From the NCBI GenBank assembly GCA_016278505.1, contig JADQBQ010000003.1, forward strand, positions 1 to 64,000: 64,000 nt of DNA. Direction: 5' to 3'. The translations under genes and the position numbers were made by a program. Shown one piece after another: positions 1 to 64,000 of this stretch. The DNA comes from Clostridiales bacterium (GTDB taxonomy: Bacteria > Bacillota > Desulfotomaculia > Desulfotomaculales > VENG01). Position 1 is the stretch's first letter. The number at the start of each line of letters is the position of its first letter. The notes below the pieces were generated by a model, which did not search any database, had not been told where the DNA came from, and saw nothing but the letters and a program-made list of their open reading frames with translations.

Positions 1-126
1 TACATAGTTGAAAAACATAAGTAAATCAGTTCGGTATTCCTTAACTGTATTTTCAGAACGGCCCCTCATAATAGAGAGGTACCCCAGGTATTGTTCGACT
101 AGTTGACAAGTTCTATTTGATTGCAT
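1..126 (-). CDS. Tyrosine recombinase/integrase, N-terminal part only (runs off the left edge)
   Basis: The first 42 codons read from an ATG at 126 toward position 1 with no stop. A good ribosome site (AAGGAGATG, about 134-142) precedes the start. The peptide contains LVEQYLGYL followed by RGRSENTVKEYRTDLLMFF, which matches the SAM-like core-binding domain at the N-terminus of XerC/XerD-type recombinases: a helix, then the S-x-x-T-x-x-x-Y-x-x-D-L motif. The catalytic domain lies outside the window, so activity cannot be judged. Its position at the edge of an AT-rich block of unrelated genes suggests an integrated element. The family call rests on about 40 residues only. Confidence 0.7.
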   Translation of the reverse strand, partial: MQSNRTCQLVEQYLGYLSIMRGRSENTVKEYRTDLLMFFNYV

Positions 127-333
127 AAGTTCATCTCCTTGCAAATAGTTTTGACAGAATTGGCAGGAGGTAGCGATTGTCTATTAGGATAAGTTAATTA
201 TAAGGAATGTTAAATTCTTTTAGGAATGGATCTAATAAAGCAAAACATGCCAAGGTAGATGTAAAAATATAGCTATATTTTTAAGCCATATAAGGCAAGG
301 GCTGTTTGTGTCTGGACAATATGAAAGGGGTTA

Positions 334-1824
334 ATGAATATATACAAAGTAGATGTATCCGTATTATCAAGTTTATATAATAAGACCATGTTGTATTATC
401 TAATCCAAGCATTTGATAGCTTTAACCTCGAAAAAGAGGATGTTATTCATTTTATTAACAATGAAATTGGGAATTATGAATATATTTTTGAGCAACTAGA
501 GCAAAGAATAGATAATTTGCAAAGAGTGACAAATCTTATAGATAATGCTATCGATTATTCTACTTTTAATGGCGATAATTATTATAATGCTGCAGTTAAT
601 GTTATTATGATGGATAAAGTTCATAAACTATTAAAAAAGATTGATTTTAAAACGGACACTGAAAGTATTGTTAAAAATGTTCGGATTTTGAATCAGATAA
701 AAGAAATAATTATTCATCTAAACCTTGGCGTTAACGATTATGCTATTAGGAGGGCCCAGGCTAGTGGTGATTTTAATTTTAAAAGCAAGTACATGCCTAG
801 TCCATTATTAATTGGTTATTTGGAAGATTGTATACAAATGTGGAACTTATTCGCTCAAAACTATATTGATATAGAGAGTGAAGAAGTTAGAAGAATGTTG
901 ATCTTAAAATTCGGAGTAGATATTGATTTTATAAAGAATAAGGTTAATTTTATTGAGTTTATGCTTTCTATTATATGCATGTTAGAATCTCCATTTTACA
1001 AAGAAGATTGCAAACGAACACTATTTGAAATGTATAAAGCAGTTCAGGAGCTCATGCATAATAGTAACATAGGATCATTTTTTATTGAGTATGGAAATAT
1101 TAGCAATATTCCGCAACAGAAACGAACATCAAAAGACAGAACAACAAGGATTCAAATATTATTTATTCTAGATAATAATAGACCTTACAGTTTGAGGATA
1201 GATTTGCCGCATGAAGGGGAGCCTTATGTTCACTTAAATATTGAGGGTATAGATAGTGGTAATGCTGTTCCCATAAGCATAGGAGCATTCAAATATTTGA
1301 AGAATCAAGTGTCTAGGGGGAGTGAATTAGGGAAAATATTTTCCAAATATGATGACAAATATTGGTTTTGTCCAAAATTTGAAAAAAATATTTTGGATTT
1401 AAACTTACTTGATGAAGAGAAAAATATGTTGGAGCAGTTGTTTAAACAACAGAGTCATTTTAAAATTGCTAATGTTGATGATGGCCAAGAAATTAAAGTA
1501 ATTACGTGTTTTGATGAGCTTAAGACCTATATAAATAGAAATGTGCATAATAGCCACTATGCACTAAACAGTCAAAAACTCAACCGTAATGAATTATTGA
1601 AGAAATTACAATTAATAATTCAGCTTAGTACTATTTGCTCACTATGTGTTTTGCCAACTTGGCTTAGGGATGAAAAGGATAGAAAAAACCAGCTTGAGGA
1701 TATTAAAGAAAAGTTTGTTGATTTACTTTATGATTATTATCAATATTGTGATTATCCTCAAAATGAATTAAGATGTTTGGATTTGCTAACAATTTTAGAA
1801 TTAATTGCCGAAGAACTATATTAG
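334..1824 (+). CDS. Unknown 496-aa protein in the AT-rich island
   Basis: I do not recognise this protein. It opens with MNIYKVDVSVLSSL after a weak ribosome site (GAAAGGGG about 10 nt upstream). It looks soluble: no signal peptide or membrane segment, mostly alpha-helical and acidic/Asn-rich in the first 250 residues. A more beta-like middle (around residues 270-330, RIQILFILDNNRPYSLRIDL) follows, then a helical C-terminus with CSLCVLPTWLRDE. Codons are strongly A/T-biased compared with the trp or jet genes, which points to horizontal acquisition. It lies just downstream of a recombinase start and upstream of a uracil-DNA glycosylase. A role in defence or mobile-element biology is possible but nothing in the sequence shows it. 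Confidence 0.75.
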   Translation: MNIYKVDVSVLSSLYNKTMLYYLIQAFDSFNLEKEDVIHFINNEIGNYEYIFEQLEQRIDNLQRVTNLIDNAIDYSTFNGDNYYNAAVNVIMMDKVHKLLKKIDFKTDTESIVKNVRILNQIKEIIIHLNLGVNDYAIRRAQASGDFNFKSKYMPSPLLIGYLEDCIQMWNLFAQNYIDIESEEVRRMLILKFGVDIDFIKNKVNFIEFMLSIICMLESPFYKEDCKRTLFEMYKAVQELMHNSNIGSFFIEYGNISNIPQQKRTSKDRTTRIQILFILDNNRPYSLRIDLPHEGEPYVHLNIEGIDSGNAVPISIGAFKYLKNQVSRGSELGKIFSKYDDKYWFCPKFEKNILDLNLLDEEKNMLEQLFKQQSHFKIANVDDGQEIKVITCFDELKTYINRNVHNSHYALNSQKLNRNELLKKLQLIIQLSTICSLCVLPTWLRDEKDRKNQLEDIKEKFVDLLYDYYQYCDYPQNELRCLDLLTILELIAEELY

Positions 1825-1979
1825 CCGTGAAAGTTTGAGTCAAGCTAATAATAATGAGGAAACTGAAATTAAGACCTGTCTGGGAATGGATCGCTTGGCA
1901 GGCAGAAGAATCAAGTCCTAAGTTTGGAGTAATAGGCTTGCGTGCTTTCATGGTATATGAACAACCATGCATAACTTCT

Positions 1980-1990
1980 CATTATCCATA
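1980..1990. repeat. Copy 1 of the CATTATCCATA intergenic element
   Basis: An 11-bp word, CATTATCCATA, preceded by AACTTCT, lies between the 496-aa gene and the glycosylase. Two more copies are at 2717-2727 and 3821-3831. The similarity extends a few bases leftward in all three, roughly A[AG][CT]TTC then CATTATCCATA. Each copy is in a spacer between gene units of the recombinase-linked island. Confidence 0.5.
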
Positions 1991-2020
1991 ATTGTATTAG
2001 AAACAAATGGAGGAAATGTT

Positions 2021-2701
2021 TTGTCTCTACTGACTTTAAACCAAGAGATTGTTAATTGTAAAAAGTGTAATAGACTTAGGGAATGGTGTAACACAAGGTA
2101 TGGAAATAATCCGCATTACATTGGCCAAACCTACTGGGGACTCCCTGTTCCTGGATTTGGTGATGGTAACGGAAAAATTCTGATAGTAGGACTAGCCCCT
2201 GGTGCTCACGGTGCTAATCGGACAGGAAGGGTATTCACAGGTGATACAGCGGGAGACCTTTTATATAGTTCTTTATACAAATTTGGTTTTTCTAGTTTAG
2301 AAATATCAATAAAAAAGGATGACGGGTTAATTTTAAATGACGTATACATTACTAATGTAGTAAAATGCGCTCCTCCAGGTAATAAGCCAACATCATATGA
2401 ATTTGCCACCTGTAAAAAATATTTGGCTCGCGAAATAAAAAAACTAGTTAATTTGAGAGTGATTTTGGCACTAGGAGAAAAGGCTTTTTATAATATCAAA
2501 TCCATATTTACAGAAAACGGTGTCAACACGCGTGGTGCAAAGTTCGAACATGGTAAAACTTATAGATTTTGTAACAGTAATATTGTGATAATCGCTTCAT
2601 ACCATACGTCTAAATACAACATAGATACTAAAAGAATGACCGTCGAGAAATTTGACCATGTTTTACTGAATATTAAGAAGGTGTTGAGTTCAAACGACTA
2701 G
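2021..2701 (+). CDS. Uracil-DNA glycosylase, family 5 (UDGb type)
   Basis: This enzyme would excise uracil (family 5 members also remove hypoxanthine/xanthine) from DNA to start base-excision repair. The family signature GLAPGAHGANRTGRVFTGD is intact. An N-terminal cysteine cluster CKKCNRLREWC and a later NVVKCAPPGNKP provide ligands for the [4Fe-4S] cluster. The C-terminal catalytic loop is HTSKYN in place of the usual HPS-x-x-N. The TTG at 2021 is chosen because GGAGG lies 7 nt upstream; an in-frame ATG at 1967 adds 18 residues without family similarity and no ribosome site. At about 226 residues the length is typical. It sits in the AT-rich island between two copies of a short repeat. Confidence 0.88.
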   Translation: MSLLTLNQEIVNCKKCNRLREWCNTRYGNNPHYIGQTYWGLPVPGFGDGNGKILIVGLAPGAHGANRTGRVFTGDTAGDLLYSSLYKFGFSSLEISIKKDDGLILNDVYITNVVKCAPPGNKPTSYEFATCKKYLAREIKKLVNLRVILALGEKAFYNIKSIFTENGVNTRGAKFEHGKTYRFCNSNIVIIASYHTSKYNIDTKRMTVEKFDHVLLNIKKVLSSND

Positions 2702-2716
2702 CAATGCTTAGTTTCG

Positions 2717-2727
2717 CATTATCCATA
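2717..2727. repeat. Copy 2 of the CATTATCCATA intergenic element
   Basis: The 11-bp word recurs 16 nt after the glycosylase stop codon, preceded by AGTTTCG. It is 737 bp from copy 1. Confidence 0.5.
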
Positions 2728-2882
2728 TTATAAAATTAATGTATATAATTACCATGGGCGAGAAAGATGGCGGAAATAATGAGCGTTAAAAATTAGGCTA
2801 GCAACTATTATATGCGCAGAGATAATTAGTAATATAAACGCTTCCTGCTGGAAGGTGACATATAAAGTTATTATAACTGACG

Positions 2883-3224
2883 GTGGTCAGGAAAAAGGTG
2901 CGTGCAGTAGTGAATATCTATTCGCCGCCCTGTGATATTGAAGCCGAGTTGGTTCCTGTCTCCTCGATTGATGATCTTCAGGGCCTTGAAATAACAGGCA
3001 AAATTGAGGTATCCAGGGGTTACGGAGAATATGTACAGGGTTTATTCGTTGAAAGTGACCACAGCTTTTTCTGGCCGTTGGTGATTCCGAACCTGGCCTT
3101 TACGTCCATGTGTATGGACCTCCTTTGCGAAGTTACCCACACCGAAAACGATACAATGTGCCGGTCAGTGGCAACTAAAAAATTGATTGATAAGTGGGTG
3201 ATAAAGTGGACGCAGTCATCCTAA
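2883..3224 (+). CDS. Hypothetical protein, 113 aa
   Basis: I do not recognise this small protein. It starts at GTG 2883 (a second GTG at 2898 is also possible). It has an N-terminal basic stretch, MVRKKVRAVVN, then a mixed beta-rich sequence with VNIYSPPCDIEAELVPVS and GLFVESDHSFFWPLVIPNL. There is no signal peptide and no transmembrane helix. The composition is less AT-biased than its neighbours. The ribosome site is weak, so the exact start is uncertain. It is probably cotranscribed with, or adjacent to, the next small gene in the island. Confidence 0.6.
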   Translation: MVRKKVRAVVNIYSPPCDIEAELVPVSSIDDLQGLEITGKIEVSRGYGEYVQGLFVESDHSFFWPLVIPNLAFTSMCMDLLCEVTHTENDTMCRSVATKKLIDKWVIKWTQSS

Positions 3225-3334
3225 CTATTAGCTGGAGCAAAGCGAGTAGAATATCTTTGGGGTTTATTTAATGGATAGAATCCAATATAAAAGAAAGCTT
3301 GCAAATTGATTGTAAATACAGGGGGAGTATTTGT

Positions 3335-3754
3335 ATGAATTCCTGGCTCAAAGAATTGCTAAAGAATATAGATAATAATATAAATGAACAAACTAAAATA
3401 AAAATAATGGAAGCATCTGGTGAAAACTGTACTTTTACCCATCTTACCGATAATAGATTACTGGAGATAAAAAGCAATTCTAAAAATGAATTTGATTTCT
3501 TAAAAAAATTGTCAGAAGAGTGGCGAGTGAAAATCGAAGGTGACAATATCTATGTTGTCTTTGATAAATGTTATTGTCCACTTATTAATGAAGACATAAA
3601 AGGTGCTTCTAAAACTCTCTGTTATTGTACTCAAGGCAATATCAAAAATAAATTTAGAATTGGATTAGATAAAGATGTAGACGTTTTGATGGAAAAGACA
3701 ATTCTTGCTGGTGATGAAGAGTGCCGATTTAAAGTGTTCTATAAAGGAGGATAA
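3335..3754 (+). CDS. Small protein with a C-terminal V4R/DUF6144-like cysteine motif, 139 aa
   Basis: The ATG at 3335 is preceded by GGGGGAG with good spacing; an upstream in-frame ATG at 3299 lacks a ribosome site. The N-terminal half is helical and charged (MNSWLKELLKNIDNNIN). The C-terminal part has a Cys pair, FDKCYCPLINEDI, then KTLCYCTQGNIKNKF, and ends in ILAGDEECRFKVFY. This arrangement resembles ligand- or metal-binding DUF6144/V4R-type domains, where a GD-x-x-C-R-F end motif is characteristic. The assignment comes from motif memory and is moderate at best. Gene order and AT-rich codons tie it to the island. Confidence 0.6.
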   Translation: MNSWLKELLKNIDNNINEQTKIKIMEASGENCTFTHLTDNRLLEIKSNSKNEFDFLKKLSEEWRVKIEGDNIYVVFDKCYCPLINEDIKGASKTLCYCTQGNIKNKFRIGLDKDVDVLMEKTILAGDEECRFKVFYKGG

Positions 3755-3820
3755 TCACAAGGTTTGAAAAGGAGTTAAGGAAAACGTGCTATCATAAATA
3801 TAGAAGTCGTGATCAGCTTC

Positions 3821-3831
3821 CATTATCCATA
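3821..3831. repeat. Copy 3 of the CATTATCCATA intergenic element
   Basis: Third copy of the 11-bp word, preceded by CAGCTTC, between the 139-aa gene and the secreted 640-aa protein. It is 1104 bp from copy 2. Confidence 0.5.
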
Positions 3832-3974
3832 TGATGAATGCTTTTATTGCCAACATTTTTTATCCCTTTAACGTATCCAATTAGGATTGTTCAGCAGGAA
3901 CCTATTTCGAGGACTATCCCGTTTTTAACCATGGGGTAAGTCTTTTTGTTAAAAAAAATACGAGGTGCATCAAC

Positions 3975-5897
3975 TTGTTTAAAAAAATTCTCTCTTTATT
4001 AGTTATTTTATTAGTAATAAGCATCAATACCAGTTTTTCGGAAGCTGCTCCCACATCTGAAGTCAAAGTGATTGTCAACGGTAAACAAGTCAATTTTCCC
4101 GAATCGAAGCCGCTGCTGGAAAATGGCATTGTATACACCAACATTTCATCAACCTGCCGTGCACTTCATTGCACTGTGTGGAGTGACAGTAAAAACACAA
4201 TAATGATAAAAAAAGGAACAACTACAATTAGCTTCCCTGTCGGTTCCACCAGGGCGGTGGTTAATTATGAAGAGAGCGCCATGGACGCCCCGGCAAAAAT
4301 AAACGGAGGCACGATACTGATACCGCTAAAAACAATCAGCGAATTTTTAGGCGCCACAGCCAATTGGAACGACACTACAAAGACGATGGAAATCACATAC
4401 TCCCCGGCTTCTACCATGCAAGGTATTGACATATTTAACTCGATTACGGAAAGACATACCACTTATCAGCTGGAATGGGCTTTAGCCGTCTCAGGTATCC
4501 TTAAAAAAATCAACAATAATGCTTTTGATATAATGGGGGGTATACCATTCCCCAATGAGCGGTTTTTAAGTGAAACTGAAAGCAGCCTACAAGAAATGTG
4601 GGGTATTTATAATCGTCAAAACACACTGGACACAATCGCTAACTTAAAGGAACAAGGACAGCGGGCGGAGTTCAATCACTACGCGGGTATTATCAGCAAA
4701 CTTACCGAGACCGAATTTGAAGAACTATTAAGCATTAACGCCGAAGATCAAGAGTTGGTAAGAAAACTAAGGTTTGTAAAAGAACATTATCAAACACTGG
4801 GAGAAAAAAGCCTACTGGGATGGGATTATTGCAGGTTAATGGAAGTGGCAGAAAAAAGTTTTAAACTAGGATATATCACTGCAGAAGAAGCCTGGGCGGA
4901 GATAATCCCGGCGGCGCAAGTTGTCCAAAAAACATTTAACTCCTGGGAAGACCTGGGTAACAATTATATGTTGGGTCGTTTATTTTGGTGTGGTGAAACC
5001 GATCCGAAACGGGTCGAGGCCATGCGATGGCTTTTGTCGGATCCCCAGAGTCCGTGGATGGATCTAGAATGGGATGCCTATCTCGGCAAATCAACAACAA
5101 ACTATGCCATGGAAAAGAAAATTTTGGTTCTTAATTCCGGTGAAGCAGGAGTCCATATAAACGGCTTGCTGCATTATTTGGATTCTGCACCCGTACCTGT
5201 GGGTAACGAAATTCTGGTACCGGTTGAACTAATGGAACTTGCTTTTAACTGTGAAGTTGAGTGGCAAAAAGATGGGAAAACAATATTGGTTTCCTATGGT
5301 AATCAGGAAATAAAATTTTGCGTTGACAAAAACTATGCTTACGTAAACGACAAGCAGAGTACCGTCACCGCCCCGGCCAAAATCATTAACGATAGATTCC
5401 ATATCCCCTTCAAATTCACGGCCGACAACATGGGAATCACTATCTACAAATATCCTGGTTCGAATAAAATTATGGCGGTTATGACTGTTTATAATGGACA
5501 TGACGTTAGCTTTATATTGCCGCCTGGTTTTACAATACTAGGTATTGATTTTGATTTTATCTCTTTCGTCACTCCCACCAATGCTTTCTTTCATATTGAC
5601 GGCGTCACTAAAGGTAGTTTTAATAAGGATTTGTTTGGTGAATTTGTTTCCCGGTCTGCCAACTCCTTTAAAAACAGCCCGGTTCATAACGTACAATCAG
5701 CCAGCACAACAAAGTACGGCGATAGTGCTGTAACCATTTTTAACGAAACAAAGCATACCGGTGTTGTCACAAGCAAGTTGCTGGAACAGGAAGGGATATT
5801 TTTTATTAGAGGTTATTACAATAAAGGTGCATTTGCCAATATGGCCCAAAAAGAATATTACCTGGTCGCAAATTCACTGACCTTGAAAAAAGAATAG
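3975..5897 (+). CDS. Secreted copper-amine-oxidase-like (stalk) domain protein with DUF1266 core
   Basis: A 640-aa exported protein starting at TTG 3975 behind GAGGTG. Residues 1-25 form a signal peptide (KKILSLLVILLVISINTSF, then AEA-type cleavage near SEAAP). Residues 28-140 are a copper amine oxidase N-terminal-like domain: VKVIVNGKQVNF, then ILIPLKTISEFLGATANW and KTMEITY. This domain is usually a wall-associated stalk and carries no amine oxidase activity. Residues about 165-370 match DUF1266 (GWDYCRLMEVAEKSFKLGYI, then NNYMLGRLFW). A second stalk-like domain follows at about 385-505, and the tail (about 510-640) is unrecognised and beta-rich. It is monocistronic. The function is unknown, likely at the cell surface. 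Confidence 0.75.
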   Translation: MFKKILSLLVILLVISINTSFSEAAPTSEVKVIVNGKQVNFPESKPLLENGIVYTNISSTCRALHCTVWSDSKNTIMIKKGTTTISFPVGSTRAVVNYEESAMDAPAKINGGTILIPLKTISEFLGATANWNDTTKTMEITYSPASTMQGIDIFNSITERHTTYQLEWALAVSGILKKINNNAFDIMGGIPFPNERFLSETESSLQEMWGIYNRQNTLDTIANLKEQGQRAEFNHYAGIISKLTETEFEELLSINAEDQELVRKLRFVKEHYQTLGEKSLLGWDYCRLMEVAEKSFKLGYITAEEAWAEIIPAAQVVQKTFNSWEDLGNNYMLGRLFWCGETDPKRVEAMRWLLSDPQSPWMDLEWDAYLGKSTTNYAMEKKILVLNSGEAGVHINGLLHYLDSAPVPVGNEILVPVELMELAFNCEVEWQKDGKTILVSYGNQEIKFCVDKNYAYVNDKQSTVTAPAKIINDRFHIPFKFTADNMGITIYKYPGSNKIMAVMTVYNGHDVSFILPPGFTILGIDFDFISFVTPTNAFFHIDGVTKGSFNKDLFGEFVSRSANSFKNSPVHNVQSASTTKYGDSAVTIFNETKHTGVVTSKLLEQEGIFFIRGYYNKGAFANMAQKEYYLVANSLTLKKE

Positions 5898-5929
5898 GGT
5901 TTTTGTGATGTTACAAGACAATATTGTAA

Positions 5930-6136
5930 ATTCTGCCCAGCGTCAATCACTATAAATTGCTTTTCATTGATGATTTCATTGTAATACCTGCTGCAATCGG
6001 TACATTATTAATCAGTCTTCTGTTCTCCTGGTTAACCAACTGGGGATTCTTTAAATTCCTTGGGAAAGCATTGGGGTCAGGCTTGAATTATTCACTAATT
6101 CATGATAGAAAAGAGTTAATAAAAGATAGGGGATAG
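5930..6136 (+). pseudogene. Fragment of a small integral membrane protein (DUF2269-like C-terminus)
   Basis: After a stop at 5927 there is an open stretch of 68 codons without a start. It reads LLFIDDFIVIPAAIGTLLIS, then LLFSWLTNWGFFKF, and ends at 6136. The hydrophobic segment followed by W-G-F-F-K is typical of DUF2269-type membrane proteins, whose N-terminal helices are missing here. The remaining part of the 328-bp gap 5898-6225 holds no convincing gene. I read this as a decayed remnant; the family call is tentative. Confidence 0.4.
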
Positions 6137-6225
6137 TACTATTGATGCTGCATTAGGCCGAGCTTGCCTTCCAGGTGTAACCCGAGTAGCAAAGCCCGGC
6201 ATTTTTGTTTAAGTTATAATATCAT

Positions 6226-8154
6226 TTACAATTCCAGAGCAAGCCTTGCTCCTTCTTCAATTGCCGCTACAGCATTTCGTGCCTCTGCTGCATCGCCAAT
6301 TACGTGTAGGGATTCAATTTTATCCACTAAATCCTTTTTCAATGGGTTATAAGACTTTGCACCCAGAGCTAATATCACCATATCAAAGCCGGAAAGTTCC
6401 GTTTCCCCGGAGGGATTGGTGCATATTGCTCCATCCTTCTTAAACCTTTCCACCTTTGTATTGATCAGTATTTCAACGTTTTTTTCGTCCAGGGACTTAA
6501 ATATAAAATATTTTATACTGGGGTGCATATCCTTACCAATAGAATCTTCCATTTCCACAATGGTTGCTTTACTATTTTGACTGAGAACATGTACACAGGT
6601 TTCCAGACCGACTAACCCACCACCCACGATAAGCACATTTTCTCCTAGCCTCACTTTGCCCGACAACACATCCAGTGCTTGTACAACTGTAATACCTTCG
6701 TTTGGTATTTCAGGCTCTATGGGAACAGCTCCGGTTGCCAAAACAACCACATCGGGGCCTAGTGATAGTATCTGCTCAGCACCCACCTCACTGCCAGGTC
6801 TTATATCTACGTTATACTTTTTACACATTTCTATATAATATCGAATACCCCGGGCCAATTCATGTTTTCCGGGCGGCACCGCTGCCGGTATAAACTGACC
6901 TCCAAGTTTATCGCCCTTTTCAAACAACGTAACCTTATGACCCCTTGCCGCCGCAACCCATGCCACTTCAAGTCCTCCGGGACCGCCGCCCACGACGATA
7001 ACTGATTTTAGATTTTCAGTTGCGGTGATTTTCATGTTTTCCTCGTGGCCGGTAAATGGGTTAATCATGCAGGATACACCGTAATCGTTCGGCATAATAC
7101 CCGGTACGCCCTGGCACCTTGTCATGCAAGCTACACAAGGAGAAATTTCATTAATTTTATTTTCAGCAACTTTATTAGGAAATTCCGGGTCGGCGAGTGA
7201 GCCGCGTCCCAATGAAACGAAATCAGCCATTCCACTGGCGACAACGTCCTCGGCCATAGTGGGGTCATTAATGCGTCCAACTGCAATGACAGGTACATTG
7301 ACAGCTTTTTTAACCGCCTCTGCTGCATCAAGAAGATATCCGTTCTGAACATTGTAAGGAGCGACCATCCAGGGCATACTGGCATAAACCCCCGTGGATA
7401 CATGAATTGCATCGGCGCCTGCTTCAGCAAGTGCCTTCGATATCATTACAGTTTCATCAATTTTACTGCCGGCTTCTACCCGCTCGTCGCCGCTAATTCT
7501 AAATATAAGCGGAAAGTCATCCCCGCAATTTTCCTTTATATTTTTGATTACTTCAATAGCAAAGCGCATTCTACCGGCTAAATCCCCACCAAACTCATCA
7601 ATACGCTTATTGGTATAGCTGGATAGAAATTGTGCCACTAAGTAGCCATGAGCACCATGTATTTCCACGCCGTCAAAGCCTGCCTTTTTTGCTCTAAGCG
7701 CTGCATCGCCAAACTTTTGAATTAAATCATGTACTCCTTCTATTGAAAGCTCCTTTGGAAGATCACGATTGATGGGGCAGGGGATTGCCGATGGCGCTAC
7801 CGGCTGTGCACCGGTAGTGGAACTGTGTGTCTGACGACCTGAATGCTGAATCTGAACGGCTATTTTCCCACCTTCTTGATGAATCCGGTCCGCTAAATTG
7901 CGAAGGCCAGGGATATGCTCATCAGAATGAATCATAAGCTGCCCAGGTAATGCCTTACCTGGTGGATCTATGCATGCAAATTCGGTAATAAGTAGCCCAA
8001 AACCCCCACGGGCCCGTGCGGCGTAGTACTCGATTAATTCTTTACCGACCTTTCCATCAGGTTCACCATGTCTGGAACCCATTGCCGGCATAATGAATCT
8101 GTTTTTAAGCTCAAGCCCTCCCATTTTTCCTTTATTTAAAATGTTTGTAAACAT
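6226..8154 (-). CDS. NADH:flavin oxidoreductase / 2,4-dienoyl-CoA (enoate) reductase family, 642 aa
   Basis: This is an Old Yellow Enzyme fused to a pyridine-nucleotide disulfide oxidoreductase module, as in FadH, enoate reductases and BaiCD/BaiH. Residues 1-340 form the FMN TIM barrel ([35 protein letters not shown]). Cysteines in [10 protein letters not shown] and GVSCMINP bind a [4Fe-4S] cluster around residues 340-370. An FAD Rossmann motif, [15 protein letters not shown], is near 385, and an NAD(P) motif, [16 protein letters not shown], near 505. It would pass electrons from NAD(P)H through FAD and Fe-S to FMN to reduce an enoate or enoyl-CoA. It is monocistronic and divergent from the trp operon. 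The substrate cannot be told from sequence. Confidence 0.88.
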
Positions 8155-8279
8155 TGATGGTGCCCCCTCAGGTTGAAATTATAAAGTCTTTACAATAATA
8201 AATTACTATTATTATTGCCCCTAAAACCGCAAAGAATTATATAAATTTAAAGGGCGCCAAGAGACGATGAGGAGAACTA

Positions 8280-8309
8280 TTGACAATCAATATACATTAA
8301 TCTTATAAT
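8280..8309 (+). promoter_or_regulatory. Sigma-A promoter of the trp operon
   Basis: TTGACA at 8280-8285 and TATAAT at 8304-8309 are both perfect consensus with an 18-nt spacer. Transcription should begin near 8316, giving a leader of about 330-400 nt before trpB that contains two attenuators. Confidence 0.88.
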
Positions 8310-8341
8310 AAAAGAAAATTATAAATAATTAGTTATGAAAT

Positions 8342-8398
8342 AAGCTGAGAATAGTTAAGTGAGTTAGTGTGAGTAAAGCTGAGATGAGCCGTAAATAG
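8342..8398 (+). promoter_or_regulatory. Putative TRAP-binding site 1 in the trp leader
   Basis: NAG triplets recur about every 5 nt: AAG 8342, GAG 8347, TAG 8352, AAG 8357, GAG 8361, TAG 8365, GAG 8371, AAG 8376, GAG 8381 and GAG 8386, with one further TAG at 8396. This is the pattern recognised by the 11-mer trp RNA-binding attenuation protein (TRAP/MtrB), which binds (G/U)AG, less well AAG, separated by 2-3 nt. The last triplets are inside TGAGCCG (8385-8391), which can pair with the 5' arm of the following terminator to form an antiterminator. Tryptophan-bound TRAP would block that pairing and cause termination. No mtrB gene is in the window. Confidence 0.78.
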
Positions 8399-8440
8399 TA
8401 AAAAACACCGGCGCTCATTTTGAGTGCCGTTTTTTATTTT
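8399..8440 (+). terminator. trp leader intrinsic terminator 1 (attenuator)
   Basis: A 9-bp stem, CGGCGCTCA (8409-8417) with TGAGTGCCG (8421-8429), closes on a TTT loop and is followed by TTTTTTATTTTT; an A-run precedes it. The 5' arm is complementary to TGAGCCG at the end of the NAG array, giving mutually exclusive antiterminator and terminator folds. Confidence 0.85.
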
Positions 8441-8508
8441 TACTTAATGGTATGAAAATATACTATAAGTAAATTTTCAACGGTCATCCTGTGGGCTTTA
8501 CACAAGAA

Positions 8509-8571
8509 GAGCTTAGCAAAGATTATCCACAAAGTGGATAGAATAGCAGAGTTGAGTTGAGTGGAGTTGAG
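8509..8571 (+). promoter_or_regulatory. Putative TRAP-binding site 2, split by a perfect hairpin
   Basis: GAG 8509, TAG 8514 and AAG 8519 are followed by a perfect inverted repeat, TATCCAC (8524-8530) and GTGGATA (8534-8540). The array then resumes in strict 5-nt register: TAG 8539, TAG 8544, GAG 8549, GAG 8554, GAG 8559, GAG 8564, GAG 8569. This makes 10 triplets, close to the 11 a TRAP ring can hold. The terminal TGAGCCGTA is identical to the one at site 1. GAGCCG can pair with the CGGACTC region of terminator 2 as an antiterminator. Confidence 0.78.
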
Positions 8572-8586
8572 CCGTATTTTATTATC

Positions 8587-8616
8587 AAGCCGGACTCTGC
8601 GTCCGGTTTTTTGTTG
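8587..8616 (+). terminator. trp leader intrinsic terminator 2 (attenuator)
   Basis: CCGGAC (8590-8595) pairs with GTCCGG (8601-8606) around a 5-nt loop and is followed by TTTTTTGTTG. The stem can be extended by the flanking A/T pairs. It is positioned 16 nt after the second NAG array, as expected for a second attenuator in series. Confidence 0.82.
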
Positions 8617-8647
8617 TTTAGGTAAATATTTACAGGAGGCTGAGAAA

Positions 8648-8722
8648 ATGAACAAGACATTGATAGACAGGATAAAAGCTTTGGTATTTTTCAACAGTGT
8701 AACCAGGGGGTGTGTTATATGA
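8648..8722 (+). CDS. 24-codon leader ORF overlapping the trpB start
   Basis: An ATG at 8648 follows AGGAGG with about 9-nt spacing and encodes 24 residues beginning [15 protein letters not shown]. Its TGA (8720-8722) overlaps the trpB ATG (8719-8721) as ATGA, so it could couple translation to trpB. It has no tryptophan codons, so it is not a classical trp leader peptide. It may instead be a remnant of an upstream trp gene. The ribosome site is the best evidence that it is translated. Confidence 0.45.
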
Positions 8723-9903
8723 AAAAAGGAAGATTTGGCCATTACGGCGGGCAGTATATGCCGGAGACATTGATGATGGCCGTTCAGGAACTTGAAGAGG
8801 CATACGGGTTTTACAAAAATGACCCTGATTTTATTAATGAGCTGGATGGTTTACTGAAAAACTACGCTGGCAGGCCATCACTGCTGTATTATGCGGAGAA
8901 GGTGACACGGGAGCTTGGTGGCGCAAAGGTATACCTCAAACGGGAGGACCTTAACCATACCGGCTCCCATAAAATCAACAATGTCCTAGGCCAGGTGCTC
9001 CTGGCTAAACGCATGGGAAAAACCCGTGTGATCGCCGAAACGGGCGCCGGACAGCACGGAGTTGCCACTGCTACGGCTGCTGCATTGATGGATATGGAAT
9101 GCGAAATCTTTATGGGCAAGGAAGACACCGAACGTCAGGCGTTAAATGTATTTCGCATGGAGCTTTTGGGTGCCAAAGTCCATACGGTCACCAGCGGAAC
9201 TATGACGTTAAAAGACGCTGTCAACGGAACCATGCGCGAGTGGACAGCACGTATGGATGATACGCTGTATGTCCTGGGTTCGGTCATGGGACCGCACCCC
9301 TTCCCGGCCATTGTACGGGATTTCCAGAAGGTCATAGGTAAAGAGATAAAAGAACAACTCATGGTGGCCGAAGGAAAACTTCCCGATGTAGTCGTCGCCT
9401 GTGTCGGAGGCGGTAGCAACGCCATGGGAGCCTTCTATGAGTTTATTCAAGATCCGTCAGTAAAACTTATCGGCTGTGAGGCTGCCGGGCTTGGCGTAGA
9501 CAATCCAAAGAATGCGGCAACGATTGCTAATGGTACAGTCGGCGTGTTTCATGGCATGAAATCCTATTTCTGCCAGGACGAATACGGTCAGATCGCACCG
9601 GTTTACTCAATCTCGGCAGGACTTGATTACCCGGGAATCGGACCGGAACACGCAAATCTCTCTGACACAGACCGGGCACAGTACGTACCAATTACGGACG
9701 CTGAAGCCGTAGATGCCTTCGAATATCTTTCCCGCACCGAGGGAATCATTCCCGCCGTTGAAAGTGCACACGCCGTTGCCTTCGCTAAGAAACTGGCGCC
9801 CACGATGGCTAAGGACCAAATCATCGTCGTCAACCTCTCGGGCCGAGGAGACAAAGATGTAGCGGCAATCGCCAGATACAAGGGGGTATCAATTCATGAG
9901 TAG
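8719..9903 (+). CDS. trpB: Tryptophan synthase beta chain
   Basis: TrpB condenses indole with L-serine to tryptophan using PLP. The PLP lysine is in [14 protein letters not shown]; the phosphate-binding loop is [10 protein letters not shown]. Other family blocks present are [18 protein letters not shown] and [11 protein letters not shown]. The ATG at 8719 is preferred (AGGGGG 8 nt upstream); a GTG at 8710 adds three residues. At 394 residues the length is normal for the canonical TrpB1. It is the first major gene of the operon, which is unusual because trpE or trpG normally lead. It overlaps trpA by 8 nt, as expected for partners of one alpha2-beta2 complex. Confidence 0.97.
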
Positions 9904-10678
9904 AATCACTAACGCCTTTGCAAATCGTAAAGCATTCATTCCCTTCATCACGGGCGGCGATCCCGATATAGAAACCACGGAGAAACTGGTCCCTGCTATG
10001 GTGGAAGCGGGCGCTGATCTGATTGAAATCGGTATACCGTTTTCTGATCCGGTTGCAGAAGGCATCGTTATTCAGGAGGCAGACGAACGTGCGTTGAAGG
10101 GCGGCTGCACCACTGATAAACTTTTTGATATGGTCCTGCGAATCCGGCAAAAAACGGATGTGCCGCTGCTGTTTATGACTTATCTTAATCCAATTTTCAC
10201 TTACGGGAAAGAAAAGTTTTTAAGCCGGTGTGCCGAATGCGGCATCGATGGCATCATCGTCCCTGATATGCCGTTTGAGGAAAAAGACGAATTGGCAAAT
10301 GTTTGTGAACTCCACGAAATTGATCTAATTTCTATGATAGCCCCCACCTCGAAAGAACGGATTACCTTGATCGCCAAAGAAGCCAGAGGGTTTATTTATT
10401 GCGTATCTTCCCTTGGCGTGACCGGCGTACGCAGCGAGATTAAAACGGATATTGGCAAAATGGTGCAAAAGGTTCGGGAAGTTACCGGTGTTCCATGTGC
10501 CACCGGCTTCGGCATTTCTACACCTGAACAGGCTGGTAGTATGGCCAGGCTGGCCGATGGCGTCATTGTCGGAAGTGCAATTGTAAAGTTAGTGGCAGAA
10601 TTCGGCAAAGACAGTGTTGAACCCGTCTCAGAATATGTGCGCAGTATAAAAAAAGGCATTGAAGATGCCCTTAAATAA
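9896..10678 (+). CDS. trpA: Tryptophan synthase alpha chain
   Basis: TrpA cleaves indole-3-glycerol phosphate to indole and glyceraldehyde 3-phosphate and channels indole to TrpB. The TIM barrel carries [11 protein letters not shown], then the catalytic-Glu segment [16 protein letters not shown], and the catalytic Asp in [14 protein letters not shown]. The phosphate site is GFGISTPEQ and [11 protein letters not shown]. At 260 residues it is full length. The start ATG lies inside the trpB 3' end, so the two are translationally coupled. Confidence 0.96.
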
Positions 10679-10717
10679 ATCACGAACAAACGGAAACCTT
10701 TTTAGGAGGACACAATT

Positions 10718-11746
10718 ATGTATAAGAATATTTTGAGTAAAACAACAAACAATCAAGAACTGACTGAACAGGAGATTTTTCAACTCATTAAAGCCATAAA
10801 CAATGAGGAAGTCAGCGACGTCCAGATTGCCGGTTTTCAGGTCGCACTTCTGATGAAAGGCGCTTCTCTGCAGGAAATAGCCTTCATCGCCAAAGCGATG
10901 CGTGAAAACTGTGTACCCCTGAAGCCTAATGTGGAAGCAGATCTTATGGATACCTGCGGGACTGGCGGGGGCTTGAGTACTTTCAATATTTCCACCGCAA
11001 CAGCCATTGTTGCTGCGGCAGCAGGTATTCCCATTGCGAAGCACGGCAGCCGTTCCATTTCAAGCCTGTCCGGCAGCGCAGATGTACTGGAGGCACTGGG
11101 TGTCAACATCAACCTCACGCCTGCACAGGCTGAAAAGTTGATTGAGGAAATCGGCATTGCTTTCATCTACGCACCTTTGTTCCATCCGGTAATGTGTAAA
11201 GTTCTGCCCGCGGAATCGGATCTCGGTATTAAAACCATCTTTTATACCATCATTGGTCCATTAATTAACCCCGCTTTTGCACCCAGGCATGTCCTAGGCG
11301 TTTACAAGCCCGAGCTTATCGATACCGTGTCTTATGTAGCTAGAGAGCTCGGATATACCAACGCCATGTTTGTACACGGCCTGGATGGTCTGGATGAGAT
11401 CTCCCTGCTTGGCAAAACCAGAATTAATGAGCTAAAAGATGGTGAGAGCACAACCTATGAGATTCAGCCCGAAGACTTTGGTATGGAGCGCTGCACCCTT
11501 GAAGAGATTAAAACAGGCACTCCCGAAGAAAACGCAAAAACAATCCTTGGTGTCTTCTCAGGCGCAATAACCGGCCCCAGACGCAATGCGATTATACTCA
11601 ATGCTGCCGGTGCATTGATAGTCGGCGGCAAAGCAGCCAGCTTTGAGGAAGGCATAGTCCTCGCCAACAAGCTGATAGACAATGGTGCTGCGGCAGAGAA
11701 ACTCAATCAGCTGCGTGAAATGTCCAACTCATTTGGAGAAAAATAG
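10718..11746 (+). CDS. trpD: Anthranilate phosphoribosyltransferase
   Basis: TrpD transfers phosphoribose from PRPP to anthranilate. The PRPP-binding loop DTCGTGGGLSTFNIST and the KHGSRSISSLSGSADVLEALG block are intact, as are the metal-binding region DGLDEIS and the FAPRHVLGVY segment. It has 342 residues and an AGGAGG ribosome site 8 nt before ATG 10718. A 39-nt gap separates it from trpA, and its stop shares one base with the trpC start. It needs anthranilate from TrpE/TrpG, which are not encoded in the window. Confidence 0.96.
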   Translation: MYKNILSKTTNNQELTEQEIFQLIKAINNEEVSDVQIAGFQVALLMKGASLQEIAFIAKAMRENCVPLKPNVEADLMDTCGTGGGLSTFNISTATAIVAAAAGIPIAKHGSRSISSLSGSADVLEALGVNINLTPAQAEKLIEEIGIAFIYAPLFHPVMCKVLPAESDLGIKTIFYTIIGPLINPAFAPRHVLGVYKPELIDTVSYVARELGYTNAMFVHGLDGLDEISLLGKTRINELKDGESTTYEIQPEDFGMERCTLEEIKTGTPEENAKTILGVFSGAITGPRRNAIILNAAGALIVGGKAASFEEGIVLANKLIDNGAAAEKLNQLREMSNSFGEK

Positions 11747-12453
11747 TGCATACGAAAATTTCCGCTTCGATTAGAGCAAGAAAACTGGCGGGGTATATTC
11801 CCGTCATCCCCGATATAAAGTGCTCTTCCCCCAAAGAGGGCGATCTCCTTCGAGGAAGAGATCCGGTGGAAATGGCTAAGCTGCTGGCTGAAGCAGGTGC
11901 GCCCGCACTGTCGGTTGTAACAGAATCAAAGAACTTTGGCGGCTCCATAGAACTCCTGGAGCGGATTGCGACGTTAACAAAGCTTCCTACACTCCGTAAG
12001 GATTTTATTACGTGCGTTGATGATTTGAAGATTACAAAGGCTTGTGGCGCAGAGGCAATACTACTTATTTGCGCCATGCAACCGTTTTCATTGCTGATGG
12101 AGCTGTATGAAGAAGCGTTGAAAATCGGACTGGAGCCATTGGTTGAGGCTCATACGAAAGAAGAATTAATCCTGACCGGGAAAATTGGTGCTAAACTTGT
12201 GGGTATTAATAATCGTAATATCCTTGAACTGGAAAGAGATGATGGAACTGTTTCTGCTACAGAACTACTGGCCAAATATAAGCCCAATGATGCAATACTA
12301 ATCAGTGAAAGTTCCATTCAAACCCCTGCCCAAGCCCAGGCAGCAGTTAGGACGGGTGCCGATGCGGTACTTGTCGGAACAGCAATCTGGCAGGCAGAAA
12401 ACATGCGTGAGTGCTATCTGGATCTCAGCAGAGGAATGGGAGATCACATTTAA
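11746..12453 (+). CDS. trpC: Indole-3-glycerol phosphate synthase, short divergent form
   Basis: The enzyme closes the indole ring from CdRP. It starts at GTG 11746, overlapping the trpD stop by one base. Recognisable blocks are VIPDIKCSSPKEGDL (catalytic Lys), LPTLRKDFI, LVGINNRNI and ISESSIQTPAQA. At 235 residues it is shorter than the usual 250-270 and lacks much of the N-terminal helix region. Some positions are unusual: VTESKNFGGS in place of the common LTE-x-x-F-F-x-GS. Operon position leaves little doubt about its role. Confidence 0.9.
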   Translation: MHTKISASIRARKLAGYIPVIPDIKCSSPKEGDLLRGRDPVEMAKLLAEAGAPALSVVTESKNFGGSIELLERIATLTKLPTLRKDFITCVDDLKITKACGAEAILLICAMQPFSLLMELYEEALKIGLEPLVEAHTKEELILTGKIGAKLVGINNRNILELERDDGTVSATELLAKYKPNDAILISESSIQTPAQAQAAVRTGADAVLVGTAIWQAENMRECYLDLSRGMGDHI

Positions 12454-13160
12454 TGAGCAGCATCAAAGTGAAAATATGCGGCTTGAAACGCGAAAAAGAT
12501 GTACAATTGTGCATGAAGCTGGGAGTGGATATTCTCGGCTTTGTAACGGAATACCCCATGCCAGTTCCCTGGAACTTAAGTCGCACCGAGGCGTTACCGT
12601 TATTGAACATAGTCCAATCTCCGCACGGAAGCTGCATTGTTACCGGCGGTGCTCCCGAGAAAGTAATTGAACTGGCAGCCGACCTGCGTCCATCCATGGT
12701 GCAGCTTCATTACAAAGAAACGCTTGAGGAAACCATAATTATTTCAGAGGCACTTCAGAAACTGAATATTGATGTTATTAAAACAGTTCCTCCTGTAATG
12801 GAAGATCGCATTTCACAATTTGGAACTGCGGATATTGAAACGATCATAGAGGAACTATGCAGGACCGGTGTTTACGGATTGCTTGCAGATTCACGTGTGC
12901 CATCAAATGCATCCGCAAATGGTACCAAACTGGATCTTAAGTTCTGCTCGCAGATAATGAATCTTTCTTCAAAGCCTGTTGTTATTGCAGGTGGAATAAA
13001 TGCCGATAATGTTTGCAATATTTTAATGCAGACGGGTGCGGACTTCATCGATGTCATGACGGGCGTAGAGAACAGCCCGGGAGAAAAGGATGCTGAATCA
13101 TTGTCGCGTCTGTTAGCATCTATTCAACCGCTCAAGAATCAAAGACCCCATCATTTTTAG
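12453..13160 (+). CDS. trpF: Phosphoribosylanthranilate isomerase
   Basis: TrpF isomerises phosphoribosylanthranilate to CdRP. The ATG at 12453 overlaps the trpC stop (TAATG). The catalytic Cys is in VKICGLKRE and the catalytic Asp in LLADSR; VIAGGINADNV forms the phosphate site. It is a divergent 235-residue version with an inserted region after the first beta-strand (FVTEYPMPVPWNLS). It is the last gene of trpBADCF. Only a short spacer with no clear terminator follows before the convergent MFS gene. Confidence 0.92.
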   Translation: MSSIKVKICGLKREKDVQLCMKLGVDILGFVTEYPMPVPWNLSRTEALPLLNIVQSPHGSCIVTGGAPEKVIELAADLRPSMVQLHYKETLEETIIISEALQKLNIDVIKTVPPVMEDRISQFGTADIETIIEELCRTGVYGLLADSRVPSNASANGTKLDLKFCSQIMNLSSKPVVIAGGINADNVCNILMQTGADFIDVMTGVENSPGEKDAESLSRLLASIQPLKNQRPHHF

Positions 13161-13307
13161 GGGGGCGTGCTATTAATAGTTTGCTCTGCGACACTAGATA
13201 AAGAATCCTGGGACTTCGCGTTATTTATATTAGTCCAGCACTGATTCCTGCAATTGTATTGCTCCTAGCGGCTTCTGGACTGGAGATGCCATCCGATAGG
13301 TTATTAG

Positions 13308-14456
13308 TCATCGCGTTGTCCTTCGGAATTTAATAGTTATGAAGATGAATAGCAGGATGGCAACAGTCAATGTCAGATAGGCGGAGAGCGTGTAGATTAA
13401 CTGAGTTGTAGCCTGGCCCACTAATCCGGCGGCAGAATCCAGGAGAATCGGTGACATGAACTGGCCGAAATACATAAAGGTTTGCGTAATCGCCATCGCT
13501 GTCATCATCTGTCTTTTTTCAGCGACATTAGAAATTTTATTATAGATAGTGGGAATGAGCGTGCCGGCACCGAGTCCCAGGGTAAACACACCCATAGATA
13601 CGGTAACGGCATGGGATGTGAAGGCAATGAGCGAAAATCCGGCTCCTACCAGCAAAATTTGTACCGGGACGAGATAATAGCCTAACAGGTGTTTGAATTT
13701 TGCAAGCATCATCCCCCCGGACATTCCCCCTAAACTGGACAAGGCAATAATAAATCCGGAAATAGTGGTATTTGCGATATCGTTTTCCTGAAGATAGATT
13801 GACATGTTTGTCGGTATTGTGTAGAAAAAGATAAAAACTGTAAACATCCCGAGAGCTAACCCGTAAATCTGTTTGGGTAATTTGGTGCGTTCAGCCCGCT
13901 GCTTTTTACCTGGTGCAGGCTGTTTCGGTAAGTATAACCAGACAAGGATGAGAACGAGCAGAGCCAGTCCGTATACACCAAATGCGTAACGCCAGCTTAT
14001 GGCTGCTAGAATTCCGGCAGTTATTATCGAAATCATTCCACCGAGTTGATTGGACGCGGACAATTTTCCCATCATATCCGTCCGCTCATCCCCATCGTAA
14101 AAATCAGGTACGAGACTCGTAGAAATAGGCATAATTAATCCAACAGCTATTCCAAGTAGTGTGCGGGTGGCGAGAAGGAACCAGATATCAGTTGCCAGTG
14201 CACCACCAGCACCACCGATAAGGTAAAGCAGCAAACCAACTGTCAGAACGGATTTTTTTGAATACCGGGTTGTCAGCCAGCTGGAAACAAATGTAAACGG
14301 AATAACCCAGAGGGCGTGCAGCGTATTGATCAGTTTAACGAGCGTCTGGCTTGCATCGGGAAATGCAGAGGATATTCCTCCCAGCGCTGGGGCGATAGTG
14401 GCACCAGCCATCACGGTAATTAAAGAGATAGATAATATTGATAGTTTTTTTGACAT
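13308..14456 (-). CDS. MFS transporter (drug/metabolite efflux type), 12 TM
   Basis: A 382-aa membrane protein with alternating hydrophobic segments throughout. The cytoplasmic loop motif RYSKKSVLTVGLLLYLIGGA marks a DHA1-type major facilitator. It is read on the reverse strand from ATG 14456 with AAGGAG upstream. The C-terminus is convergent with trpF. A perfect 19-bp inverted repeat (14485-14528) and a small hairpin holding the ribosome site (14461-14483) lie in its leader, so it is probably inducible. The substrate is unknown. No regulator is directly adjacent, but the operator core resembles that of the MATE-MarR operon at 18501. Confidence 0.85.
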   Translation of the reverse strand: MSKKLSILSISLITVMAGATIAPALGGISSAFPDASQTLVKLINTLHALWVIPFTFVSSWLTTRYSKKSVLTVGLLLYLIGGAGGALATDIWFLLATRTLLGIAVGLIMPISTSLVPDFYDGDERTDMMGKLSASNQLGGMISIITAGILAAISWRYAFGVYGLALLVLILVWLYLPKQPAPGKKQRAERTKLPKQIYGLALGMFTVFIFFYTIPTNMSIYLQENDIANTTISGFIIALSSLGGMSGGMMLAKFKHLLGYYLVPVQILLVGAGFSLIAFTSHAVTVSMGVFTLGLGAGTLIPTIYNKISNVAEKRQMMTAMAITQTFMYFGQFMSPILLDSAAGLVGQATTQLIYTLSAYLTLTVAILLFIFITIKFRRTTR

Positions 14457-14460
14457 AGTA

Positions 14461-14483
14461 GAAGACTCCTTTTAGTAGTCTTC
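14461..14483 (-). promoter_or_regulatory. Hairpin enclosing the MFS ribosome-binding site
   Basis: GAAGACT (14461-14467) and AGTCTTC (14477-14483) form a 7-bp stem. The loop contains the AAGGAG of the MFS gene in the reverse orientation, so the stem could limit ribosome access. Confidence 0.4.
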
Positions 14484-14484
14484 A

Positions 14485-14528
14485 TTTTACCAATGATTAG
14501 TTGTAGGTGCAACTAATCATTGGTAAAA
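14485..14528. promoter_or_regulatory. 19-bp perfect inverted repeat, MarR-type operator
   Basis: The left arm TTTTACCAATGATTAGTTG (14485-14503) is the exact reverse complement of the right arm (14510-14528), with a 6-nt centre TAGGTG. The core ATTAGTTG-N6-CAACTAAT resembles MarR-family operators. It lies between the MFS start and the divergent rsgA promoter. It could also fold in the MFS leader RNA. Confidence 0.7.
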
Positions 14529-14547
14529 GCTATAGTAAATTCCCATG

Positions 14548-14576
14548 TTACTTAAAAACGGTAAATTGCGTATAAT
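14548..14576 (+). promoter_or_regulatory. Sigma-A-like promoter toward rsgA
   Basis: TTACTT (14548-14553) and a perfect TATAAT (14571-14576) are separated by 17 nt, giving a start near 14583. The rest of the 334-bp gap 14457-14790 holds the operator above and a 19-codon ORF at 14679. Confidence 0.6.
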
Positions 14577-14678
14577 AAACATATTAACCGGTGAGCCATT
14601 GGAGATTACGGAAGTAAAGCATTCTGGAAATTGCCGGAGAAATTCCAAAGGCTTAAATTAAATGAAAGGAGACTGTTT

Positions 14679-14738
14679 ATGTATAACCGTATAATAGCTG
14701 AGCTTGTAACAAGTGGGGAGGGATGTGCAAAACAGTAA
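14679..14738 (+). CDS. 19-codon small ORF upstream of rsgA
   Basis: ATG 14679 follows AAAGGAG with good spacing and encodes MYNRIIAELVTSGEGCAKQ before TAA. It may be a leader peptide or the stub of a lost gene. Nothing but the ribosome site supports translation. Confidence 0.25.
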   Translation: MYNRIIAELVTSGEGCAKQ

Positions 14739-14790
14739 ATGCATAATACCTCCCCAAGGCTGATATTAAAAACTTTGAGGAGGCAATAAA

Positions 14791-15876
14791 TTGAATAAAA
14801 TAGATATGTATAGTGTAGGGCTTACTGAAAGATTTATTGAGGAAGCCAAGATATATGAAGGTCTTAACACAGGCCGTATTTCATCTCAATATAAAGACCT
14901 GTACAAGGTTATCACCGCGGCAGGTGAACTCACAGCAGAGATTTCTGGAAAATTTCGCTACCATGCGAGGGCAATGTCCGAATACCCTGCTGTAGGTGAT
15001 TTTGTTATGCTGGACCGAACAGATAACTACACCGGTAACGGAGTTATTCATCATGTACTGAAACGAAAAAGTGCTTTTGCAAGAAAAGTGGCCGGCACCA
15101 CAAATGATATGCAAATTGTTGCTGCCAACATAAATATGGTTTTTATCTGCATGTCGCTCAATAATGATTTTAATCTTCGCCGGTTGGAGCGTTACCTTTC
15201 TATTGCCTGGGACAGCGGGGCAACGCCTGTTGTTGTGCTCACCAAATCGGATTTATGTGATGACATTGAAGCCAGGCTTAATGATATAGCCCCTTTAACG
15301 TTTGGTGTAGATATACTTGTTACCACAAGTATATCCGGTGATGGATACTTATCGTTGAAAAGGTATATTTCAAGTGGCCGGACAGTAGCGTTTATAGGCT
15401 CGTCGGGAGTTGGTAAGTCCACTTTAATTAACAGGCTTCTCGGTAAAAATACATTTACTACCAATGCGATAAGAAATGACGATAAGGGCAGGCATACAAC
15501 CTCAAGACGTGAGTTGGTTGTGCTGCCGGAAGGCGGTGCTGTTATTGACACTCCCGGGATGCGAGAGATTGGAATTATAAGTGCTGATTTAACAAAATCC
15601 TTTGCTGATATTGATGAGCTTGCATCCAAATGCAAATTCCGCGATTGCACCCATGGGAGTGAGCCCAACTGCACAGTGCAAAAGGCAATAAACGACGACA
15701 TCTTACCGGCGGAAAGGCTTGAAAGTTATAACAAGCTAAAAAAGGAAGCGAAGTATGACGGCTTGAGTTCAAAGCTGATTGAAAGAGAAAAGATCAATGA
15801 AATGTTCAGTGGCGTGGGCGGCATGAAAAACGCGAGAAAGTTTATAAAGGAAAAGAACAGGAAAAAAAGCAGGTAG
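14791..15876 (+). CDS. rsgA: Ribosome small-subunit-dependent GTPase A (RsgA/YjeQ/EngC family)
   Basis: A circularly permuted GTPase that assists late 30S maturation. The N-terminal OB-fold is residues about 40-105 (YPAVGDFVMLDRT). The G4 motif LTKSDLC comes before the P-loop GSSGVGKSTLINRLLG, as expected for the permuted order. The DTPGMREIG G3 motif follows. The C-terminal zinc-binding region is CKFRDCTHGSEPNCTVQKA. It starts at TTG 14791 behind GAGGAGG. Its 361 residues and its C-terminal basic tail (KEKNRKKSR) are typical of the subgroup found as an extra copy in many Firmicutes, so it may be a paralogue and not the main housekeeping copy. Confidence 0.9.
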   Translation: MNKIDMYSVGLTERFIEEAKIYEGLNTGRISSQYKDLYKVITAAGELTAEISGKFRYHARAMSEYPAVGDFVMLDRTDNYTGNGVIHHVLKRKSAFARKVAGTTNDMQIVAANINMVFICMSLNNDFNLRRLERYLSIAWDSGATPVVVLTKSDLCDDIEARLNDIAPLTFGVDILVTTSISGDGYLSLKRYISSGRTVAFIGSSGVGKSTLINRLLGKNTFTTNAIRNDDKGRHTTSRRELVVLPEGGAVIDTPGMREIGIISADLTKSFADIDELASKCKFRDCTHGSEPNCTVQKAINDDILPAERLESYNKLKKEAKYDGLSSKLIEREKINEMFSGVGGMKNARKFIKEKNRKKSR

Positions 15877-15887
15877 AATTTCAGGGG

Positions 15888-15923
15888 CGGGACATGAGAC
15901 AGGGTACATCTTCTCATGTCCCG
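15888..15923 (+). terminator. Strong hairpin after rsgA (possible terminator)
   Basis: CGGGACATGAG (15888-15898) pairs perfectly with CTCATGTCCCG (15913-15923). No T-run follows on the + strand, so it may be an RNA-end hairpin rather than a true intrinsic terminator. Confidence 0.45.
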
Positions 15924-16150
15924 TAATTGTAGATAATTTGTCATTCCATAATTTAACCTGCTGCCTATTAATTCGCATGTTAAAAAATGTTTTATACATG
16001 ACCGTGAATAAAAAGGTATTTTTTTTATACATGTCAAATACTATTTTATACCATCGTAAATACTATAGGCTACTATGTCCAAAAAAAGTTAACGTATTGG
16101 TATGATATTTCACCTTGGGTTGTTTATAAATTCTACACGGAGGTAACAAA

Positions 16151-17008
16151 ATGCAGGTTGGCAGACACATCCATGCCTTGAAATTTCCTTTCCAGATAAA
16201 TGTCAGTCCAAGTGTATCTTTGGACAGATTTGTGTATGCATATCTTATTTACGGTTCCCGGATTTGCCTCATCGATACAGGGGTGAGTTCCGCCGAAACG
16301 ATCATTTTTGACTATTTGCGTAATACGGGCAGAAGCCCGGAAGAAATTGATATGATTATATTAACGCACTCCCACCCGGACCATATTGGAGCGGTACAGT
16401 CCATAAAAGAATCTACCGGCTGTGTCATTGCAGCACATCCCCGGGAAAAAAATTGGATCGAAGATGTGGATCTGCAATGCAGAGAACGTCCCGTTCCGGG
16501 CTTTTACTCTCTCGTGGGAGGTTCTGTTAACATTGACTACCTGGTTGAGGAAGGGGATATTCTGGATTTAGGAGATGGCTTGAGCATAGAAGTGATCCAT
16601 ACGCCGGGCCACTCTGAAGGTTCCATCTCCCTGTGGCTTCCCGCAGATAGGGCACTATTCTCCGGTGATGCGGTACCGTTGCCGGGAGACATACCCATTT
16701 ACGATGATTATGAGTCATCTATTAGCTCAATTAATAAGTTAAAGGCCGTGGAAGGTATCCACAATCTCTTGTCAGCCTGGGATGTCCCCCGGGATGGTGA
16801 CTATGCATACAAACTGATGGGAGAGAGTATAAATTTCCTTAAACAGATTCACGAATTGGTTGGCGAAAATGCCACCGGGTATACCTCACAAACCGATATA
16901 ATGGATTTGTGTAGAAGGGTTGTACGTGCTTTGGGGTTGCCTGCAACAGCCGCGACGCCTATGCTGGCCAGGTCGCTTCAGGCCAACTTAAGGGCATTTG
17001 GGCGTTAG
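16151..17008 (+). CDS. MBL-fold metallo-hydrolase
   Basis: A 285-aa metallo-beta-lactamase-fold protein. The metal-binding motif THSHPDHIGA is intact. Further ligands are in VIHTPGHSEGS and the Asp of LFSGDAVPLPGD. It starts at ATG 16151 behind ACGGAGG. It is soluble, with no signal peptide, so it is probably a cytoplasmic thioester or ester hydrolase of the glyoxalase II type. The substrate is not predictable. It stands alone between hairpins. Confidence 0.85.
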   Translation: MQVGRHIHALKFPFQINVSPSVSLDRFVYAYLIYGSRICLIDTGVSSAETIIFDYLRNTGRSPEEIDMIILTHSHPDHIGAVQSIKESTGCVIAAHPREKNWIEDVDLQCRERPVPGFYSLVGGSVNIDYLVEEGDILDLGDGLSIEVIHTPGHSEGSISLWLPADRALFSGDAVPLPGDIPIYDDYESSISSINKLKAVEGIHNLLSAWDVPRDGDYAYKLMGESINFLKQIHELVGENATGYTSQTDIMDLCRRVVRALGLPATAATPMLARSLQANLRAFGR

Positions 17009-17095
17009 GAATTTATTTACAATGTTATCTTTGGGGTAAATGGTATCTAACACACGTTGTTTATTAGATTGTAGGTAAGAGGTCTCCGTTTCTAA

Positions 17096-17350
17096 ATGTG
17101 CCACACGGCAAAAATTAGCTGTGTGGCTTCAAATTTCTTACAAGAGGAAATAAGATTGGCGCAACAGGCGGGTGAACCAATGAAAACAAGCTTTACCCCT
17201 TCAACACTCGCCGAAGAAATTACACCGCTCCGTCTACGCATCAAGGAGAATTTAAGCCCGGCCGATATTGGTGAAAAGTACTTTCAGGGTCGTATGGATG
17301 GTTATTATGCCTGTGAACATGTGCATCTTGTGCGGGCAGTTATCGAGTAA
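17096..17350 (+). CDS. Hypothetical small protein, 84 aa or shorter
   Basis: I do not recognise it. The frame is open from ATG 17096; a second ATG at 17180 would give 56 residues beginning MKTSFTPSTLAEEITPLRLR. The sequence is mixed charge with a possible helix (PADIGEKYFQGRMDGYYACE). No membrane segment is evident. The ribosome site for either start is weak, so the start is unsure. Confidence 0.4.
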   Translation: MCHTAKISCVASNFLQEEIRLAQQAGEPMKTSFTPSTLAEEITPLRLRIKENLSPADIGEKYFQGRMDGYYACEHVHLVRAVIE

Positions 17351-17449
17351 TTATATTGTAGCAATTGAATAACCACCCACTTCCGTGGGAATAGAAATAA
17401 AATGAAAGCCAGTTATACTATAAAAAATAAATTATAAAGAGGGTACAAG

Positions 17450-18289
17450 ATGATAGAAATAGGGAAGATGCATAAATTGCAAGTAATTGGAAAGAGTGAA
17501 ATGGGGACGTATTTGAATTTTAAAAACGCCAGAGGCAGGGATGATATTTTATTGCCTAAAAATAAGGAGCCCCAGGAATTTGAAATAGGTGATGAAATAG
17601 AGGTATTTGTTTATAAAGATTCTGAGGACAAAACAATAGCTACGCTTAAAAAACCAAAGTTGACAATGGGAGAGTTGGGCCTTTTAAGAGTAGTAGATAT
17701 TACAAAATTTGGTGCTTTTTTAGACTGGGGTCTACCGAAAGACTTGTTATTGCCTTTCAGAGAACAAGAGGGTGAGATTACAAAAGGAGATTTGTGTCTG
17801 GTAGGTTTATATATTGATGATAACGATAAAATATGTGCAACTATGCATATATATAATTTGCTAAGCACCGAATCTCCATATAAAAAGAATGATAGGGCCC
17901 GCGGAACTGTTTATAGCATAAATAAAGATTATGGAATGTTTGTAGCTGTGGATAATACTTACCATGGATTAATTCATAACAATGAATTATACGGCAATTA
18001 CACTGTAGGTAACAATATAGAAGTAAGGGTTAAAAAGGTGAGAGAGGATGGTAAGCTGGAATTAAGTTTAAGAGAAGAGGCTTACAATGAAATAGAGGGT
18101 GACGCGCAAAAGATTATGGAGCGTTTAAACTCAAGCGGTGGTACTCTTCCAATCAATGATAATAGTTCTCCTGATTATATAAAGGCAGAGTTAAAAATAA
18201 GTAAACGTGCCTTTAAAAGGGCCATCGGGCGACTTTTAAAAGAAGGGGCTGTCAAAATTACAGAGGAAGGCATTGAGAGAATGTGGTAA
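17450..18289 (+). CDS. CvfB/YitL-like S1-domain RNA-binding protein
   Basis: The 279-aa protein has the CvfB architecture. An N-terminal S1-like half is followed by a second S1 repeat with LGLLRVVDITKFGAFLDWG, and a third with YKKNDRARGTVYSINKDYGM. The C-terminal winged helix is ISKRAFKRAIGRLLKEGAV. Family members bind RNA and, in staphylococci and pneumococci, influence virulence gene expression; the biochemical role is general. The ATG at 17450 follows AGAGGG. It is monocistronic and ends before a clear terminator. Confidence 0.85.
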   Translation: MIEIGKMHKLQVIGKSEMGTYLNFKNARGRDDILLPKNKEPQEFEIGDEIEVFVYKDSEDKTIATLKKPKLTMGELGLLRVVDITKFGAFLDWGLPKDLLLPFREQEGEITKGDLCLVGLYIDDNDKICATMHIYNLLSTESPYKKNDRARGTVYSINKDYGMFVAVDNTYHGLIHNNELYGNYTVGNNIEVRVKKVREDGKLELSLREEAYNEIEGDAQKIMERLNSSGGTLPINDNSSPDYIKAELKISKRAFKRAIGRLLKEGAVKITEEGIERMW

Positions 18290-18417
18290 AAAAATTTGTG
18301 AACTTTAGCAGGTGGGAATAGTCTTCCAACGGCAGTAGGCAGGGGCCATGATCAGTATATCCACCGCAGATTTTTAACCTTTAGGTGTAGATGGGTTTAA
18401 GTCAGATAGAAATTTCG

Positions 18418-18450
18418 ACTTCGGGTTTAAGGCCCGAAGTTTTCTGCTTT
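18418..18450 (+). terminator. Intrinsic terminator after the CvfB-like gene
   Basis: ACTTCGGG (18418-18425) pairs with CCCGAAGT (18433-18440) around a 7-nt loop, followed by TTTCTGCTTTT. Confidence 0.75.
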
Positions 18451-18470
18451 TATGGGGTGATGGGTAATAG

Positions 18471-18499
18471 TTGCATCTGTAAGTCTAAAAGATTATAAT
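18471..18499 (+). promoter_or_regulatory. Sigma-A promoter of the MATE-marR operon
   Basis: TTGCAT (18471-18476) and TATAAT (18494-18499) with a 17-nt spacer. The start site would fall inside the palindrome at 18501-18520, so a bound repressor would block initiation. Confidence 0.78.
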
Positions 18500-18500
18500 C

Positions 18501-18520
18501 ATGGTTGCATATACAACCAT
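18501..18520. promoter_or_regulatory. MarR-type operator over the MATE-marR start site
   Basis: ATGGTTG (18501-18507) and CAACCAT (18514-18520) form a perfect inverted repeat with a 6-nt centre. The GTTG-N6-CAAC core is shared with the operator at 14485-14528. It is most likely bound by the MarR protein encoded at 20008. Confidence 0.72.
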
Positions 18521-18568
18521 TAACCTAATTAATAATTCCAAGACTTGAGAGGGAGGAGAGGCAAATAT

Positions 18569-19945
18569 ATGCATAAATCCCAATACTTGGGCGAGGAAAA
18601 AATTCCAAAGTTGTTATTGAGGTTCTCCATACCTACTATTGCGGGAATGTTAGTTAATGCCATTTATAATGTGGTGGACAGAATTTTCATCGGCAACAGT
18701 GTAGGATCTCTTGGCATAGCCGGGATTACTATCGGTTTTCCTATAATGCTGATTACTATGGCATTTGCAATGCTGGTTGGCTTAGGGGCGACCTCTCTGA
18801 TATCCATCAAACTGGGAGAGCGCAATGAAAAAGAGGCCGAATTAATCCTGGGCAACGGTATTGTTTTATTGATATTGGTTTCCGTACTTATTTCCGGGGT
18901 GGGATTATTATTTTTGGATCCCCTTTTGAAACTCTTCGGCGCCAGTGAGGAGGTTCTTCCCTATGCCAGGGAATACATCCAAATTATCCTACTGGGAACT
19001 GTTTTCATGTCCACGGGCTTTGGAATGAGCAATTTCATTCGGGCAGAAGGAAAGCCTGTGATATCCATGTATACCATGTTGATCGGGGCAATTTTGAACA
19101 TTATCTTAAACCCCATATTTATCTTTGGCTTTGGTTGGGGAATAAAGGGGGCTGCGCTGGCCACCGTCCTTTCCCGCACAGTTTCCACTGTATGGGTAGT
19201 TTATTACTTTTTAAGTGCGAGAAGTTACCTAAAAATACAAGTAAAGAACTTTAATTTACAAATGCCGTATGTATGGAAGATACTAGCTATTGGCTCCGCA
19301 CCTTTCGCCATGCAGCTCTCTAACAGTCTATTAAATGTAATCATGAATAAAAGATTAAGTGATTATGGCGGTGATGTGGCAGTTGCAGGTATAGGGGTTA
19401 TAATGAGTGTTGCAGTTTTAATGCTGATGCCTGTTATCGGCATTAACCAGGGGGCCCAACCTATAATCGGGTATAATTACGGTGCGGGGCAGTTTAAGCG
19501 GGTTAAGGATACTTTAAAGCTGGCCATTGGGGCGGCAACATTAATTGTGTGTGTGGGATTTGTTATCATCCAGTTATTCCCACAGCAGATTATTTATTTA
19601 TTCAATAGAGAAGACCAGGCACTTTTGCAATTTGGCACGCATGCGCTTCGCATCTTCTTATTATTTTTGCCCGTTATTGGCTTCCAAATTGTGGGGGCTA
19701 ATTATTTCCAGGCAGTTGGAAAACCCAGGCAAGCCATGTTTTTAAGTTTATCCAGACAAGTTCTGGTCTTAATCCCTCTAATTTTGATTCTACCTAACTT
19801 TTACGGTTTAGACGGTATATTGTATGCTGCTCCCGTATCGGATCTAACTTCTGCAATACTAACGGGGGTATTCTTATATATGGAAATAAAAAACTTGAAT
19901 GAGAAAACTAAAGCTAATCTGCAACCTTGCAGTGAAGGAATATAA
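18569..19945 (+). CDS. MATE family multidrug/metabolite efflux transporter
   Basis: A 458-aa protein with twelve hydrophobic segments in two homologous halves. MATE hallmarks include GAILNIILNPIFIFGFGWGI and PVIGINQGAQPIIGYNYGA, typical of the NorM/DinF-like DMT-independent exporters that use Na+ or H+. ATG 18569 is chosen because GGGAGGAGAGG ends 7 nt upstream; an upstream TTG at 18545 lies before that site. It is cotranscribed with a MarR regulator 62 nt downstream, a standard drug-efflux arrangement. Substrate unknown. Confidence 0.9.
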   Translation: MHKSQYLGEEKIPKLLLRFSIPTIAGMLVNAIYNVVDRIFIGNSVGSLGIAGITIGFPIMLITMAFAMLVGLGATSLISIKLGERNEKEAELILGNGIVLLILVSVLISGVGLLFLDPLLKLFGASEEVLPYAREYIQIILLGTVFMSTGFGMSNFIRAEGKPVISMYTMLIGAILNIILNPIFIFGFGWGIKGAALATVLSRTVSTVWVVYYFLSARSYLKIQVKNFNLQMPYVWKILAIGSAPFAMQLSNSLLNVIMNKRLSDYGGDVAVAGIGVIMSVAVLMLMPVIGINQGAQPIIGYNYGAGQFKRVKDTLKLAIGAATLIVCVGFVIIQLFPQQIIYLFNREDQALLQFGTHALRIFLLFLPVIGFQIVGANYFQAVGKPRQAMFLSLSRQVLVLIPLILILPNFYGLDGILYAAPVSDLTSAILTGVFLYMEIKNLNEKTKANLQPCSEGI

Positions 19946-20007
19946 GAACCGGCTGTGGTAATTATCAAGTATTCGATTCTAAATACAATCGGAGTGAAAG
20001 TTTACCA

Positions 20008-20448
20008 ATGAATAAAGAAAATTCAATTGGCCGCTGGATATCAATACTGTACAGGTATGGACAAATCTATGTCGGCAAAAGATTAAAGCCTTTCGGTATT
20101 GGAAAAGGACAATTTATGTACCTGATGAAGCTTTTCGAAAAAGACGGTCTTACCCAGGATGAGCTGTCCGAAAAGCTTAATATGGATAAAGGGACTACGG
20201 CGCGAGCTTTATTAAAGCTTGAAGAGCAGGGGTATATTGTCCGCAAAGAAAATAAACATGACAGGCGTTCCAATCAAGTTTTTTTAACTGAACAGTCGAA
20301 AAATATGAAATCTGATCTTTTTTCAGTTTTACATGACTGGACAGAAATATTATCTCAAAACTTAAGCGAGGAAGAACGACAACAAGTTTTAGTCTTACTG
20401 GACAGAATGTCGAATAATGCAGCAGAGTATATATACGAACACAGATAG
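20008..20448 (+). CDS. MarR family transcriptional regulator
   Basis: A 146-aa winged-helix regulator. The HTH/wing region is LTQDELSEKLNMDKGTTAR, then LEEQGYIVRKENKHDRR, with the DRR wing signature of MarR proteins. It probably represses its own operon through the palindrome at 18501-18520, and perhaps the MFS gene through the related site at 14485. It is downstream of the MATE gene in the same direction. Confidence 0.9.
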   Translation: MNKENSIGRWISILYRYGQIYVGKRLKPFGIGKGQFMYLMKLFEKDGLTQDELSEKLNMDKGTTARALLKLEEQGYIVRKENKHDRRSNQVFLTEQSKNMKSDLFSVLHDWTEILSQNLSEEERQQVLVLLDRMSNNAAEYIYEHR

Positions 20449-20519
20449 GCTCCCACCCCATGTAAGGGGTGCAAGGGTTGCGCAGGAGGAGACATCACAG
20501 GAGGTATTAAACAATAGCA

Positions 20520-20732
20520 ATGGATTTAATTGGTCTACTAATTATTCTCATAATTTTAATATGCTCAATTTTGGCTGCAGCTAGAACAGCTCAAATTTTA
20601 GAAGAGCTAAAGGAAATCAAGCAGGCCTTGGGGATCGATGTTAGCAAGGATGGTAAATTGTTTACGGATTGGGTAGAGGAAATGGAACGACAGTATAACT
20701 GCGGGCCAAAATCCGGCAACAAAGAAAACTAA
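20520..20732 (+). CDS. Small single-pass membrane protein, 70 aa
   Basis: Residues 3-22 (LIGLLIILIILICSILAAAR) form one transmembrane helix followed by a charged, helical cytoplasmic tail (ILEELKEIKQALG). I do not recognise a family. The AGGAGG site at about 20500 is 14 nt from the ATG, an unusually long spacing, so expression may be weak. It lies between the MarR gene and a convergent lipoprotein. Confidence 0.5.
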   Translation: MDLIGLLIILIILICSILAAARTAQILEELKEIKQALGIDVSKDGKLFTDWVEEMERQYNCGPKSGNKEN

Positions 20733-20746
20733 TATCAGGATTAAGG

Positions 20747-21277
20747 CTAATTATGTGTCAACCGTTGAAAGCCCCAATTCACAAAATGTCTTCCATCCCA
20801 ATTTTTATGATGTACCAAACAAAGCTCAAAATCGCTTTTATACCAGAAACTTGATATTGTTAAATTATCTCCTTCTGCTTGTTTTTCAACCATATACGCT
20901 CCGAATTCCTGCCTATAAAATTCCTGAAGTTTTATGTAGAGATTCTCAGCACCTGTTTTATCATTGAACTCCACGGAAAACCCGTATCCGTAAAGTTTAT
21001 TATCTTCAAAGTTGAACTCCAACTCGGCCATATAACCTAACACATTTGTAGGCACAGTGGCTTCCGTTAAACTTTCCTTAGCATCAATCTCAGGATGGCC
21101 CTCAGGTTTATTGGGGCCGACATCCGGGAATTTTTGTTTTACTTCCTGATAAGTAACCCCAAACGCCAACTCTTTGATCAACATCAACTTCTCATTGTCA
21201 CTTAGAGCTGTTTGGCTGCTGCAGCCTGTGAATGTAAAGATAAACAACAATCCTAGTAAAAGGAACTTTCTGATCAT
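20747..21277 (-). CDS. Predicted lipoprotein of unknown function, 176 aa
   Basis: A signal peptide with a lipobox-like end (LLFIFTFTGCSS) predicts lipidation at Cys19. The mature part has an acidic, mixed alpha/beta sequence (LAFGVTYQEVKQKFPDVGP and FWYKSDFELCLVHHKNWDG). It could be a small BLIP- or NTF2-like fold, which is a guess. It is transcribed alone on the reverse strand, divergent from the TetR gene. Confidence 0.65.
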   Translation of the reverse strand: MIRKFLLLGLLFIFTFTGCSSQTALSDNEKLMLIKELAFGVTYQEVKQKFPDVGPNKPEGHPEIDAKESLTEATVPTNVLGYMAELEFNFEDNKLYGYGFSVEFNDKTGAENLYIKLQEFYRQEFGAYMVEKQAEGDNLTISSFWYKSDFELCLVHHKNWDGRHFVNWGFQRLTHN

Positions 21278-21515
21278 AAAATCCTGACTCCTCTGATTTT
21301 ATAAATTAGTCATTATAATTAATATTACAGAAATTACTTTATCTTCCCTTTTCATACCTTACTCCCCCATGCAGAACAATCCAAACCTTCACCTTTTTTA
21401 TTTGTTCAGTTGACTCGACTTTATCCACCTCTATATGTATAAGTGTCCTGTACGTGAAAAATGTTACACAGGTTTTTAAAAAATTTCCGGATCATACTAC
21501 TGGTAAAAAATATAC

Positions 21516-21544
21516 TTGATACTATACCGTCCGGATGGTATAGT
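21516..21544 (+). promoter_or_regulatory. tetR promoter overlapped by a 24-bp near-perfect palindrome
   Basis: TTGATA (21516-21521) and TATAGT (21539-21544) have a 17-nt spacer. ACTATACCGTCC (21521-21532) and GGATGGTATAGT (21533-21544) are reverse complements at 11 of 12 positions and cover the spacer and -10 element. This fits autorepression by the TetR protein 29 nt downstream. Confidence 0.78.
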
Positions 21545-21572
21545 AATAAAAATGTGGTAACGGGGGAGAAAA

Positions 21573-22106
21573 TTGATTAGAAAATCAAAACGTGTAGCTA
21601 TCCTTCACTCAGCTGCCCGGATTATCCAAAACAAAGGCATCTTTAATTTAACCCTTGATGCAGTTGCCGAGGAAGCAGGGGTTAGCAAAGGGGGTTTACT
21701 GTATCACTTTCCTTCCAAAGAAGCTTTGGTTTCCGGTATGGTCCACCATTTAATTCAACAATACGTCGATCGCATAGAGGACAGCGCAAGCAAAGATAAA
21801 CACCACAAGGGCAAGTGGACTCGCGCATTTATGCAGGAAACGTTTTACCAAGTCCAAACCAATAAAGACATGGAAGCCAGTTTATTGGCTGCTGTGGCCG
21901 TAAACCCCAGCTTGTTGGAACCTATTCAGAAAGCTTATCATGAGTGGCAGGAGCAGATCGAAAATGACGGGCTGGACCCGGTTGATGCCACCATATTGCG
22001 TTTAGCACTTGATGGTTTGTGGTTTTCAGCATTATTTAACCTGGCACCGTTGGATAATGATTTTAAGGAAAAAATTTTAAACGCTTTAATTGAGAAAACA
22101 AGGTAA
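21573..22106 (+). CDS. TetR family transcriptional regulator
   Basis: A 177-aa regulator starting at TTG 21573 behind GGGGGAG. The N-terminal HTH is AILHSAARIIQNKG, then LDAVAEEAGVSKGGLLYHFP, with the SKGGLYHHF-type signature. The C-terminal domain is the TetR_C type used for ligand binding. It is probably autorepressing through the palindrome at 21521-21544 and controls the small membrane exporter downstream. Confidence 0.9.
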   Translation: MIRKSKRVAILHSAARIIQNKGIFNLTLDAVAEEAGVSKGGLLYHFPSKEALVSGMVHHLIQQYVDRIEDSASKDKHHKGKWTRAFMQETFYQVQTNKDMEASLLAAVAVNPSLLEPIQKAYHEWQEQIENDGLDPVDATILRLALDGLWFSALFNLAPLDNDFKEKILNALIEKTR

Positions 22107-22176
22107 ACTCGTTTCAGCTAAAGCTGAACATCAAGGTGGAAACATTAAAAACTGATGCAGAAATAAAGAGGTAGTC

Positions 22177-22608
22177 ATGTTAAAACAATTCATAATCGTC
22201 GCACTGCTGTCTATGACTCCCTGGGGCGAATGGGCCGTGGCAATTCCTGCCGGTCTGTTAATGGATCTGCCTTTTTTCCCCATACTGATTGTTGCTTTTG
22301 CCGGTAATTTGTTGCCCGTGCTTTTGATCTGTGTTTTATGGCAAAAATTTCAATATATACTAACTGACTGGCAGCAAAAAAGAAAGCATAAGACTCAAAG
22401 TATTTATAAACGTTACGGTGTTTTAGGCCTTATCTTTATTGCACCTGTTTCCGTAGGAGTATACCTTTCTTCAGTCACGGCCCTCTTAACCGGCATTTCG
22501 GCCCGGAGGACCATTTTCTTGCACATGTATTGCCTGGCCTTTTGGGGAGCAGCTATTAGTATCCTGTATCTATTGGGACTAAAAGCCTGGGGTTTTTTAG
22601 CCCTATAA
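22177..22608 (+). CDS. Small multidrug export protein family (PF06695-like)
   Basis: A 143-aa membrane protein with about four helices. The MTPWGEWAVAIPAGL start and the APVSVGVYLSSVTALL segment are typical of the small multi-drug export family. Function in the family is poorly proven. The gene follows tetR by 70 nt, probably in one operon, which supports an inducible efflux role. Confidence 0.72.
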   Translation: MLKQFIIVALLSMTPWGEWAVAIPAGLLMDLPFFPILIVAFAGNLLPVLLICVLWQKFQYILTDWQQKRKHKTQSIYKRYGVLGLIFIAPVSVGVYLSSVTALLTGISARRTIFLHMYCLAFWGAAISILYLLGLKAWGFLAL

Positions 22609-22617
22609 ACAAGGCAA

Positions 22618-22646
22618 ATGACGACTGTTAAGACCACAGCCGTCAT
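22618..22646. terminator. Hairpin between convergent genes
   Basis: ATGACGACTGT (22618-22628) and ACAGCCGTCAT (22636-22646) pair at 10 of 11 positions. It sits in the convergent gap, overlapping the end of the HMG-CoA lyase gene. There is no long T-run. Confidence 0.4.
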
Positions 22647-23557
22647 GAGGTATAACTAGCTTTGCACCCCAGGTGTGAAACCCTCGCGGGTAACGAGCGG
22701 CCCAGCGTTTCTTCCAGTAAGCGCGTGCAGCGGGCAATACCCTCCAGGTCGATGGATGTTTTTATACCCATGCTGTGCAGCATGAAAATAAGATCTTCCG
22801 TAGGGACGTTGCCCGTAGCGCCGGGTATGGCCGGGCACCCCCCAATACCGCCCACGGAACTCTCCAGTATAGTTACCCCGGCCTGGATGCCCGTGATGAT
22901 ATTGGCCAACCCCAGGCCCCTGGTATCGTGAAAGTGCAGGGCCCAGGTAACTTCCGGGTAACCGGCGGCAAGCTCTTTAACCAAGGTGTATACCTGCCGT
23001 GGATGCCCCAGTCCGGCGGTGTCCGCCAGAGTTATCTCTTTTATGCCCGCTTCCAGCATGCCTTCTACCACAACACTTACCTGCCCGCGGTCTATCTTAC
23101 CCTGGTCGGGGCAGCCAAAGGCCGTAGCTACCGCCCCCCTGACCCCGGTTCCGCCACCGGAAGCCAGGGGGCTAATTTCCTTTAGGGCTTGCAAAGATTG
23201 GCTGACGGACATCTTCACGTTGGCCCGGTTATGGGCTTCGCTGGCGGAAACAACCACCATCACTTCCCGAACACCTGTATTTAAAGCTCTCTGCATACCC
23301 ATTACATTTCCCACCAGAGCACTAAGCACAACCCCGTTCGGGATATCGCCTATACCGTCCAGAATCACTTCGGCATCACTCAATTGGGGTATGGCCCGGG
23401 GGTGGACAAAAGAGGTGGCCTCAATGGCGCTGACCCCAGCCCGTATTAGCGCTCTCAGCAGTTTTATTTTTACCTCACTGGAAACAAATCTGTCCTCACT
23501 CTGTAACCCGTCTCTGAGGCCAACTTCTCTAATTTTTACATAATCAGGCCACTGCAC
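22643..23557 (-). CDS. mvaB: Hydroxymethylglutaryl-CoA lyase
   Basis: Cleaves HMG-CoA to acetyl-CoA and acetoacetate, the last step of leucine breakdown. All active-site signatures are present: REVGLRDGLQSE, the metal His pair in LHFHDTRGLGLAN, and the catalytic Cys in GGIGGCPAIPGATGN. It has 304 residues, the normal length. It is the last gene of the reverse-strand acyl-CoA operon. Its product acetoacetate would be used by the acetoacetyl-CoA synthetase encoded just upstream. Confidence 0.92.
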   Translation of the reverse strand: MQWPDYVKIREVGLRDGLQSEDRFVSSEVKIKLLRALIRAGVSAIEATSFVHPRAIPQLSDAEVILDGIGDIPNGVVLSALVGNVMGMQRALNTGVREVMVVVSASEAHNRANVKMSVSQSLQALKEISPLASGGGTGVRGAVATAFGCPDQGKIDRGQVSVVVEGMLEAGIKEITLADTAGLGHPRQVYTLVKELAAGYPEVTWALHFHDTRGLGLANIITGIQAGVTILESSVGGIGGCPAIPGATGNVPTEDLIFMLHSMGIKTSIDLEGIARCTRLLEETLGRSLPARVSHLGCKASYTS

Positions 23558-23592
23558 CTTCTCACCCCTTAATAACTATTCTGAGGAGCTGG

Positions 23593-25545
23593 CTAATTCT
23601 GCAACTCGGGAATATCTTTATAGTAATCCAGCGCCTGTGGGTTGGCCAACGCGTCCTTGTTTAAAACAGGCTGGTTGTGTATCACGTTTCTCACGGCTAG
23701 TTCCACCTTCTTGCCGTTTATGGTATAAGGAATGTCCTTTACGCTGATAATTTTGGCCGGCATGTGGCGCGGGGTGGCGTTTTCCCTAATGGCCTTTTTG
23801 ATTTTCTTGCTAAATTCACTGCTTAACTCCTGCCCTTCAGCCAGCCTGACAAATAGAATCACCCGCACATCGTTGTCCCAATCCTGTCCCACCACCAGGC
23901 TGTCCAGAATCCCGGGCAGAGTTTCCACCTGGCGGTAAATCTCGGCTGTGCCTATCCGTACACCGCCTGGATTAAGGGTGGCGTCGGAACGCCCGTAGAT
24001 GATTACGCCGCCCGTTTCGGTGATTTCGATATAGTCCCCGTGGTGCCACACGTTGGGGTAAACATTGAAATAGGCTTTCTTGAACTTCTGCTGCTCCGGG
24101 TCGTTCCAGAACCCAATGGGCATGGAGGGGAACGGCTTTGTACACACCAGTTCACCTTTTTGGTTGGTTACCGGTTTTCCTTCGAGGCCGAAGGACTCAA
24201 CCTTCATACCTAGTCCCCGGCACTGCAGTTCCCCGGCGTAGACCGGCCCCACGGGGTTGCCCAGGACAAAACAGGAAATGATGTCCGTGCCGCCCGAGAT
24301 GGAGGAAAGGCATAGGTCCTGCTTAACCTCCCGGTAGACGTACTCGAAAGTTTCCGCAGAAAGGGGAGAGCCCGTGGAAAGAATGGCCTGCAGGTGGTCC
24401 AGGTCATACTCCCGTCCGGGTTTAAAGCCTTCCTTTTCTAAAGAGGCCAGGTACTTGGCACTGGTCCCGAAAACTGTTACCTTTTCATCCCGAGCCAGCT
24501 TAAACAGCGCACCGGGACCAGGATAGAAGGGTGAGCCGTCGAAAAGCGTGAGGGTGGCTCCCACGGCCAGGGCACTCACCAGCCAATTCCACATCATCCA
24601 GCCGCAGGTGGTGTAGTAAAAGATGTTGTCCTCTCTGGTGATGTTGGTGTGCAGGATGTGTTCCTTAAGGTGCTGAATCAGGGTGCCGCCGGCCCCGTGC
24701 ACGATACATTTGGGCACTCCGGTGGTACCGGAGGAATACATGATGTAAAGTGGGTGATCGAAGGGTAATTGTTCAAATTCTATTTCCAGGCCGGATTCCT
24801 GCGCCAGGAAATCCTGGAAATACACCGCGTTAGGTACTTCGCTAATATCGGGCTTTTCTTCCGTGTAAGGGACCACCACCACTTTTTCGATAGACGGAAT
24901 ATCTTTTAAAAACCCGCCGATACGCCCCAAAGAGTCAAAGGTCTTCCCGTTATAGAAATAGCCGTTGGCGGTGAAAAGCACCCGGGGTTCTATTTGACCG
25001 AATCGATCCAACACCCCTTTAAGACCGAAGTCCGGGGAGCATGAGGACCAGATGGCGCCGATGCTGGTGGTGGCCAGCATGGCGATAACCGTTTCCATCA
25101 TGTTGGGCATGAAGCCGGCCACCCGGTCTCCACTTTTAATGCCCATTTCCCGCAGTGAGCGGGCCAGGCGGGCCACCCTGTCGTAAAGCTCATTATAGGA
25201 TATCCGTACCGGGTCCTGCATTTCACTTTTAAAGATCATAGCGGTGCGATCGTCTCTGTAGCGCAACAAGTTCTGGGCGAAATTCAGTTCGGCTCCCGCA
25301 AACCACCTGGCGCCGAGCATCTCATTCAGGTTTTCCACGACGCTGTCATAGGTTCGGGAGGCCCTGATGTCACCGAATTCCCACATAGCTGCCCAGAAGT
25401 CGGGGATGCTGGTGACGGACCACTGGTATAGGTCTATATATGTTTTTAGCTCCAACCCGTACTTTTTATTAACAAAATTTATAAATCCAGTCATGTTGGC
25501 TTGTTCTTTATGTTGGTCAGACGGCTCCCAAAGTAGCTTTTTCAT
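23593..25545 (-). CDS. Acetoacetyl-CoA synthetase
   Basis: An ANL-superfamily ligase of about 650 residues that activates acetoacetate with ATP and CoA. The P-loop-like motif is [13 protein letters not shown]; the adenylate-binding and hinge region is [19 protein letters not shown], diagnostic of acetoacetyl-CoA synthetases. The end motif is [15 protein letters not shown], with the catalytic Lys. The ATG at 25545 is preferred because AAGGAGG lies about 9 nt upstream; the ATG at 25554 abuts the ribosome site. It lies between two HMG-CoA lyase family genes, consistent with converting acetoacetate to acetoacetyl-CoA for thiolysis. Confidence 0.9.
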
Positions 25546-25573
25546 GAATCGCATACCTCCTTATGATGACTGG

Positions 25574-26590
25574 TTAAAATCCTGTGGGCTCCTTGGGAAT
25601 GCGCCCGGTCTTAATGCATTCACTACGCAGCCGGCGCCCAACGATCTTTTCCATCATCTGCCCAATTTCCAGTACTCTGTCCACATCCACGCCAGTGTCG
25701 ATGCCCATCTCGTCCATCATCACCACCATGTCCTCGGTGGAGGTAAGGCCAACGATGTTGGGGTCTTGGTAGTAGTAGGCGCCGGTACCGGATACGGGAC
25801 AGCCGTCCACGAAGTTGCTGGGCTGGCCGCCGAGACCACCTATGGTGCTTTCATATTGGGTTATCCCGGCCTGCAGAGCCGCCAGGACGTTGGCCAGGCC
25901 CCAGCCCCGGGTAACATGGAAATGGGCCACGTGCAGTTCTGGGTTGGGTAGGGCGTCCATGATCATGGAAAAGTATTCGTAAACTTTATCCGGAGGTGCT
26001 GAACCGTCGTGGTCTGCGTGCTCGATGTCGTCGGCACCGATATCCAGATAGCGTTTGGTGAATTCCACTGCCTTTTGCAGTTCGGTGGGGCCCTCAATGG
26101 GGCAGCCCCAGATGGTACTTACCGTGCCGCAGACCTTTATTCCCGCGTCATGGGCCTTTCTAATGCAGCGCTCGCTTTCGGCCCAATATTCCTTGTGGCC
26201 CAGCCCTGAGTTTTTAAACATGTGGGAGGGCGAGGTGGATACCATCATTAAGATACGGTCCGGGCCGTAGCCCTCCTTTCTAGCCTCAATGGCCCTGTCT
26301 ACCGCCCTTTCCCGGATGGTAATAGCGGTCATTTCCACATCGTCCAGTTTGTCCTTAACCCGCTTGCTGGCGCGGATAGCTTTGAAGAGTTCATCGGCAT
26401 CGGCAAACTGGGGCATCCCCCTGGGATTGCCGAAATTGGAAACCTCAATACGCTTAAACCCGGCCAGAATCAATTCTTCCAGGCACCAGAGCTTAGCCCG
26501 GGTGGGGATGAATTTTTCTTCGTGCTGAAAGCCGTCCCGTACGGTGATGTCTCCAATAACCACTTGTTTGGGATAATTCAGTGTTAACAA
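25574..26590 (-). CDS. HMG-CoA lyase-like protein lacking the catalytic cysteine
   Basis: A 338-aa DRE-TIM (HMGL-like) protein. The RDG active-site motif (GDITVRDGFQHEE) and the metal His pair (HFHVTRGWGLAN) are kept. In place of the GG-C-P catalytic Cys loop it has TIGGLGGQPSNFVDG, so Cys is replaced by Gln. True HMG-CoA lyase activity is therefore doubtful. It could cleave or condense a different acyl-CoA. Its place in the operon, beside a normal HMG-CoA lyase, argues for a distinct function in the same pathway. Confidence 0.8.
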   Translation of the reverse strand: MLTLNYPKQVVIGDITVRDGFQHEEKFIPTRAKLWCLEELILAGFKRIEVSNFGNPRGMPQFADADELFKAIRASKRVKDKLDDVEMTAITIRERAVDRAIEARKEGYGPDRILMMVSTSPSHMFKNSGLGHKEYWAESERCIRKAHDAGIKVCGTVSTIWGCPIEGPTELQKAVEFTKRYLDIGADDIEHADHDGSAPPDKVYEYFSMIMDALPNPELHVAHFHVTRGWGLANVLAALQAGITQYESTIGGLGGQPSNFVDGCPVSGTGAYYYQDPNIVGLTSTEDMVVMMDEMGIDTGVDVDRVLEIGQMMEKIVGRRLRSECIKTGRIPKEPTGF

Positions 26591-26686
26591 GCTATTCGCC
26601 TCCTTTGCTTGAGTAATCTACTAACAATGCACTAAGGGAATAAATTTTCAAAATACCGGATTCTTCCTGAAAGGGTCACTTTTCTT

Positions 26687-27487
26687 CTATCTAGCCCGGT
26701 AAACCGGCTTGCGTTTCTCATTAAATGCCCGTAGCCCCTCGTCCCTGTCCTCCGTGGCCAAGCAGACGTTGTAGCACTCGGCCTCCAAGGCCAGAGCGGT
26801 ATTCAATTCCAGTTCCACTCCCAGGTTGATAGAGCGCTTGGCCTGCTGTAGGGCAATGGGACCATTTTTGGTAATCTCCCGCATCGTTTCCATGGTTTTT
26901 TCCATAAGTTTTTCCGGGGGTGCTACGTGGTTGATCAGGCCCAGCCGGTAGGCTTCCTGTGCTGCGATTTTGCGGCCGGTGAAAATCAATTCCTTGGCGC
27001 AGGCACGGCCGATCACTCGCGGCAGCAGCTGAGTACCCCCGCCTCCCGGGATGATGGCCAATCCCACTTCAGGCAGGCCAAAGGTCGCTTTTTCGGAAGC
27101 CATTATAAAGTCACAGCATAGAGCAAACTCGCACCCGCCGCCCAGGGCGAACCCGTTAACAGCCGCTACCAGCGGCTTGGGAAACTGGGCCACGGCGGTA
27201 AAAGTTTTGACGAAAAGCGCCCGCTGTTTTTTCATTTCATCACGGTTCATGGTTTTTCTTTCTTTGAGGTCCGCGCCTACACAGAAGGCCCTGTTGCCCG
27301 CTGCAGTAAAGACCACTGCAAATACCTCATTATCCAGTTCCAGCTCCTCAAGCGCTGCCAGCAGTTCCCTGGCCGTCTGGGTACTAAGGGCATTCATGGC
27401 CTGAGGCCGGTTTATTTTTATTATAGCGATGTGTTCTTGCCGGGATATTTCGATATTTTCATACTGCAAGAAGATCACTTCCTTCAT
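26687..27487 (-). CDS. Enoyl-CoA hydratase/isomerase family (methylglutaconyl-CoA hydratase candidate)
   Basis: A 266-aa crotonase. The oxyanion-hole segments are NRAFCVGADLKER and GFALGGGCEFALCCD. Both catalytic glutamates are present: one in GGGCE and one in FGLPEVGLAIIPGGGGT. By operon context it would hydrate 3-methylglutaconyl-CoA to HMG-CoA, though sequence alone only supports a short-chain enoyl-CoA hydratase. It follows the carboxyltransferase gene by 9 nt. Confidence 0.88.
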   Translation of the reverse strand: MKEVIFLQYENIEISRQEHIAIIKINRPQAMNALSTQTARELLAALEELELDNEVFAVVFTAAGNRAFCVGADLKERKTMNRDEMKKQRALFVKTFTAVAQFPKPLVAAVNGFALGGGCEFALCCDFIMASEKATFGLPEVGLAIIPGGGGTQLLPRVIGRACAKELIFTGRKIAAQEAYRLGLINHVAPPEKLMEKTMETMREITKNGPIALQQAKRSINLGVELELNTALALEAECYNVCLATEDRDEGLRAFNEKRKPVYRAR

Positions 27488-27496
27488 AATTTCAAA

Positions 27497-29044
27497 CTAA
27501 ACTGGGTAAACCGGGTGCTTGCGCTCGGCAAATCTAGCGTCCTTAGATTCATAGAGCTTGAAGCGGCTGATCAATTCCTGGCGCAGGGATTTTCCACTGA
27601 CAATATGATCTATAACCAGTTCCGAGGCCAGCTTATAGATGTCAATATTTTGCATATATTCTTCGCGTTTCCGTTTTATAAACTCAGGTCTTTCTTCCGG
27701 CGGTAGGGCATTAATCTTGTTCTCGTACACAGCATTAACTGCCGCCTCCGGGCCCATGACCGCTATTTGCGCGGTGGGAAGAGCCATACAGCAGTCGGGC
27801 TCGAAGGATGGACCGCACATGGCGTATAGACCAGCCCCGTATGCCTTGCGTACTACCACGGAAATTTTGGGCACCGTGGCTTCAGACATGGCTGAAATCA
27901 TTTTGGCCCCGTGACGGATGATACCTTGACGCTCCACATCGGAGCCGATCATAAAGCCGGGAACGTCCATCAAGAACAACAGGGGAATGTTGAAGGCATC
28001 ACATAAGTTAATGAAACGGGCCGATTTGTCCGCGGAGTCCACGAAAAGGACGCCGCCCTTTGTCCTGGACTGGTTGGCCAGAATGCCCACCGTCCGGCCG
28101 TCAATGCGACACATTCCGGTAATCAGTTCCCTGGCGAAAAGCTTTTTGATTTCAAACCAGCTTCCTGCGTCTATGATTCGATCAATTAGTTCGTACATGT
28201 CAAAAGGCTCATTCGGGCGACCGGGTATGATTTCTTCTATCGCCCGGCCGTCGTACGGCTTTTGGCCAATAGCCCTTGGGGGGATCCCCCGCCAGTTCTG
28301 GGGAAAGTAACCCAGGTAGGTGCGACAGGCCTGAATGGCTTCCTCTTCGCTTTTGGCCAGTAGGTCACCACAGCCACTGACGCTGCAGTGCATGCGTGCA
28401 CCACCCATTTCTTCCAGGCTAACTTTTTCGCTGATCACCATCTGGGCCATACGTGGCGAGCCCAGGTACATGCTGGCGTTTTTATCCACCATAAAAACCA
28501 CATCGCAAAAGGCCGGAATATAAGCGCCGCCGGCGGCGGAAGGGCCAAAGAGCAGGCAGACCTGGGGGATCATACCGGACATTTTAACCTGGTTATAAAA
28601 GATTCTACCGGCTCCACGCCGGCCCGGAAACATTTCCACCTGGTCGGTGATCCTGGCCCCGGCCGAGTCCACCAAGTAGAGCATGGGGACTTTCATATCT
28701 ATAGCTATTTCCTGGATACGGATAATTTTCTCCACCGTGCGCCAGCCCCAGGAGCCGGCTTTGATAGTAGAATCGTTAGCCATAACGCAAACAGTACGCC
28801 CGTTAATTCTGCCGGTGCAGGTAATAACCCCGTCCGCGGGAAGGTCTCCGGCCAGATTGTTGGCCCAAAGTCCGTCCTCGCTGTAAAAACTGTCAGGGTC
28901 CAACAGCATTTTCACCCGGTCCCTAGCAAACATTTTGCCCTTCTTGGTGTTACTCTCATGGTACTTAGGTTGCCCGCCTTTATTTATCTGTTCCACCTTT
29001 TCGCTTAGTTCTTCTTCCATGGTTTTCAGGTTAGTTTCATTCAT
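27497..29044 (-). CDS. Acyl-CoA carboxylase beta (carboxyltransferase) subunit, methylcrotonyl-CoA type
   Basis: A 515-aa biotin-dependent carboxyltransferase. It carries both crotonase-like halves: GRINGRTVCVMANDSTIKAG, then GPSAAGGAYIPAFCD in the first and SVVVRKAYGAGLYAMCGP in the second, the acyl-CoA and carboxybiotin oxyanion sites. It most resembles methylcrotonyl-CoA or related carboxylase beta subunits. ATG 29044 is chosen for its AAGGAG 9 nt upstream. No biotin carboxylase or biotin carrier gene is nearby, so partners must be encoded elsewhere or the enzyme works as a decarboxylase/transcarboxylase component. Confidence 0.88.
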   Translation of the reverse strand: MNETNLKTMEEELSEKVEQINKGGQPKYHESNTKKGKMFARDRVKMLLDPDSFYSEDGLWANNLAGDLPADGVITCTGRINGRTVCVMANDSTIKAGSWGWRTVEKIIRIQEIAIDMKVPMLYLVDSAGARITDQVEMFPGRRGAGRIFYNQVKMSGMIPQVCLLFGPSAAGGAYIPAFCDVVFMVDKNASMYLGSPRMAQMVISEKVSLEEMGGARMHCSVSGCGDLLAKSEEEAIQACRTYLGYFPQNWRGIPPRAIGQKPYDGRAIEEIIPGRPNEPFDMYELIDRIIDAGSWFEIKKLFARELITGMCRIDGRTVGILANQSRTKGGVLFVDSADKSARFINLCDAFNIPLLFLMDVPGFMIGSDVERQGIIRHGAKMISAMSEATVPKISVVVRKAYGAGLYAMCGPSFEPDCCMALPTAQIAVMGPEAAVNAVYENKINALPPEERPEFIKRKREEYMQNIDIYKLASELVIDHIVSGKSLRQELISRFKLYESKDARFAERKHPVYPV

Positions 29045-29090
29045 GCTGTTCATCTCCTTGTCGTTAAGGTCCAAGCGTCTTTTTTTTGAT

Positions 29091-30734
29091 TTATCTTTTC
29101 AGCTTTTCCATAGCCTGTTCGCGTAGACGGAATTTCTGAATTTTACCGCTGGCGGTAGTAGGATATTCATCAATAAAGAAGAAAAATGCTGGTATTTTGA
29201 AGCGGGAAATCTTGTTACCGCAAAATTCCTTCAATTCTTCCTCCGTAACGGAGGTACCCTCCTTTAGCTGAATGAACGCTGCAACCTCTTCACCGTACTT
29301 CTCACTAGGCAAACCTACAACTTGAACGTCCTTAATCTTGGAGTGGGTGTACAGGAACTCCTCAATTTCGCGCGGATAAATGTTTTCACCACCGCGGATG
29401 ATCATATCTTTGAGGCGCCCGGTGATCATGCAGTAGCCGTTCTCATCCATAATTGCCAGGTCGCCTGTATGCAGCCAGTTATCCTTATCTATGGCCGACT
29501 TTGTAGCTTCGGGCATATTGTAGTATCCCTTCATTACGTGGTAGCCCCTGGTACATAACTCTCCCTGTATCCCCGATGACACTTCCTCACCCGTATCAGG
29601 ATTGACTATTTTCACCTCCACATTCGGCAGCGCCCTACCCACGCTGCTCACTCGTAGTTCAATGGGATCATCTGTCCTGGTCATGGTGATGCCGGGGGAA
29701 GCTTCCGTTTGACCGTAAGTAATACATATCTCGCTGGCACCCATGGTATTTACAACCGCTTTCATCACCTCAGTGGGGCAGGGTGCACCGGCCATAACAC
29801 CGGTGCGCAGGCAGGCAGTGTCGTATTTTTTATTTTTCATGGCCTCCAGCTCAGCTATAAACATGGTAGGAACTCCGTGAGCGGCAGTGCACTTTTCACT
29901 TTCAATAGTTTCCAGCACTTTAGCCGGATCAAATTTTTCCACAGGAACCATCGCAGCGCCTGAAACGGCACAAACTAGAGTACCAATTACACACCCAAAA
30001 CAATGGAAGAACGGTACTGGTATACATAAACGATCTGCCGACGAAAAATTCATGCATTCTGCCATACTTACTGCATTACCGATCAAATTTATATGAGTAA
30101 GCATAACCCCTTTGGGAAAACCCGTAGTCCCTGATGTATATTGCATGTTTACCACATCATCAGGCTTACAGGTTTCTTGCCTTTCTTCCAACTCTTGATC
30201 ACTTACCTGGTCAGCCATAGCCATGATATCGTCCCAGTTAAACATCCCCGGATATTTTTCCTCACCTATATAAATTACATTTTTCAACTTGGGTAGTTTT
30301 GGAGAATTCAGTTCACCCGGCTTACAATGCTTTAGTTCGGGGCACAGCTCATACATAATGTTCACATATTCATCCGAATCTCTAACACCACCGACCAGTA
30401 TAATGGTGGTAGAATCCGACTGGTTAAGCAGATATTCAAGCTCAAAGGATCTGTAGTTGGTATTCACAGTAACAAGGACGGCTCCCATCTTCCCGGTGGA
30501 AAACTGGGTAATTACCCATTCCGGTACGTTGTTGGCCCATATAGAAACGTTTTCACCCTTGCTAATTCCCAAACCCATGAAGCCTTTTGCCGCCTGGTTA
30601 CAAATGTCCCTGAACTCCCGGTAGTTGTATCTTATGCTCCTAAAGGGGTAAACCAGTGCATCGTTTTCAGGATAACGCTCCGCCATCTCATCAATAAGCT
30701 TTCCCATTGTAATCTTGCCAATTTTTGTTTCCAT
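29091..30734 (-). CDS. Acyl-CoA synthetase (AMP-forming fatty acid/branched-chain acid CoA ligase)
   Basis: A 547-aa ANL ligase. Motifs are MQYTSGTTGFPKGVMLTH (phosphate loop), ITYGQTEASPG, LHTGDLAIMDENGY, and DMIIRGGENIYPREIEEFL. The catalytic Lys is in PTTASGKIQKFRLRE. It resembles medium-chain fatty acyl-CoA ligases. In this operon it probably activates isovalerate or another short branched acid before dehydrogenation. It lies 67 nt after the acyl-CoA dehydrogenase. Confidence 0.9.
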   Translation of the reverse strand: METKIGKITMGKLIDEMAERYPENDALVYPFRSIRYNYREFRDICNQAAKGFMGLGISKGENVSIWANNVPEWVITQFSTGKMGAVLVTVNTNYRSFELEYLLNQSDSTTIILVGGVRDSDEYVNIMYELCPELKHCKPGELNSPKLPKLKNVIYIGEEKYPGMFNWDDIMAMADQVSDQELEERQETCKPDDVVNMQYTSGTTGFPKGVMLTHINLIGNAVSMAECMNFSSADRLCIPVPFFHCFGCVIGTLVCAVSGAAMVPVEKFDPAKVLETIESEKCTAAHGVPTMFIAELEAMKNKKYDTACLRTGVMAGAPCPTEVMKAVVNTMGASEICITYGQTEASPGITMTRTDDPIELRVSSVGRALPNVEVKIVNPDTGEEVSSGIQGELCTRGYHVMKGYYNMPEATKSAIDKDNWLHTGDLAIMDENGYCMITGRLKDMIIRGGENIYPREIEEFLYTHSKIKDVQVVGLPSEKYGEEVAAFIQLKEGTSVTEEELKEFCGNKISRFKIPAFFFFIDEYPTTASGKIQKFRLREQAMEKLKR

Positions 30735-30801
30735 ACTTTAGCCTCCCTTATTAATGGTCTAACAAAATTATTTGTTGAAGCTTAAAAGCCTCTACGGTAT
30801 C

Positions 30802-31953
30802 CTACCTGCACACACCGCCCAGTAATTGACGAGCGATCACTATGCGTTGTATTTCGGATGTGCCTTCACCGATTTCACAAAGCTTGGCGTCCCTCAGGTA
30901 GCGCTCCACAGGAAACTCCTTCATGTAACCGTACCCACCGTGAATCTGAATTGCTTCCAGTGCCGCCCTGGTAGCGATTTCTGAGGCAAATAGCTTAGCG
31001 ATAGCAGCTTCCTTGGTGTACGACAGATCGTGGTCCTTAAGCCAGGCCGCCTTTAAGTACATCAGCCGGGCCAGTTCTATATGCGCGTCCATATCAGCCA
31101 GCTTAAACTGGATGGCCTGAAACTTGCCGATGGGCTGCCCGAACTGGTTCCTCTCCTGCACATACTTTAGGGAAGCATCCAAGCAGGCCTGGGCGATGCC
31201 CACGGACATTGCTGCGACCCCAATTCTCCCACCATCCAACACTACCAGGAACTGTTTAAAGCCATGGCCTCTTTTGCCGACAAGGTTCTCTTTCGGAACC
31301 CGCACATTGTCAAAGAATAATTCCGTGGTATTGGAGCCGTGCAGCCCCAATTTTTCATAATTAGCATTCACGGTAAATCCAGGGGAGTCGGTGGGAACTA
31401 TAATGGCACTGATCCCACTGGTACCTTTCCCCTTGTCTGTTACGGCAGTGGTAGTTACAAAGCGGGCATAAGTGGCATTAGTGATAAAACACTTGGTGCC
31501 GTTGATGATCCATTCGTCCCCGTCCAGGACCGCGGTGGTCTGGGTACCGCCCGCATCAGAACCTGCATTGGGCTCGGTAAGACCGAATGATCCCATACAT
31601 TCGCCCTGGGCCAGCGGGGTCAAATACTTTTCCTTCTGCTCCTCAGTGCCGTAAAGGTAGATGGGCATACATCCCAATGAAATATGAGCCTCATAGGTAA
31701 GCCCGGTAGAACCGCAGGCACGGGATATTTCCTCCAACGCCAAGCTGTAACTGATATAATCGGCGCCCGCGCCGCCGTATTTTTCCGGGAAAGGTAATCC
31801 CATCAGGTCCATCTCGGCCAGTTTTTTCACGATGTCCAGGGGGAATTCCCCTGTCCTGTCAATTTCCACCGCACGTGGGACAATTTCATTCTGGGCGAAA
31901 TCCCGCACCACATCCCTTATCATCTGCTGATCCTTATTTAAATTGAAATCCAT
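30802..31953 (-). CDS. Acyl-CoA dehydrogenase
   Basis: A 383-aa FAD-dependent acyl-CoA dehydrogenase and the first gene of the operon. FAD/substrate motifs are GSFGLTEPNAGSDAGG and CFITNATYA; the C-terminal signature is EIGEGTSEIQRIVIARQLL. The Glu in GEGTSE is at the catalytic-base position of short/medium-chain enzymes; isovaleryl-CoA dehydrogenases usually place the base elsewhere. The operon context still suggests a branched short-chain substrate. No electron-transfer flavoprotein genes are next to it. Confidence 0.92.
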   Translation of the reverse strand: MDFNLNKDQQMIRDVVRDFAQNEIVPRAVEIDRTGEFPLDIVKKLAEMDLMGLPFPEKYGGAGADYISYSLALEEISRACGSTGLTYEAHISLGCMPIYLYGTEEQKEKYLTPLAQGECMGSFGLTEPNAGSDAGGTQTTAVLDGDEWIINGTKCFITNATYARFVTTTAVTDKGKGTSGISAIIVPTDSPGFTVNANYEKLGLHGSNTTELFFDNVRVPKENLVGKRGHGFKQFLVVLDGGRIGVAAMSVGIAQACLDASLKYVQERNQFGQPIGKFQAIQFKLADMDAHIELARLMYLKAAWLKDHDLSYTKEAAIAKLFASEIATRAALEAIQIHGGYGYMKEFPVERYLRDAKLCEIGEGTSEIQRIVIARQLLGGVCR

Positions 31954-32064
31954 AAGCAGACACTCCTTTTTTAGAGGCCATGGAGCTGGTCCTCACGCTT
32001 AATTTTGAATATTGCTTCTTTTCTAACATTTTAATGCCACTCGTAAAGGCTATGCATAATGAAT

Positions 32065-32080
32065 AACAAGTTTCGTGCCA
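32065..32080 (-). promoter_or_regulatory. Sigma-54-like promoter of the acyl-CoA operon
   Basis: Read on the reverse strand, TGGCACGAAACTTGTT matches the -24 element TGGCAC perfectly, with a -12 element TTGT where TTGC is ideal. Spacing is standard. It is about 110 bp upstream of the acyl-CoA dehydrogenase start, and a sigma-54 activator gene is divergent next to it. Confidence 0.55.
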
Positions 32081-32138
32081 GTACCAGCCACCCGTATTTT
32101 GTCGATTATATTAGATTGTTAACCAAATAAATAGTGCG

Positions 32139-32174
32139 CAATTGATTACATTTGTGCTAAAATAAAATCAATTG
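32139..32174. promoter_or_regulatory. Inverted repeat, candidate upstream activating site
   Basis: CAATTGATT (32139-32147) and AATCAATTG (32166-32174) are perfect 9-bp inverted copies. They lie 60-110 bp upstream of the sigma-54-like promoter, the usual place for an enhancer-binding protein, and also just before the activator gene. Confidence 0.5.
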
Positions 32175-32211
32175 TGAATATTGCGATAATTTACATAGGG
32201 GGTATACAACA

Positions 32212-34317
32212 ATGGATAATGCCGGAACCATCTGTAACAATTTAACGGTTTTCCTAAAACCTGAGGATACCCTGCTGGAGGCCATTGTTAGCTTTTCCCG
32301 GGCACGCTTGGATGCGATCCCTGTTGTCAGCGAGAAAAATGAAGTGTTGGGAGTGATGACAAAGCATAACCTTTATAAAGCACTGTTAAATAAATTATCC
32401 ATGGATACACCGCTGGCCGATCTGTACACACGCCCGGCCATATGTGTAGGAGAGGAAGACCCCTTTGAAAAAGTATACATGACCATAGTCAGAAAGAGAA
32501 TTGGCCAAGTTGTGGTTACCAAACCGGAACATAAGCCGGTAGGCATGGTCACAAAACTTAATTTGATAGATAAATTACACAACCGAAGTGAAAGGATGGC
32601 CGGAGAACTGGCATCTCTCCTGGACGCTCTGGAAAACGGCGTACTGGCTATTAACCGCCGAAAGATAATCACGGTCCTTAACCCGGCGGCAGAAAAAATG
32701 CTGGGCGTGGAATCAAAAAATATGCTGGGACGGGAAATTACCACCGTTCTTCCGGAAATCAAATTAAGTGACATATTGTTTACAGGCACTGTGAAAAATT
32801 GTAAGACGATTACCGGCTCTCCCGGGGTAGTTGCCAAATATTTACCTGTATTCCGGCATGGCATTATCAACGGGGCAATTGCAGTATTGCATGATCTGAG
32901 AGAGTACGAGCAGGTGGCGCAGGAACTGGAAAGTGTAAAAAAACTTCAGCAAACTTTTGCCACGGTATTGGAAATGGCTTATGACGGCCTGCTGGTAATA
33001 GACCAAAACGAAACTATTACCACGGCCAACCGTTCTATTTTGGAATTCCTGCAATTGAGGCAGAAAGACCTGTTGGGAAAAAAGGTACAGTCAATAATAC
33101 CGGAATTGGAACTGGAGGAGATAATCCATACCGGCCTTAGGGACCAGGGGGACGTGCGGATTATTAGAGGGATAAGGTGTATCGTTACTAGGTTGCCCAT
33201 GATCAACGACGGCAAAATTATGGGCGCCGTAGCCAAAGTAACTTTTCGCGACCTGCACCGCCTGACGGATCTAGTCAATCGATTGGAAAAGTTGGAGAAC
33301 CAGATTTCTTTCTACCGCGATGAGCTGTCACGGGTTTCCCATCATGATTTACGACTGGACGATATTGTGGGGGACAGTCCCGTGATCCAGCAAGTTAAAA
33401 ATATGTGCCGCATGGCTGCTCAGAGCATCTCTACAATTCTGCTGATCGGGGAAAGCGGTACCGGCAAGGGGATTTTTGCCAGCGCAATTCATAATGAGTC
33501 CCGGCGCCCGGGTCCTTTTATTAAGGTCAACTGCGCGGCTTTACCCGAGAACCTTCTTGAATCTGAGTTTTTTGGATACGAGGCGGGAGCCTTCACCGGA
33601 GCCCGCAAGGGTGGCAAACCGGGAAAGTTTGAACTCGCAGACGGTGGCACACTGCTTTTGGACGAAATAGGCGACATGTCGCCGAGCCTACAGGCCAAAA
33701 TTTTACGGGTACTACAGGAACGTGAGTTTGAAAGGGTCGGGGGCACTAAGACAATAAGTGTCAACGTAAGGGTCATTGCGGCTACCAACCGGGAACTGGA
33801 GCAGTTAATAACAGAAGGAAAATTTCGAGAAGACCTGTACTACCGGCTGAATGTGATTACCGTCAGCATCCCTCCATTACGTGAACGAGTAGATGACCTG
33901 CCCTCCCTGTCATCTTATTTTATAATGAAATACAACGAAATTTTGGACGCCAAGGTTACAGGCCTAGACTCGGAGACTATGAAGCTTTTCATGCAGCACA
34001 ACTGGCGGGGTAACGTCAGGGAATTGGAGAATGTAATCGAGCGGGCATTAAATATTACCCAGGAGGGAAAAATCATACCGTTGCACCTTCCCCAATACCT
34101 GCAAAATCCTTCCGGTGTAAAACCCGTAAAGCCGCAGATAACTGGTACAGATCAAATAGACTTGTTTTCTACCGTGGCCAGTGCGGAAAAGGAAATGATA
34201 TTGCGGGCCATTGAAAAGGCAGAAGGAAACCGGACCAAGGCCGCCCAATTGCTAAGCATCAGCCGAACCTGTCTTTATAAAAAACTCAGGCAGCACAATA
34301 TCCAATATAAAAGATGA
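32212..34317 (+). CDS. Sigma-54-dependent transcriptional activator with CBS pair and two PAS domains
   Basis: A 701-aa enhancer-binding protein. Residues about 8-120 form a CBS pair (PEDTLLEAIVSFSRARLDAI). PAS domains follow at about 125-225 and 245-345. The AAA+ domain (about 385-610) has Walker A GESGTGKG, the sigma-54 contact loop GAFTGARKGG, Walker B TLLLDEIGDMSP, and arginine finger region. The C-terminal Fis-type HTH is NRTKAAQLLSISRTCLYKKL. The CBS pair may sense adenylates or CoA esters and PAS domains small ligands. It is divergent from the acyl-CoA operon, which has a sigma-54-like promoter, so it probably activates that operon. Confidence 0.93.
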   Translation: MDNAGTICNNLTVFLKPEDTLLEAIVSFSRARLDAIPVVSEKNEVLGVMTKHNLYKALLNKLSMDTPLADLYTRPAICVGEEDPFEKVYMTIVRKRIGQVVVTKPEHKPVGMVTKLNLIDKLHNRSERMAGELASLLDALENGVLAINRRKIITVLNPAAEKMLGVESKNMLGREITTVLPEIKLSDILFTGTVKNCKTITGSPGVVAKYLPVFRHGIINGAIAVLHDLREYEQVAQELESVKKLQQTFATVLEMAYDGLLVIDQNETITTANRSILEFLQLRQKDLLGKKVQSIIPELELEEIIHTGLRDQGDVRIIRGIRCIVTRLPMINDGKIMGAVAKVTFRDLHRLTDLVNRLEKLENQISFYRDELSRVSHHDLRLDDIVGDSPVIQQVKNMCRMAAQSISTILLIGESGTGKGIFASAIHNESRRPGPFIKVNCAALPENLLESEFFGYEAGAFTGARKGGKPGKFELADGGTLLLDEIGDMSPSLQAKILRVLQEREFERVGGTKTISVNVRVIAATNRELEQLITEGKFREDLYYRLNVITVSIPPLRERVDDLPSLSSYFIMKYNEILDAKVTGLDSETMKLFMQHNWRGNVRELENVIERALNITQEGKIIPLHLPQYLQNPSGVKPVKPQITGTDQIDLFSTVASAEKEMILRAIEKAEGNRTKAAQLLSISRTCLYKKLRQHNIQYKR

Positions 34318-34352
34318 GGGGCAGGTATACTGTGATCCATTTTTTGTTTTGG

Positions 34353-34395
34353 TGTGACTTATGTCATATCGCTTTTAATACTTGGGCGATAGAAT
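34353..34395 (+). promoter_or_regulatory. Crp/Fnr-like site with class II promoter for the cupin gene
   Basis: TGTGA (34353-34357) and TCATA (34364-34368) match the Crp/Fnr half-sites at 9 of 10 positions with the usual 6-nt centre. A -10-like TAGAAT (34390-34395) predicts a start near 34402, placing the site centre at about -41.5, as for class II activation. Confidence 0.5.
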
Positions 34396-34449
34396 TCACA
34401 TAACACAGAATCCCATGGGGAAAAGTTAAATCTTTAGAGGAGTGATGGC

Positions 34450-34764
34450 GTGAAAATTATTCGCATGAGTGAAATGGAGACATTTACAACACCAAAGAAA
34501 GTACAGGGACGGAAACTCTTAGACAGGGACGGGTTAGTGGTAATGAATCTATTACTCAAGCCCGGCGAAGAGGTGCCCAGCCATAAAACACCGGTAAATG
34601 TGTTGTTTCAAATAGTTAAGGGCGAAGGTACTATTGAGGTAGGTGAAGAGAAGGGTGAAGTTCAGGAAAACGACCTGGTCTACAGCCCCAAAAATATCCC
34701 ACATGCTTTAGAGGCAAACAAAGATAAAGAATTTCATGTTTTGGTAATTAAATTGCCACAATAA
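34450..34764 (+). CDS. Small cupin-domain protein
   Basis: A 104-aa single-domain cupin beginning at GTG 34450 behind GAGGAG. Cupin motif 1 is LKPGEEVPSHKTPVNVLFQI and motif 2 is NDLVYSPKNIPHALEANKD. Only some of the usual metal-binding His/Glu residues are present (H43-type and H87-type). Such proteins often bind a metal or small ligand; the substrate is unknown. A Crp/Fnr-like site lies upstream, as with the gene pair that follows. Confidence 0.8.
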   Translation: MKIIRMSEMETFTTPKKVQGRKLLDRDGLVVMNLLLKPGEEVPSHKTPVNVLFQIVKGEGTIEVGEEKGEVQENDLVYSPKNIPHALEANKDKEFHVLVIKLPQ

Positions 34765-34807
34765 TTTTGGTGTGCCTATTTACCAACCGTTTAAAGATGC
34801 TTAAAGT

Positions 34808-34860
34808 GGCCGGTATCCCTGTTTCCTAACGTAAAAAGTGAAGGGTGCCGGCCTTTATGC
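34808..34860 (+). terminator. Terminator after the cupin gene
   Basis: GGCCGG (34808-34813) pairs with CCGGCC (34848-34853); ATCCCT and AGGGTG extend the stem imperfectly. The stem is followed by TTTATG. The T-run is short. Confidence 0.5.
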
Positions 34861-34903
34861 TTTCTATATAGGTAAGGACATAGCTTGATATAATTTTCAG
34901 AAC

Positions 34904-34919
34904 AGTGACAAAACTCACA
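34904..34919. promoter_or_regulatory. Crp/Fnr-like palindrome upstream of the phosphatase-fold/ferredoxin pair
   Basis: AGTGA (34904-34908) and TCACA (34915-34919) with a 6-nt centre match the TGTGA-N6-TCACA pattern at 9 of 10 positions. It lies 83 bp before the start at 35002. Confidence 0.5.
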
Positions 34920-35001
34920 ACACAACAGTGATCCAAATTACTTACGCTAGTCAAATAATGGGTTATTATTTTGACAAAGGAAGTAATTCGGAGGTGGATT
35001 T

Positions 35002-35616
35002 ATGTTTAACAGATGTCCCGGTTCACTGGCGGGTGCCCCTACGATTAAGGTTAAGACTTGTCCAGAATGTGGCGGCGAAGTTGAAGTTTTCTCCAACGAC
35101 GTAAAGGTAGATTGTGAAAACTGTGGGTTTACTGTATATAACGACGTGGAATCTTGCATCCAGTGGTGTAAATATGCTAAACAATGCGTGGGAGTGGAAC
35201 TTTATAGCAAGCTTAAGCGTCAAAGGGTGGCTTTCGTTGGTGTGGCTAATGCCGCACGCAGCATGCTGGCTGAAGCATTGGCCAAGGAGATTAATACCTC
35301 TTCCAAACTGGGTTTTGTAAGCGCAGGAATAAATCCTGCCAGCGAAATTAATCCCAATGTCCTGGAGGCACTACAAGAAGAGAATATCGCTTGGCGCAAA
35401 AAACCCAAAGATATTAAAATGATGGGTAAAGCTGATATTATTGTTTTAATGGGGCCAGAGGTGGAACTGCCCCACGGGATTAGAAAGGATGCTACGGTAA
35501 TCCAGTGGGATGTCCCCAGCCCCAATGGTAGAGGAGTTAAGGATTGCATCCATACAGCAAAAACCCTTAAAGTAAAAATAAACGAACTTATTGAGGAGGT
35601 GACTGAAGGTGAATAA
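35002..35616 (+). CDS. Zinc-ribbon protein fused to a low-molecular-weight phosphatase fold without its catalytic Cys
   Basis: A 204-aa protein. Residues about 18-65 carry CPECGGEVEVF and CENCGFTVY, a zinc ribbon, plus CIQWCKYAKQC, further possible ligands. Residues about 75-200 match the LMW tyrosine phosphatase/arsenate reductase fold. The P-loop reads VAFVGVANAARSMLAEALA, so the nucleophile Cys of C-x5-R is replaced by Gly. The Asp-Pro general acid is also unclear (WDVPSPNG). It is probably inactive as a phosphatase and may bind an oxyanion or partner. It overlaps the ferredoxin-like gene by 8 nt, so the two are coupled. ATG 35002 follows GGAGGTG. Confidence 0.82.
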   Translation: MFNRCPGSLAGAPTIKVKTCPECGGEVEVFSNDVKVDCENCGFTVYNDVESCIQWCKYAKQCVGVELYSKLKRQRVAFVGVANAARSMLAEALAKEINTSSKLGFVSAGINPASEINPNVLEALQEENIAWRKKPKDIKMMGKADIIVLMGPEVELPHGIRKDATVIQWDVPSPNGRGVKDCIHTAKTLKVKINELIEEVTEGE

Positions 35617-36349
35617 AAGAAGCATTATAAAAATAAACGAAGGAAAGTGCGACGGCTGTGGTCAATGTATCCCGGGGTGCCCGGAGGGAGCGCTGCAGAT
35701 TGTGGATGGAAAAGCACGTTTGGTGACAGAGAGCTTTTGTGACGGCCTGGGCGCTTGCTTAGGGCATTGCCCTCAAGGCGCTCTCCACGTGGAGGAAAGA
35801 GATGCTGAAGATTACGACGCGCAGGCAGTACTTGATCACCTGGAAGAGCAGTCACCTGAGCTCGCCCAAAAACACAGGGAGCATTTACATGCCCACGGGC
35901 TGGCTCAGCCGGGTGGGGTACAAAGCAGGCCCGCAGAAAGCTGCCCTTCTAAACAGGTTTACTCTTCCACCCTTACCAATTGGCCGGTCAAACTATATTT
36001 AATCCCACCCGCGGCAGAATTCTTAAAAAATGCTGACTTGCTCCTGGTGGCGGATTGTGTTCCTTTCGCCTACGCTAACATGCATAAAGATTTTTTTGCG
36101 GGACGGACAGTGGCCGTCGGGTGCCCCAAATTTGATGATCCTGAAGCTTACGAAGAAAAAATTTGTAATATACTTGAAAGTGTAAACATTAACAGCATAA
36201 CGATACTATATATGGAAATAACATGCTGCCAAGGGTTCATAAGTATTGTCAATAAGGCGGTCAAAAAAAGTGAAACCAACATTCCACTGGAAACTGTCCT
36301 TATAAGTATTGAAGGGGAAGTGATGGAAAGAGAAGTTATTTGTCACTAG
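35609..36349 (+). CDS. 2[4Fe-4S] ferredoxin-like protein with a C-terminal domain
   Basis: A 246-aa protein starting at GTG 35609 inside the previous gene. Two ferredoxin clusters are bound by CDGCGQCIPGCPEGAL and CDGLGACLGHCPQGAL. The C-terminal 130 residues (LLVADCVPFAYANM, then AVGCPKFDD and EITCCQGF) are rich in conserved Cys. This architecture is known near hybrid-cluster (Hcp) genes and in nitrosative-stress regulons under the Crp/Fnr regulator HcpR. The palindrome at 34904 agrees with such control. No hcp gene is in the window. Electron transfer is the likely role; the partner is unknown. Confidence 0.82.
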   Translation: MNKRSIIKINEGKCDGCGQCIPGCPEGALQIVDGKARLVTESFCDGLGACLGHCPQGALHVEERDAEDYDAQAVLDHLEEQSPELAQKHREHLHAHGLAQPGGVQSRPAESCPSKQVYSSTLTNWPVKLYLIPPAAEFLKNADLLLVADCVPFAYANMHKDFFAGRTVAVGCPKFDDPEAYEEKICNILESVNINSITILYMEITCCQGFISIVNKAVKKSETNIPLETVLISIEGEVMEREVICH

Positions 36350-36542
36350 TGCCATAAAATCTCCCCCTAATGTTTTTCGTAATACTGCAAGGAAAAAGTA
36401 AAAACAAGTACCTGCAGGACAAAATTAGCCGCAAATCCAACTATATAGGCCATAGGTTCTTACCACTATCAAGAAAAAAAGGTTGCATTTTTATAGATAA
36501 TTGGAGAAACAATATTAGCAAATCTAAATGAGGAGGATGTAC

Positions 36543-37100
36543 ATGACTGCAGAACTAGGAGCACATGAAACAATGGAACTACATGAAGTTATAACCGACA
36601 CTGTTGACGGAATTAACCAGTTTGAACTGTACCGGCCCCATATTAAAAATCCGCAACTGCTTTCCATGTTGGATAACCAAATACGGTTTATGACAGAGGA
36701 ATACAACAATATTGTCCAAAGCGTTACACAGCATACCATGGCGCAGGATATTCCTTACCGTGGGGTAAAAAATACTGCTCCTTCATATGGTTTAAATAAC
36801 CCCTCGCCCAATGCCCCCAATATATCACCAAGGGAAATGGACAACAGGGACATTGCCAGCGGAATGCTGGGATGTCATAAAGCATCCGCAAAACTCAGGA
36901 TGGAGGCTTCACTGGAATTTGCAGACCCTTCGCTAAGGCGTACCCTTCAACAAGGAGCCATTAACTGCAGTGAACAGGCCTTTGAGGTGTGGAACTTCAT
37001 GAATCAACAAGGGCTATACCAGGTCCCCACAATGAAGCAGACCACCACCAGTACAATGATCAACTCTTTTAACACTACACAGATGCCGCCAATGAGCTAA
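36543..37100 (+). CDS. CotF-family spore coat protein
   Basis: A 185-aa protein starting at ATG 36543 behind GAGGAGG; the ATG at 36528 precedes that site. The sequence ELGAHETMELHEVITDTVDG and the Gln/Asn/Met-rich, Tyr-containing C-terminal helix bundle (GAINCSEQAFEVWNFMNQQG) are typical of the CotF coat family. It would be deposited on the spore during late sporulation. A sporulation sigma promoter is likely but not clear. It ends before a strong terminator. Confidence 0.82.
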   Translation: MTAELGAHETMELHEVITDTVDGINQFELYRPHIKNPQLLSMLDNQIRFMTEEYNNIVQSVTQHTMAQDIPYRGVKNTAPSYGLNNPSPNAPNISPREMDNRDIASGMLGCHKASAKLRMEASLEFADPSLRRTLQQGAINCSEQAFEVWNFMNQQGLYQVPTMKQTTTSTMINSFNTTQMPPMS

Positions 37101-37140
37101 ATGACAAAGACTTATAACAGTTTGAGCAGTAAGAACTAGA

Positions 37141-37170
37141 AAAACACCGGAAACAATCCGGTGTTTTTTC
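37141..37170. terminator. Intrinsic terminator after cotF-like gene
   Basis: AAAACACCGG (37141-37150) pairs with CCGGTGTTTT (37158-37167) around AAACAAT and continues into TTC. The A/T flanks let it work in both directions between convergent genes. Confidence 0.85.
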
Positions 37171-37289
37171 AATGCCTGCGACAGATAATGATAAAAATCT
37201 GATTTTCTTGTATAAAAGGTTAAATTGTTGTTCATAATAAAAAGGTGAGGTAAAATAAAGTATATTAACAATATTTAGCAATTTAGCCT

Positions 37290-37823
37290 TTACTGTTCCA
37301 TTTGTTTGGCGAGAAATGATGCAGCCGTTTCTGCCAATTTTTTTTCTAAATTTCCCATTTGCACTTTTTCAACAGATGCTATAATAATCGCCCCGATTGC
37401 ATCACCATTGGTGACTATAGGTGAGATGATGCTCGTTTTGAACTGGCCATGTTCGTCCGCCGTAAGGTAATGTTCTTCCTCAACGGATTTACTTTGGCGC
37501 TCCTCAATGGTATCCTCAAGCATACTCCCTATGGCTTTTTTAATTAAATCTTTTTTGGGACTTCCGGAAACAGCAATAATTTCATCGCGGTCAGAAATAC
37601 AAACCACGTGCCCCGTAGCATCATGAAGTGAGATAGCATACTCCTTCGCGAATTCACCCAGGTCACTGATGGGAGAGTATTTTTTCAAGATCACCTTTCC
37701 ATTTCTATCAACATATATTTCTAAGGGGTCACCGTTACGAATCCTCATCGTCCGCCTGATTTCCTTCGGGATAACAACCCTGCCTAGATCATCTATTCTC
37801 CTAACAATTCCAGTTGCTTTCAT
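37290..37823 (-). CDS. spoVT: Stage V sporulation protein T (AbrB-like regulator)
   Basis: A 177-aa regulator of forespore genes. The N-terminal swapped-hairpin AbrB domain is MKATGIVRRIDDLGRVVIPK, almost invariant in SpoVT. The C-terminal GAF domain follows from about residue 55 (ISLHDATGHVVCISDRDEI). The ATG at 37823 is used since AAAGGAGG lies 6 nt upstream. It normally modulates sigma-G genes. It confirms an endospore former. Confidence 0.95.
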   Translation of the reverse strand: MKATGIVRRIDDLGRVVIPKEIRRTMRIRNGDPLEIYVDRNGKVILKKYSPISDLGEFAKEYAISLHDATGHVVCISDRDEIIAVSGSPKKDLIKKAIGSMLEDTIEERQSKSVEEEHYLTADEHGQFKTSIISPIVTNGDAIGAIIIASVEKVQMGNLEKKLAETAASFLAKQMEQ

Positions 37824-38082
37824 GTTCATCCTCCTTTGATAATAATAGTTTAGTGTAGTATATTTTTCTCACAAAACTTAATAAACATTACTGGTAAAAT
37901 ACGAGAAATAGTATTGTAAAAAAGTCATAAGACGTTTTAATTTTCTTAAACGTATCTAAGAATAACTCTGTCGTGATTTTTCGATCTGGAGCAGGAACCC
38001 ACACCGATAAGTAGAAATTATTAAATAAGCTTTTCAAATCTTTTAAATAGAAACCGTTTAATCTAGTGAGGAGGAGAAGAAA

Positions 38083-38280
38083 ATGATAATAAAGGCCAAG
38101 GATATGACAGACGGGCAGATTACCCATACATTTTGCACTTGGTGTAAATACCGCCTCTTACTGGCAGGTAAAGACTACTGGGGCTGCAGCCTGGATGAAG
38201 CAAAAAAAGAGGAGCTCTGCTCATATAGACAGGCTGTAAAGGAGCAAGAAGAAACAGAAGAAAACAGTGCAGCTCATTAA
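38083..38280 (+). CDS. Hypothetical small Cys-containing protein, 65 aa
   Basis: ATG 38083 follows GAGGAGGAG. The sequence has a Cys pair, HTFCTWCKYRLLLAG, then DYWGCSLDEAKKEELCSYRQ, four cysteines in all that could bind a metal. The tail is Glu-rich. I do not recognise a family. It is 47 nt upstream of the DsrE-like gene and probably cotranscribed. Confidence 0.55.
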   Translation: MIIKAKDMTDGQITHTFCTWCKYRLLLAGKDYWGCSLDEAKKEELCSYRQAVKEQEETEENSAAH

Positions 38281-38327
38281 TTAAAATTGGTGTAATCCGG
38301 GATGATTTTTTAAAAAGAGGTGATATC

Positions 38328-38675
38328 GTGGGCGACACTGTCGACAATTTAGTTGTGATTTGGACAAGCGGCGACAAAGAAGTTGCTAAGAATATGGCTT
38401 TTATGTATGCCTTTAATTCCAAGCTAAGAGAATGGTGGAAAGAGGTAACCCTGGTTGTATGGGGACCTTCAGCTAAACTGCTGGCCACTGATGAGGAATT
38501 ACAGGGACAAATAAAAAAGATGCTCGGTACCGGTGTTAAAGTATCCGCATGTAAAGCTTGCGCAGACAACTATGAGGTCTCTGAAGAACTAGAAGGGCTG
38601 GGCATAAATGTTAAATACATGGGAAGTCCTTTGACCAAATATTTAAAAGGCGACTGCAAAGTGCTAACTGTTTAA
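38328..38675 (+). CDS. DsrE-like protein
   Basis: A 115-aa protein starting at GTG 38328 behind AGAGGTG. The fold motif NLVVIWTSGDKEVAKNMAFM and the Cys pair in KVSACKACADNYEV fit the DsrE/DsrF/YchN family, which handles sulfur or sulfane transfer. The Cys in VSACKACA is the likely sulfur carrier. Together with the Cys-rich 65-aa protein it forms a small operon ended by a strong terminator. Confidence 0.82.
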   Translation: MGDTVDNLVVIWTSGDKEVAKNMAFMYAFNSKLREWWKEVTLVVWGPSAKLLATDEELQGQIKKMLGTGVKVSACKACADNYEVSEELEGLGINVKYMGSPLTKYLKGDCKVLTV

Positions 38676-38707
38676 TAGTTAAAAATTCAAACCGCAGTGA
38701 CATCTCT

Positions 38708-38738
38708 CGCCTCAGTATTACTTGAGGCGGGTTTTTTT
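38708..38738 (+). terminator. Intrinsic terminator before the Wadjet operon
   Basis: CGCCTCA (38708-38714) pairs with TGAGGCG (38723-38729), followed by GG and a T-run of eight. Confidence 0.85.
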
Positions 38739-38851
38739 TAATACTTTAGGCCAGCATGCCTTATCATCCCCTACTGTATTATGATAAAATATGTCTAATA
38801 AAATTTGAATATTCTCCACAAATCCACTTTTTACAACAGGACGTGGTTAAA

Positions 38852-40327
38852 TTGAATGACAAACTTTTAAGACCTATTACCGAGGCAACATACTTAACCA
38901 CGGGAAATGCCTGGCGTTACAGATCCATTTTGCGATATTTTTATATCCAGCACGAACGCCTGCGTCACTACCTATTTCCCGATGAAGTGCAGGAATATTT
39001 AAGTCAAAGCCCACACTTTCAGGATTACACTGAGGAACAGCTGCAGCAGGACCTGAGCCAGCTGGTGGAATGGAAAAACCTCATTCCCCGCCAGGATACA
39101 GGTAAGGTTAGCTCCATTCAGGAGTTTAAAAAGAAAAAATTTCGCTACCAGTGTACTCCTTACACCATAGAAATCGAACGTATGGTGCAAGGGCTGGAGC
39201 GGATGGGAGAGTCCTTTGGAGGTTCGCTGGAACGGACATTGTTTGATCGCTTACTGGAATCCCTGATGAAACTGGTTGCTTACCCGGACAGTAATTTATC
39301 CAATGAGGAACTGTATGTGCTCTGGGACGACCTTTACGGCAATTTCCGCAAGCTTACTGAAAATGCCACCGACTATCTGGCCCACCTGCAAAGTGAAAAA
39401 ATAGAAGAGATGATGATGACGGAGGCCTTCCTGAGTTACAAAGACGCCATTACCGAATACCTGCGCAATTTTATGACTGTACTACAGCGCACTTCTTTTC
39501 GTATTGAGGCGGTATTCGGGGATGTTTCTTCCGAATTAGTGGATCAGACAGCCAAAGGTCTGGCTGAATATTATTTGAGTATTCCTCGCCTGGACGAGCA
39601 ACCCTCAAAAGAAGAACTGAGAGAAAGGTACCGGCAGCAGTGGCACAGTATGAAAAGCTGGTTTCTGGGCCGGGCTGGAACGGAAAGCGACCTTTTATAC
39701 CTGCAAAATGCTACCACGGAAACCATTCGCCGGATGACCCGTTTTGCCCAGCGTATCGGTGAGCGGCACCATAACTTTAAAAGCCGCCGGCAGGACTACC
39801 TGCACCTGGCCGAATGGTTCTACAAAGTTAATGATATTAAAGAGGCGCATAATCTTTCAGCGTGTGTTTTTGGTGTTTTTCATACGCGGCACATCTATGC
39901 GTCCTCCAAGGATACCGAAGATATATATGCCGAATTGTGGCATCAACCGCCAACTAAATTAACTGTCAAGCCCCGGGTAAGAAATTACCGCGAAAAGACT
40001 AAGCCCGGAGCTGTAATCAGCCATAAAAAGGAAAAGGAGCAACAATTAGAAGATTTTTTGCGTCAAAAGGAAGCTGAGCAAAAGCTTGTAGAGCGGTTAA
40101 TCAGTAACAACCGCATTGTGCTCGGAAAACTGCCGGAGGTTGACCCTTATGTGCGCAAGACTTTACTTTACTGGATAAGTAAATGTATGAGTAGTTCCGA
40201 TTGGACTGCTAAAACCGAAACCGGACGTAAGTTCCAGCTTACCCGGCAGGATGAACGGGAAGTGACCTTAAAGTCGGAAGACGGTATATTGCAAATGCCC
40301 AACTATGTTTTAAAATTTCTGAGTTAG
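38852..40327 (+). CDS. jetA: Wadjet system protein JetA (TIGR02677 family)
   Basis: JetA is the kleisin subunit of the Wadjet SMC complex, which recognises and removes small circular DNA. About 491 residues. It opens MNDKLLRPITEATYLTTGNA and has the DEVQEYL and REKTKPGAVISHKKEKEQQ blocks with a helical, mainly charged sequence. The frame extends upstream to 38756, but that part overlaps a probable promoter and has no ribosome site; the TTG at 38852 with AGG 11 nt upstream fits better. The exact start is unsure. It is first in a jetABCD operon with 10-nt spacing or overlaps. Confidence 0.88.
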   Translation: MNDKLLRPITEATYLTTGNAWRYRSILRYFYIQHERLRHYLFPDEVQEYLSQSPHFQDYTEEQLQQDLSQLVEWKNLIPRQDTGKVSSIQEFKKKKFRYQCTPYTIEIERMVQGLERMGESFGGSLERTLFDRLLESLMKLVAYPDSNLSNEELYVLWDDLYGNFRKLTENATDYLAHLQSEKIEEMMMTEAFLSYKDAITEYLRNFMTVLQRTSFRIEAVFGDVSSELVDQTAKGLAEYYLSIPRLDEQPSKEELRERYRQQWHSMKSWFLGRAGTESDLLYLQNATTETIRRMTRFAQRIGERHHNFKSRRQDYLHLAEWFYKVNDIKEAHNLSACVFGVFHTRHIYASSKDTEDIYAELWHQPPTKLTVKPRVRNYREKTKPGAVISHKKEKEQQLEDFLRQKEAEQKLVERLISNNRIVLGKLPEVDPYVRKTLLYWISKCMSSSDWTAKTETGRKFQLTRQDEREVTLKSEDGILQMPNYVLKFLS

Positions 40328-40337
40328 GTGATGTCCC

Positions 40338-41543
40338 GTGGAAGGTGAAAAGAATACATACGGCTTTGATGAGGTGGCACGCGAAGCAGCGGAACACCTT
40401 TTAGAACAGTTTTGGATAATCAGGGACAAAGAGCCGGTAAAGTACCGTATGGTTCGGGACCGGGAGCAAGTGCTGCGCAATTATTTCCTGGAAAAGACGG
40501 GTTTCCGGCTGATTATGCACCGCCATTTTATTAAATTGGAGAAAGTGCCGGTACAACCCGAAACATGGATGGGTATACAAGCTTTCCGTACCCCCCGGGA
40601 TTATGCGGTTTTTTGCTGTCTTTTGGCTTTCCTGGAGAGCAAAACCGTAGATGAACAATTTTTACTATCTGACCTTTGCGAAGAACTGCAAAGCTTGTTT
40701 CCCAGTGAAGAAAGTCTGGACTGGACTCATTATGAGCACCGCAAATCACTGGTACGGGTCCTACAAACCGGTGTGGAGCTGGGAATTGTGCAACTGGTGG
40801 ACGGTGATATTGCGCAATTCAACTATTCTGAAAGCAGCGAAGTGCTTTATGAAGTTCCCGTGGTTTCGCGTTACTTTATGCGGTCTTACCCCAAAGATTT
40901 GCTGGAGTTTGAAACCAAAGAACAAATCTTGGCAGCCGAATGGTGGGGAAAGGAAGATATATCCGGGGTACAGCGCCGGCACCGGGTGTACAGGCAGTTA
41001 TTTCTATCTCCCGTCACTTACCGCAACGAAAAAAACGATTCTGATTTTCTCTATCTGCGCAACTTCCGCAATCGTATCCGGGAGGACATTGAAAGGCACA
41101 CGGAATTTCGATTTGAATTGTACCGTAATACAGCCCTACTAACCCTGCCGGAAAGAAAAGCCCGCTTTACCCTGTTCCCGGATAATAAGGCCATTTCCGA
41201 TATTGCCCTGCATTATGCTGCGGTAGTTCGGGAGCAGCTGGAAAAAGAAGAAATCCAAACGCAGCCAGATGGTACATTACGCGTGACACCCGTTGATTTC
41301 GAGGGTTTGGTGCGCCTGTGTAAAGAGCGGTACGGAGTAGGATGGAGCAAACAATACCGGGAAGGCACTGTCCCGGTAACGGCAAAGGAACTGCTGGAAC
41401 ATTTGACAGACTGGAAGATGGCTGACCGGGACGGAGAAACAGGGGTCATTATACTCTATCCTCTCCTGGCACGCCTTACCGGGGACTACCCCCGGGACTA
41501 TAAAGATAAAGTATTCCGTGAGGTGAATACCGGTGAAAAATAA
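40338..41543 (+). CDS. jetB: Wadjet system protein JetB (TIGR02678 family)
   Basis: JetB is the KITE-type winged-helix dimer that bridges the kleisin JetA and the SMC heads of JetC. The 401-aa protein starts at GTG 40338 behind AGGTGA. Blocks typical of the family are RYFMRSYPKDLLEFETKEQ and RYGVGWSKQYREGTV. It overlaps jetC by 11 nt, so synthesis is coupled. Confidence 0.9.
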   Translation: MEGEKNTYGFDEVAREAAEHLLEQFWIIRDKEPVKYRMVRDREQVLRNYFLEKTGFRLIMHRHFIKLEKVPVQPETWMGIQAFRTPRDYAVFCCLLAFLESKTVDEQFLLSDLCEELQSLFPSEESLDWTHYEHRKSLVRVLQTGVELGIVQLVDGDIAQFNYSESSEVLYEVPVVSRYFMRSYPKDLLEFETKEQILAAEWWGKEDISGVQRRHRVYRQLFLSPVTYRNEKNDSDFLYLRNFRNRIREDIERHTEFRFELYRNTALLTLPERKARFTLFPDNKAISDIALHYAAVVREQLEKEEIQTQPDGTLRVTPVDFEGLVRLCKERYGVGWSKQYREGTVPVTAKELLEHLTDWKMADRDGETGVIILYPLLARLTGDYPRDYKDKVFREVNTGEK

Positions 41544-44500
41544 ATGGCAGCTTAACCGGGCCGGGCTTCTAAACTTTTGGTACTACGATGATGAGGAATT
41601 TAATTTTTCCGGTGGCAAACTCCTTTTACGCGGGAGTAACGGCTCCGGTAAATCGGTAACCATGCAAAGTTTAATTCCTGTACTTTTAGATGGCAGGAAA
41701 AGCCCGGACCGCCTGGACCCTTTCGGCTCTAAGGCCCGCAGAATGGAAGATTACCTGCTGGGCGAAAAGGAAGTCACCAACAGAGATGAGCGTACAGGGT
41801 ACCTTTATCTGGAATACAAGCGCACAGGTTCGGAGCAATATTTAACCACAGGTATAGGGCTGCGGGCGAAGCGCCACAGCAACCTGGATTTCTGGGGTTT
41901 CATTGTGCTGGATAACCGGCGTATAGGCCAGGATCTTTTGCTGTATAAAACGGAGTACAGTGTGGAAGAAGGCAAGGAGCAAAAAATCCCCCTCACCCGC
42001 CGCGAGCTGGAAAACCGCCTGGAAACAGGGGGTAAAGTGGTTAAAACTCAGCAGGAATATATGGAACTGGTCAATAAGCACGTTTTTGGCTTTGAGTCCC
42101 CGGATGCGTACAAGGAACTCGTTAAGCTCTTGATCCAGCTCAGAAGCCCCAAATTATCTAAGGATTTTAAACCGACGGTAATTTATGAAATACTAAATGA
42201 ATCTCTGCCCGGCCTGTCCGATGAGGAACTACGTCCGCTGTCGGATACCATCGAAAATATGGACCAGACCAAGCAGCAGCTGGATATTTTACAGCGCGAC
42301 CGGGGTTCTCTGAAAAAACTCTGCCGGCACTACGATTTGTACAACCGTTTTATTTTAACCGAAAAGGCTAAAGGTTTTCAGCGGGCAGCAAAAAAACAAC
42401 GTGGTTTACTCACCCGTGGGGAAGAACTGGAAGAGAGCCTTAAAAACCTGGGGGAGCAATCAGAACAACTGGCGGGCACAATGGAAAAAGTGCGCCGGGA
42501 AGAGGCAGTTTTAAAGCAGGAACAAAATGAATTAAAAGACCATGATGTGTTTAAGGCTGAAGAGAAAAAGGGAGAAATTGAAAAACAGATTAGCAGCACC
42601 AAGGAAACCTTAAAACGCAAAAATGAGGCTTTAGACCAAAAGAAAGCTGCTGAGGCAAAGTGGCAGGGCTATCACGAGGCGGAAGAAACCAAAATGGCCC
42701 GTGCCGAAAAGGACATCGAAAACATTCTGTACGAGCTGGAAGACACCGCGGACGAAACAAAGTTTTCCGACCACCAAATCGCTGCCCAGGAGTTTGAAAA
42801 CAATTACAGGAAAAACTTTGCTTTTGACCTCTGGAAAAAAGATGCCCGTACATATAAAGAAAAGTTGGAGCATGTTTTACGGACTCTAAGGGAGCAGAGC
42901 CGGATCAAAGAGCGGCATAAAGATGCCGACCGGGAACTGGCCGAGGCCCAAAAAGATTTAGACCTCAAACGGGAAGAAACCCGCAAATGGGAAGACTTTT
43001 TTCTAGAAGAAAAGGATAGCTTCTTAGCCGCTTTTCACCAGTGGCTTAAAGATAATAAAGTGCTGGAGCTGTCACCCGAGGAAATTCAGCTCACCTCCCA
43101 GCGCATTACACAGTTTTATGAGCCATACCAGGCAGCAGAAGTGCGGGAGACAGTTGATACCGCCTACAGCCGCTACAAGAATGATATCAACGAGGAAATA
43201 GTAACTAAAAAACACCGGCTTAAAATAAAGGCGGAAGAAATAGATGTGAAGCAGGAAGAGTTGAAGAAATGGAAGGAAATGACTGATCCCGAGCCCGGAC
43301 GCCATCCGGATACCGTGGAGTCCCGTACCCACCTGGATAAAAACAGTGTACCCTACATGCCTTTCTTTGCCGCAGTTGAATTTCAGGCCTGGGTCACCCA
43401 GGAACAACGCGAGCGGTTGGAGGCGGCGGTAACACAAATGGGCCTTTTGGACGCTTTGATTGTGCCCCAGGCCCATATCAAAAACGTGGGTCAGTATGAC
43501 AGGGTGATTAAACCCGAGCCTCAATTCCTGGCCAGTACTCTGGCAGATTATCTTTATCCTACACCGGTGGAAGGTAGCGGCGTTACCGGCGAGGACATTG
43601 ATAATGTTCTCCGCAGTGTCTTGATTGATAATACTGAACAGGGGCCGGCCGGGCTAAGGGAAGACGGCACTTATTACATTTCTCTGCTCCGGGGGCAAGC
43701 GCCCCGGGAGGCAAGTTCAATCTATATCGGCAAGGAATCCCGTAAACAATACCGGACACAGGAAATGACACGCATAACCAGGGAATTGGAAAATTTACAG
43801 CAGGAGCACCGGGAGTTGGAAACGGATAGGGCACAATCCGAAACAGAGCTGCAGCAGTTAAATACTGAGTATAATCATTTGCCCGTTGATCGAGATGTGG
43901 CTGAAGTATATAAAAATCTATCTTCCCTACGGGATGAAGTGAAACTGCGCCTCAAAGAAGTCGAAAATAAAAATGAAAAGCTAAAAAACGTCCTGGAAGA
44001 ACTACAGCATGTAAGCCAGCGGCTCAGGGACCTGGCCCGGGATATGACCCTGGAACTGGGCGAGGGTGCTTATGAGGCCGCGGGGCGTGCAATGCAGGAC
44101 TATCTAGGCTATCTGCAGGACCTGGAACTTACCTATAAGGATTATATCAACAGCCGCAGCTTAATGCAGCAGTATGAGCACAGCCGCTCTGAAGCAGCGG
44201 AAGACGCAGACGATTTAAAGGGCGAAATCAATGTTTTAAATGGCGAATTGGATAAGTACTCCATGCACCTCGAACAGGTTAAAAAACAGCTGGAGGAAAT
44301 GGGAGCCGAGGAAATAAGGGCACGTATCAGCCAGGTGATAAAAAGGCTCAGTGAAATTCCAAAAGAAATGCTAAAAATACAAGACAGCATTTCCAATACC
44401 AAAAACAGTATTGAAAGTACCACCAGGGATATCGAAAACAACAAGTCAGAACTGTACTTTGCCGGTGAAATGTACAGGCTGTGGAAGCAATCCTTCCAAT

Positions 44501-45705
44501 CCGATGTCAACCTGGGGTTTGTGGAACAAGACGTACAGTGGTCAGAAGAAAAAGCCCCCGAACTGGCTAAAGACATTTTACAGCGGCACCAGGAACTTTT
44601 GACTGGTAATCTAACCAGAGAAAAAGTAAATGATAGGCTGAACCAGGCCTTCTACCAGGAGCAGGCGGTATTAGTGGAATACCGTTTGACCCAGCAAGAT
44701 ATATTTGAACTGCAGGACCTCCCGCAGACGGATGACAATGAGACCTTCGAGGCCCAAATGGCAACTCTGCGCCAAACCGCCAGGAGAGTACAGCTTTTAA
44801 TGGAATATGAGGGCAGCATGGTCAGCCCTTACTATGTACTAAACAGAATAGATAATGATATTGCACTGCAAACAGAAATCCTCAGTGATAAAGACAAAGA
44901 GCTTTATGAAGAGATCATCATGAACAGTGTAGGCAGGATAATTCGCAACCGCATTAATCGTGCCGAGCAATGGGTGAAAAAGATAGACCGGCTGATGCAG
45001 CAAAGAAACACTTCCAGCGGCCTTACTTTCTCTATCCGGTGGAAACCCCGCACCGCTGAAGAGGAAGAAGAAATGGACACCCGGGATTTGGTAACCCTGC
45101 TGCGCTCCGACCCACGTATTTTAAAAGAAGAGGACATCAATTCGGTAACCCGTCATTTTCGCTCTAAAATAGAACGGGCCAAGGAAGCGCTGGAGGAAAA
45201 GGGTTATGGGGAAACCTTACACCAGGTAATCAAGGAAATACTCGATTACCGCCGCTGGTTTTCCTTTACCCTTTATTACCGGAAAGAGGGAGAGCAGCGG
45301 AAAGAATTAACCAATAATGCATTCTTCACCTTCAGCGGCGGGGAAAAGGCCATGGCCATGTACATTCCCCTCTTTTCCGCGGCTTATTCCCGCTATTTAG
45401 AGGCCCGAGATGACGCGCCATACATTATTTCCCTGGATGAAGCCTTCGCCGGAGTAGACGAAAACAATATAAGGGATATGTTCGACCTGGTGGAAAACCT
45501 GGGCTTTAACTACATCATGAATTCCCAATCCCTGTGGGGAGACTACGAAACAGTTTCGTCCTTGTCCATTTATGAGCTGGTGCGTGCCAAAAATGCGCCG
45601 TATGTTACCGTTGTACGCTACTACTGGGACGGCAAGGTAAGGCGTCTTTTACATTCCTTTTCCGAACAGACCGAAGAAGCTGTGCCCTTGTCGGGACAAA
45701 TGTAA
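41533..45705 (+). CDS. jetC: Wadjet system SMC-like ATPase JetC (TIGR02680 family)
   Basis: The motor of Wadjet, a 1390-aa SMC/MukB-like ATPase that extrudes DNA loops. Walker A is LLLRGSNGSGKSVTMQ at about residues 30-45. Long heptad coiled coils run from about 270-600 and 740-1010 with a hinge between (ALIVPQAHIKNVGQYDR). The ABC signature FTFSGGEKAMAMYIP is near 1266 and Walker B APYIISLDEAFAGVDENN near 1296. Starts at GTG 41533. Both ends of the ATPase are intact, so the motor looks functional. Confidence 0.95.
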   Translation: MKNKWQLNRAGLLNFWYYDDEEFNFSGGKLLLRGSNGSGKSVTMQSLIPVLLDGRKSPDRLDPFGSKARRMEDYLLGEKEVTNRDERTGYLYLEYKRTGSEQYLTTGIGLRAKRHSNLDFWGFIVLDNRRIGQDLLLYKTEYSVEEGKEQKIPLTRRELENRLETGGKVVKTQQEYMELVNKHVFGFESPDAYKELVKLLIQLRSPKLSKDFKPTVIYEILNESLPGLSDEELRPLSDTIENMDQTKQQLDILQRDRGSLKKLCRHYDLYNRFILTEKAKGFQRAAKKQRGLLTRGEELEESLKNLGEQSEQLAGTMEKVRREEAVLKQEQNELKDHDVFKAEEKKGEIEKQISSTKETLKRKNEALDQKKAAEAKWQGYHEAEETKMARAEKDIENILYELEDTADETKFSDHQIAAQEFENNYRKNFAFDLWKKDARTYKEKLEHVLRTLREQSRIKERHKDADRELAEAQKDLDLKREETRKWEDFFLEEKDSFLAAFHQWLKDNKVLELSPEEIQLTSQRITQFYEPYQAAEVRETVDTAYSRYKNDINEEIVTKKHRLKIKAEEIDVKQEELKKWKEMTDPEPGRHPDTVESRTHLDKNSVPYMPFFAAVEFQAWVTQEQRERLEAAVTQMGLLDALIVPQAHIKNVGQYDRVIKPEPQFLASTLADYLYPTPVEGSGVTGEDIDNVLRSVLIDNTEQGPAGLREDGTYYISLLRGQAPREASSIYIGKESRKQYRTQEMTRITRELENLQQEHRELETDRAQSETELQQLNTEYNHLPVDRDVAEVYKNLSSLRDEVKLRLKEVENKNEKLKNVLEELQHVSQRLRDLARDMTLELGEGAYEAAGRAMQDYLGYLQDLELTYKDYINSRSLMQQYEHSRSEAAEDADDLKGEINVLNGELDKYSMHLEQVKKQLEEMGAEEIRARISQVIKRLSEIPKEMLKIQDSISNTKNSIESTTRDIENNKSELYFAGEMYRLWKQSFQSDVNLGFVEQDVQWSEEKAPELAKDILQRHQELLTGNLTREKVNDRLNQAFYQEQAVLVEYRLTQQDIFELQDLPQTDDNETFEAQMATLRQTARRVQLLMEYEGSMVSPYYVLNRIDNDIALQTEILSDKDKELYEEIIMNSVGRIIRNRINRAEQWVKKIDRLMQQRNTSSGLTFSIRWKPRTAEEEEEMDTRDLVTLLRSDPRILKEEDINSVTRHFRSKIERAKEALEEKGYGETLHQVIKEILDYRRWFSFTLYYRKEGEQRKELTNNAFFTFSGGEKAMAMYIPLFSAAYSRYLEARDDAPYIISLDEAFAGVDENNIRDMFDLVENLGFNYIMNSQSLWGDYETVSSLSIYELVRAKNAPYVTVVRYYWDGKVRRLLHSFSEQTEEAVPLSGQM

Positions 45706-45739
45706 AACCTCAGGAACCGGTTGCGGGAGTTGAATTAAC

Positions 45740-47119
45740 TTGGATCATCAAAATACCTCTATATTAGACAATGCTGTATTAGCCAATGCGGTGCAATTCT
45801 TTAAAAGCGAAGCCGGTTTTCACCGGCTTTTAAATGCTTTCATCAAAAGATATCAAAGCCTGGGCCGGATTGGCGGCAGTGTACGGCTTGCCAACCCTAC
45901 CTACCAGGAGCAAGAGGCCATCTCCAGGCTTTTACGCAAGGATTTAAGTAGCAATAAATCTATCACTGTCAAATTATCTAATTTTGAGCAAGAACTAGAA
46001 AATACAAAGTTCGCCGGGATCTTATTAAAAGATTTGCTGGATGGGTATGCCGGTTATGAAATATTCACCAAAACGGAGATGCAGAAACGCTACGAGGAAG
46101 AGAAAGATAATTTTTTACAACACTTAGCCGGTATTTGTCCTCAATTATACTGCCGGCAATGGCTGGAACATATACAAACCAAAGGCGCCGGAACCCGTGG
46201 TATTCACCAGGCTTACGATGACGATCCCCAAATCCTAGAGGACAGGTTAAAAAACGTATTAAAAGCACTTGCCCGCCTGCCGTCGCCTGGTACGGGAAAA
46301 GACCCCGCCCAGTTTCAAAGGCTACCGGTATTTGCCAATGGCGTAACCTGTGACCCGCACGGGCTCGACCTGGATACAGCCCAGGGAAGGTTTTTTATTG
46401 CGGCGCTACAGTTTATTCGCAGCCAACAAGATGATAGTTACCTGGTAGGCTCCTCCCCGGCAGCAGAAGAGATAAATGAACTTTTAGGTTACTTCGGTAT
46501 TATCCGGGATGACCTCTTAAATTTTGTCACCTGTGCCGGCATTTTGGCCTTTGATGCTGCCGGCGCTGTCCAAAAAATGTGGAATAATGCCTGGCAGAGC
46601 GGAGCGGTAATGAATGTACCCCTAAGAGAGCTGGTAAAGTCAAATGCTTTTATGCCCGGCATCTCCTGCACCGCTCCGGAAAAACAAAAAGTCATTTTCG
46701 TAGTTGAAAACTCAGGCGTATTTTCGGAAGTGGCGGACTGTTTCACTGACCGCTTACTTCCGCCATTGGTATGTACTCACGGCCAGGCTAAACTAGCGAC
46801 ATTATTACTACTGGACCGTTTAGCAGCAAACGGTACCACTATTTTTTATTCCGGGGACTTTGACCCTGAGGGGCTGCAAATGGCCCAGCGCCTGGCCAGG
46901 CGTTACGGAGAAAATTTAAAGCTTTGGCGGTATGACGCAGGTGACTACGAGGAAAGCATCTCAGAGGTGGTACTTTCCCCGGAAAGGTTGAAAAAACTTA
47001 ACGGTATTAACCTTCCCGGTATCATACAGGTGAAAGATAGAATTAATTCCACACACCGGGCCGGATACCAGGAGTACCTGGTACCCAGACTTGTCGAGGA
47101 CATTAGGAAATATATATGA
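45740..47119 (+). CDS. jetD: Wadjet system nuclease JetD (TIGR02679 family)
   Basis: JetD is the Toprim nuclease that cuts the plasmid once the JetABC motor has extruded it. The 459-aa protein starts at TTG 45740 behind GCGGGAG. The Toprim Glu is in VIFVVENSGVFSE (about residue 320), and the D-x-D motif in IFYSGDFDPEGLQM (about 370). The 34-nt spacing from jetC fits one operon. Order jetABCD and families define type I. The gene ends 20 bp from the convergent ABC-F stop. Confidence 0.93.
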   Translation: MDHQNTSILDNAVLANAVQFFKSEAGFHRLLNAFIKRYQSLGRIGGSVRLANPTYQEQEAISRLLRKDLSSNKSITVKLSNFEQELENTKFAGILLKDLLDGYAGYEIFTKTEMQKRYEEEKDNFLQHLAGICPQLYCRQWLEHIQTKGAGTRGIHQAYDDDPQILEDRLKNVLKALARLPSPGTGKDPAQFQRLPVFANGVTCDPHGLDLDTAQGRFFIAALQFIRSQQDDSYLVGSSPAAEEINELLGYFGIIRDDLLNFVTCAGILAFDAAGAVQKMWNNAWQSGAVMNVPLRELVKSNAFMPGISCTAPEKQKVIFVVENSGVFSEVADCFTDRLLPPLVCTHGQAKLATLLLLDRLAANGTTIFYSGDFDPEGLQMAQRLARRYGENLKLWRYDAGDYEESISEVVLSPERLKKLNGINLPGIIQVKDRINSTHRAGYQEYLVPRLVEDIRKYI

Positions 47120-47139
47120 TATGATTTAGTATATTTTAT

Positions 47140-49050
47140 TTATCTCTTTCCTGCGGCAATTTTTTCAGCTAACTCGTTTAAATAAACCCATCGTTCCATC
47201 TTTTCACTTAGCTGTTTTTCCAGTTCTTCCTTTTCAGTGAGTAATTGCTGCAATAAAACATAGTCGTCCGATGCATGATCAATCTTGTCCTTTATATTTT
47301 TAATTTGGTCTTCTATTTCTACAATAACATGGTCTATGTCTTCAAATTCCTTTTGTTCTTTATAAGTAAACTTTAATGGCTTTTCCTTTTTTCTGCCCGG
47401 GGCAGTTTTACTATTTGTTTTACCCTGTGAAGAAGGATTTTTATTAGCATCTTTTTTAACTTCATTTTGGCCCTGACTACTCTTTTCTTTAAAACTGGAG
47501 TAGTTGCCCATATACTGCACAATATGGCCGCTTCCTTCAAAGGATAATATCTTTTCCGCCATTCTATCTAAAAAGTATCGATCATGGGAAACAGCAATAA
47601 CAGCCCCCTTAAAATCCTCCAGATAATCCTCTAAAACTGTCAATGTTTCTATATCGAGATCATTAGTTGGTTCGTCTAAAAGCAGTACATTAGGTGCTTC
47701 CATAAGTACTTTAAGCAGATTCAACCTTCTTTTTTCTCCCCCGGAAAGCTTCTCTATGGGAGACCACTGTAGTGCCGGAGAAAATAAAAACCTCTCCAGC
47801 ATTTGTGATGCGCTAATTCTGTGCCCCTCTGCTGTGCTTAAAAATTCTGCTGTTTCTTTTACATACTCTATAACTCTCAGGCTACCATCCATATGCTGTA
47901 TTTCCTGCGAGTACAGCCCAATCTTTACCGTTTCTCCTACATCTACCTTTCCACTGTCTGGTTGAATCTTGCCGTATATTATATTTAAAAGCGTTGATTT
48001 GCCAATTCCGTTTGGCCCTACTATGCCGACCCTATCATCACGCGGCAATATAAAACTAAAATTGTCTATTACCCTGCCATTATCGAAGGCTTTACTTATC
48101 TGATCCAGCTCTATAATTTTTTTACCCAAACGGCTGGACGCAACGGAAATGTCCAGCCTGTCAGCTTTTTCATCCACGACATTTTCACTTAACTTGTTAA
48201 AACGGTCTATTCTAGCCTTCTGCTTGGTGGTTCTTGCCCTGGCACCTTTTTTAATCCAGGCCAGCTCTTTCCTTAGTAACCTCTGTTTTTTCTGCTTATT
48301 AACTTCTGCTATCTCCTCGCGCTCCAGTTTTTTCTCCAGAAAATAACTATAGTTACCTTTGTATAAAAAGAGATTTCCACCATCCAGCTCAACAATATGA
48401 TTTGCCACCCTGTCTAAAAAGTACCTGTCATGAGTGATCATTAAGAGGGCACCTTTTCGCTTATTTAGATATTGTTCCAGCCAGTCGATGGTAGCATTGT
48501 CCAGGTGGTTTGTCGGCTCATCTAAAATGAGTAACTCTGAAGGGTTCACAAGCGCCGCTGCCAAAGCTATTTTCTTTTTCTGCCCCCCGGAAAGGGCACC
48601 TATCTTGGCACTAAAGTCGGTACAGCCTAACTTGGTCAGCACTGACCTTGCTTCGCTTTCTACGTGCCAGGCATCCATCAGATCCATTTCTTGTGCCAGA
48701 TTTGTTATTTTATCACTGGAAGTTTCCTGGTTATGAACCGCTTCCTCATACTCCCTGATCAGCCCCATAATTTTGGAACTCCCTTTAAAGACTTGCTCCA
48801 ACACCGTAGCCTCCGGATCGAAATAAGGGTTCTGGGGAAGGTATTCTATCCTGACTGAATTGCCCTTGATTACTTCACCTTGATCTGCTTTTTCCACACC
48901 GGCAATTATTTTTAGTAATGTAGACTTGCCGGTGCCGTTAACACCGATTAATCCAATTTTGTCCCCTTCATTTATTCCCAAATTTATTTTTTCAAGCAGT
49001 TGTTTTTCACTATAGCTTTTAGAAATATTCTCAGCAGTTAACAAATTCAT
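47140..49050 (-). CDS. ABC-F family ATPase, Uup-like
   Basis: A cytoplasmic protein of about 636 residues with two ABC domains and no membrane segments. Walker A sites are GVNGTGKSTLLK and GPNGIGKSTLLN. Signatures are LSGGQKKKIALAA and LSGGEKRRLNLLK. The linker with KKGARARTTKQKARIDR matches the P-site tRNA interaction motif. The C-terminal coiled coil (about 560-636, DIDHVIVEIEDQIKNIKDKI) is of the Uup type. Such proteins resolve stalled ribosomes; some give antibiotic resistance. ATG 49050 has GGAGG 12 nt upstream. Confidence 0.9.
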   Translation of the reverse strand: MNLLTAENISKSYSEKQLLEKINLGINEGDKIGLIGVNGTGKSTLLKIIAGVEKADQGEVIKGNSVRIEYLPQNPYFDPEATVLEQVFKGSSKIMGLIREYEEAVHNQETSSDKITNLAQEMDLMDAWHVESEARSVLTKLGCTDFSAKIGALSGGQKKKIALAAALVNPSELLILDEPTNHLDNATIDWLEQYLNKRKGALLMITHDRYFLDRVANHIVELDGGNLFLYKGNYSYFLEKKLEREEIAEVNKQKKQRLLRKELAWIKKGARARTTKQKARIDRFNKLSENVVDEKADRLDISVASSRLGKKIIELDQISKAFDNGRVIDNFSFILPRDDRVGIVGPNGIGKSTLLNIIYGKIQPDSGKVDVGETVKIGLYSQEIQHMDGSLRVIEYVKETAEFLSTAEGHRISASQMLERFLFSPALQWSPIEKLSGGEKRRLNLLKVLMEAPNVLLLDEPTNDLDIETLTVLEDYLEDFKGAVIAVSHDRYFLDRMAEKILSFEGSGHIVQYMGNYSSFKEKSSQGQNEVKKDANKNPSSQGKTNSKTAPGRKKEKPLKFTYKEQKEFEDIDHVIVEIEDQIKNIKDKIDHASDDYVLLQQLLTEKEELEKQLSEKMERWVYLNELAEKIAAGKR

Positions 49051-49155
49051 GTTGTAGACCATCCTCCATGCAAATTGGGCTTAGCCGGTAAACTCTGTCC
49101 TAATACTATCTCAATTTCTATAAATTTGCCATTATTCATGTAAGCCATAAATTTA

Positions 49156-49164
49156 TGTTATAAT
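49156..49164 (+). promoter_or_regulatory. Extended -10 promoter of the SNF2 gene
   Basis: TGTTATAAT is an extended -10 element. It overlaps the ATG at 49163, showing that this ATG is not the start; transcription should begin near 49171. Confidence 0.55.
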
Positions 49165-49204
49165 GAAGGGATCATTATTCATCGATATTATGCGGGGTGC
49201 AGCT

Positions 49205-52200
49205 ATGTTTACTATAACAGATGGCATGATAGAAAAGTTGGCCGCCAGCAGGCAGGTCTATCATAGGGGACTTTCCTATTTCCGTGGGGGACGAGTGGTT
49301 AGGTTTAATTTTAGTGAGGAAACGCTTTATGCTTCGGCCATAGTTCTGGGCACAGAAGAATACGAAACTGGAGCAGGCTTTTCCGCGGCAGGAAAAGTTA
49401 TAGAAGCCCAATGTGAGTGCCCCGCCTATTACCAATATGACGGGGCCTGCAAGCACATCGTCGCCCTTGTAAAAACATGCCAATTCAAGTTCAACCGGGC
49501 GGCCAGGCCAAATGCGGCACGGCGGCACCAGCACAACACCCTTGCCGAGGGTATACTGCAGCACTTTGAAGCTAGTACACAAGCCCCGGAAAGGATTCCG
49601 ATAAATTTAGAAGTCACCTTTGAAATTTATTACAAAACCATTTTTTACAAGCGGGAAATGGTTAGTGCACTTTCCCTGCGTATGGGTGAGGACAGGCTTT
49701 ACGTGGTGAAAAGTGTAAGGAAGCTCTTAGAAGCTATCGACACCGGGGAAACCCTTGTTTTCGGTAAAGGATTTGAGTATTCCATTTATAACCATGCCTT
49801 TCAGCCCCAGGACCAGCCGGTAATCGAATTATTGCGGGAATTATACGAAACGGAGAATAGTATCACCGAAGCCCCATGGAACTCTGGTGTGCAAAATGGT
49901 CAGGGAACATTTTTTAAGGGCAAGCATGCCTTTCTGACTAAATCCGCACTAAAGAAATTGTTTTCTGTTTGCGCCTCCGGACGGCTCAATTTAATCCTGT
50001 TCGGTGAGAAATATGAAAACGTGGAAGTTGTGGAGGAAGACCTGCCCGTTACTTTTACCGTGGATAATAAGGACGGCAACCTTTTGCTTAAGTGGGAGGC
50101 GCTGGGGTTGGTTCCACTGGTTAAGACGGGAGAGTATTTCTTTTATGAAGGTAAAATATACCACATTTCAGAACGTCAAAAAAGATGTTTAGTACCGCTT
50201 TTAATCGCCTTTAATCAATCTGCCAATAGTATTCAGTTCACAGATGAGCAAAAGGAACGCTTTGTGGTGGATGTTTTGCCGGTCATCAAAGAGTCGGGGC
50301 GGGTGGAAATCTCCCCATCCCTACAGGAAAGTCTTTATGAGCCCGGCCTGGAGGTTGAGCTATACCTGGACCGGGAGGGGGATGCCATTACGGCCAGGGT
50401 GGACTTCCTGTACGGCGAAATAAAGTTTAATCCCTTTACCGGTCGCCCGGATAGCGGGCTGCAGGGTAAAACACTGGTGCGTGATGTAGAAACCGAACGG
50501 GCGGTTTTAAACCTGGTGGAGCAGGCTGACTTCAAGAATTTAAATGGTAAGCTGCATCTGGATGAGGACGAAAAAATCTATAGTTTTGTGCATCAAATAC
50601 TGCCCAGGTTACAGGAATGGAGCAACATCTACTACTCGGAAGGCTTTCGCAGCCTTAAGATTAGAAATACAGCTAGTTTTTCCGGCGGAGTTCGCCTCAG
50701 CGAGGACAGCGACATGCTGGAATTTTCCTTTCAGCTGGGGGACATTGACATGGCAGAGCTGGGCGATGTTTTCTACTCCCTGCGGGAAAAGAAAAAGTAT
50801 CACCGCCTTAAAGATGGCTCATTTTTACCGCTGGACACCTCTGACCCGTCCCTGGCACAAGCCGTGGACATGATCGATGCCCTAAACATTTCAGAGCGGG
50901 ATCTAAAAAAAGAAACAGTACATATTCCCAAATACCGGGCCTTATACCTGGACCGGTGTATAAATGACCAGGATCTGGACGTAGAGAGAGACCAGGGCTT
51001 TAACAGGCTGATACAGAACATCACCCACCCCCGGGATACCGACTTTAAAGTACCGGAAAGCTTTGAGGGGGTACTGCGGGACTACCAGACGATAGGGTTC
51101 AAATGGTTAAAAACACTGGCCATGTATGGTTTGGGAGGCATTTTGGCTGACGATATGGGGCTGGGAAAGACCATCCAGGCCCTTGCCTTTATCCTTTCCG
51201 AGCGGGAGAGGGTGGCAGCACCGGCGCTGGTGGTAGCCCCCACTTCCGTAGTCTTCAACTGGCAGGATGAAGCCCGTAAATTCGCCCCGGAATTAATAAC
51301 AGTAGTAGTAGCGGGAACCCCCAAAGATCGCGAGGACCAGCTTAAAGAGGCCCGGCATGCGCATCTGGTCATTACCTCCTACTCCCTTATCCGGCGCGAT
51401 GCAGAGCAATATGAAGATATAAATTTCAGCTATTGCTTGTTAGATGAGGCCCAGCACATTAAAAACCCGGGATCTTTGGGCTCCCGGGCCGTTAAAACGA
51501 TTAAGGCACGGGGCTATTTTGCCCTTACCGGCACCCCACTGGAAAACAGTTTATCCGAGTTGTGGTCCATCTTCGATTTCGTAATGCGCGGCTACCTGTT
51601 ATCTCGCCAAAAATTTATTAAAAAGTACGAGCGCCCGATTACCAAAGAGCAGGACCGGGCGGCCATGGATGAATTGCAAAAGCAAATTGCCCCCTTTATT
51701 TTGCGCCGGATGAAAAAAGACGTTCTTAAGGAACTGCCGCCTAAAACGGAAAGTAGGATGCTCACTGAACTGACCCAGGAGCAGAAAAAAGTATACCTTA
51801 GCTATCTGCACCGGGTAAAGGGCGAAATTAATGCGGCCATCGCGGAGAAAGGCTTTGAAAAGAGCCAGATCAAGATATTATCGGCCCTGACAAGGCTCCG
51901 CCAAATCTGCTGCCACCCGGGAACTTTCCTGGAAAATTACCAGGGCGAGAGCGGCAAACTGCTGAGCTTAAAAGAAATGGTGCAGGACGCGCTGGCCGGA
52001 GGACACCGCATTTTACTTTTCTCCCAGTTTACCAGCATGTTGGCAATCATCCGTAATCATCTGGATCAAGAGGGAGTATCATACTTTTACCTGGATGGCT
52101 CCACAAAAACCGAAGAAAGAGGACGGTTGGTGCGGGAGTTTAACGAAGGAGCAGGCGACATCTTTTTGATTTCTTTGAAAGCTGGTGGCACCGGCCTCAA

Positions 52201-52462
52201 CCTAACGGGGGCAGATATGGTCATCCATTACGACCCGTGGTGGAATCCCGCTGTGGAAGAGCAGGCAGCAGACCGCGCCTACCGCATCGGCCAAGAAAAC
52301 CCGGTGCAGGTAATAAACCTCATCACCCGGGGCACTATCGAAGAAAAAATATTCGAGCTGCAGCAAAAGAAAAGGGCCATGATCGACTCTGTGATTAAAC
52401 CGGGACAGACCCTGCTCTCCCGGATGACCGAGCAGGAATTGCGGGAAATCTTTAAAGCGTGA
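49205..52462 (+). CDS. SWIM zinc-finger SNF2 family helicase
   Basis: A 1085-aa SNF2-type ATPase. The SWIM motif CECPAYYQYDGACKHIVAL is at about residue 70. A bacterial SNF2-associated central region follows. The ATPase has Walker A ADDMGLGKTIQA near 650, DEAQH Walker B (LLDEAQHIKNP) near 745, and the C-terminal helicase motifs LFSQFTSMLAI and GGTGLNLTGADMVIHYDPWW. It translocates on dsDNA and may act in transcription, repair or defence. ATG 49205 is preferred (GGGGTG upstream). It follows the Wadjet/ABC-F region but is not in that operon. Confidence 0.92.
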   Translation: MFTITDGMIEKLAASRQVYHRGLSYFRGGRVVRFNFSEETLYASAIVLGTEEYETGAGFSAAGKVIEAQCECPAYYQYDGACKHIVALVKTCQFKFNRAARPNAARRHQHNTLAEGILQHFEASTQAPERIPINLEVTFEIYYKTIFYKREMVSALSLRMGEDRLYVVKSVRKLLEAIDTGETLVFGKGFEYSIYNHAFQPQDQPVIELLRELYETENSITEAPWNSGVQNGQGTFFKGKHAFLTKSALKKLFSVCASGRLNLILFGEKYENVEVVEEDLPVTFTVDNKDGNLLLKWEALGLVPLVKTGEYFFYEGKIYHISERQKRCLVPLLIAFNQSANSIQFTDEQKERFVVDVLPVIKESGRVEISPSLQESLYEPGLEVELYLDREGDAITARVDFLYGEIKFNPFTGRPDSGLQGKTLVRDVETERAVLNLVEQADFKNLNGKLHLDEDEKIYSFVHQILPRLQEWSNIYYSEGFRSLKIRNTASFSGGVRLSEDSDMLEFSFQLGDIDMAELGDVFYSLREKKKYHRLKDGSFLPLDTSDPSLAQAVDMIDALNISERDLKKETVHIPKYRALYLDRCINDQDLDVERDQGFNRLIQNITHPRDTDFKVPESFEGVLRDYQTIGFKWLKTLAMYGLGGILADDMGLGKTIQALAFILSERERVAAPALVVAPTSVVFNWQDEARKFAPELITVVVAGTPKDREDQLKEARHAHLVITSYSLIRRDAEQYEDINFSYCLLDEAQHIKNPGSLGSRAVKTIKARGYFALTGTPLENSLSELWSIFDFVMRGYLLSRQKFIKKYERPITKEQDRAAMDELQKQIAPFILRRMKKDVLKELPPKTESRMLTELTQEQKKVYLSYLHRVKGEINAAIAEKGFEKSQIKILSALTRLRQICCHPGTFLENYQGESGKLLSLKEMVQDALAGGHRILLFSQFTSMLAIIRNHLDQEGVSYFYLDGSTKTEERGRLVREFNEGAGDIFLISLKAGGTGLNLTGADMVIHYDPWWNPAVEEQAADRAYRIGQENPVQVINLITRGTIEEKIFELQQKKRAMIDSVIKPGQTLLSRMTEQELREIFKA

Positions 52463-52511
52463 AACAAAGCAGGGATGGAAGGTTGACCAAGAATAGCTTG
52501 CCAATTAAAAT

Positions 52512-52541
52512 AACCACGGGCTTACAATTTTGTCCGTGGTT
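52512..52541 (+). terminator. Hairpin after the SNF2 gene
   Basis: AACCACGG (52512-52519) pairs with CCGTGGTT (52534-52541) around a 14-nt loop; only GTTAG follows, so termination may be weak. Confidence 0.5.
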
Positions 52542-52673
52542 GTTAGTATCAGAGAGATAAAGTCTATTTCCTTCCAAAAATTAGCCTTTGACAGTTATGC
52601 TGGTTTTAGGTATAATTATTTTTGTGCCTCACATGAGAGACAAAAGCTACTAGCATCATCTTTGTTGAGTCCC

Positions 52674-52748
52674 GGGCCCATAGCTCAACGGAAGAGCATC
52701 CGGCTCATAACCGGCTGGTTCCAGGTTCAAATCCTGGTGGGCCCACCA
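52674..52748 (+). tRNA. tRNA-Met (anticodon CAT)
   Basis: The 75-nt sequence folds as a cloverleaf: acceptor GGGCCCA with TGGGCCC, D arm GCTC/GAGC, anticodon stem CCGGC around the loop CTCATAA, and T arm CCAGGTTCAAATCCTGG. CCA is encoded. CAT can also be tRNA-Ile2 after lysidine modification; the elongator Met is favoured by overall likeness. It leads a three-tRNA cluster. Confidence 0.88.
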
Positions 52749-52756
52749 ATTTAAAT

Positions 52757-52832
52757 GGCCCCATGGTCAAGCGGTTCAAGACACCGCCCTTTCACGGCGG
52801 TAACCCGGGTTCGAATCCCGGTGGGGTCACCA
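52757..52832 (+). tRNA. tRNA-Glu (anticodon TTC)
   Basis: 76 nt with acceptor GGCCCCA pairing TGGGGTC (one G-T pair). The anticodon stem CCGCC/GGCGG encloses CTTTCAC. T arm ACCCGGGTTCGAATCCCGGT. CCA is encoded. It is second of the cluster. Confidence 0.95.
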
Positions 52833-52833
52833 C

Positions 52834-52909
<76 letters not shown>

Positions 52910-52915
52910 GTGCAA

Positions 52916-52955
52916 AAGAACACCCACAAGCTATTGCTTAGGGTGTTCTTTTTAC
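52916..52955 (+). terminator. Terminator of the tRNA cluster
   Basis: AAGAACACCC (52917-52926) pairs with GGGTGTTCTT (52942-52951) and continues into a T-run. Confidence 0.85.
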
Positions 52956-53111
52956 GTTTCCTCGCTAATCATATTCCATTAAAGGTAAAGAATAAGTTAA
53001 ATCGAATATTTATTATGACATCTTCCATTCCTTTCAGATCGTCTTTGTTAGTAAAATCTCCTTTAACAACCGGATTGATACAGAGAATTTCATCAGAAAG
53101 GGGTTGTACTT

Positions 53112-53915
53112 ATGTCTCAGGTTAATAGTCCGTTAGAAATTTATAAGGTTCTTCCTAAATCAAACTGTAGAGAGTGTGAGATGCGGACATGCATGGCCTT
53201 TGCCGATGCAGTGCTAAAGGGTAAAAAGAGCCTCCATCAATGTCCCTACTTAGAAAACAGCATCATCGAACAGTTTGAGGGAAGGATTAGCAACCGGTCA
53301 TTGCGCATTGAACAGCAGCAGGAACAAATGATGGAACATCTGAAAGCAGAAGTTGCTGCTATTGATTTTGCCTCATCGGCCGAAAGACTAGGGGCCTCAT
53401 ATTCCAACGGGAATTTGATCATTAATGCTCTCGGCAAAGACTTTATCGTTGACGCCAAAGGGAATATAACCTCAGAATGCCATGTAATTACGTGGTTAAC
53501 AGTACCACTGCTTAACTATATTAAACAGTGTCAGGGAAAAGATCCGGCCGGGAAATGGATACCGTTTAGGGAACTACCGAACGGAAGAGCCAGGCAGCCC
53601 CTTTTTGGACAGAGATGCGAAAAGCCGTTACAAAAAATCGCCGACACTCACATGGATCTTCTCTTCGATAAAGTTGTGTATATTTTCGGCGGTAAGTACG
53701 TGGAGACCAATTTTGCCTCTGATATTGCGCTGGTTTTACATCCTTTACCCAAGGTGCCTATGCTGATCAGCTACAGTAAACCGGAAGAGAACCTCTCCAG
53801 ACTAAATATTTTTTTCGATACTTATGCCGAAAATAATCTGGATGCGGAATCAATCCAAATGCTGTGCACCGGACTTGCAACCATGTTTGAAAAGATAGCC
53901 TTCAGACATGGTTAA
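53112..53915 (+). CDS. DUF3786 protein with an N-terminal Fe-S (CFeSP-like) motif
   Basis: A 267-aa protein. The N-terminal four-Cys motif, PKSNCRECEMRTCMAFA with a fourth Cys in HQCPYL, resembles the [4Fe-4S] domain of the corrinoid iron-sulfur protein. Residues about 80-265 match DUF3786 (DIALVLHPLPKVPMLISY, GGKYVETNF). Such proteins are found in anaerobes and may take part in corrinoid or C1 metabolism; function is unproven. The ATG at 53112 is behind AAAGGGG. It is monocistronic. Confidence 0.85.
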   Translation: MSQVNSPLEIYKVLPKSNCRECEMRTCMAFADAVLKGKKSLHQCPYLENSIIEQFEGRISNRSLRIEQQQEQMMEHLKAEVAAIDFASSAERLGASYSNGNLIINALGKDFIVDAKGNITSECHVITWLTVPLLNYIKQCQGKDPAGKWIPFRELPNGRARQPLFGQRCEKPLQKIADTHMDLLFDKVVYIFGGKYVETNFASDIALVLHPLPKVPMLISYSKPEENLSRLNIFFDTYAENNLDAESIQMLCTGLATMFEKIAFRHG

Positions 53916-54019
53916 AAAAGCGTTGAAATATTGAGCAGTAAATTCGGATAGCATAAATACCAAAGAATTTAAAAGAAATTTGTTTTGACCGGCAGCACAT
54001 CATAAAGTACAAGGAGTGC

Positions 54020-55354
54020 TTGAAACAAATGCAGCAGTTGGCAAATGAAGTAAGAAAACTGAGATCCAAATTCATACTTTCAGAGGCTGAAATGATAGAT
54101 ACCGCTAAAAAGTTTCAAAGGGCCATGCAGGCCGGCAGGGAGGGAAAGGGCAGTTCCTTGAAAATGCTGCCGGCCTTTTTGGCCAAACCTACAGGTAATG
54201 AAAAAGGGGTATATTTAGCTGTAGATCTTGGCGGTACAAATGTACGTGTAATGATCATCGAGTTAAAGGGAAAAGGGAATTATAAAATTTTAGACCGGCA
54301 CGCCTTTCCGCTGAAAAATAGCCAAAAAAGTTACGACTTTACGTCCGAAACCTCGAGCGCCGCAGCACTTTTCGGGTATATTGCCGAAAGAATTAAAAGT
54401 ATGGTAGCACCGAATTCATTTTACCCTCTGGGGTTTACCTTCTCTTTTCCCAGCAGGCAAACGGCAGTCAACCAGGCGGTACTTATAAAATGGACTAAAG
54501 AGATTAAAACACCAGGGGTGGAAGGTGAAGATGTGTCAAAGATTCTTGCCGGTGCCCTTGATGATAAGAACCTGCACCAGGTTGTCCCCAGGGCCATCAT
54601 CAACGATACCGTGGGCACACTATTAACAGCTTCCTACCGTGACCCTTGCACAGATATTGGGTCCATATGCGGTACGGGCCACAATTCCTGCTACGTAGAG
54701 CCCCAAGCATTGACCTCCGGTGAGGTTATTAATATGGAATCAGGTAATTTTAACGAACTGCCGTTTACCTCATATGACACCAGGCTGGATAAACAAAGTG
54801 ATATACCGGGAGAGCAATGCCTGGAAAAGATGGTCAGTGGAAAATATATCGGGGAATTGACCAGGATCATACTGCAAGACTTTATCAAACAAAACCTCAT
54901 TTTAAACAACAACCAGTCAGATATTTTTTTCTCACCCTATATGATTAAAGCCGAAGACATTTCTTTATTTTTGGCTGACGAAAGCTCAGAATTAACCGGT
55001 ATATTCCAATGGCTGCAAAATGTATGTGGGGCTTCCGGCGCCCTTTTAGAAGAACGCATAACCCTTCGTACCATTGCCTCTATAGTTGTCACGAGATCGG
55101 CGCAACTTGTGGCAGCATCTTACTTTGGTGTATTACAACATATCGACCCCCGGCTGGAAAGAAAGCACAGCATTGCCATAGACGGTTCTTTATACGAGTT
55201 TACCCCTGGTTATGCGGCTAAACTAGAGGTTACGCTGAAAAACCTGCTCAAGGAAAAATCAGCATTAGTGACGCTAAAACTGACTAAGGATGGTTCGGGA
55301 ATTGGAGCAGCGGTAGCAGCTGCACTTGGGGACAAGGGGCAGCTTAATGATTGA
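54020..55354 (+). CDS. Eukaryotic-type hexokinase
   Basis: A 444-aa hexokinase phosphorylating glucose/hexoses with ATP. The phosphate-binding block YLAVDLGGTNVRVM, the substrate segment TFSFPSRQTAVNQAVLIKWT, the catalytic-Asp motif INDTVGTLLTASY, and GTGHNSCYVE are all characteristic of the animal/yeast-type family, not of bacterial ROK or GlkA kinases. NMESGNF stands where MEWGAF-type is usual. It begins at TTG 54020 behind AAGGAG. It overlaps the next gene, so the two are coupled. Hexokinases of this family occur in some Desulfotomaculum relatives. Confidence 0.9.
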   Translation: MKQMQQLANEVRKLRSKFILSEAEMIDTAKKFQRAMQAGREGKGSSLKMLPAFLAKPTGNEKGVYLAVDLGGTNVRVMIIELKGKGNYKILDRHAFPLKNSQKSYDFTSETSSAAALFGYIAERIKSMVAPNSFYPLGFTFSFPSRQTAVNQAVLIKWTKEIKTPGVEGEDVSKILAGALDDKNLHQVVPRAIINDTVGTLLTASYRDPCTDIGSICGTGHNSCYVEPQALTSGEVINMESGNFNELPFTSYDTRLDKQSDIPGEQCLEKMVSGKYIGELTRIILQDFIKQNLILNNNQSDIFFSPYMIKAEDISLFLADESSELTGIFQWLQNVCGASGALLEERITLRTIASIVVTRSAQLVAASYFGVLQHIDPRLERKHSIAIDGSLYEFTPGYAAKLEVTLKNLLKEKSALVTLKLTKDGSGIGAAVAAALGDKGQLND

Positions 55355-56060
55355 TTACAATGATGTAGTCAAAAAACAAGTAAGGGTATGGAAGCTTCGC
55401 TCGTTGAAAAATGAAGGCTCGTTAAGCAGAATGACGAAGGGCATACAAGTCAGGATAAACCAAAAGATACCCCAACGTGTTCACGCTGCAATTACCCATA
55501 CCGTAAAAGGTATCATCCATTCTGTTATATTTAGCTTAAAGTTCATCCCCAGTGAACCACCACGCACCGGATTAGATTTAGAAGCGCGTGATAGACTAGC
55601 CTGGCGTACCCTTGTAAAATATAGAAAAATTGCTTCCCTGGAAGGAGCAGGCACCGGTGCCGGTGGATTTCTACTGGGCATGGCCGACTTCCCGGCTTTA
55701 ATTGCCATCAAAATGCAAATGCTATTTGAATTGGCGCATATTTATGGTTACGACACGCGTAACAAAGAGGAACGTTTTTTCCTGTTGTACATATTTCAAA
55801 TCACCTTTACTACAGCAGACCAGCGAAAACGTCTTTTCCCAATTATTGAAGGGTGGAATGAAGTCGCCTTAACCGACATTGACTGGGAGCAATTTCAAAA
55901 GGATTATAGAGACTCACTGGACCTGCGCAAGATGCTGCAGCTAATTCCCGGGGTGGGAGCTATTGTAGGAGCCTGGGCTAATTATGGGTTATTGCGAGAG
56001 CTCGGCATAGCTGCTATAAACTGTTTTCGAATACGCCACCTGGGCTTAAATGAACTATAA
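55347..56060 (+). CDS. EcsC family protein
   Basis: A 237-aa protein starting at ATG 55347, overlapping the hexokinase stop by 8 nt. The EcsC block is GAGTGAGGFLLGMADFPALI, then KMQMLFELAHIYGYD, with a hydrophobic second half (AIVGAWANYGLLRELGIAA). EcsC of Bacillus is linked to an ABC exporter and secretion; here no such genes are close. The role beside a hexokinase is unknown. Confidence 0.85.
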   Translation: MIDYNDVVKKQVRVWKLRSLKNEGSLSRMTKGIQVRINQKIPQRVHAAITHTVKGIIHSVIFSLKFIPSEPPRTGLDLEARDRLAWRTLVKYRKIASLEGAGTGAGGFLLGMADFPALIAIKMQMLFELAHIYGYDTRNKEERFFLLYIFQITFTTADQRKRLFPIIEGWNEVALTDIDWEQFQKDYRDSLDLRKMLQLIPGVGAIVGAWANYGLLRELGIAAINCFRIRHLGLNEL

Positions 56061-56094
56061 AGAAAAATGGTTCCGTTAGACAAGGAGTGGTTTA

Positions 56095-56235
56095 ATGGGG
56101 TTTTTTGACTGGTTAATTTATTATGGATATGATGAAGACGGCTATGATGGAGAAGGGTATGACCGGGATGGTTACGACCGGGATGGCTATGACCGAGAGG
56201 GCTACGATAAAAAGGGCAACAAAAAGCACCCCTGA
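56095..56235 (+). CDS. 46-aa protein of GYDxx pentapeptide repeats
   Basis: ATG 56095 follows AAGGAG. After MGFFDWLIYY come six pentads of the form GYDxx: GYDED, GYDGE, GYDRD, GYDRD, GYDRE, GYDKK; then GNKKHP. The repeats are Tyr/Asp/Gly-rich, as in intrinsically disordered or spore-surface proteins. It is too short for ordinary gene tracks. The stop codon sits in the loop of the terminator that follows. It lies 35 nt after ecsC and is probably in that operon. Confidence 0.7.
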   Translation: MGFFDWLIYYGYDEDGYDGEGYDRDGYDRDGYDREGYDKKGNKKHP

Positions 56236-56250
56236 TGGGTGCTTTTTTTA
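56220..56250 (+). terminator. Terminator overlapping the end of the GYD-repeat gene
   Basis: AAAAAGCACCC (56221-56231) pairs with GGGTGCTTTTT (56237-56247); the loop contains the TGA stop and the T-run continues to about 56249. Confidence 0.85.
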
Positions 56251-56320
56251 ATGCCTTTCAGGTAACGTTTTCCTCTATTGTCGAATATTATAACAAATGA
56301 TTACTGGAGGTGAATTTATT

Positions 56321-56659
56321 ATGTCAGAAGAGAAGAAAGAAACTATGAAAACAGCTCAGTACCAAACAAATTACGAACCACTGGACAGCATGTACCCGGA
56401 TGTTTATTACCGTTGTTACCCGTATGTAAAACAGGCTTGTGAAATGTACGATAATCCCGATAACCCTGGTTTTTACCCGTATCCCACCAGAGCAGCTGTC
56501 GAACAGATGACTGAATATGTTTATCAAAGAGTCGATGCCGGCGGCTACACACAATCAATGGATAGGCAATATTACGGCGGAGGTATTCTAAGGCCTTTAA
56601 TAGGCATTCTGGTTATTCGAGAGTTATTAAGAAGAAGAGGACCCTACTACTATTATTAA
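56321..56659 (+). CDS. Tyr-rich hypothetical protein, 112 aa
   Basis: ATG 56321 follows TGGAGGTG. Tyr and Pro are frequent (YPDVYYRCYPYVKQAC, YPYPTRAAVEQMTEYVY), with a C-terminal Gly/Arg segment GGGILRPLIGILVIRELL and an end RRRGPYYYY. It resembles small spore-associated or surface proteins in composition. I do not recognise a family. It follows the GYD-repeat gene after a terminator. Confidence 0.65.
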   Translation: MSEEKKETMKTAQYQTNYEPLDSMYPDVYYRCYPYVKQACEMYDNPDNPGFYPYPTRAAVEQMTEYVYQRVDAGGYTQSMDRQYYGGGILRPLIGILVIRELLRRRGPYYYY

Positions 56660-56666
56660 TCCAACG

Positions 56667-56936
56667 CTAAATATTCATAAAGGCATCCGTATCAAATTTA
56701 ATGGCACAGGGTTCATGTTTTTCCTGCCTGTCCTTTTCATCGGAGTAGATTAATTCTCCCGATGCCAGCATTTCTTCCACCTGTTCCAAACGCTTGTCCA
56801 AATTGGTCAGCGTTCGCTGCAAAGATTCCATTAGCCCTAGTGCTTCACGCATCCTTTTACTACGAGAACCCGGAGGATACTGCCATATCCAGTGGTCAGA
56901 CGGCAGGCGAAGTTCCAAACGCTTATCCTTGGTCAT
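56667..56936 (-). CDS. Small RHH-like partner of the ParM-like protein (ParR candidate), 89 aa
   Basis: ATG 56936 has GGAAGGAGG 10 nt upstream; the frame extends to 56975 but that part overlaps the parM-like stop. The start KDKRLELRLPSDHWIWQY and the RSKRMREALGLMESLQ helix suggest a ribbon-helix-helix DNA-binding fold. A coiled coil follows (RTLTNLDKRLEQVEEMLASG). It is immediately downstream of the actin gene, as parR is in type II partition loci. Confidence 0.6.
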   Translation of the reverse strand: MTKDKRLELRLPSDHWIWQYPPGSRSKRMREALGLMESLQRTLTNLDKRLEQVEEMLASGELIYSDEKDRQEKHEPCAIKFDTDAFMNI

Positions 56937-56964
56937 GCTACGGAATCCTCCTTCCTTTAACTGG

Positions 56965-57936
56965 TTAGTGTGCATTCACTACCTTCAAAAACCCTGCTGC
57001 GTTTGCCCACTGGGGTTCAGGTAATACGTAAGCTTCAGGGAAAAGCGAAGTCATTGAACGCAGCATTTCGGCACCACCGCCTGCCAGGTAGACCTTCTTA
57101 ATGAAAGCCAGCCTGTCACCGAGGGCAGCCTTCACCTGATCTGATATAGCCAGTGCTATATCAGTACGCGCCTGGTTGATGACCCCGGAAAAGTCTCTTT
57201 CCTTACCGTAATAAGTTATCCTACCGGACTGAGAAATAATTTCCGGCACCCTTATGGCTGCCAGTGGCATTCCAGTGGAAGACAGGAACTCCTGGGCTAC
57301 AATCTCGTAAATGGCCTGCACACCCGTTTCTACCGAACCACAGAGACTGGATACCGGCTTCACATTGCCTTCAGCCACTTCTGCTGTAACATAATCGGTA
57401 GTCTTTTGCCCGATATCCACCAACAGAACCATTCCGTTCTGTGGTAAATCAGGTGCCATAAACAAGGCTCCCGCCCCTTGAGGATAAACCACCGCTTTAC
57501 CGAAACTAATTCTTTTCAGCTTATTTCCGTTTACAGACACCTCTGCATGCAGGCCCTCCAGATGATTTTTTAACTCTTCCCTCTGGGTACGATAATAGGC
57601 TACCGGCAGGCCTGCCACCACCATCGCGCCCGGGCCGGTATTTAAAACCCTGGCCGCGGCCAAGGCCAGAATGTCATGGTTAGGATGGCGGTGTTTCTCA
57701 CGGTCCAAAGAAAAACTTGCCCCGTGCCCTTCCCGTAAGGCCATTTCCCCTACAAAATATTTACTTATTGTACCGTCAACCCGGCGTATTTCCACTACAT
57801 GGCCACTATCACTTGGGGAGGATAGGTCCACCAGTGAAAGTTTCCTAAAAGGCGCCACAACGGAAGGGATAATGACTCTATTACTCGTGGTTATACTTTT
57901 GACATGGCTGTATCCTATATCCATAGCGATATGCAT
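56965..57936 (-). CDS. ParM/StbA-family actin-like ATPase
   Basis: A 323-aa actin-fold protein. Phosphate motif 1 is MHIAMDIGYSHVKSIT. Phosphate motif 2 is VLLVDIGQKTTDYVTAE. The adenosine motif is VYLAGGGAEML. This is the ParM/StbA/ALP type, which forms filaments to segregate plasmids or move phage DNA. It begins at ATG 57936 behind AAAGGGAG. It forms an operon with the small RHH-like gene. The promoter carries two SOS-box-like palindromes. No plasmid replication gene is visible. Confidence 0.86.
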   Translation of the reverse strand: MHIAMDIGYSHVKSITTSNRVIIPSVVAPFRKLSLVDLSSPSDSGHVVEIRRVDGTISKYFVGEMALREGHGASFSLDREKHRHPNHDILALAAARVLNTGPGAMVVAGLPVAYYRTQREELKNHLEGLHAEVSVNGNKLKRISFGKAVVYPQGAGALFMAPDLPQNGMVLLVDIGQKTTDYVTAEVAEGNVKPVSSLCGSVETGVQAIYEIVAQEFLSSTGMPLAAIRVPEIISQSGRITYYGKERDFSGVINQARTDIALAISDQVKAALGDRLAFIKKVYLAGGGAEMLRSMTSLFPEAYVLPEPQWANAAGFLKVVNAH

Positions 57937-57991
57937 TGAATACCACTCCCTTTTACATTGATGTTTTTCAACCTCTATCTATTATCTTCCA

Positions 57992-58038
57992 GAACCGGTG
58001 TTCTATTTATTATAGCGAGAACAAACGTTCTCAGTCAA
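57992..58038 (-). promoter_or_regulatory. ParM-like operon promoter with two SOS-box-like palindromes
   Basis: On the reverse strand TTGACT (58038-58033) and TATAAT (58014-58009) have an 18-nt spacer. GAACAAACGTTC (58019-58030), matching the Gram-positive LexA core GAAC-N4-GTTC including RNRY, fills the spacer. GAACCGGTGTTC (57992-58003) lies on the start site. Binding would block transcription until DNA damage. Confidence 0.75.
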
Positions 58039-58160
58039 TGCATTTTTTACTGGATTAGCACCCACCATATAGATTTTACATCAATTTGTTAAATCCTTCC
58101 TCCGCTTACTAAATAATTCCACACAGATTTTGACGCCCAAATATTTAAAAAACCTATAAT

Positions 58161-58367
58161 TCGACAGTTTTCCCGAAGGTTATTGGAATTGATCCTGCAA
58201 TTCTTGATAAGCTGGGCACCCCATTTTTGACCACCAAAGATGAGGGTACAGGGTTAGGACTGGCAGTCTGTTATAGCGTAGCTGCCAGGCATAATGCAAT
58301 TATTGATGTAAAGACAGGCGCTGAAGGTACCACTTTCGTCGTTAGATTCCAGGTACCCCGGTATTAA
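58161..58367 (+). pseudogene. C-terminal remnant of a histidine kinase (HATPase_c)
   Basis: An open stretch without a start reads GIDPAILDKLGTPFLTTKDE, then GTGLGLAVCYSVAARHNA, and GAEGTTFVVRFQVPRY before a stop at 58365. This is the F- and G2-box end of an NtrB/Kin-type sensor kinase. The sensor, His and N-box parts are gone. The rest of the 505-bp gap 57937-58441 contains the SOS-box promoter and no other gene. Confidence 0.75.
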
Positions 58368-58441
58368 TTATAAAGGCCCCCTGAGAGAAATCCCCAGAAG
58401 GCCTCGTGACAATCAATCTATTAATCGGTACAGCATCCCGA

Positions 58442-59416
58442 TTAGGAGTGAAGATAAGCAGGGACTACCTTAGTCCATCCTTTTACCTTACCGTATTTTA
58501 GAAAAGCACCGTAAAGGTTTAGTTCCTCTTTCAATAAATCAAAAAACATTTTACGCACGGAATCATTTCTGACTGCTTCTATTACAGCTCTGGCATGAAG
58601 GTCAATAGCCGACTGAATCCCCGTTAATATAGTTCTGTAAACAAACTTGTCCTCCATTGCCTCAGGATCAATTACACTTTCCACTTTTGCCGGCGGGCGT
58701 TCCGGCAGTGGAATATCGTATTTTAAAGCCTTTTTTTCCAGCATAGTAATCTGGTCTTTTAACCGGGATAATCCTTGTTTTAATAGCATTTTGAAGTCGG
58801 GATCATGTACAAATTCTAAAAATAAATTGGTCAGCTCTATTTGGTCATAGCGAGTGTTTACATGATCCCAAATGTGATTTGCTTCACTTACGGATACTTG
58901 TTCCTTTTCTTTAGTCTGAGCGGATTTGTACGCCGGTTCAATATCAGTCCATCCTTTTATTTTCCCAAACTTGTATAAATTTTCAAAGTTTTTCAGGTGT
59001 CCTTCAAAAAATTTAACAAACATTTCCATTAGTTTATCATTGGTAGTAGTTGTTCGAACGGAACGACTTAGTGAATACATCTCAGCTACAATGTCGGAAA
59101 ATATTCTCCTAAAAATGAACTTATCAGTCATTGACGGCAACTTTTGGCTAATTTTTATCTCTGACGGTGGTCGCTCCGGTACTTTAACTTTATACTTTTG
59201 GGCCTTTTCTTCCAGGATATTTACCTGCTTTTGAAAGTCATTAACCATTTCTGATACTAAGATAACAAAATCACGATCATGGATAAAATTTCTATAATAT
59301 TTGCCCGATTCTACGCTAATATATCTGAGTCTCAGTGTGTTCCATATGTTAAATGCTGTTACCGAATCAATCATCTCTGCTTTATTTTTGTTGGCTTTAA
59401 AGATCGAGATTGGCAC
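58442..59416 (-). CDS. DUF3231-like protein with two internal repeats
   Basis: A 324-aa helical protein made of two homologous halves of about 155 residues. Each half has IW-N/D-x-L/V-x-x-RY, a FxHDxDF block (NFIHDRDFVIL and EFVHDPDFKML), a helix with PERPP (KVPERPPSEI and PLPERPPAKV), and ends GKxKGWT. This layout fits DUF3231, found in spore formers and thought to form four-helix bundles. Starts at ATG 59416. Function unknown. Confidence 0.75.
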   Translation of the reverse strand: MPISIFKANKNKAEMIDSVTAFNIWNTLRLRYISVESGKYYRNFIHDRDFVILVSEMVNDFQKQVNILEEKAQKYKVKVPERPPSEIKISQKLPSMTDKFIFRRIFSDIVAEMYSLSRSVRTTTTNDKLMEMFVKFFEGHLKNFENLYKFGKIKGWTDIEPAYKSAQTKEKEQVSVSEANHIWDHVNTRYDQIELTNLFLEFVHDPDFKMLLKQGLSRLKDQITMLEKKALKYDIPLPERPPAKVESVIDPEAMEDKFVYRTILTGIQSAIDLHARAVIEAVRNDSVRKMFFDLLKEELNLYGAFLKYGKVKGWTKVVPAYLHS

Positions 59417-59498
59417 CCAACTAAGTCTCCTATCTGTTTACATTATCTCATAGTATGCACAGATGGAAACATAATTTATGCTTTGGTTTAAAATTTCT

Positions 59499-59972
59499 CT
59501 AGTTACCCTGAGCTCTCCGTCGAATCTCCTGCCATGTTTCTTCAGCTAACTGGTCGAATTGAGTTTTTGTCGCTGTGTTGCCTTCCTGTTCTAAACGTTT
59601 ATTAAATAGGTGGTCATAAATTGCATGCTGCATGGCTTTAATGGCCAATAATGAACAATGTTTTTTACCTTCCGGCAGCCCGCCCAGGTAATCAACAACA
59701 TCATCATCGGTTAATCGTAAGGCAAAATCTATGCTCTTTTTCCTGGCTATTTCTGTAACCACACTGGAGGTTGCTATAGCACCGGCACATCCATAAACCC
59801 TAAATTTAATCTCTTTTATAATATTATCTTCAATCCGCAGGGTTATTTCACATATATCTCCACACCCTGGTTCTCCAATCTTCCCATAACCATTTCCATC
59901 CTTAGCCACGCCCACATTACGGGGGTTTTGGAAATGTTCCAGCGTTAACTCGCTATACTCTAATGTACTCAT
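59499..59972 (-). CDS. NifU/IscU-like iron-sulfur scaffold protein
   Basis: A 157-aa protein. Scaffold blocks are LEHFQNPRNVGVAKDGNG, EPGCGDICEITLRIED, and VYGCAGAIATSSVVTE. The third Cys is in KKHCSLLAIKAMQHA. All three scaffold cysteines are present. It overlaps nothing and follows the NifX-like gene by 5 nt. It probably assembles or donates Fe-S clusters. The C-terminal helical tail (about 30 residues) is longer than in IscU. Confidence 0.88.
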   Translation of the reverse strand: MSTLEYSELTLEHFQNPRNVGVAKDGNGYGKIGEPGCGDICEITLRIEDNIIKEIKFRVYGCAGAIATSSVVTEIARKKSIDFALRLTDDDVVDYLGGLPEGKKHCSLLAIKAMQHAIYDHLFNKRLEQEGNTATKTQFDQLAEETWQEIRRRAQGN

Positions 59973-59977
59973 AACCG

Positions 59978-60343
59978 TTAGCAGTGACCGTCACAGCCAT
60001 CATGCTGGCCATCAGGATGGGTACATAGACTTTCTCCCGATTGAAGCTTTCCACTCACAAAATCGTTCATAATCTGGTCAACCTGCCCTGATGCCCCTAT
60101 AATGGGCTTGATATTATTTTCAGCAAATAAGGCCAGTGCTTTTTGACCCATGCCGCCAGCAATTACACAATCTACATTTAACCCCTTCAAATAGGGAGGC
60201 AAGAAACCGGGCTTGTGCCCCGGGTTGGTCACATTTTGAACATTTTCCGACCGGCCTTCTACAACGTCAAAAAGTACATATTCCTGACATTTACCAAAAT
60301 GTTGAGCCACATAACCACCATCAACAGCGATTGCCACTTTCAT
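59978..60343 (-). CDS. Dinitrogenase iron-molybdenum cofactor/NifX-NafY-like protein
   Basis: A 121-aa protein of the NifX/NafY/MTH1175 family. The fold start MKVAIAVDGGYVAQHFGKCQ and GLNVDCVIAGGMGQKALALF are typical. The C-terminus is Cys/His-rich (HPDGQHDGCDGHC), which may bind metal. In non-diazotrophs such proteins bind Fe-S clusters with MRP/NifU-like partners. It is cotranscribed with the NifU-like gene. No nitrogenase gene is present. Confidence 0.87.
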   Translation of the reverse strand: MKVAIAVDGGYVAQHFGKCQEYVLFDVVEGRSENVQNVTNPGHKPGFLPPYLKGLNVDCVIAGGMGQKALALFAENNIKPIIGASGQVDQIMNDFVSGKLQSGESLCTHPDGQHDGCDGHC

Positions 60344-60527
60344 ATCTATTCCTCCTGTAAATTATTTATAAAACTTTGGTACCAAAATTCTATTACTATT
60401 ATGAACATATGTCAATATATAAGTAAACTATTTCTGTAGACAATCACCTAAATTGGTGGGATGAGCTGGCAATCTTCGATTACAGGAGGCTTATCAGAGG
60501 GAAGGGGATAAGAGCGGCCGGCATAAT

Positions 60528-60621
60528 TTAAACCTTATGCAAGGTTTTAACCAGCTCTACCGGTACCTCATAGCGGGCCGCGAATTCATAAACGGTTTCT
60601 CCTGGGTATGGGTAGTGTCAG
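60528..60621 (-). pseudogene. LysM-like fragment
   Basis: The reverse strand reads YPYPGETVYEFAARYEVP then VELVKTLHKV and a stop. The P-G-E-T-V-Y-x-x-A-x-R-Y-x-V pattern is a single LysM repeat. It has no start and a stop lies just upstream. Part of the 521-bp gap 60344-60864. Confidence 0.45.
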
Positions 60622-60659
60622 TATCCTTTTTCAATTCTAAATAGCCGGCCGCCTCTAAT

Positions 60660-60841
60660 AGCATTTCATACTCCATAAGCTGGGCACGGCCCGGGTGGTG
60701 ATCTTCGACGACGTTGGAAAAGAAAAAATAACCGACTGGGTGCAGGTGCAGTACTACCGCATCATCAACCAGCGGTATGCCCTCACCAGGGACAGGCAGG
60801 TCTATGTGCAGGCAGAGGACTACCGGCTGGCGGGCCGGTGA
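60660..60841 (+). pseudogene. Truncated reading frame of unknown function
   Basis: The frame opens after a stop near 60655 and runs to TGA at 60839. It reads RVVIFDDVGKEKITDWVQVQ, then YYRIINQRYALTRDRQVY. The codon use looks coding but there is no start or ribosome site. It ends 23 nt before the next gene. Probably the 3' end of a decayed gene. Confidence 0.4.
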
Positions 60842-60864
60842 TGCCAGTAAAAAGGGGAGATACC

Positions 60865-61236
60865 ATGAACATAATCAAGGTGGATATCCAAACCGGCGAG
60901 GTTTTGGAAAATAAACTGCGACAACTTTGGGCCCGCGAGTATGGGTTCCAGAACCCAACAGAGCCGGCCAAAGCAAATAACCCGTCCCGTCATTTTCACC
61001 TCATGGAAGGCCACCGGCCGGAAAAGGTAGACCCTACCCTTATGAACCGTGTAAAGAATTTTAGCAGCAAAATCAACAGAAAGTCCCATTCCTGGCAAGA
61101 GGACGAGCATTACCAGCTGGCAGTGCTAATGGGGCGGGAAAAGCTGCCCTACAAACAGGCCGGTCTTCACCTGCCCCGCAGCCCCGACGCCTGCAGGTAT
61201 ATGTACCGGAAGATGAAAAACGCGGGGGTAATCTAA
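60865..61236 (+). CDS. Hypothetical protein with a Myb/SANT-like C-terminus, 123 aa
   Basis: ATG 60865 follows GGGGAG. The N-terminus MNIIKVDIQTGEVLENKL is followed by a basic middle. The C-terminal 45 residues, SWQEDEHYQLAVLMGREKLP then YKQAGLHLPRSPDACRYM, look like a SANT/Myb-type helix-turn-helix (W-x5-H-x-L-x7-Y). It may bind DNA. No family is certain. Its neighbours are gene remnants. Confidence 0.55.
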   Translation: MNIIKVDIQTGEVLENKLRQLWAREYGFQNPTEPAKANNPSRHFHLMEGHRPEKVDPTLMNRVKNFSSKINRKSHSWQEDEHYQLAVLMGREKLPYKQAGLHLPRSPDACRYMYRKMKNAGVI

Positions 61237-61465
61237 CGCCTTGTCATTGTACGGAGTCCCTTTTCCCTTAAATTTCAAGGCCCCGTAAACTAACTTTATA
61301 AGGCATGTCCGTACAATCTTACTGACACCAAAACCCCATTAACCAAGGTTCCGTACAAAATTAACCAACAACAAAGTAAACCATGTTTAACACATTCACA
61401 GAACACCTGTTTTACCCATAAGAACTCAGCTTTTAATATTAGGTTCCGCCGCACAAACTTAATAA
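61237..61465. other. AT-rich spacer, nothing recognised
   Basis: The first 230 bp of the 554-bp gap 61237-61790 are AT-rich and I see no gene, repeat or clear hairpin. A truncated DUF1659 gene follows from 61466. Confidence 0.4.
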
Positions 61466-61687
61466 TTATATATCGTACATTACACAGTACTTCGCCTGCG
61501 GTTCAACGTAGGTACCGACACCCAGGGAAACCCGGAATTCAGCAACAAGAACCTTTACCACATCAAGCCTGCCGCGCTGGATCCAGATCTACACGAAGTG
61601 GTCGCAGCACTGGCCGGCCTGGTGCAGGATCCCCTGGACTCTGTAACACGCATTGACACCGGGGAACTGGTTAACCAGGTGGTATAG
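61466..61687 (+). pseudogene. DUF1659 protein lacking its N-terminus
   Basis: After an in-frame TAA (61463-61465) the frame reads TVLRLRFNVGTDTQGNPEFS, NLYHIKPAALDPDLHEVVAA, and LVQDPLDSVTRIDTGELVNQ. This is the DUF1659 family. About 10 N-terminal residues and the start codon are missing. It may be expressed from a non-standard codon, but truncation is more likely. It is upstream of its usual partner DUF2922. Confidence 0.7.
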
Positions 61688-61790
61688 AAAAATTTGCCTG
61701 ATGCGCTGCAAACCACGGTAATTATGTGAACGGAATACAATAGGGGCGGGTGTTTGAGTTTACCCGTCCTGCAAGGAAAGGAGGGAAACT

Positions 61791-62021
61791 ATGCCCACTA
61801 CCACTCAGACCCTGCGTATGGTGTTTAGGAGCCAGGGGGGAACCAGCATGACCATCAGCCTGGACAATCCCCGCACCGATCTCACTGCTGCTGAGATTGA
61901 AGCGGTTATGGATACCATCATCGCCAAGAATATGTTCAGCACCAACGGCGGGGACCTAGCATCCAAGTACGATGTGAAAGTAATCGACAAAACTACCAAC
62001 GATCTTTACGATCCTGCATAG
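61791..62021 (+). CDS. DUF2922 family protein
   Basis: A 76-aa protein behind AAAGGAGGG. It opens MPTTTQTLRMVFRSQGGTSM and has DNPRTDLTAAEIEAVMDTII and DVKVIDKTTNDLYDP, typical of DUF2922. Such genes occur with DUF1659 and yvrJ in many Firmicutes; function is unknown. The three are close in order here. Confidence 0.85.
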   Translation: MPTTTQTLRMVFRSQGGTSMTISLDNPRTDLTAAEIEAVMDTIIAKNMFSTNGGDLASKYDVKVIDKTTNDLYDPA

Positions 62022-62080
62022 TCACACGAACAGGGGAGGGCGCGAGCCCTCCCTGATTTATAATTGGGAGGGATGTGAAT

Positions 62081-62293
62081 ATGGAAGAAATTCTTCAGGG
62101 AATAGCAAATGTGGGCTTTCCCATTGTAGTGGCAGCTTACTTACTGGTACGCATTGAAGGAAAATTGGACGAGCTTACGATCAGCATTCACCAGCTGGCC
62201 TGGGTTGTCGGTGAAAAACTAGATGCAGGGGGGGTAGCAAACCATGCAACACACTCATATAATTGTGCACCACACCGGTGCCGAGGAAAATGA
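62081..62293 (+). CDS. YvrJ family small membrane protein
   Basis: ATG 62081 has GGGAGGG 8 nt upstream. The start MEEILQGIANVGFPIVVAAY, then LLVRIEGKLDELTISI, matches the YvrJ family: a single membrane helix and a short amphipathic tail. The 70-aa frame overlaps the amidase gene by 50 nt. It belongs with DUF1659/DUF2922. Confidence 0.85.
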   Translation: MEEILQGIANVGFPIVVAAYLLVRIEGKLDELTISIHQLAWVVGEKLDAGGVANHATHSYNCAPHRCRGK

Positions 62294-62762
62294 CGCGGAG
62301 CAGGTGAAACAGTACCATTTATCCCTGGGTTGGAGGGATATAGGCTATAACTATGTAATCGAACGCAGCGGCCAGGTAGTCGAGGGTCGTCCGCTGGACC
62401 TTCCCGGAGCCCACTGCCGGTCCGGGGATATGAATCATTGCTCCATTGGCGTAGCAGTAATCGGAAACCTGGAAAAGAACCCATTGCCGCAGGTACAGCA
62501 GGAAGCCCTATGGGAGCTTTTACAGGAGCTGGCCGACCGGCACCGCATCCCGTTGGAAAACATTCTTGGCCACAGGGAAGTACCGGGAGCGGCAACAGCC
62601 TGCCCGGGTAAGTTTATGGATATGGAATTGCTGCGGAACAAGCAACAAACACCACATCTTTGGCGAGTCCAGGTAGGAGCTTTCAGCTCCCGAACAAGAG
62701 CAGAAGATTATGCCCGGCAGTTACATCAGCAAGGAATTGATGCTTTTGTTGTCCCAGAGTAA
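62244..62762 (+). CDS. N-acetylmuramoyl-L-alanine amidase with C-terminal SPOR domain
   Basis: A 172-aa zinc amidase of the Amidase_2/PGRP fold. Zn ligands are in IIVHHTGAEE, and GHREVPGAATACPGKF (His and Cys). NYVIERSGQVVEGRP is typical. Residues about 136-172 form a SPOR-type peptidoglycan-binding domain (WRVQVGAFSSRTRAEDYARQ). It has no signal peptide, so export would need a holin-like partner such as YvrJ, or it acts in a spore or phage context. ATG 62244 follows a G-run. Confidence 0.88.
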   Translation: MQHTHIIVHHTGAEENDAEQVKQYHLSLGWRDIGYNYVIERSGQVVEGRPLDLPGAHCRSGDMNHCSIGVAVIGNLEKNPLPQVQQEALWELLQELADRHRIPLENILGHREVPGAATACPGKFMDMELLRNKQQTPHLWRVQVGAFSSRTRAEDYARQLHQQGIDAFVVPE

Positions 62763-62793
62763 GGATTTTACCGATTATATCTTAATATGATAT

Positions 62794-62845
62794 GAAAACA
62801 TCTAGGGTATTCCTTTTGGGAAAACATTTGGGGTAGTCCTTTGAG
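62794..62845 (+). repeat. Imperfect 26-bp tandem duplication
   Basis: Unit 1 (62794-62819) and unit 2 (62820-62845) share GAAAACAT, GGGTA and TCCTTT blocks, 21 of 26 positions identical. It begins the 357-bp gene-free gap 62763-63119. Confidence 0.55.
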
Positions 62846-62857
62846 GTCGCCTTTTTT

Positions 62858-62884
62858 GACAGGATTGACAGGATTAACAGGATT
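62858..62884 (+). repeat. Three 9-bp tandem units (GACAGGATT, GACAGGATT, AACAGGATT)
   Basis: Three consecutive 9-mers; on the other strand the unit is AATCCTGTC/T. This word occurs as a dispersed repeat in many bacterial genomes. It accounts for a spurious NPVNPVNPV stretch in a reverse frame. Confidence 0.75.
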
Positions 62885-62987
62885 GTTTGATTTTGCTTGT
62901 ATTTGATTATTATTCCTTTGTATACAAAAGTGGTCAATAAAAGTTTGCTGCCGACCCGAAGAGTGGTAAAAAAATACCGTTTTTATG

Positions 62988-63060
62988 CCGGGTTTAGGCG
63001 CACTCTGGCTTAGATAAAATAGAGGAGTTTCAGGTGAATTACCGAAAGCCAGTGTGCCGG
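62988..63060. repeat. Long imperfect hairpin in the repeat-rich spacer
   Basis: GGCGCACTCTGGCTT (62997-63011) pairs with AAGCCAGTGTGCC (63046-63058), with CCGG at both outer ends and a 34-nt loop. It might be a mobile-element end or a structured RNA. No gene is seen around it. Confidence 0.45.
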
Positions 63061-63119
63061 GGAGTGGTAGACGGGTATGGGGGCGCTCCGGGCCGTAACA
63101 AAACATTAAGGCATCTATT

Positions 63120-63994
63120 TCATTGTAAATCCAAATAAGGTTCTTCAAACAGGTCATTTTCTAAGTCAAGAATTATAGAGTGGACTTTGACAAAATATCT
63201 TTGCGCTGAAATAAAGGCATTATCTACTTTATATTCACCTTGCTCCCTATAGATATTGCTTCCACCATGACTTGAACCGCTGCCTGTTCCACCTCCAGGC
63301 ATAACTTCCGTACCATCATAAATACCTGCTATCTTATCATGTACTCTAAAAATATTACCCAGAGAGGATCTGGTCTCTTGGCTTACAATTAGTTTCTGCG
63401 CATCATCCCGGTCATCTAACCTTAGTCCCAGGTGGTAACTACCTATGCCAGGAAACTCGATTTTATTTATCCCCATTTCTATATCAAATTCTTTCGATAC
63501 CTCTGTTAGTAAGCTTCCCGGCGAATTTAGATAAAGCCTATACGTGGCATTTTCATCATAATGAGGCAGATCAGTGAAGTAGAAAAGGGCCTCAAAATAA
63601 TCCCCTTTTGCATCTGTTTTTTTACGGACATCAGCTGCCCTAACTATATTTTCCCTATAACTAACGGGTAACGCGTCTGGCTCCGACTCTAATGGCGGAT
63701 TTTTTCTATAGAAAACCTTGGCGTAGAGATATAATCAAACCCAAGTTCTTTAAGCTCCTCGTCTATATCATATCTAATAACTACCCGCATCCCCTGATAG
63801 CCAATAGTCATTCCCTCTGGATAAAACTCTACCATCCCGTCCGTTGTAACAATCTCGCCTGATAATGGTACTGTTTGTTCATTGCCAATTCTTCTTAAGT
63901 CCCAATTTGCATAAGTACTAATTCCCCAAAATAACGCTACCAGAAGAATAGTCACTACTATGATTTTTTTGAAAAATACTAAATTCATTTTCAT
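63120..63994 (-). pseudogene. Membrane-anchored protein interrupted by a frameshift in a homopolymer
   Basis: The reverse strand from ATG 63994 encodes an N-terminal anchor (NLVFFKKIIVVTILLVALFW) and then a soluble part. The frame ends at 63689 after TPRFSIEKIRH. At a run of six A (reverse strand; 63705-63700) one extra base would join it to the frame that continues as NPPLESEPDALPVSY, then ALFYFTDLPHYDENATYRLY, and the last 118 residues to 63120. The combined product would be about 290 aa. This may be a disrupted gene, a sequencing error or slippage. No family recognised. Confidence 0.7.
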
Positions 63995-64000
63995 TTAATT

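Follow-up and report, generated by a model that had tools for sequence, protein, structure and literature searches.

Does the SOS response control a ParM/ParR-like pair that resides on a bacterial chromosome, and if so, what would such a pair do for the cell? The question is raised by a locus in a 3.92-Mb genome, where parM and a small parR-like gene form one minus-strand transcription unit behind a TTGACT-18-TATAAT promoter that contains two palindromes. A sequence-only reading had described the pair as chromosome-borne, and the genes, the promoter and both palindromes were found at the positions it had given. The reading that we favor, with a probability of roughly 0.7, is that this is a chromosomal ParM-ParR operon that would be repressed by LexA, expressed in the SOS response and engaged in moving iteron-bearing DNA after damage.

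The features of the locus are collected in Table 1. The window, by which we mean the whole stretch of 64,000 nucleotides that was analysed, belongs to a contig of 64.7 kb carrying trp, fatty-acid-type and NifU/NifX genes. About 9.5 kb from the partition-type pair, window positions 38756-47119 (+) encode all components of a Wadjet type II system (JetABCD), which defends against plasmids, and six 15-bp repeats at window positions 56108-56222 (+) encode, in frame, a Y-D-x-x-G repeat within a short frame. An Rfam search of 56000-62800 returned no match.

Table 1. Features of the parMR locus and of related elements in the window
Feature	Position	Strand	Basis
parR-like adaptor gene, 89 aa, 28 bp after parM	56667..56936	-	position, conserved tail
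parM, 323-aa chromosomal actin-like ATPase of ParM type	56965..57936	-	Pfam, sequence, fold
Shine-Dalgarno-like AAAGGGAGTG of parM	57944..57953	-	sequence
Candidate LexA operator 2 (start-site box), GAACACCGGTTC on - strand / GAACCGGTGTTC	57992..58003	.	5 nt past -10, over expected start site
-10 hexamer TATAAT, spacer 18 nt	58009..58014	-	sequence
Candidate LexA operator 1 (spacer box), GAACGTTTGTTC on - strand / GAACAAACGTTC	58019..58030	.	exact palindrome in spacer, 4 nt before -10
-35 hexamer TTGACT	58033..58038	-	sequence
Promoter block homologous to C8 LexA-HTH-only promoter (L024:7501-7559)	57992..58049	-	78% over 59 bp, E=4e-5
Histidine-kinase remnant adjoining the parM promoter	58179..58364	+	C-terminal ATPase-domain fragment, rest of gene absent
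Three CCGTACAA iterons (61247, 61309, 61351), candidate detached parC	61247..61358	.	cluster, C8 homology
Third LexA-like box CAGAACACCTGTTTTA	61399..61414	.	top LexA matrix score in window; aligns with C8 box L024:7989
Partial copy (90%) of C8 cassette: 5'-truncated DUF1659, DUF2922, YvrJ, SPOR-domain amidase	61487..62749	+	homology

The ParM gene and its small partner

The parM product matches the Pfam families ALP_N (E=2e-28) and MreB-like_C (E=4e-30) and, at sequence level, the ParM of pCBH (E=1.8e-23). Its AlphaFold model (pLDDT 89.6) retrieved pCBH ParM (TM 0.84) and the chromosomal Dh-cParM1 (TM 0.85) as the best Foldseek matches, with CorM/CorR as one further structure match. Nucleotide-site residues are invariant across 11 orthologues. 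Both the ParM fold and the intact nucleotide-binding residues that characterize a ParM-type actin-like ATPase are accordingly present.

For the partner gene, a start at 56936 (89 aa, conserved, with a good RBS-like AAGGAGGA upstream) is more likely than one at 56975, which would give 102 aa and an overlap with parM. Neither Pfam nor NCBIfam contained a family matching this ORF, and its model (pLDDT 77) gave no match in Foldseek. The protein has an N-terminal strand and helices that, in the model, are consistent with a ribbon-helix-helix fold, a coiled coil and a C-terminal FDTDAFMNI tail. We identify it as ParR-like because of its position beside parM, shared by its homologues in most relatives, and because the N-terminus and an FDxDAFM-type C-terminal tail are conserved among these homologues. 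Another ParR-like gene, 30% identical to the window ParR, is present elsewhere in the genome (G000:C26:8662-8913, L104), in a locus where no ParM was found.

Chromosomal ParMs (cParMs) are already known from a description published in 2025 (PMC12270681). The window pair resembles them in its chromosomal ParM fold, in having a small partner similar to ParR and in the presence of several copies per genome, the window parM being one of three ParM genes. Orthologues of ParM were found in 34 of the 113 genomes of the same order that formed our comparison set (a class-wide search yielded no additional genomes). In a phylogenetic tree the window ParM clusters with a paralogue on contig C22 and with a single genome of the same family (support 96/97), and the ParM clade is, judging from these sequences, chromosomal and inherited vertically within the order.

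This placement bears on whether the pair serves a resident prophage, as had been suggested from the sequence, or an integrated plasmid, by moving the excised element after SOS induction. A precedent is AlpAC of the Corynebacterium glutamicum prophage CGP3, likewise an actin-like protein with a DNA adaptor, which transports the DNA of its prophage and responds to mitomycin C by induction (PMC4446434); furthermore, tRNA genes are located 4 kb away. However, AlpAC is prophage-borne and acts early in phage induction (PMC4446434), whereas the window pair is not phage-borne and has LexA boxes directly in its promoter. No integrase, terminase or capsid gene was recognized among the ORFs read on the window contig, and the linked phage or replication genes and close phage or plasmid relatives that mark a prophage or plasmid module were not found here. 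Phage and plasmid relatives of ParM are about 25-28% identical, the best plasmid relatives about 26% and phage relatives at most about 28%; only three relatives, all distant, derive from viral contigs. Given these low identities and the grouping with its own paralogue and a same-family genome, we rejected a prophage or plasmid origin and consider service to such an element highly improbable. A repair-linked role, which the sequence-only reading also raised, is conceivable.

Boxes at the promoter and the SOS regulon of the order

The promoter hexamers agree with the consensus at 11 of 12 positions, and the arrangement proposed from the sequence, with one palindrome filling the spacer and the other over the start, was borne out. 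These palindromes are the only two exact GAACN4GTTC occurrences in the window; because 0.7 are expected and 16 of 100 shuffles reach at least two, their number by itself is not significant.

To score the boxes, a LexA matrix was built only from the lexA promoters of relatives and of the genome itself, with no input from the parM locus. The best positions in 64 kb were 61399 (18.2), 58017 (16.8), 48992 (12.6) and 57990 (12.3), ranking the spacer box second and the start-site box fourth (fifth in the first version of the matrix). Per 64 kb, 0.03 sites are expected at the score of 61399 and 0.21 at that of the spacer box, compared to 2.25 for the start-site box, whose score taken by itself does not exceed chance. 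In the first version, the two parM operators scored 16.1 and 12.0, the genome's own lexA boxes 17.6 and 13.8 and its recA box 20.3. The top position corresponds to a third LexA-like box, which outscores both parM operators.

The arrangement of the pair is more informative. Searching the 113 genomes for two boxes 13-18 nt apart yielded 40 strand-matches, against 6 for a reversed control pattern. More specifically, the dinB promoter of 16 genomes consists of a box, 3-5 nt, a TATAAT-like -10 and a second box, with the pair directly upstream of dinB (one representative product reaches 567 bits with the NCBIfam Pol IV model, cut-off 381). The window promoter has this same layout, with an offset of 4 and the spacer box at the position of the first dinB box; the dinB promoters, however, drive a translesion polymerase and not a cytoskeletal pair. 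Chance palindromes were rejected, since the pair architecture is significant even though the count alone is not.

The genome's own SOS genes carry comparable sites. Its lexA boxes are CGAACACACGTTT and CGAACATATGTTT, its recA box is CGAACAAGTGTTTT and its dinB box GAACTAATGTTT, while in relatives of the same order CGAACAAnTGTTTT-like boxes precede the matched HTH segment of lexA by about 80-95 bp. The core SOS boxes of the genome are mostly CGAACN4GTTT, whereas the parM boxes read AGAACN4GTTCT, a form common at dinB in relatives. GAACN4GTTT/C is the LexA motif that was searched in Clostridium difficile, in which LexA binding was measured (PMC4234289). That both palindromes fit the LexA core, as read from the sequence, agrees with the dinB layout in the order, the matrix ranks and the boxes of the genome's own SOS genes.

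Two full-length lexA genes are present (G000:C29:42546 and G000:C23:129849), each with its own box. By inspection both LexA proteins retain the Ala-Gly cleavage site and the Ser/Lys positions, and both look cleavable. Two features expected of a member of an SOS regulon are present, a candidate promoter operator matching the motif of the clade and an apparently cleavable LexA in the same genome. Because of the dinB layout in 16 genomes, the boxes at the genome's own lexA, recA and dinB and the cleavable-looking LexA proteins, we regard LexA control of parMR as well supported in silico.

Such control does not extend to the orthologues that we examined. No boxes were found upstream of other ParM loci, neither at about 30 loci searched by pattern nor at 34 searched by matrix (overlapping sets), and SOS control of ParM conserved across the order was rejected. 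Since about 30 other ParM loci are without boxes, SOS control looks lineage-specific, and selection on it cannot be argued from conservation.

Among described systems, soj of C. difficile is a segregation-related gene that likewise has a LexA site, but it encodes a ParA-type ATPase and has a single site 226 bp upstream, outside the high-affinity gene set (PMC4234289). The main text of the cParM description contains neither the term SOS nor the term promoter (PMC12270681), and unlike the cParMs the window operon has candidate LexA operators, a 28-bp gap and no iterons between its genes. The literature searched, which covered few subscription papers, yielded no description of a ParMR system outside phages under LexA. 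What appears to be new here is SOS-type control of a chromosomal ParMR pair, the function of which we infer.

The sister locus and the origin of the promoter

Paired boxes with this geometry occur in only two places in the genome, the parM promoter and contig C8. On C8, a promoter of the same type is followed by a gene for a 74-aa protein (L024:7593-7814) that consists of the LexA DNA-binding domain only (Pfam E=1e-13), without a protease domain, then by a third box and an orphan parR. The product of this orphan gene is 74% identical to the window ParR and has an identical IKFDTDAFMNI tail. DUF1659, DUF2922 and amidase genes diverge from the C8 promoter.

The partial copy of this cassette in the window has lost, relative to C8, about 690 bp corresponding to the LexA-HTH gene and two boxes, as well as the start of DUF1659. 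The cassette DUF1659-DUF2922-YvrJ-amidase(SPOR) is duplicated near LexA boxes (the C8 copy at L024:5965-7355). As a guess, the small YvrJ protein and the amidase could be a holin/endolysin-like pair and possibly an SOS-linked lysis cassette. In another genome of the order (L073), a pair of boxes and two LexA-HTH-only genes in tandem (L073:1504-1936) come after DUF1659-DUF2922-YvrJ; because of this same association, the link between cassette and LexA boxes predates the species. Short LexA-HTH proteins recur across several genomes of the order.

Homology of the parM promoter to the C8 promoter suggests promoter duplication and, together with the deleted cassette copy, points to an arrival by duplication and recombination. 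The SOS promoter of parMR was thus probably gained within the lineage, and the histidine-kinase remnant beside it fits a breakpoint.

The same observations (the homologous promoter block, the breakpoint zone with the kinase remnant and deleted cassette copy, and the lack of conserved SOS boxes at parM in relatives) would also be expected if recombination with a C8-type cassette had captured a working SOS promoter neutrally, with no selected role. Yet both operators and the promoter have remained intact despite divergence around them (78% for the promoter block and 74% for parR), and the two ParR copies have the same tail. We consider neutral capture unlikely.

The C8 locus also raises the possibility that the main regulator is not LexA acting in a plain SOS circuit but the LexA-HTH-only protein, either as an activator or as a non-cleavable competitor. 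This protein retains the LexA DNA-binding domain and has the two-box layout in its own promoter, and it may stand beside LexA boxes as does gp6 of GIL01, a LexA homologue and activator (PMC6182141). On the other hand, gp6 activates the late genes of a tectivirus, and its binding site, over the -35, is a different one (PMC6182141), while the C8 gene adjoins a chromosomal orphan parR. The two-box layout is moreover common to the dinB promoters of 16 genomes, and the small protein could modulate expression without replacing LexA. We judge this alternative distinctly improbable and retain LexA as the likely repressor.

Candidate parC sites and the proposed mechanism

A palindromic parC has been reported for Cb-cParC (PMC12270681). 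Among the relatives, a repeated octamer is present in the 240 bp after parM at 21 of 28 loci (p<0.05 compared to shuffles), often as a clear 12-bp palindrome, for example GTATCCGGATAC, GGTACCGGTACC or CTTACCGGTAAG, with a locus-specific sequence. In most relatives of the order, locus-specific palindromic iterons of 10-12 bp occupy the space between parM and parR (L107, L110, L111, L113, L115, L120, L028, L031-L035, L039-L044 and L054). We read these gap palindromes as candidate, and probable, parC sites of chromosomal ParMR systems.

The search for parC-like repeats that had been proposed for the pair was thus productive in the gaps of relatives but not in the window operon itself, where the 28-bp gap leaves no room for iterons and the promoter region contains none. 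Because parC repeats adjoining the genes were looked for and not found, we do not claim full ParCMR membership; the pair would work like a ParMR pair. Candidates were found at a distance. CCGTACAA, the iteron of a Desulforudis parM-parR gap (L120), occurs 100 times in the window genome and clusters (at least three within 260 bp) in only two places, 3.2 kb from parMR in the window and at C8:47943-48151, before the orphan parR. A triple arises in 0.3% of random placements; the rate expected by chance is at least this high, because the octamer was chosen after both places were seen, and the two clusters count as one observation because they are homologous to each other. We consider the CCGTACAA clusters candidate parC sites of the ParR pair.

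Iterons also offer a different explanation of the promoter palindromes, which could be parC sites at which ParR would shut down its own transcription, in the manner of plasmid par loci, with no role for LexA. The palindromic iterons of 10-14 bp at the parMR loci of relatives, the presence of palindromes at both loci with this type of parR and the iteron-free gap in the window are in keeping with it. But the iterons of relatives have a conserved centre and are located between parM and parR, whereas the parM boxes vary at the centre and are located in the promoter; dinB, a gene unconnected with ParR, is preceded by the same boxes; and a separate iteron family, CCGTACAA, marks the window type of parR. 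ParR autorepression at these sites is very unlikely.

Under the favored LexA-controlled reading, two LexA dimers would flank the -10 box, obstructing RNA polymerase. RecA on damaged DNA would trigger self-cleavage of LexA, upon which parM and parR would be co-transcribed. ParM would assemble into nucleotide-driven filaments, and the cell would probably make such filaments upon DNA damage. ParR would bind iterons, for which the two CCGTACAA clusters are the best candidates, and its C-terminal tail would couple them to the filament ends, so that iteron DNA would be pushed or held apart after damage. LexA binding, induction by damage, filament formation, binding of ParR to CCGTACAA and movement of chromosomal DNA are each predictions from sequence. 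A more far-reaching version, in which ParM filaments and the two ParR adaptors would separate or position damaged chromosomes at iteron loci, making this the first non-phage ParMR system of a LexA regulon, is tentative and on the doubtful side.

The role of chromosomal ParMs is an open question according to their 2025 description (PMC12270681). The SOS promoter gives one chromosomal ParM a testable trigger, DNA damage, and thereby a route to a phenotype, while the iterons in the parM-parR gaps of relatives provide concrete parC candidates for the whole order. If the favored reading is true, a cytoskeletal system that moves DNA would be linked directly to DNA damage with no phage involved.
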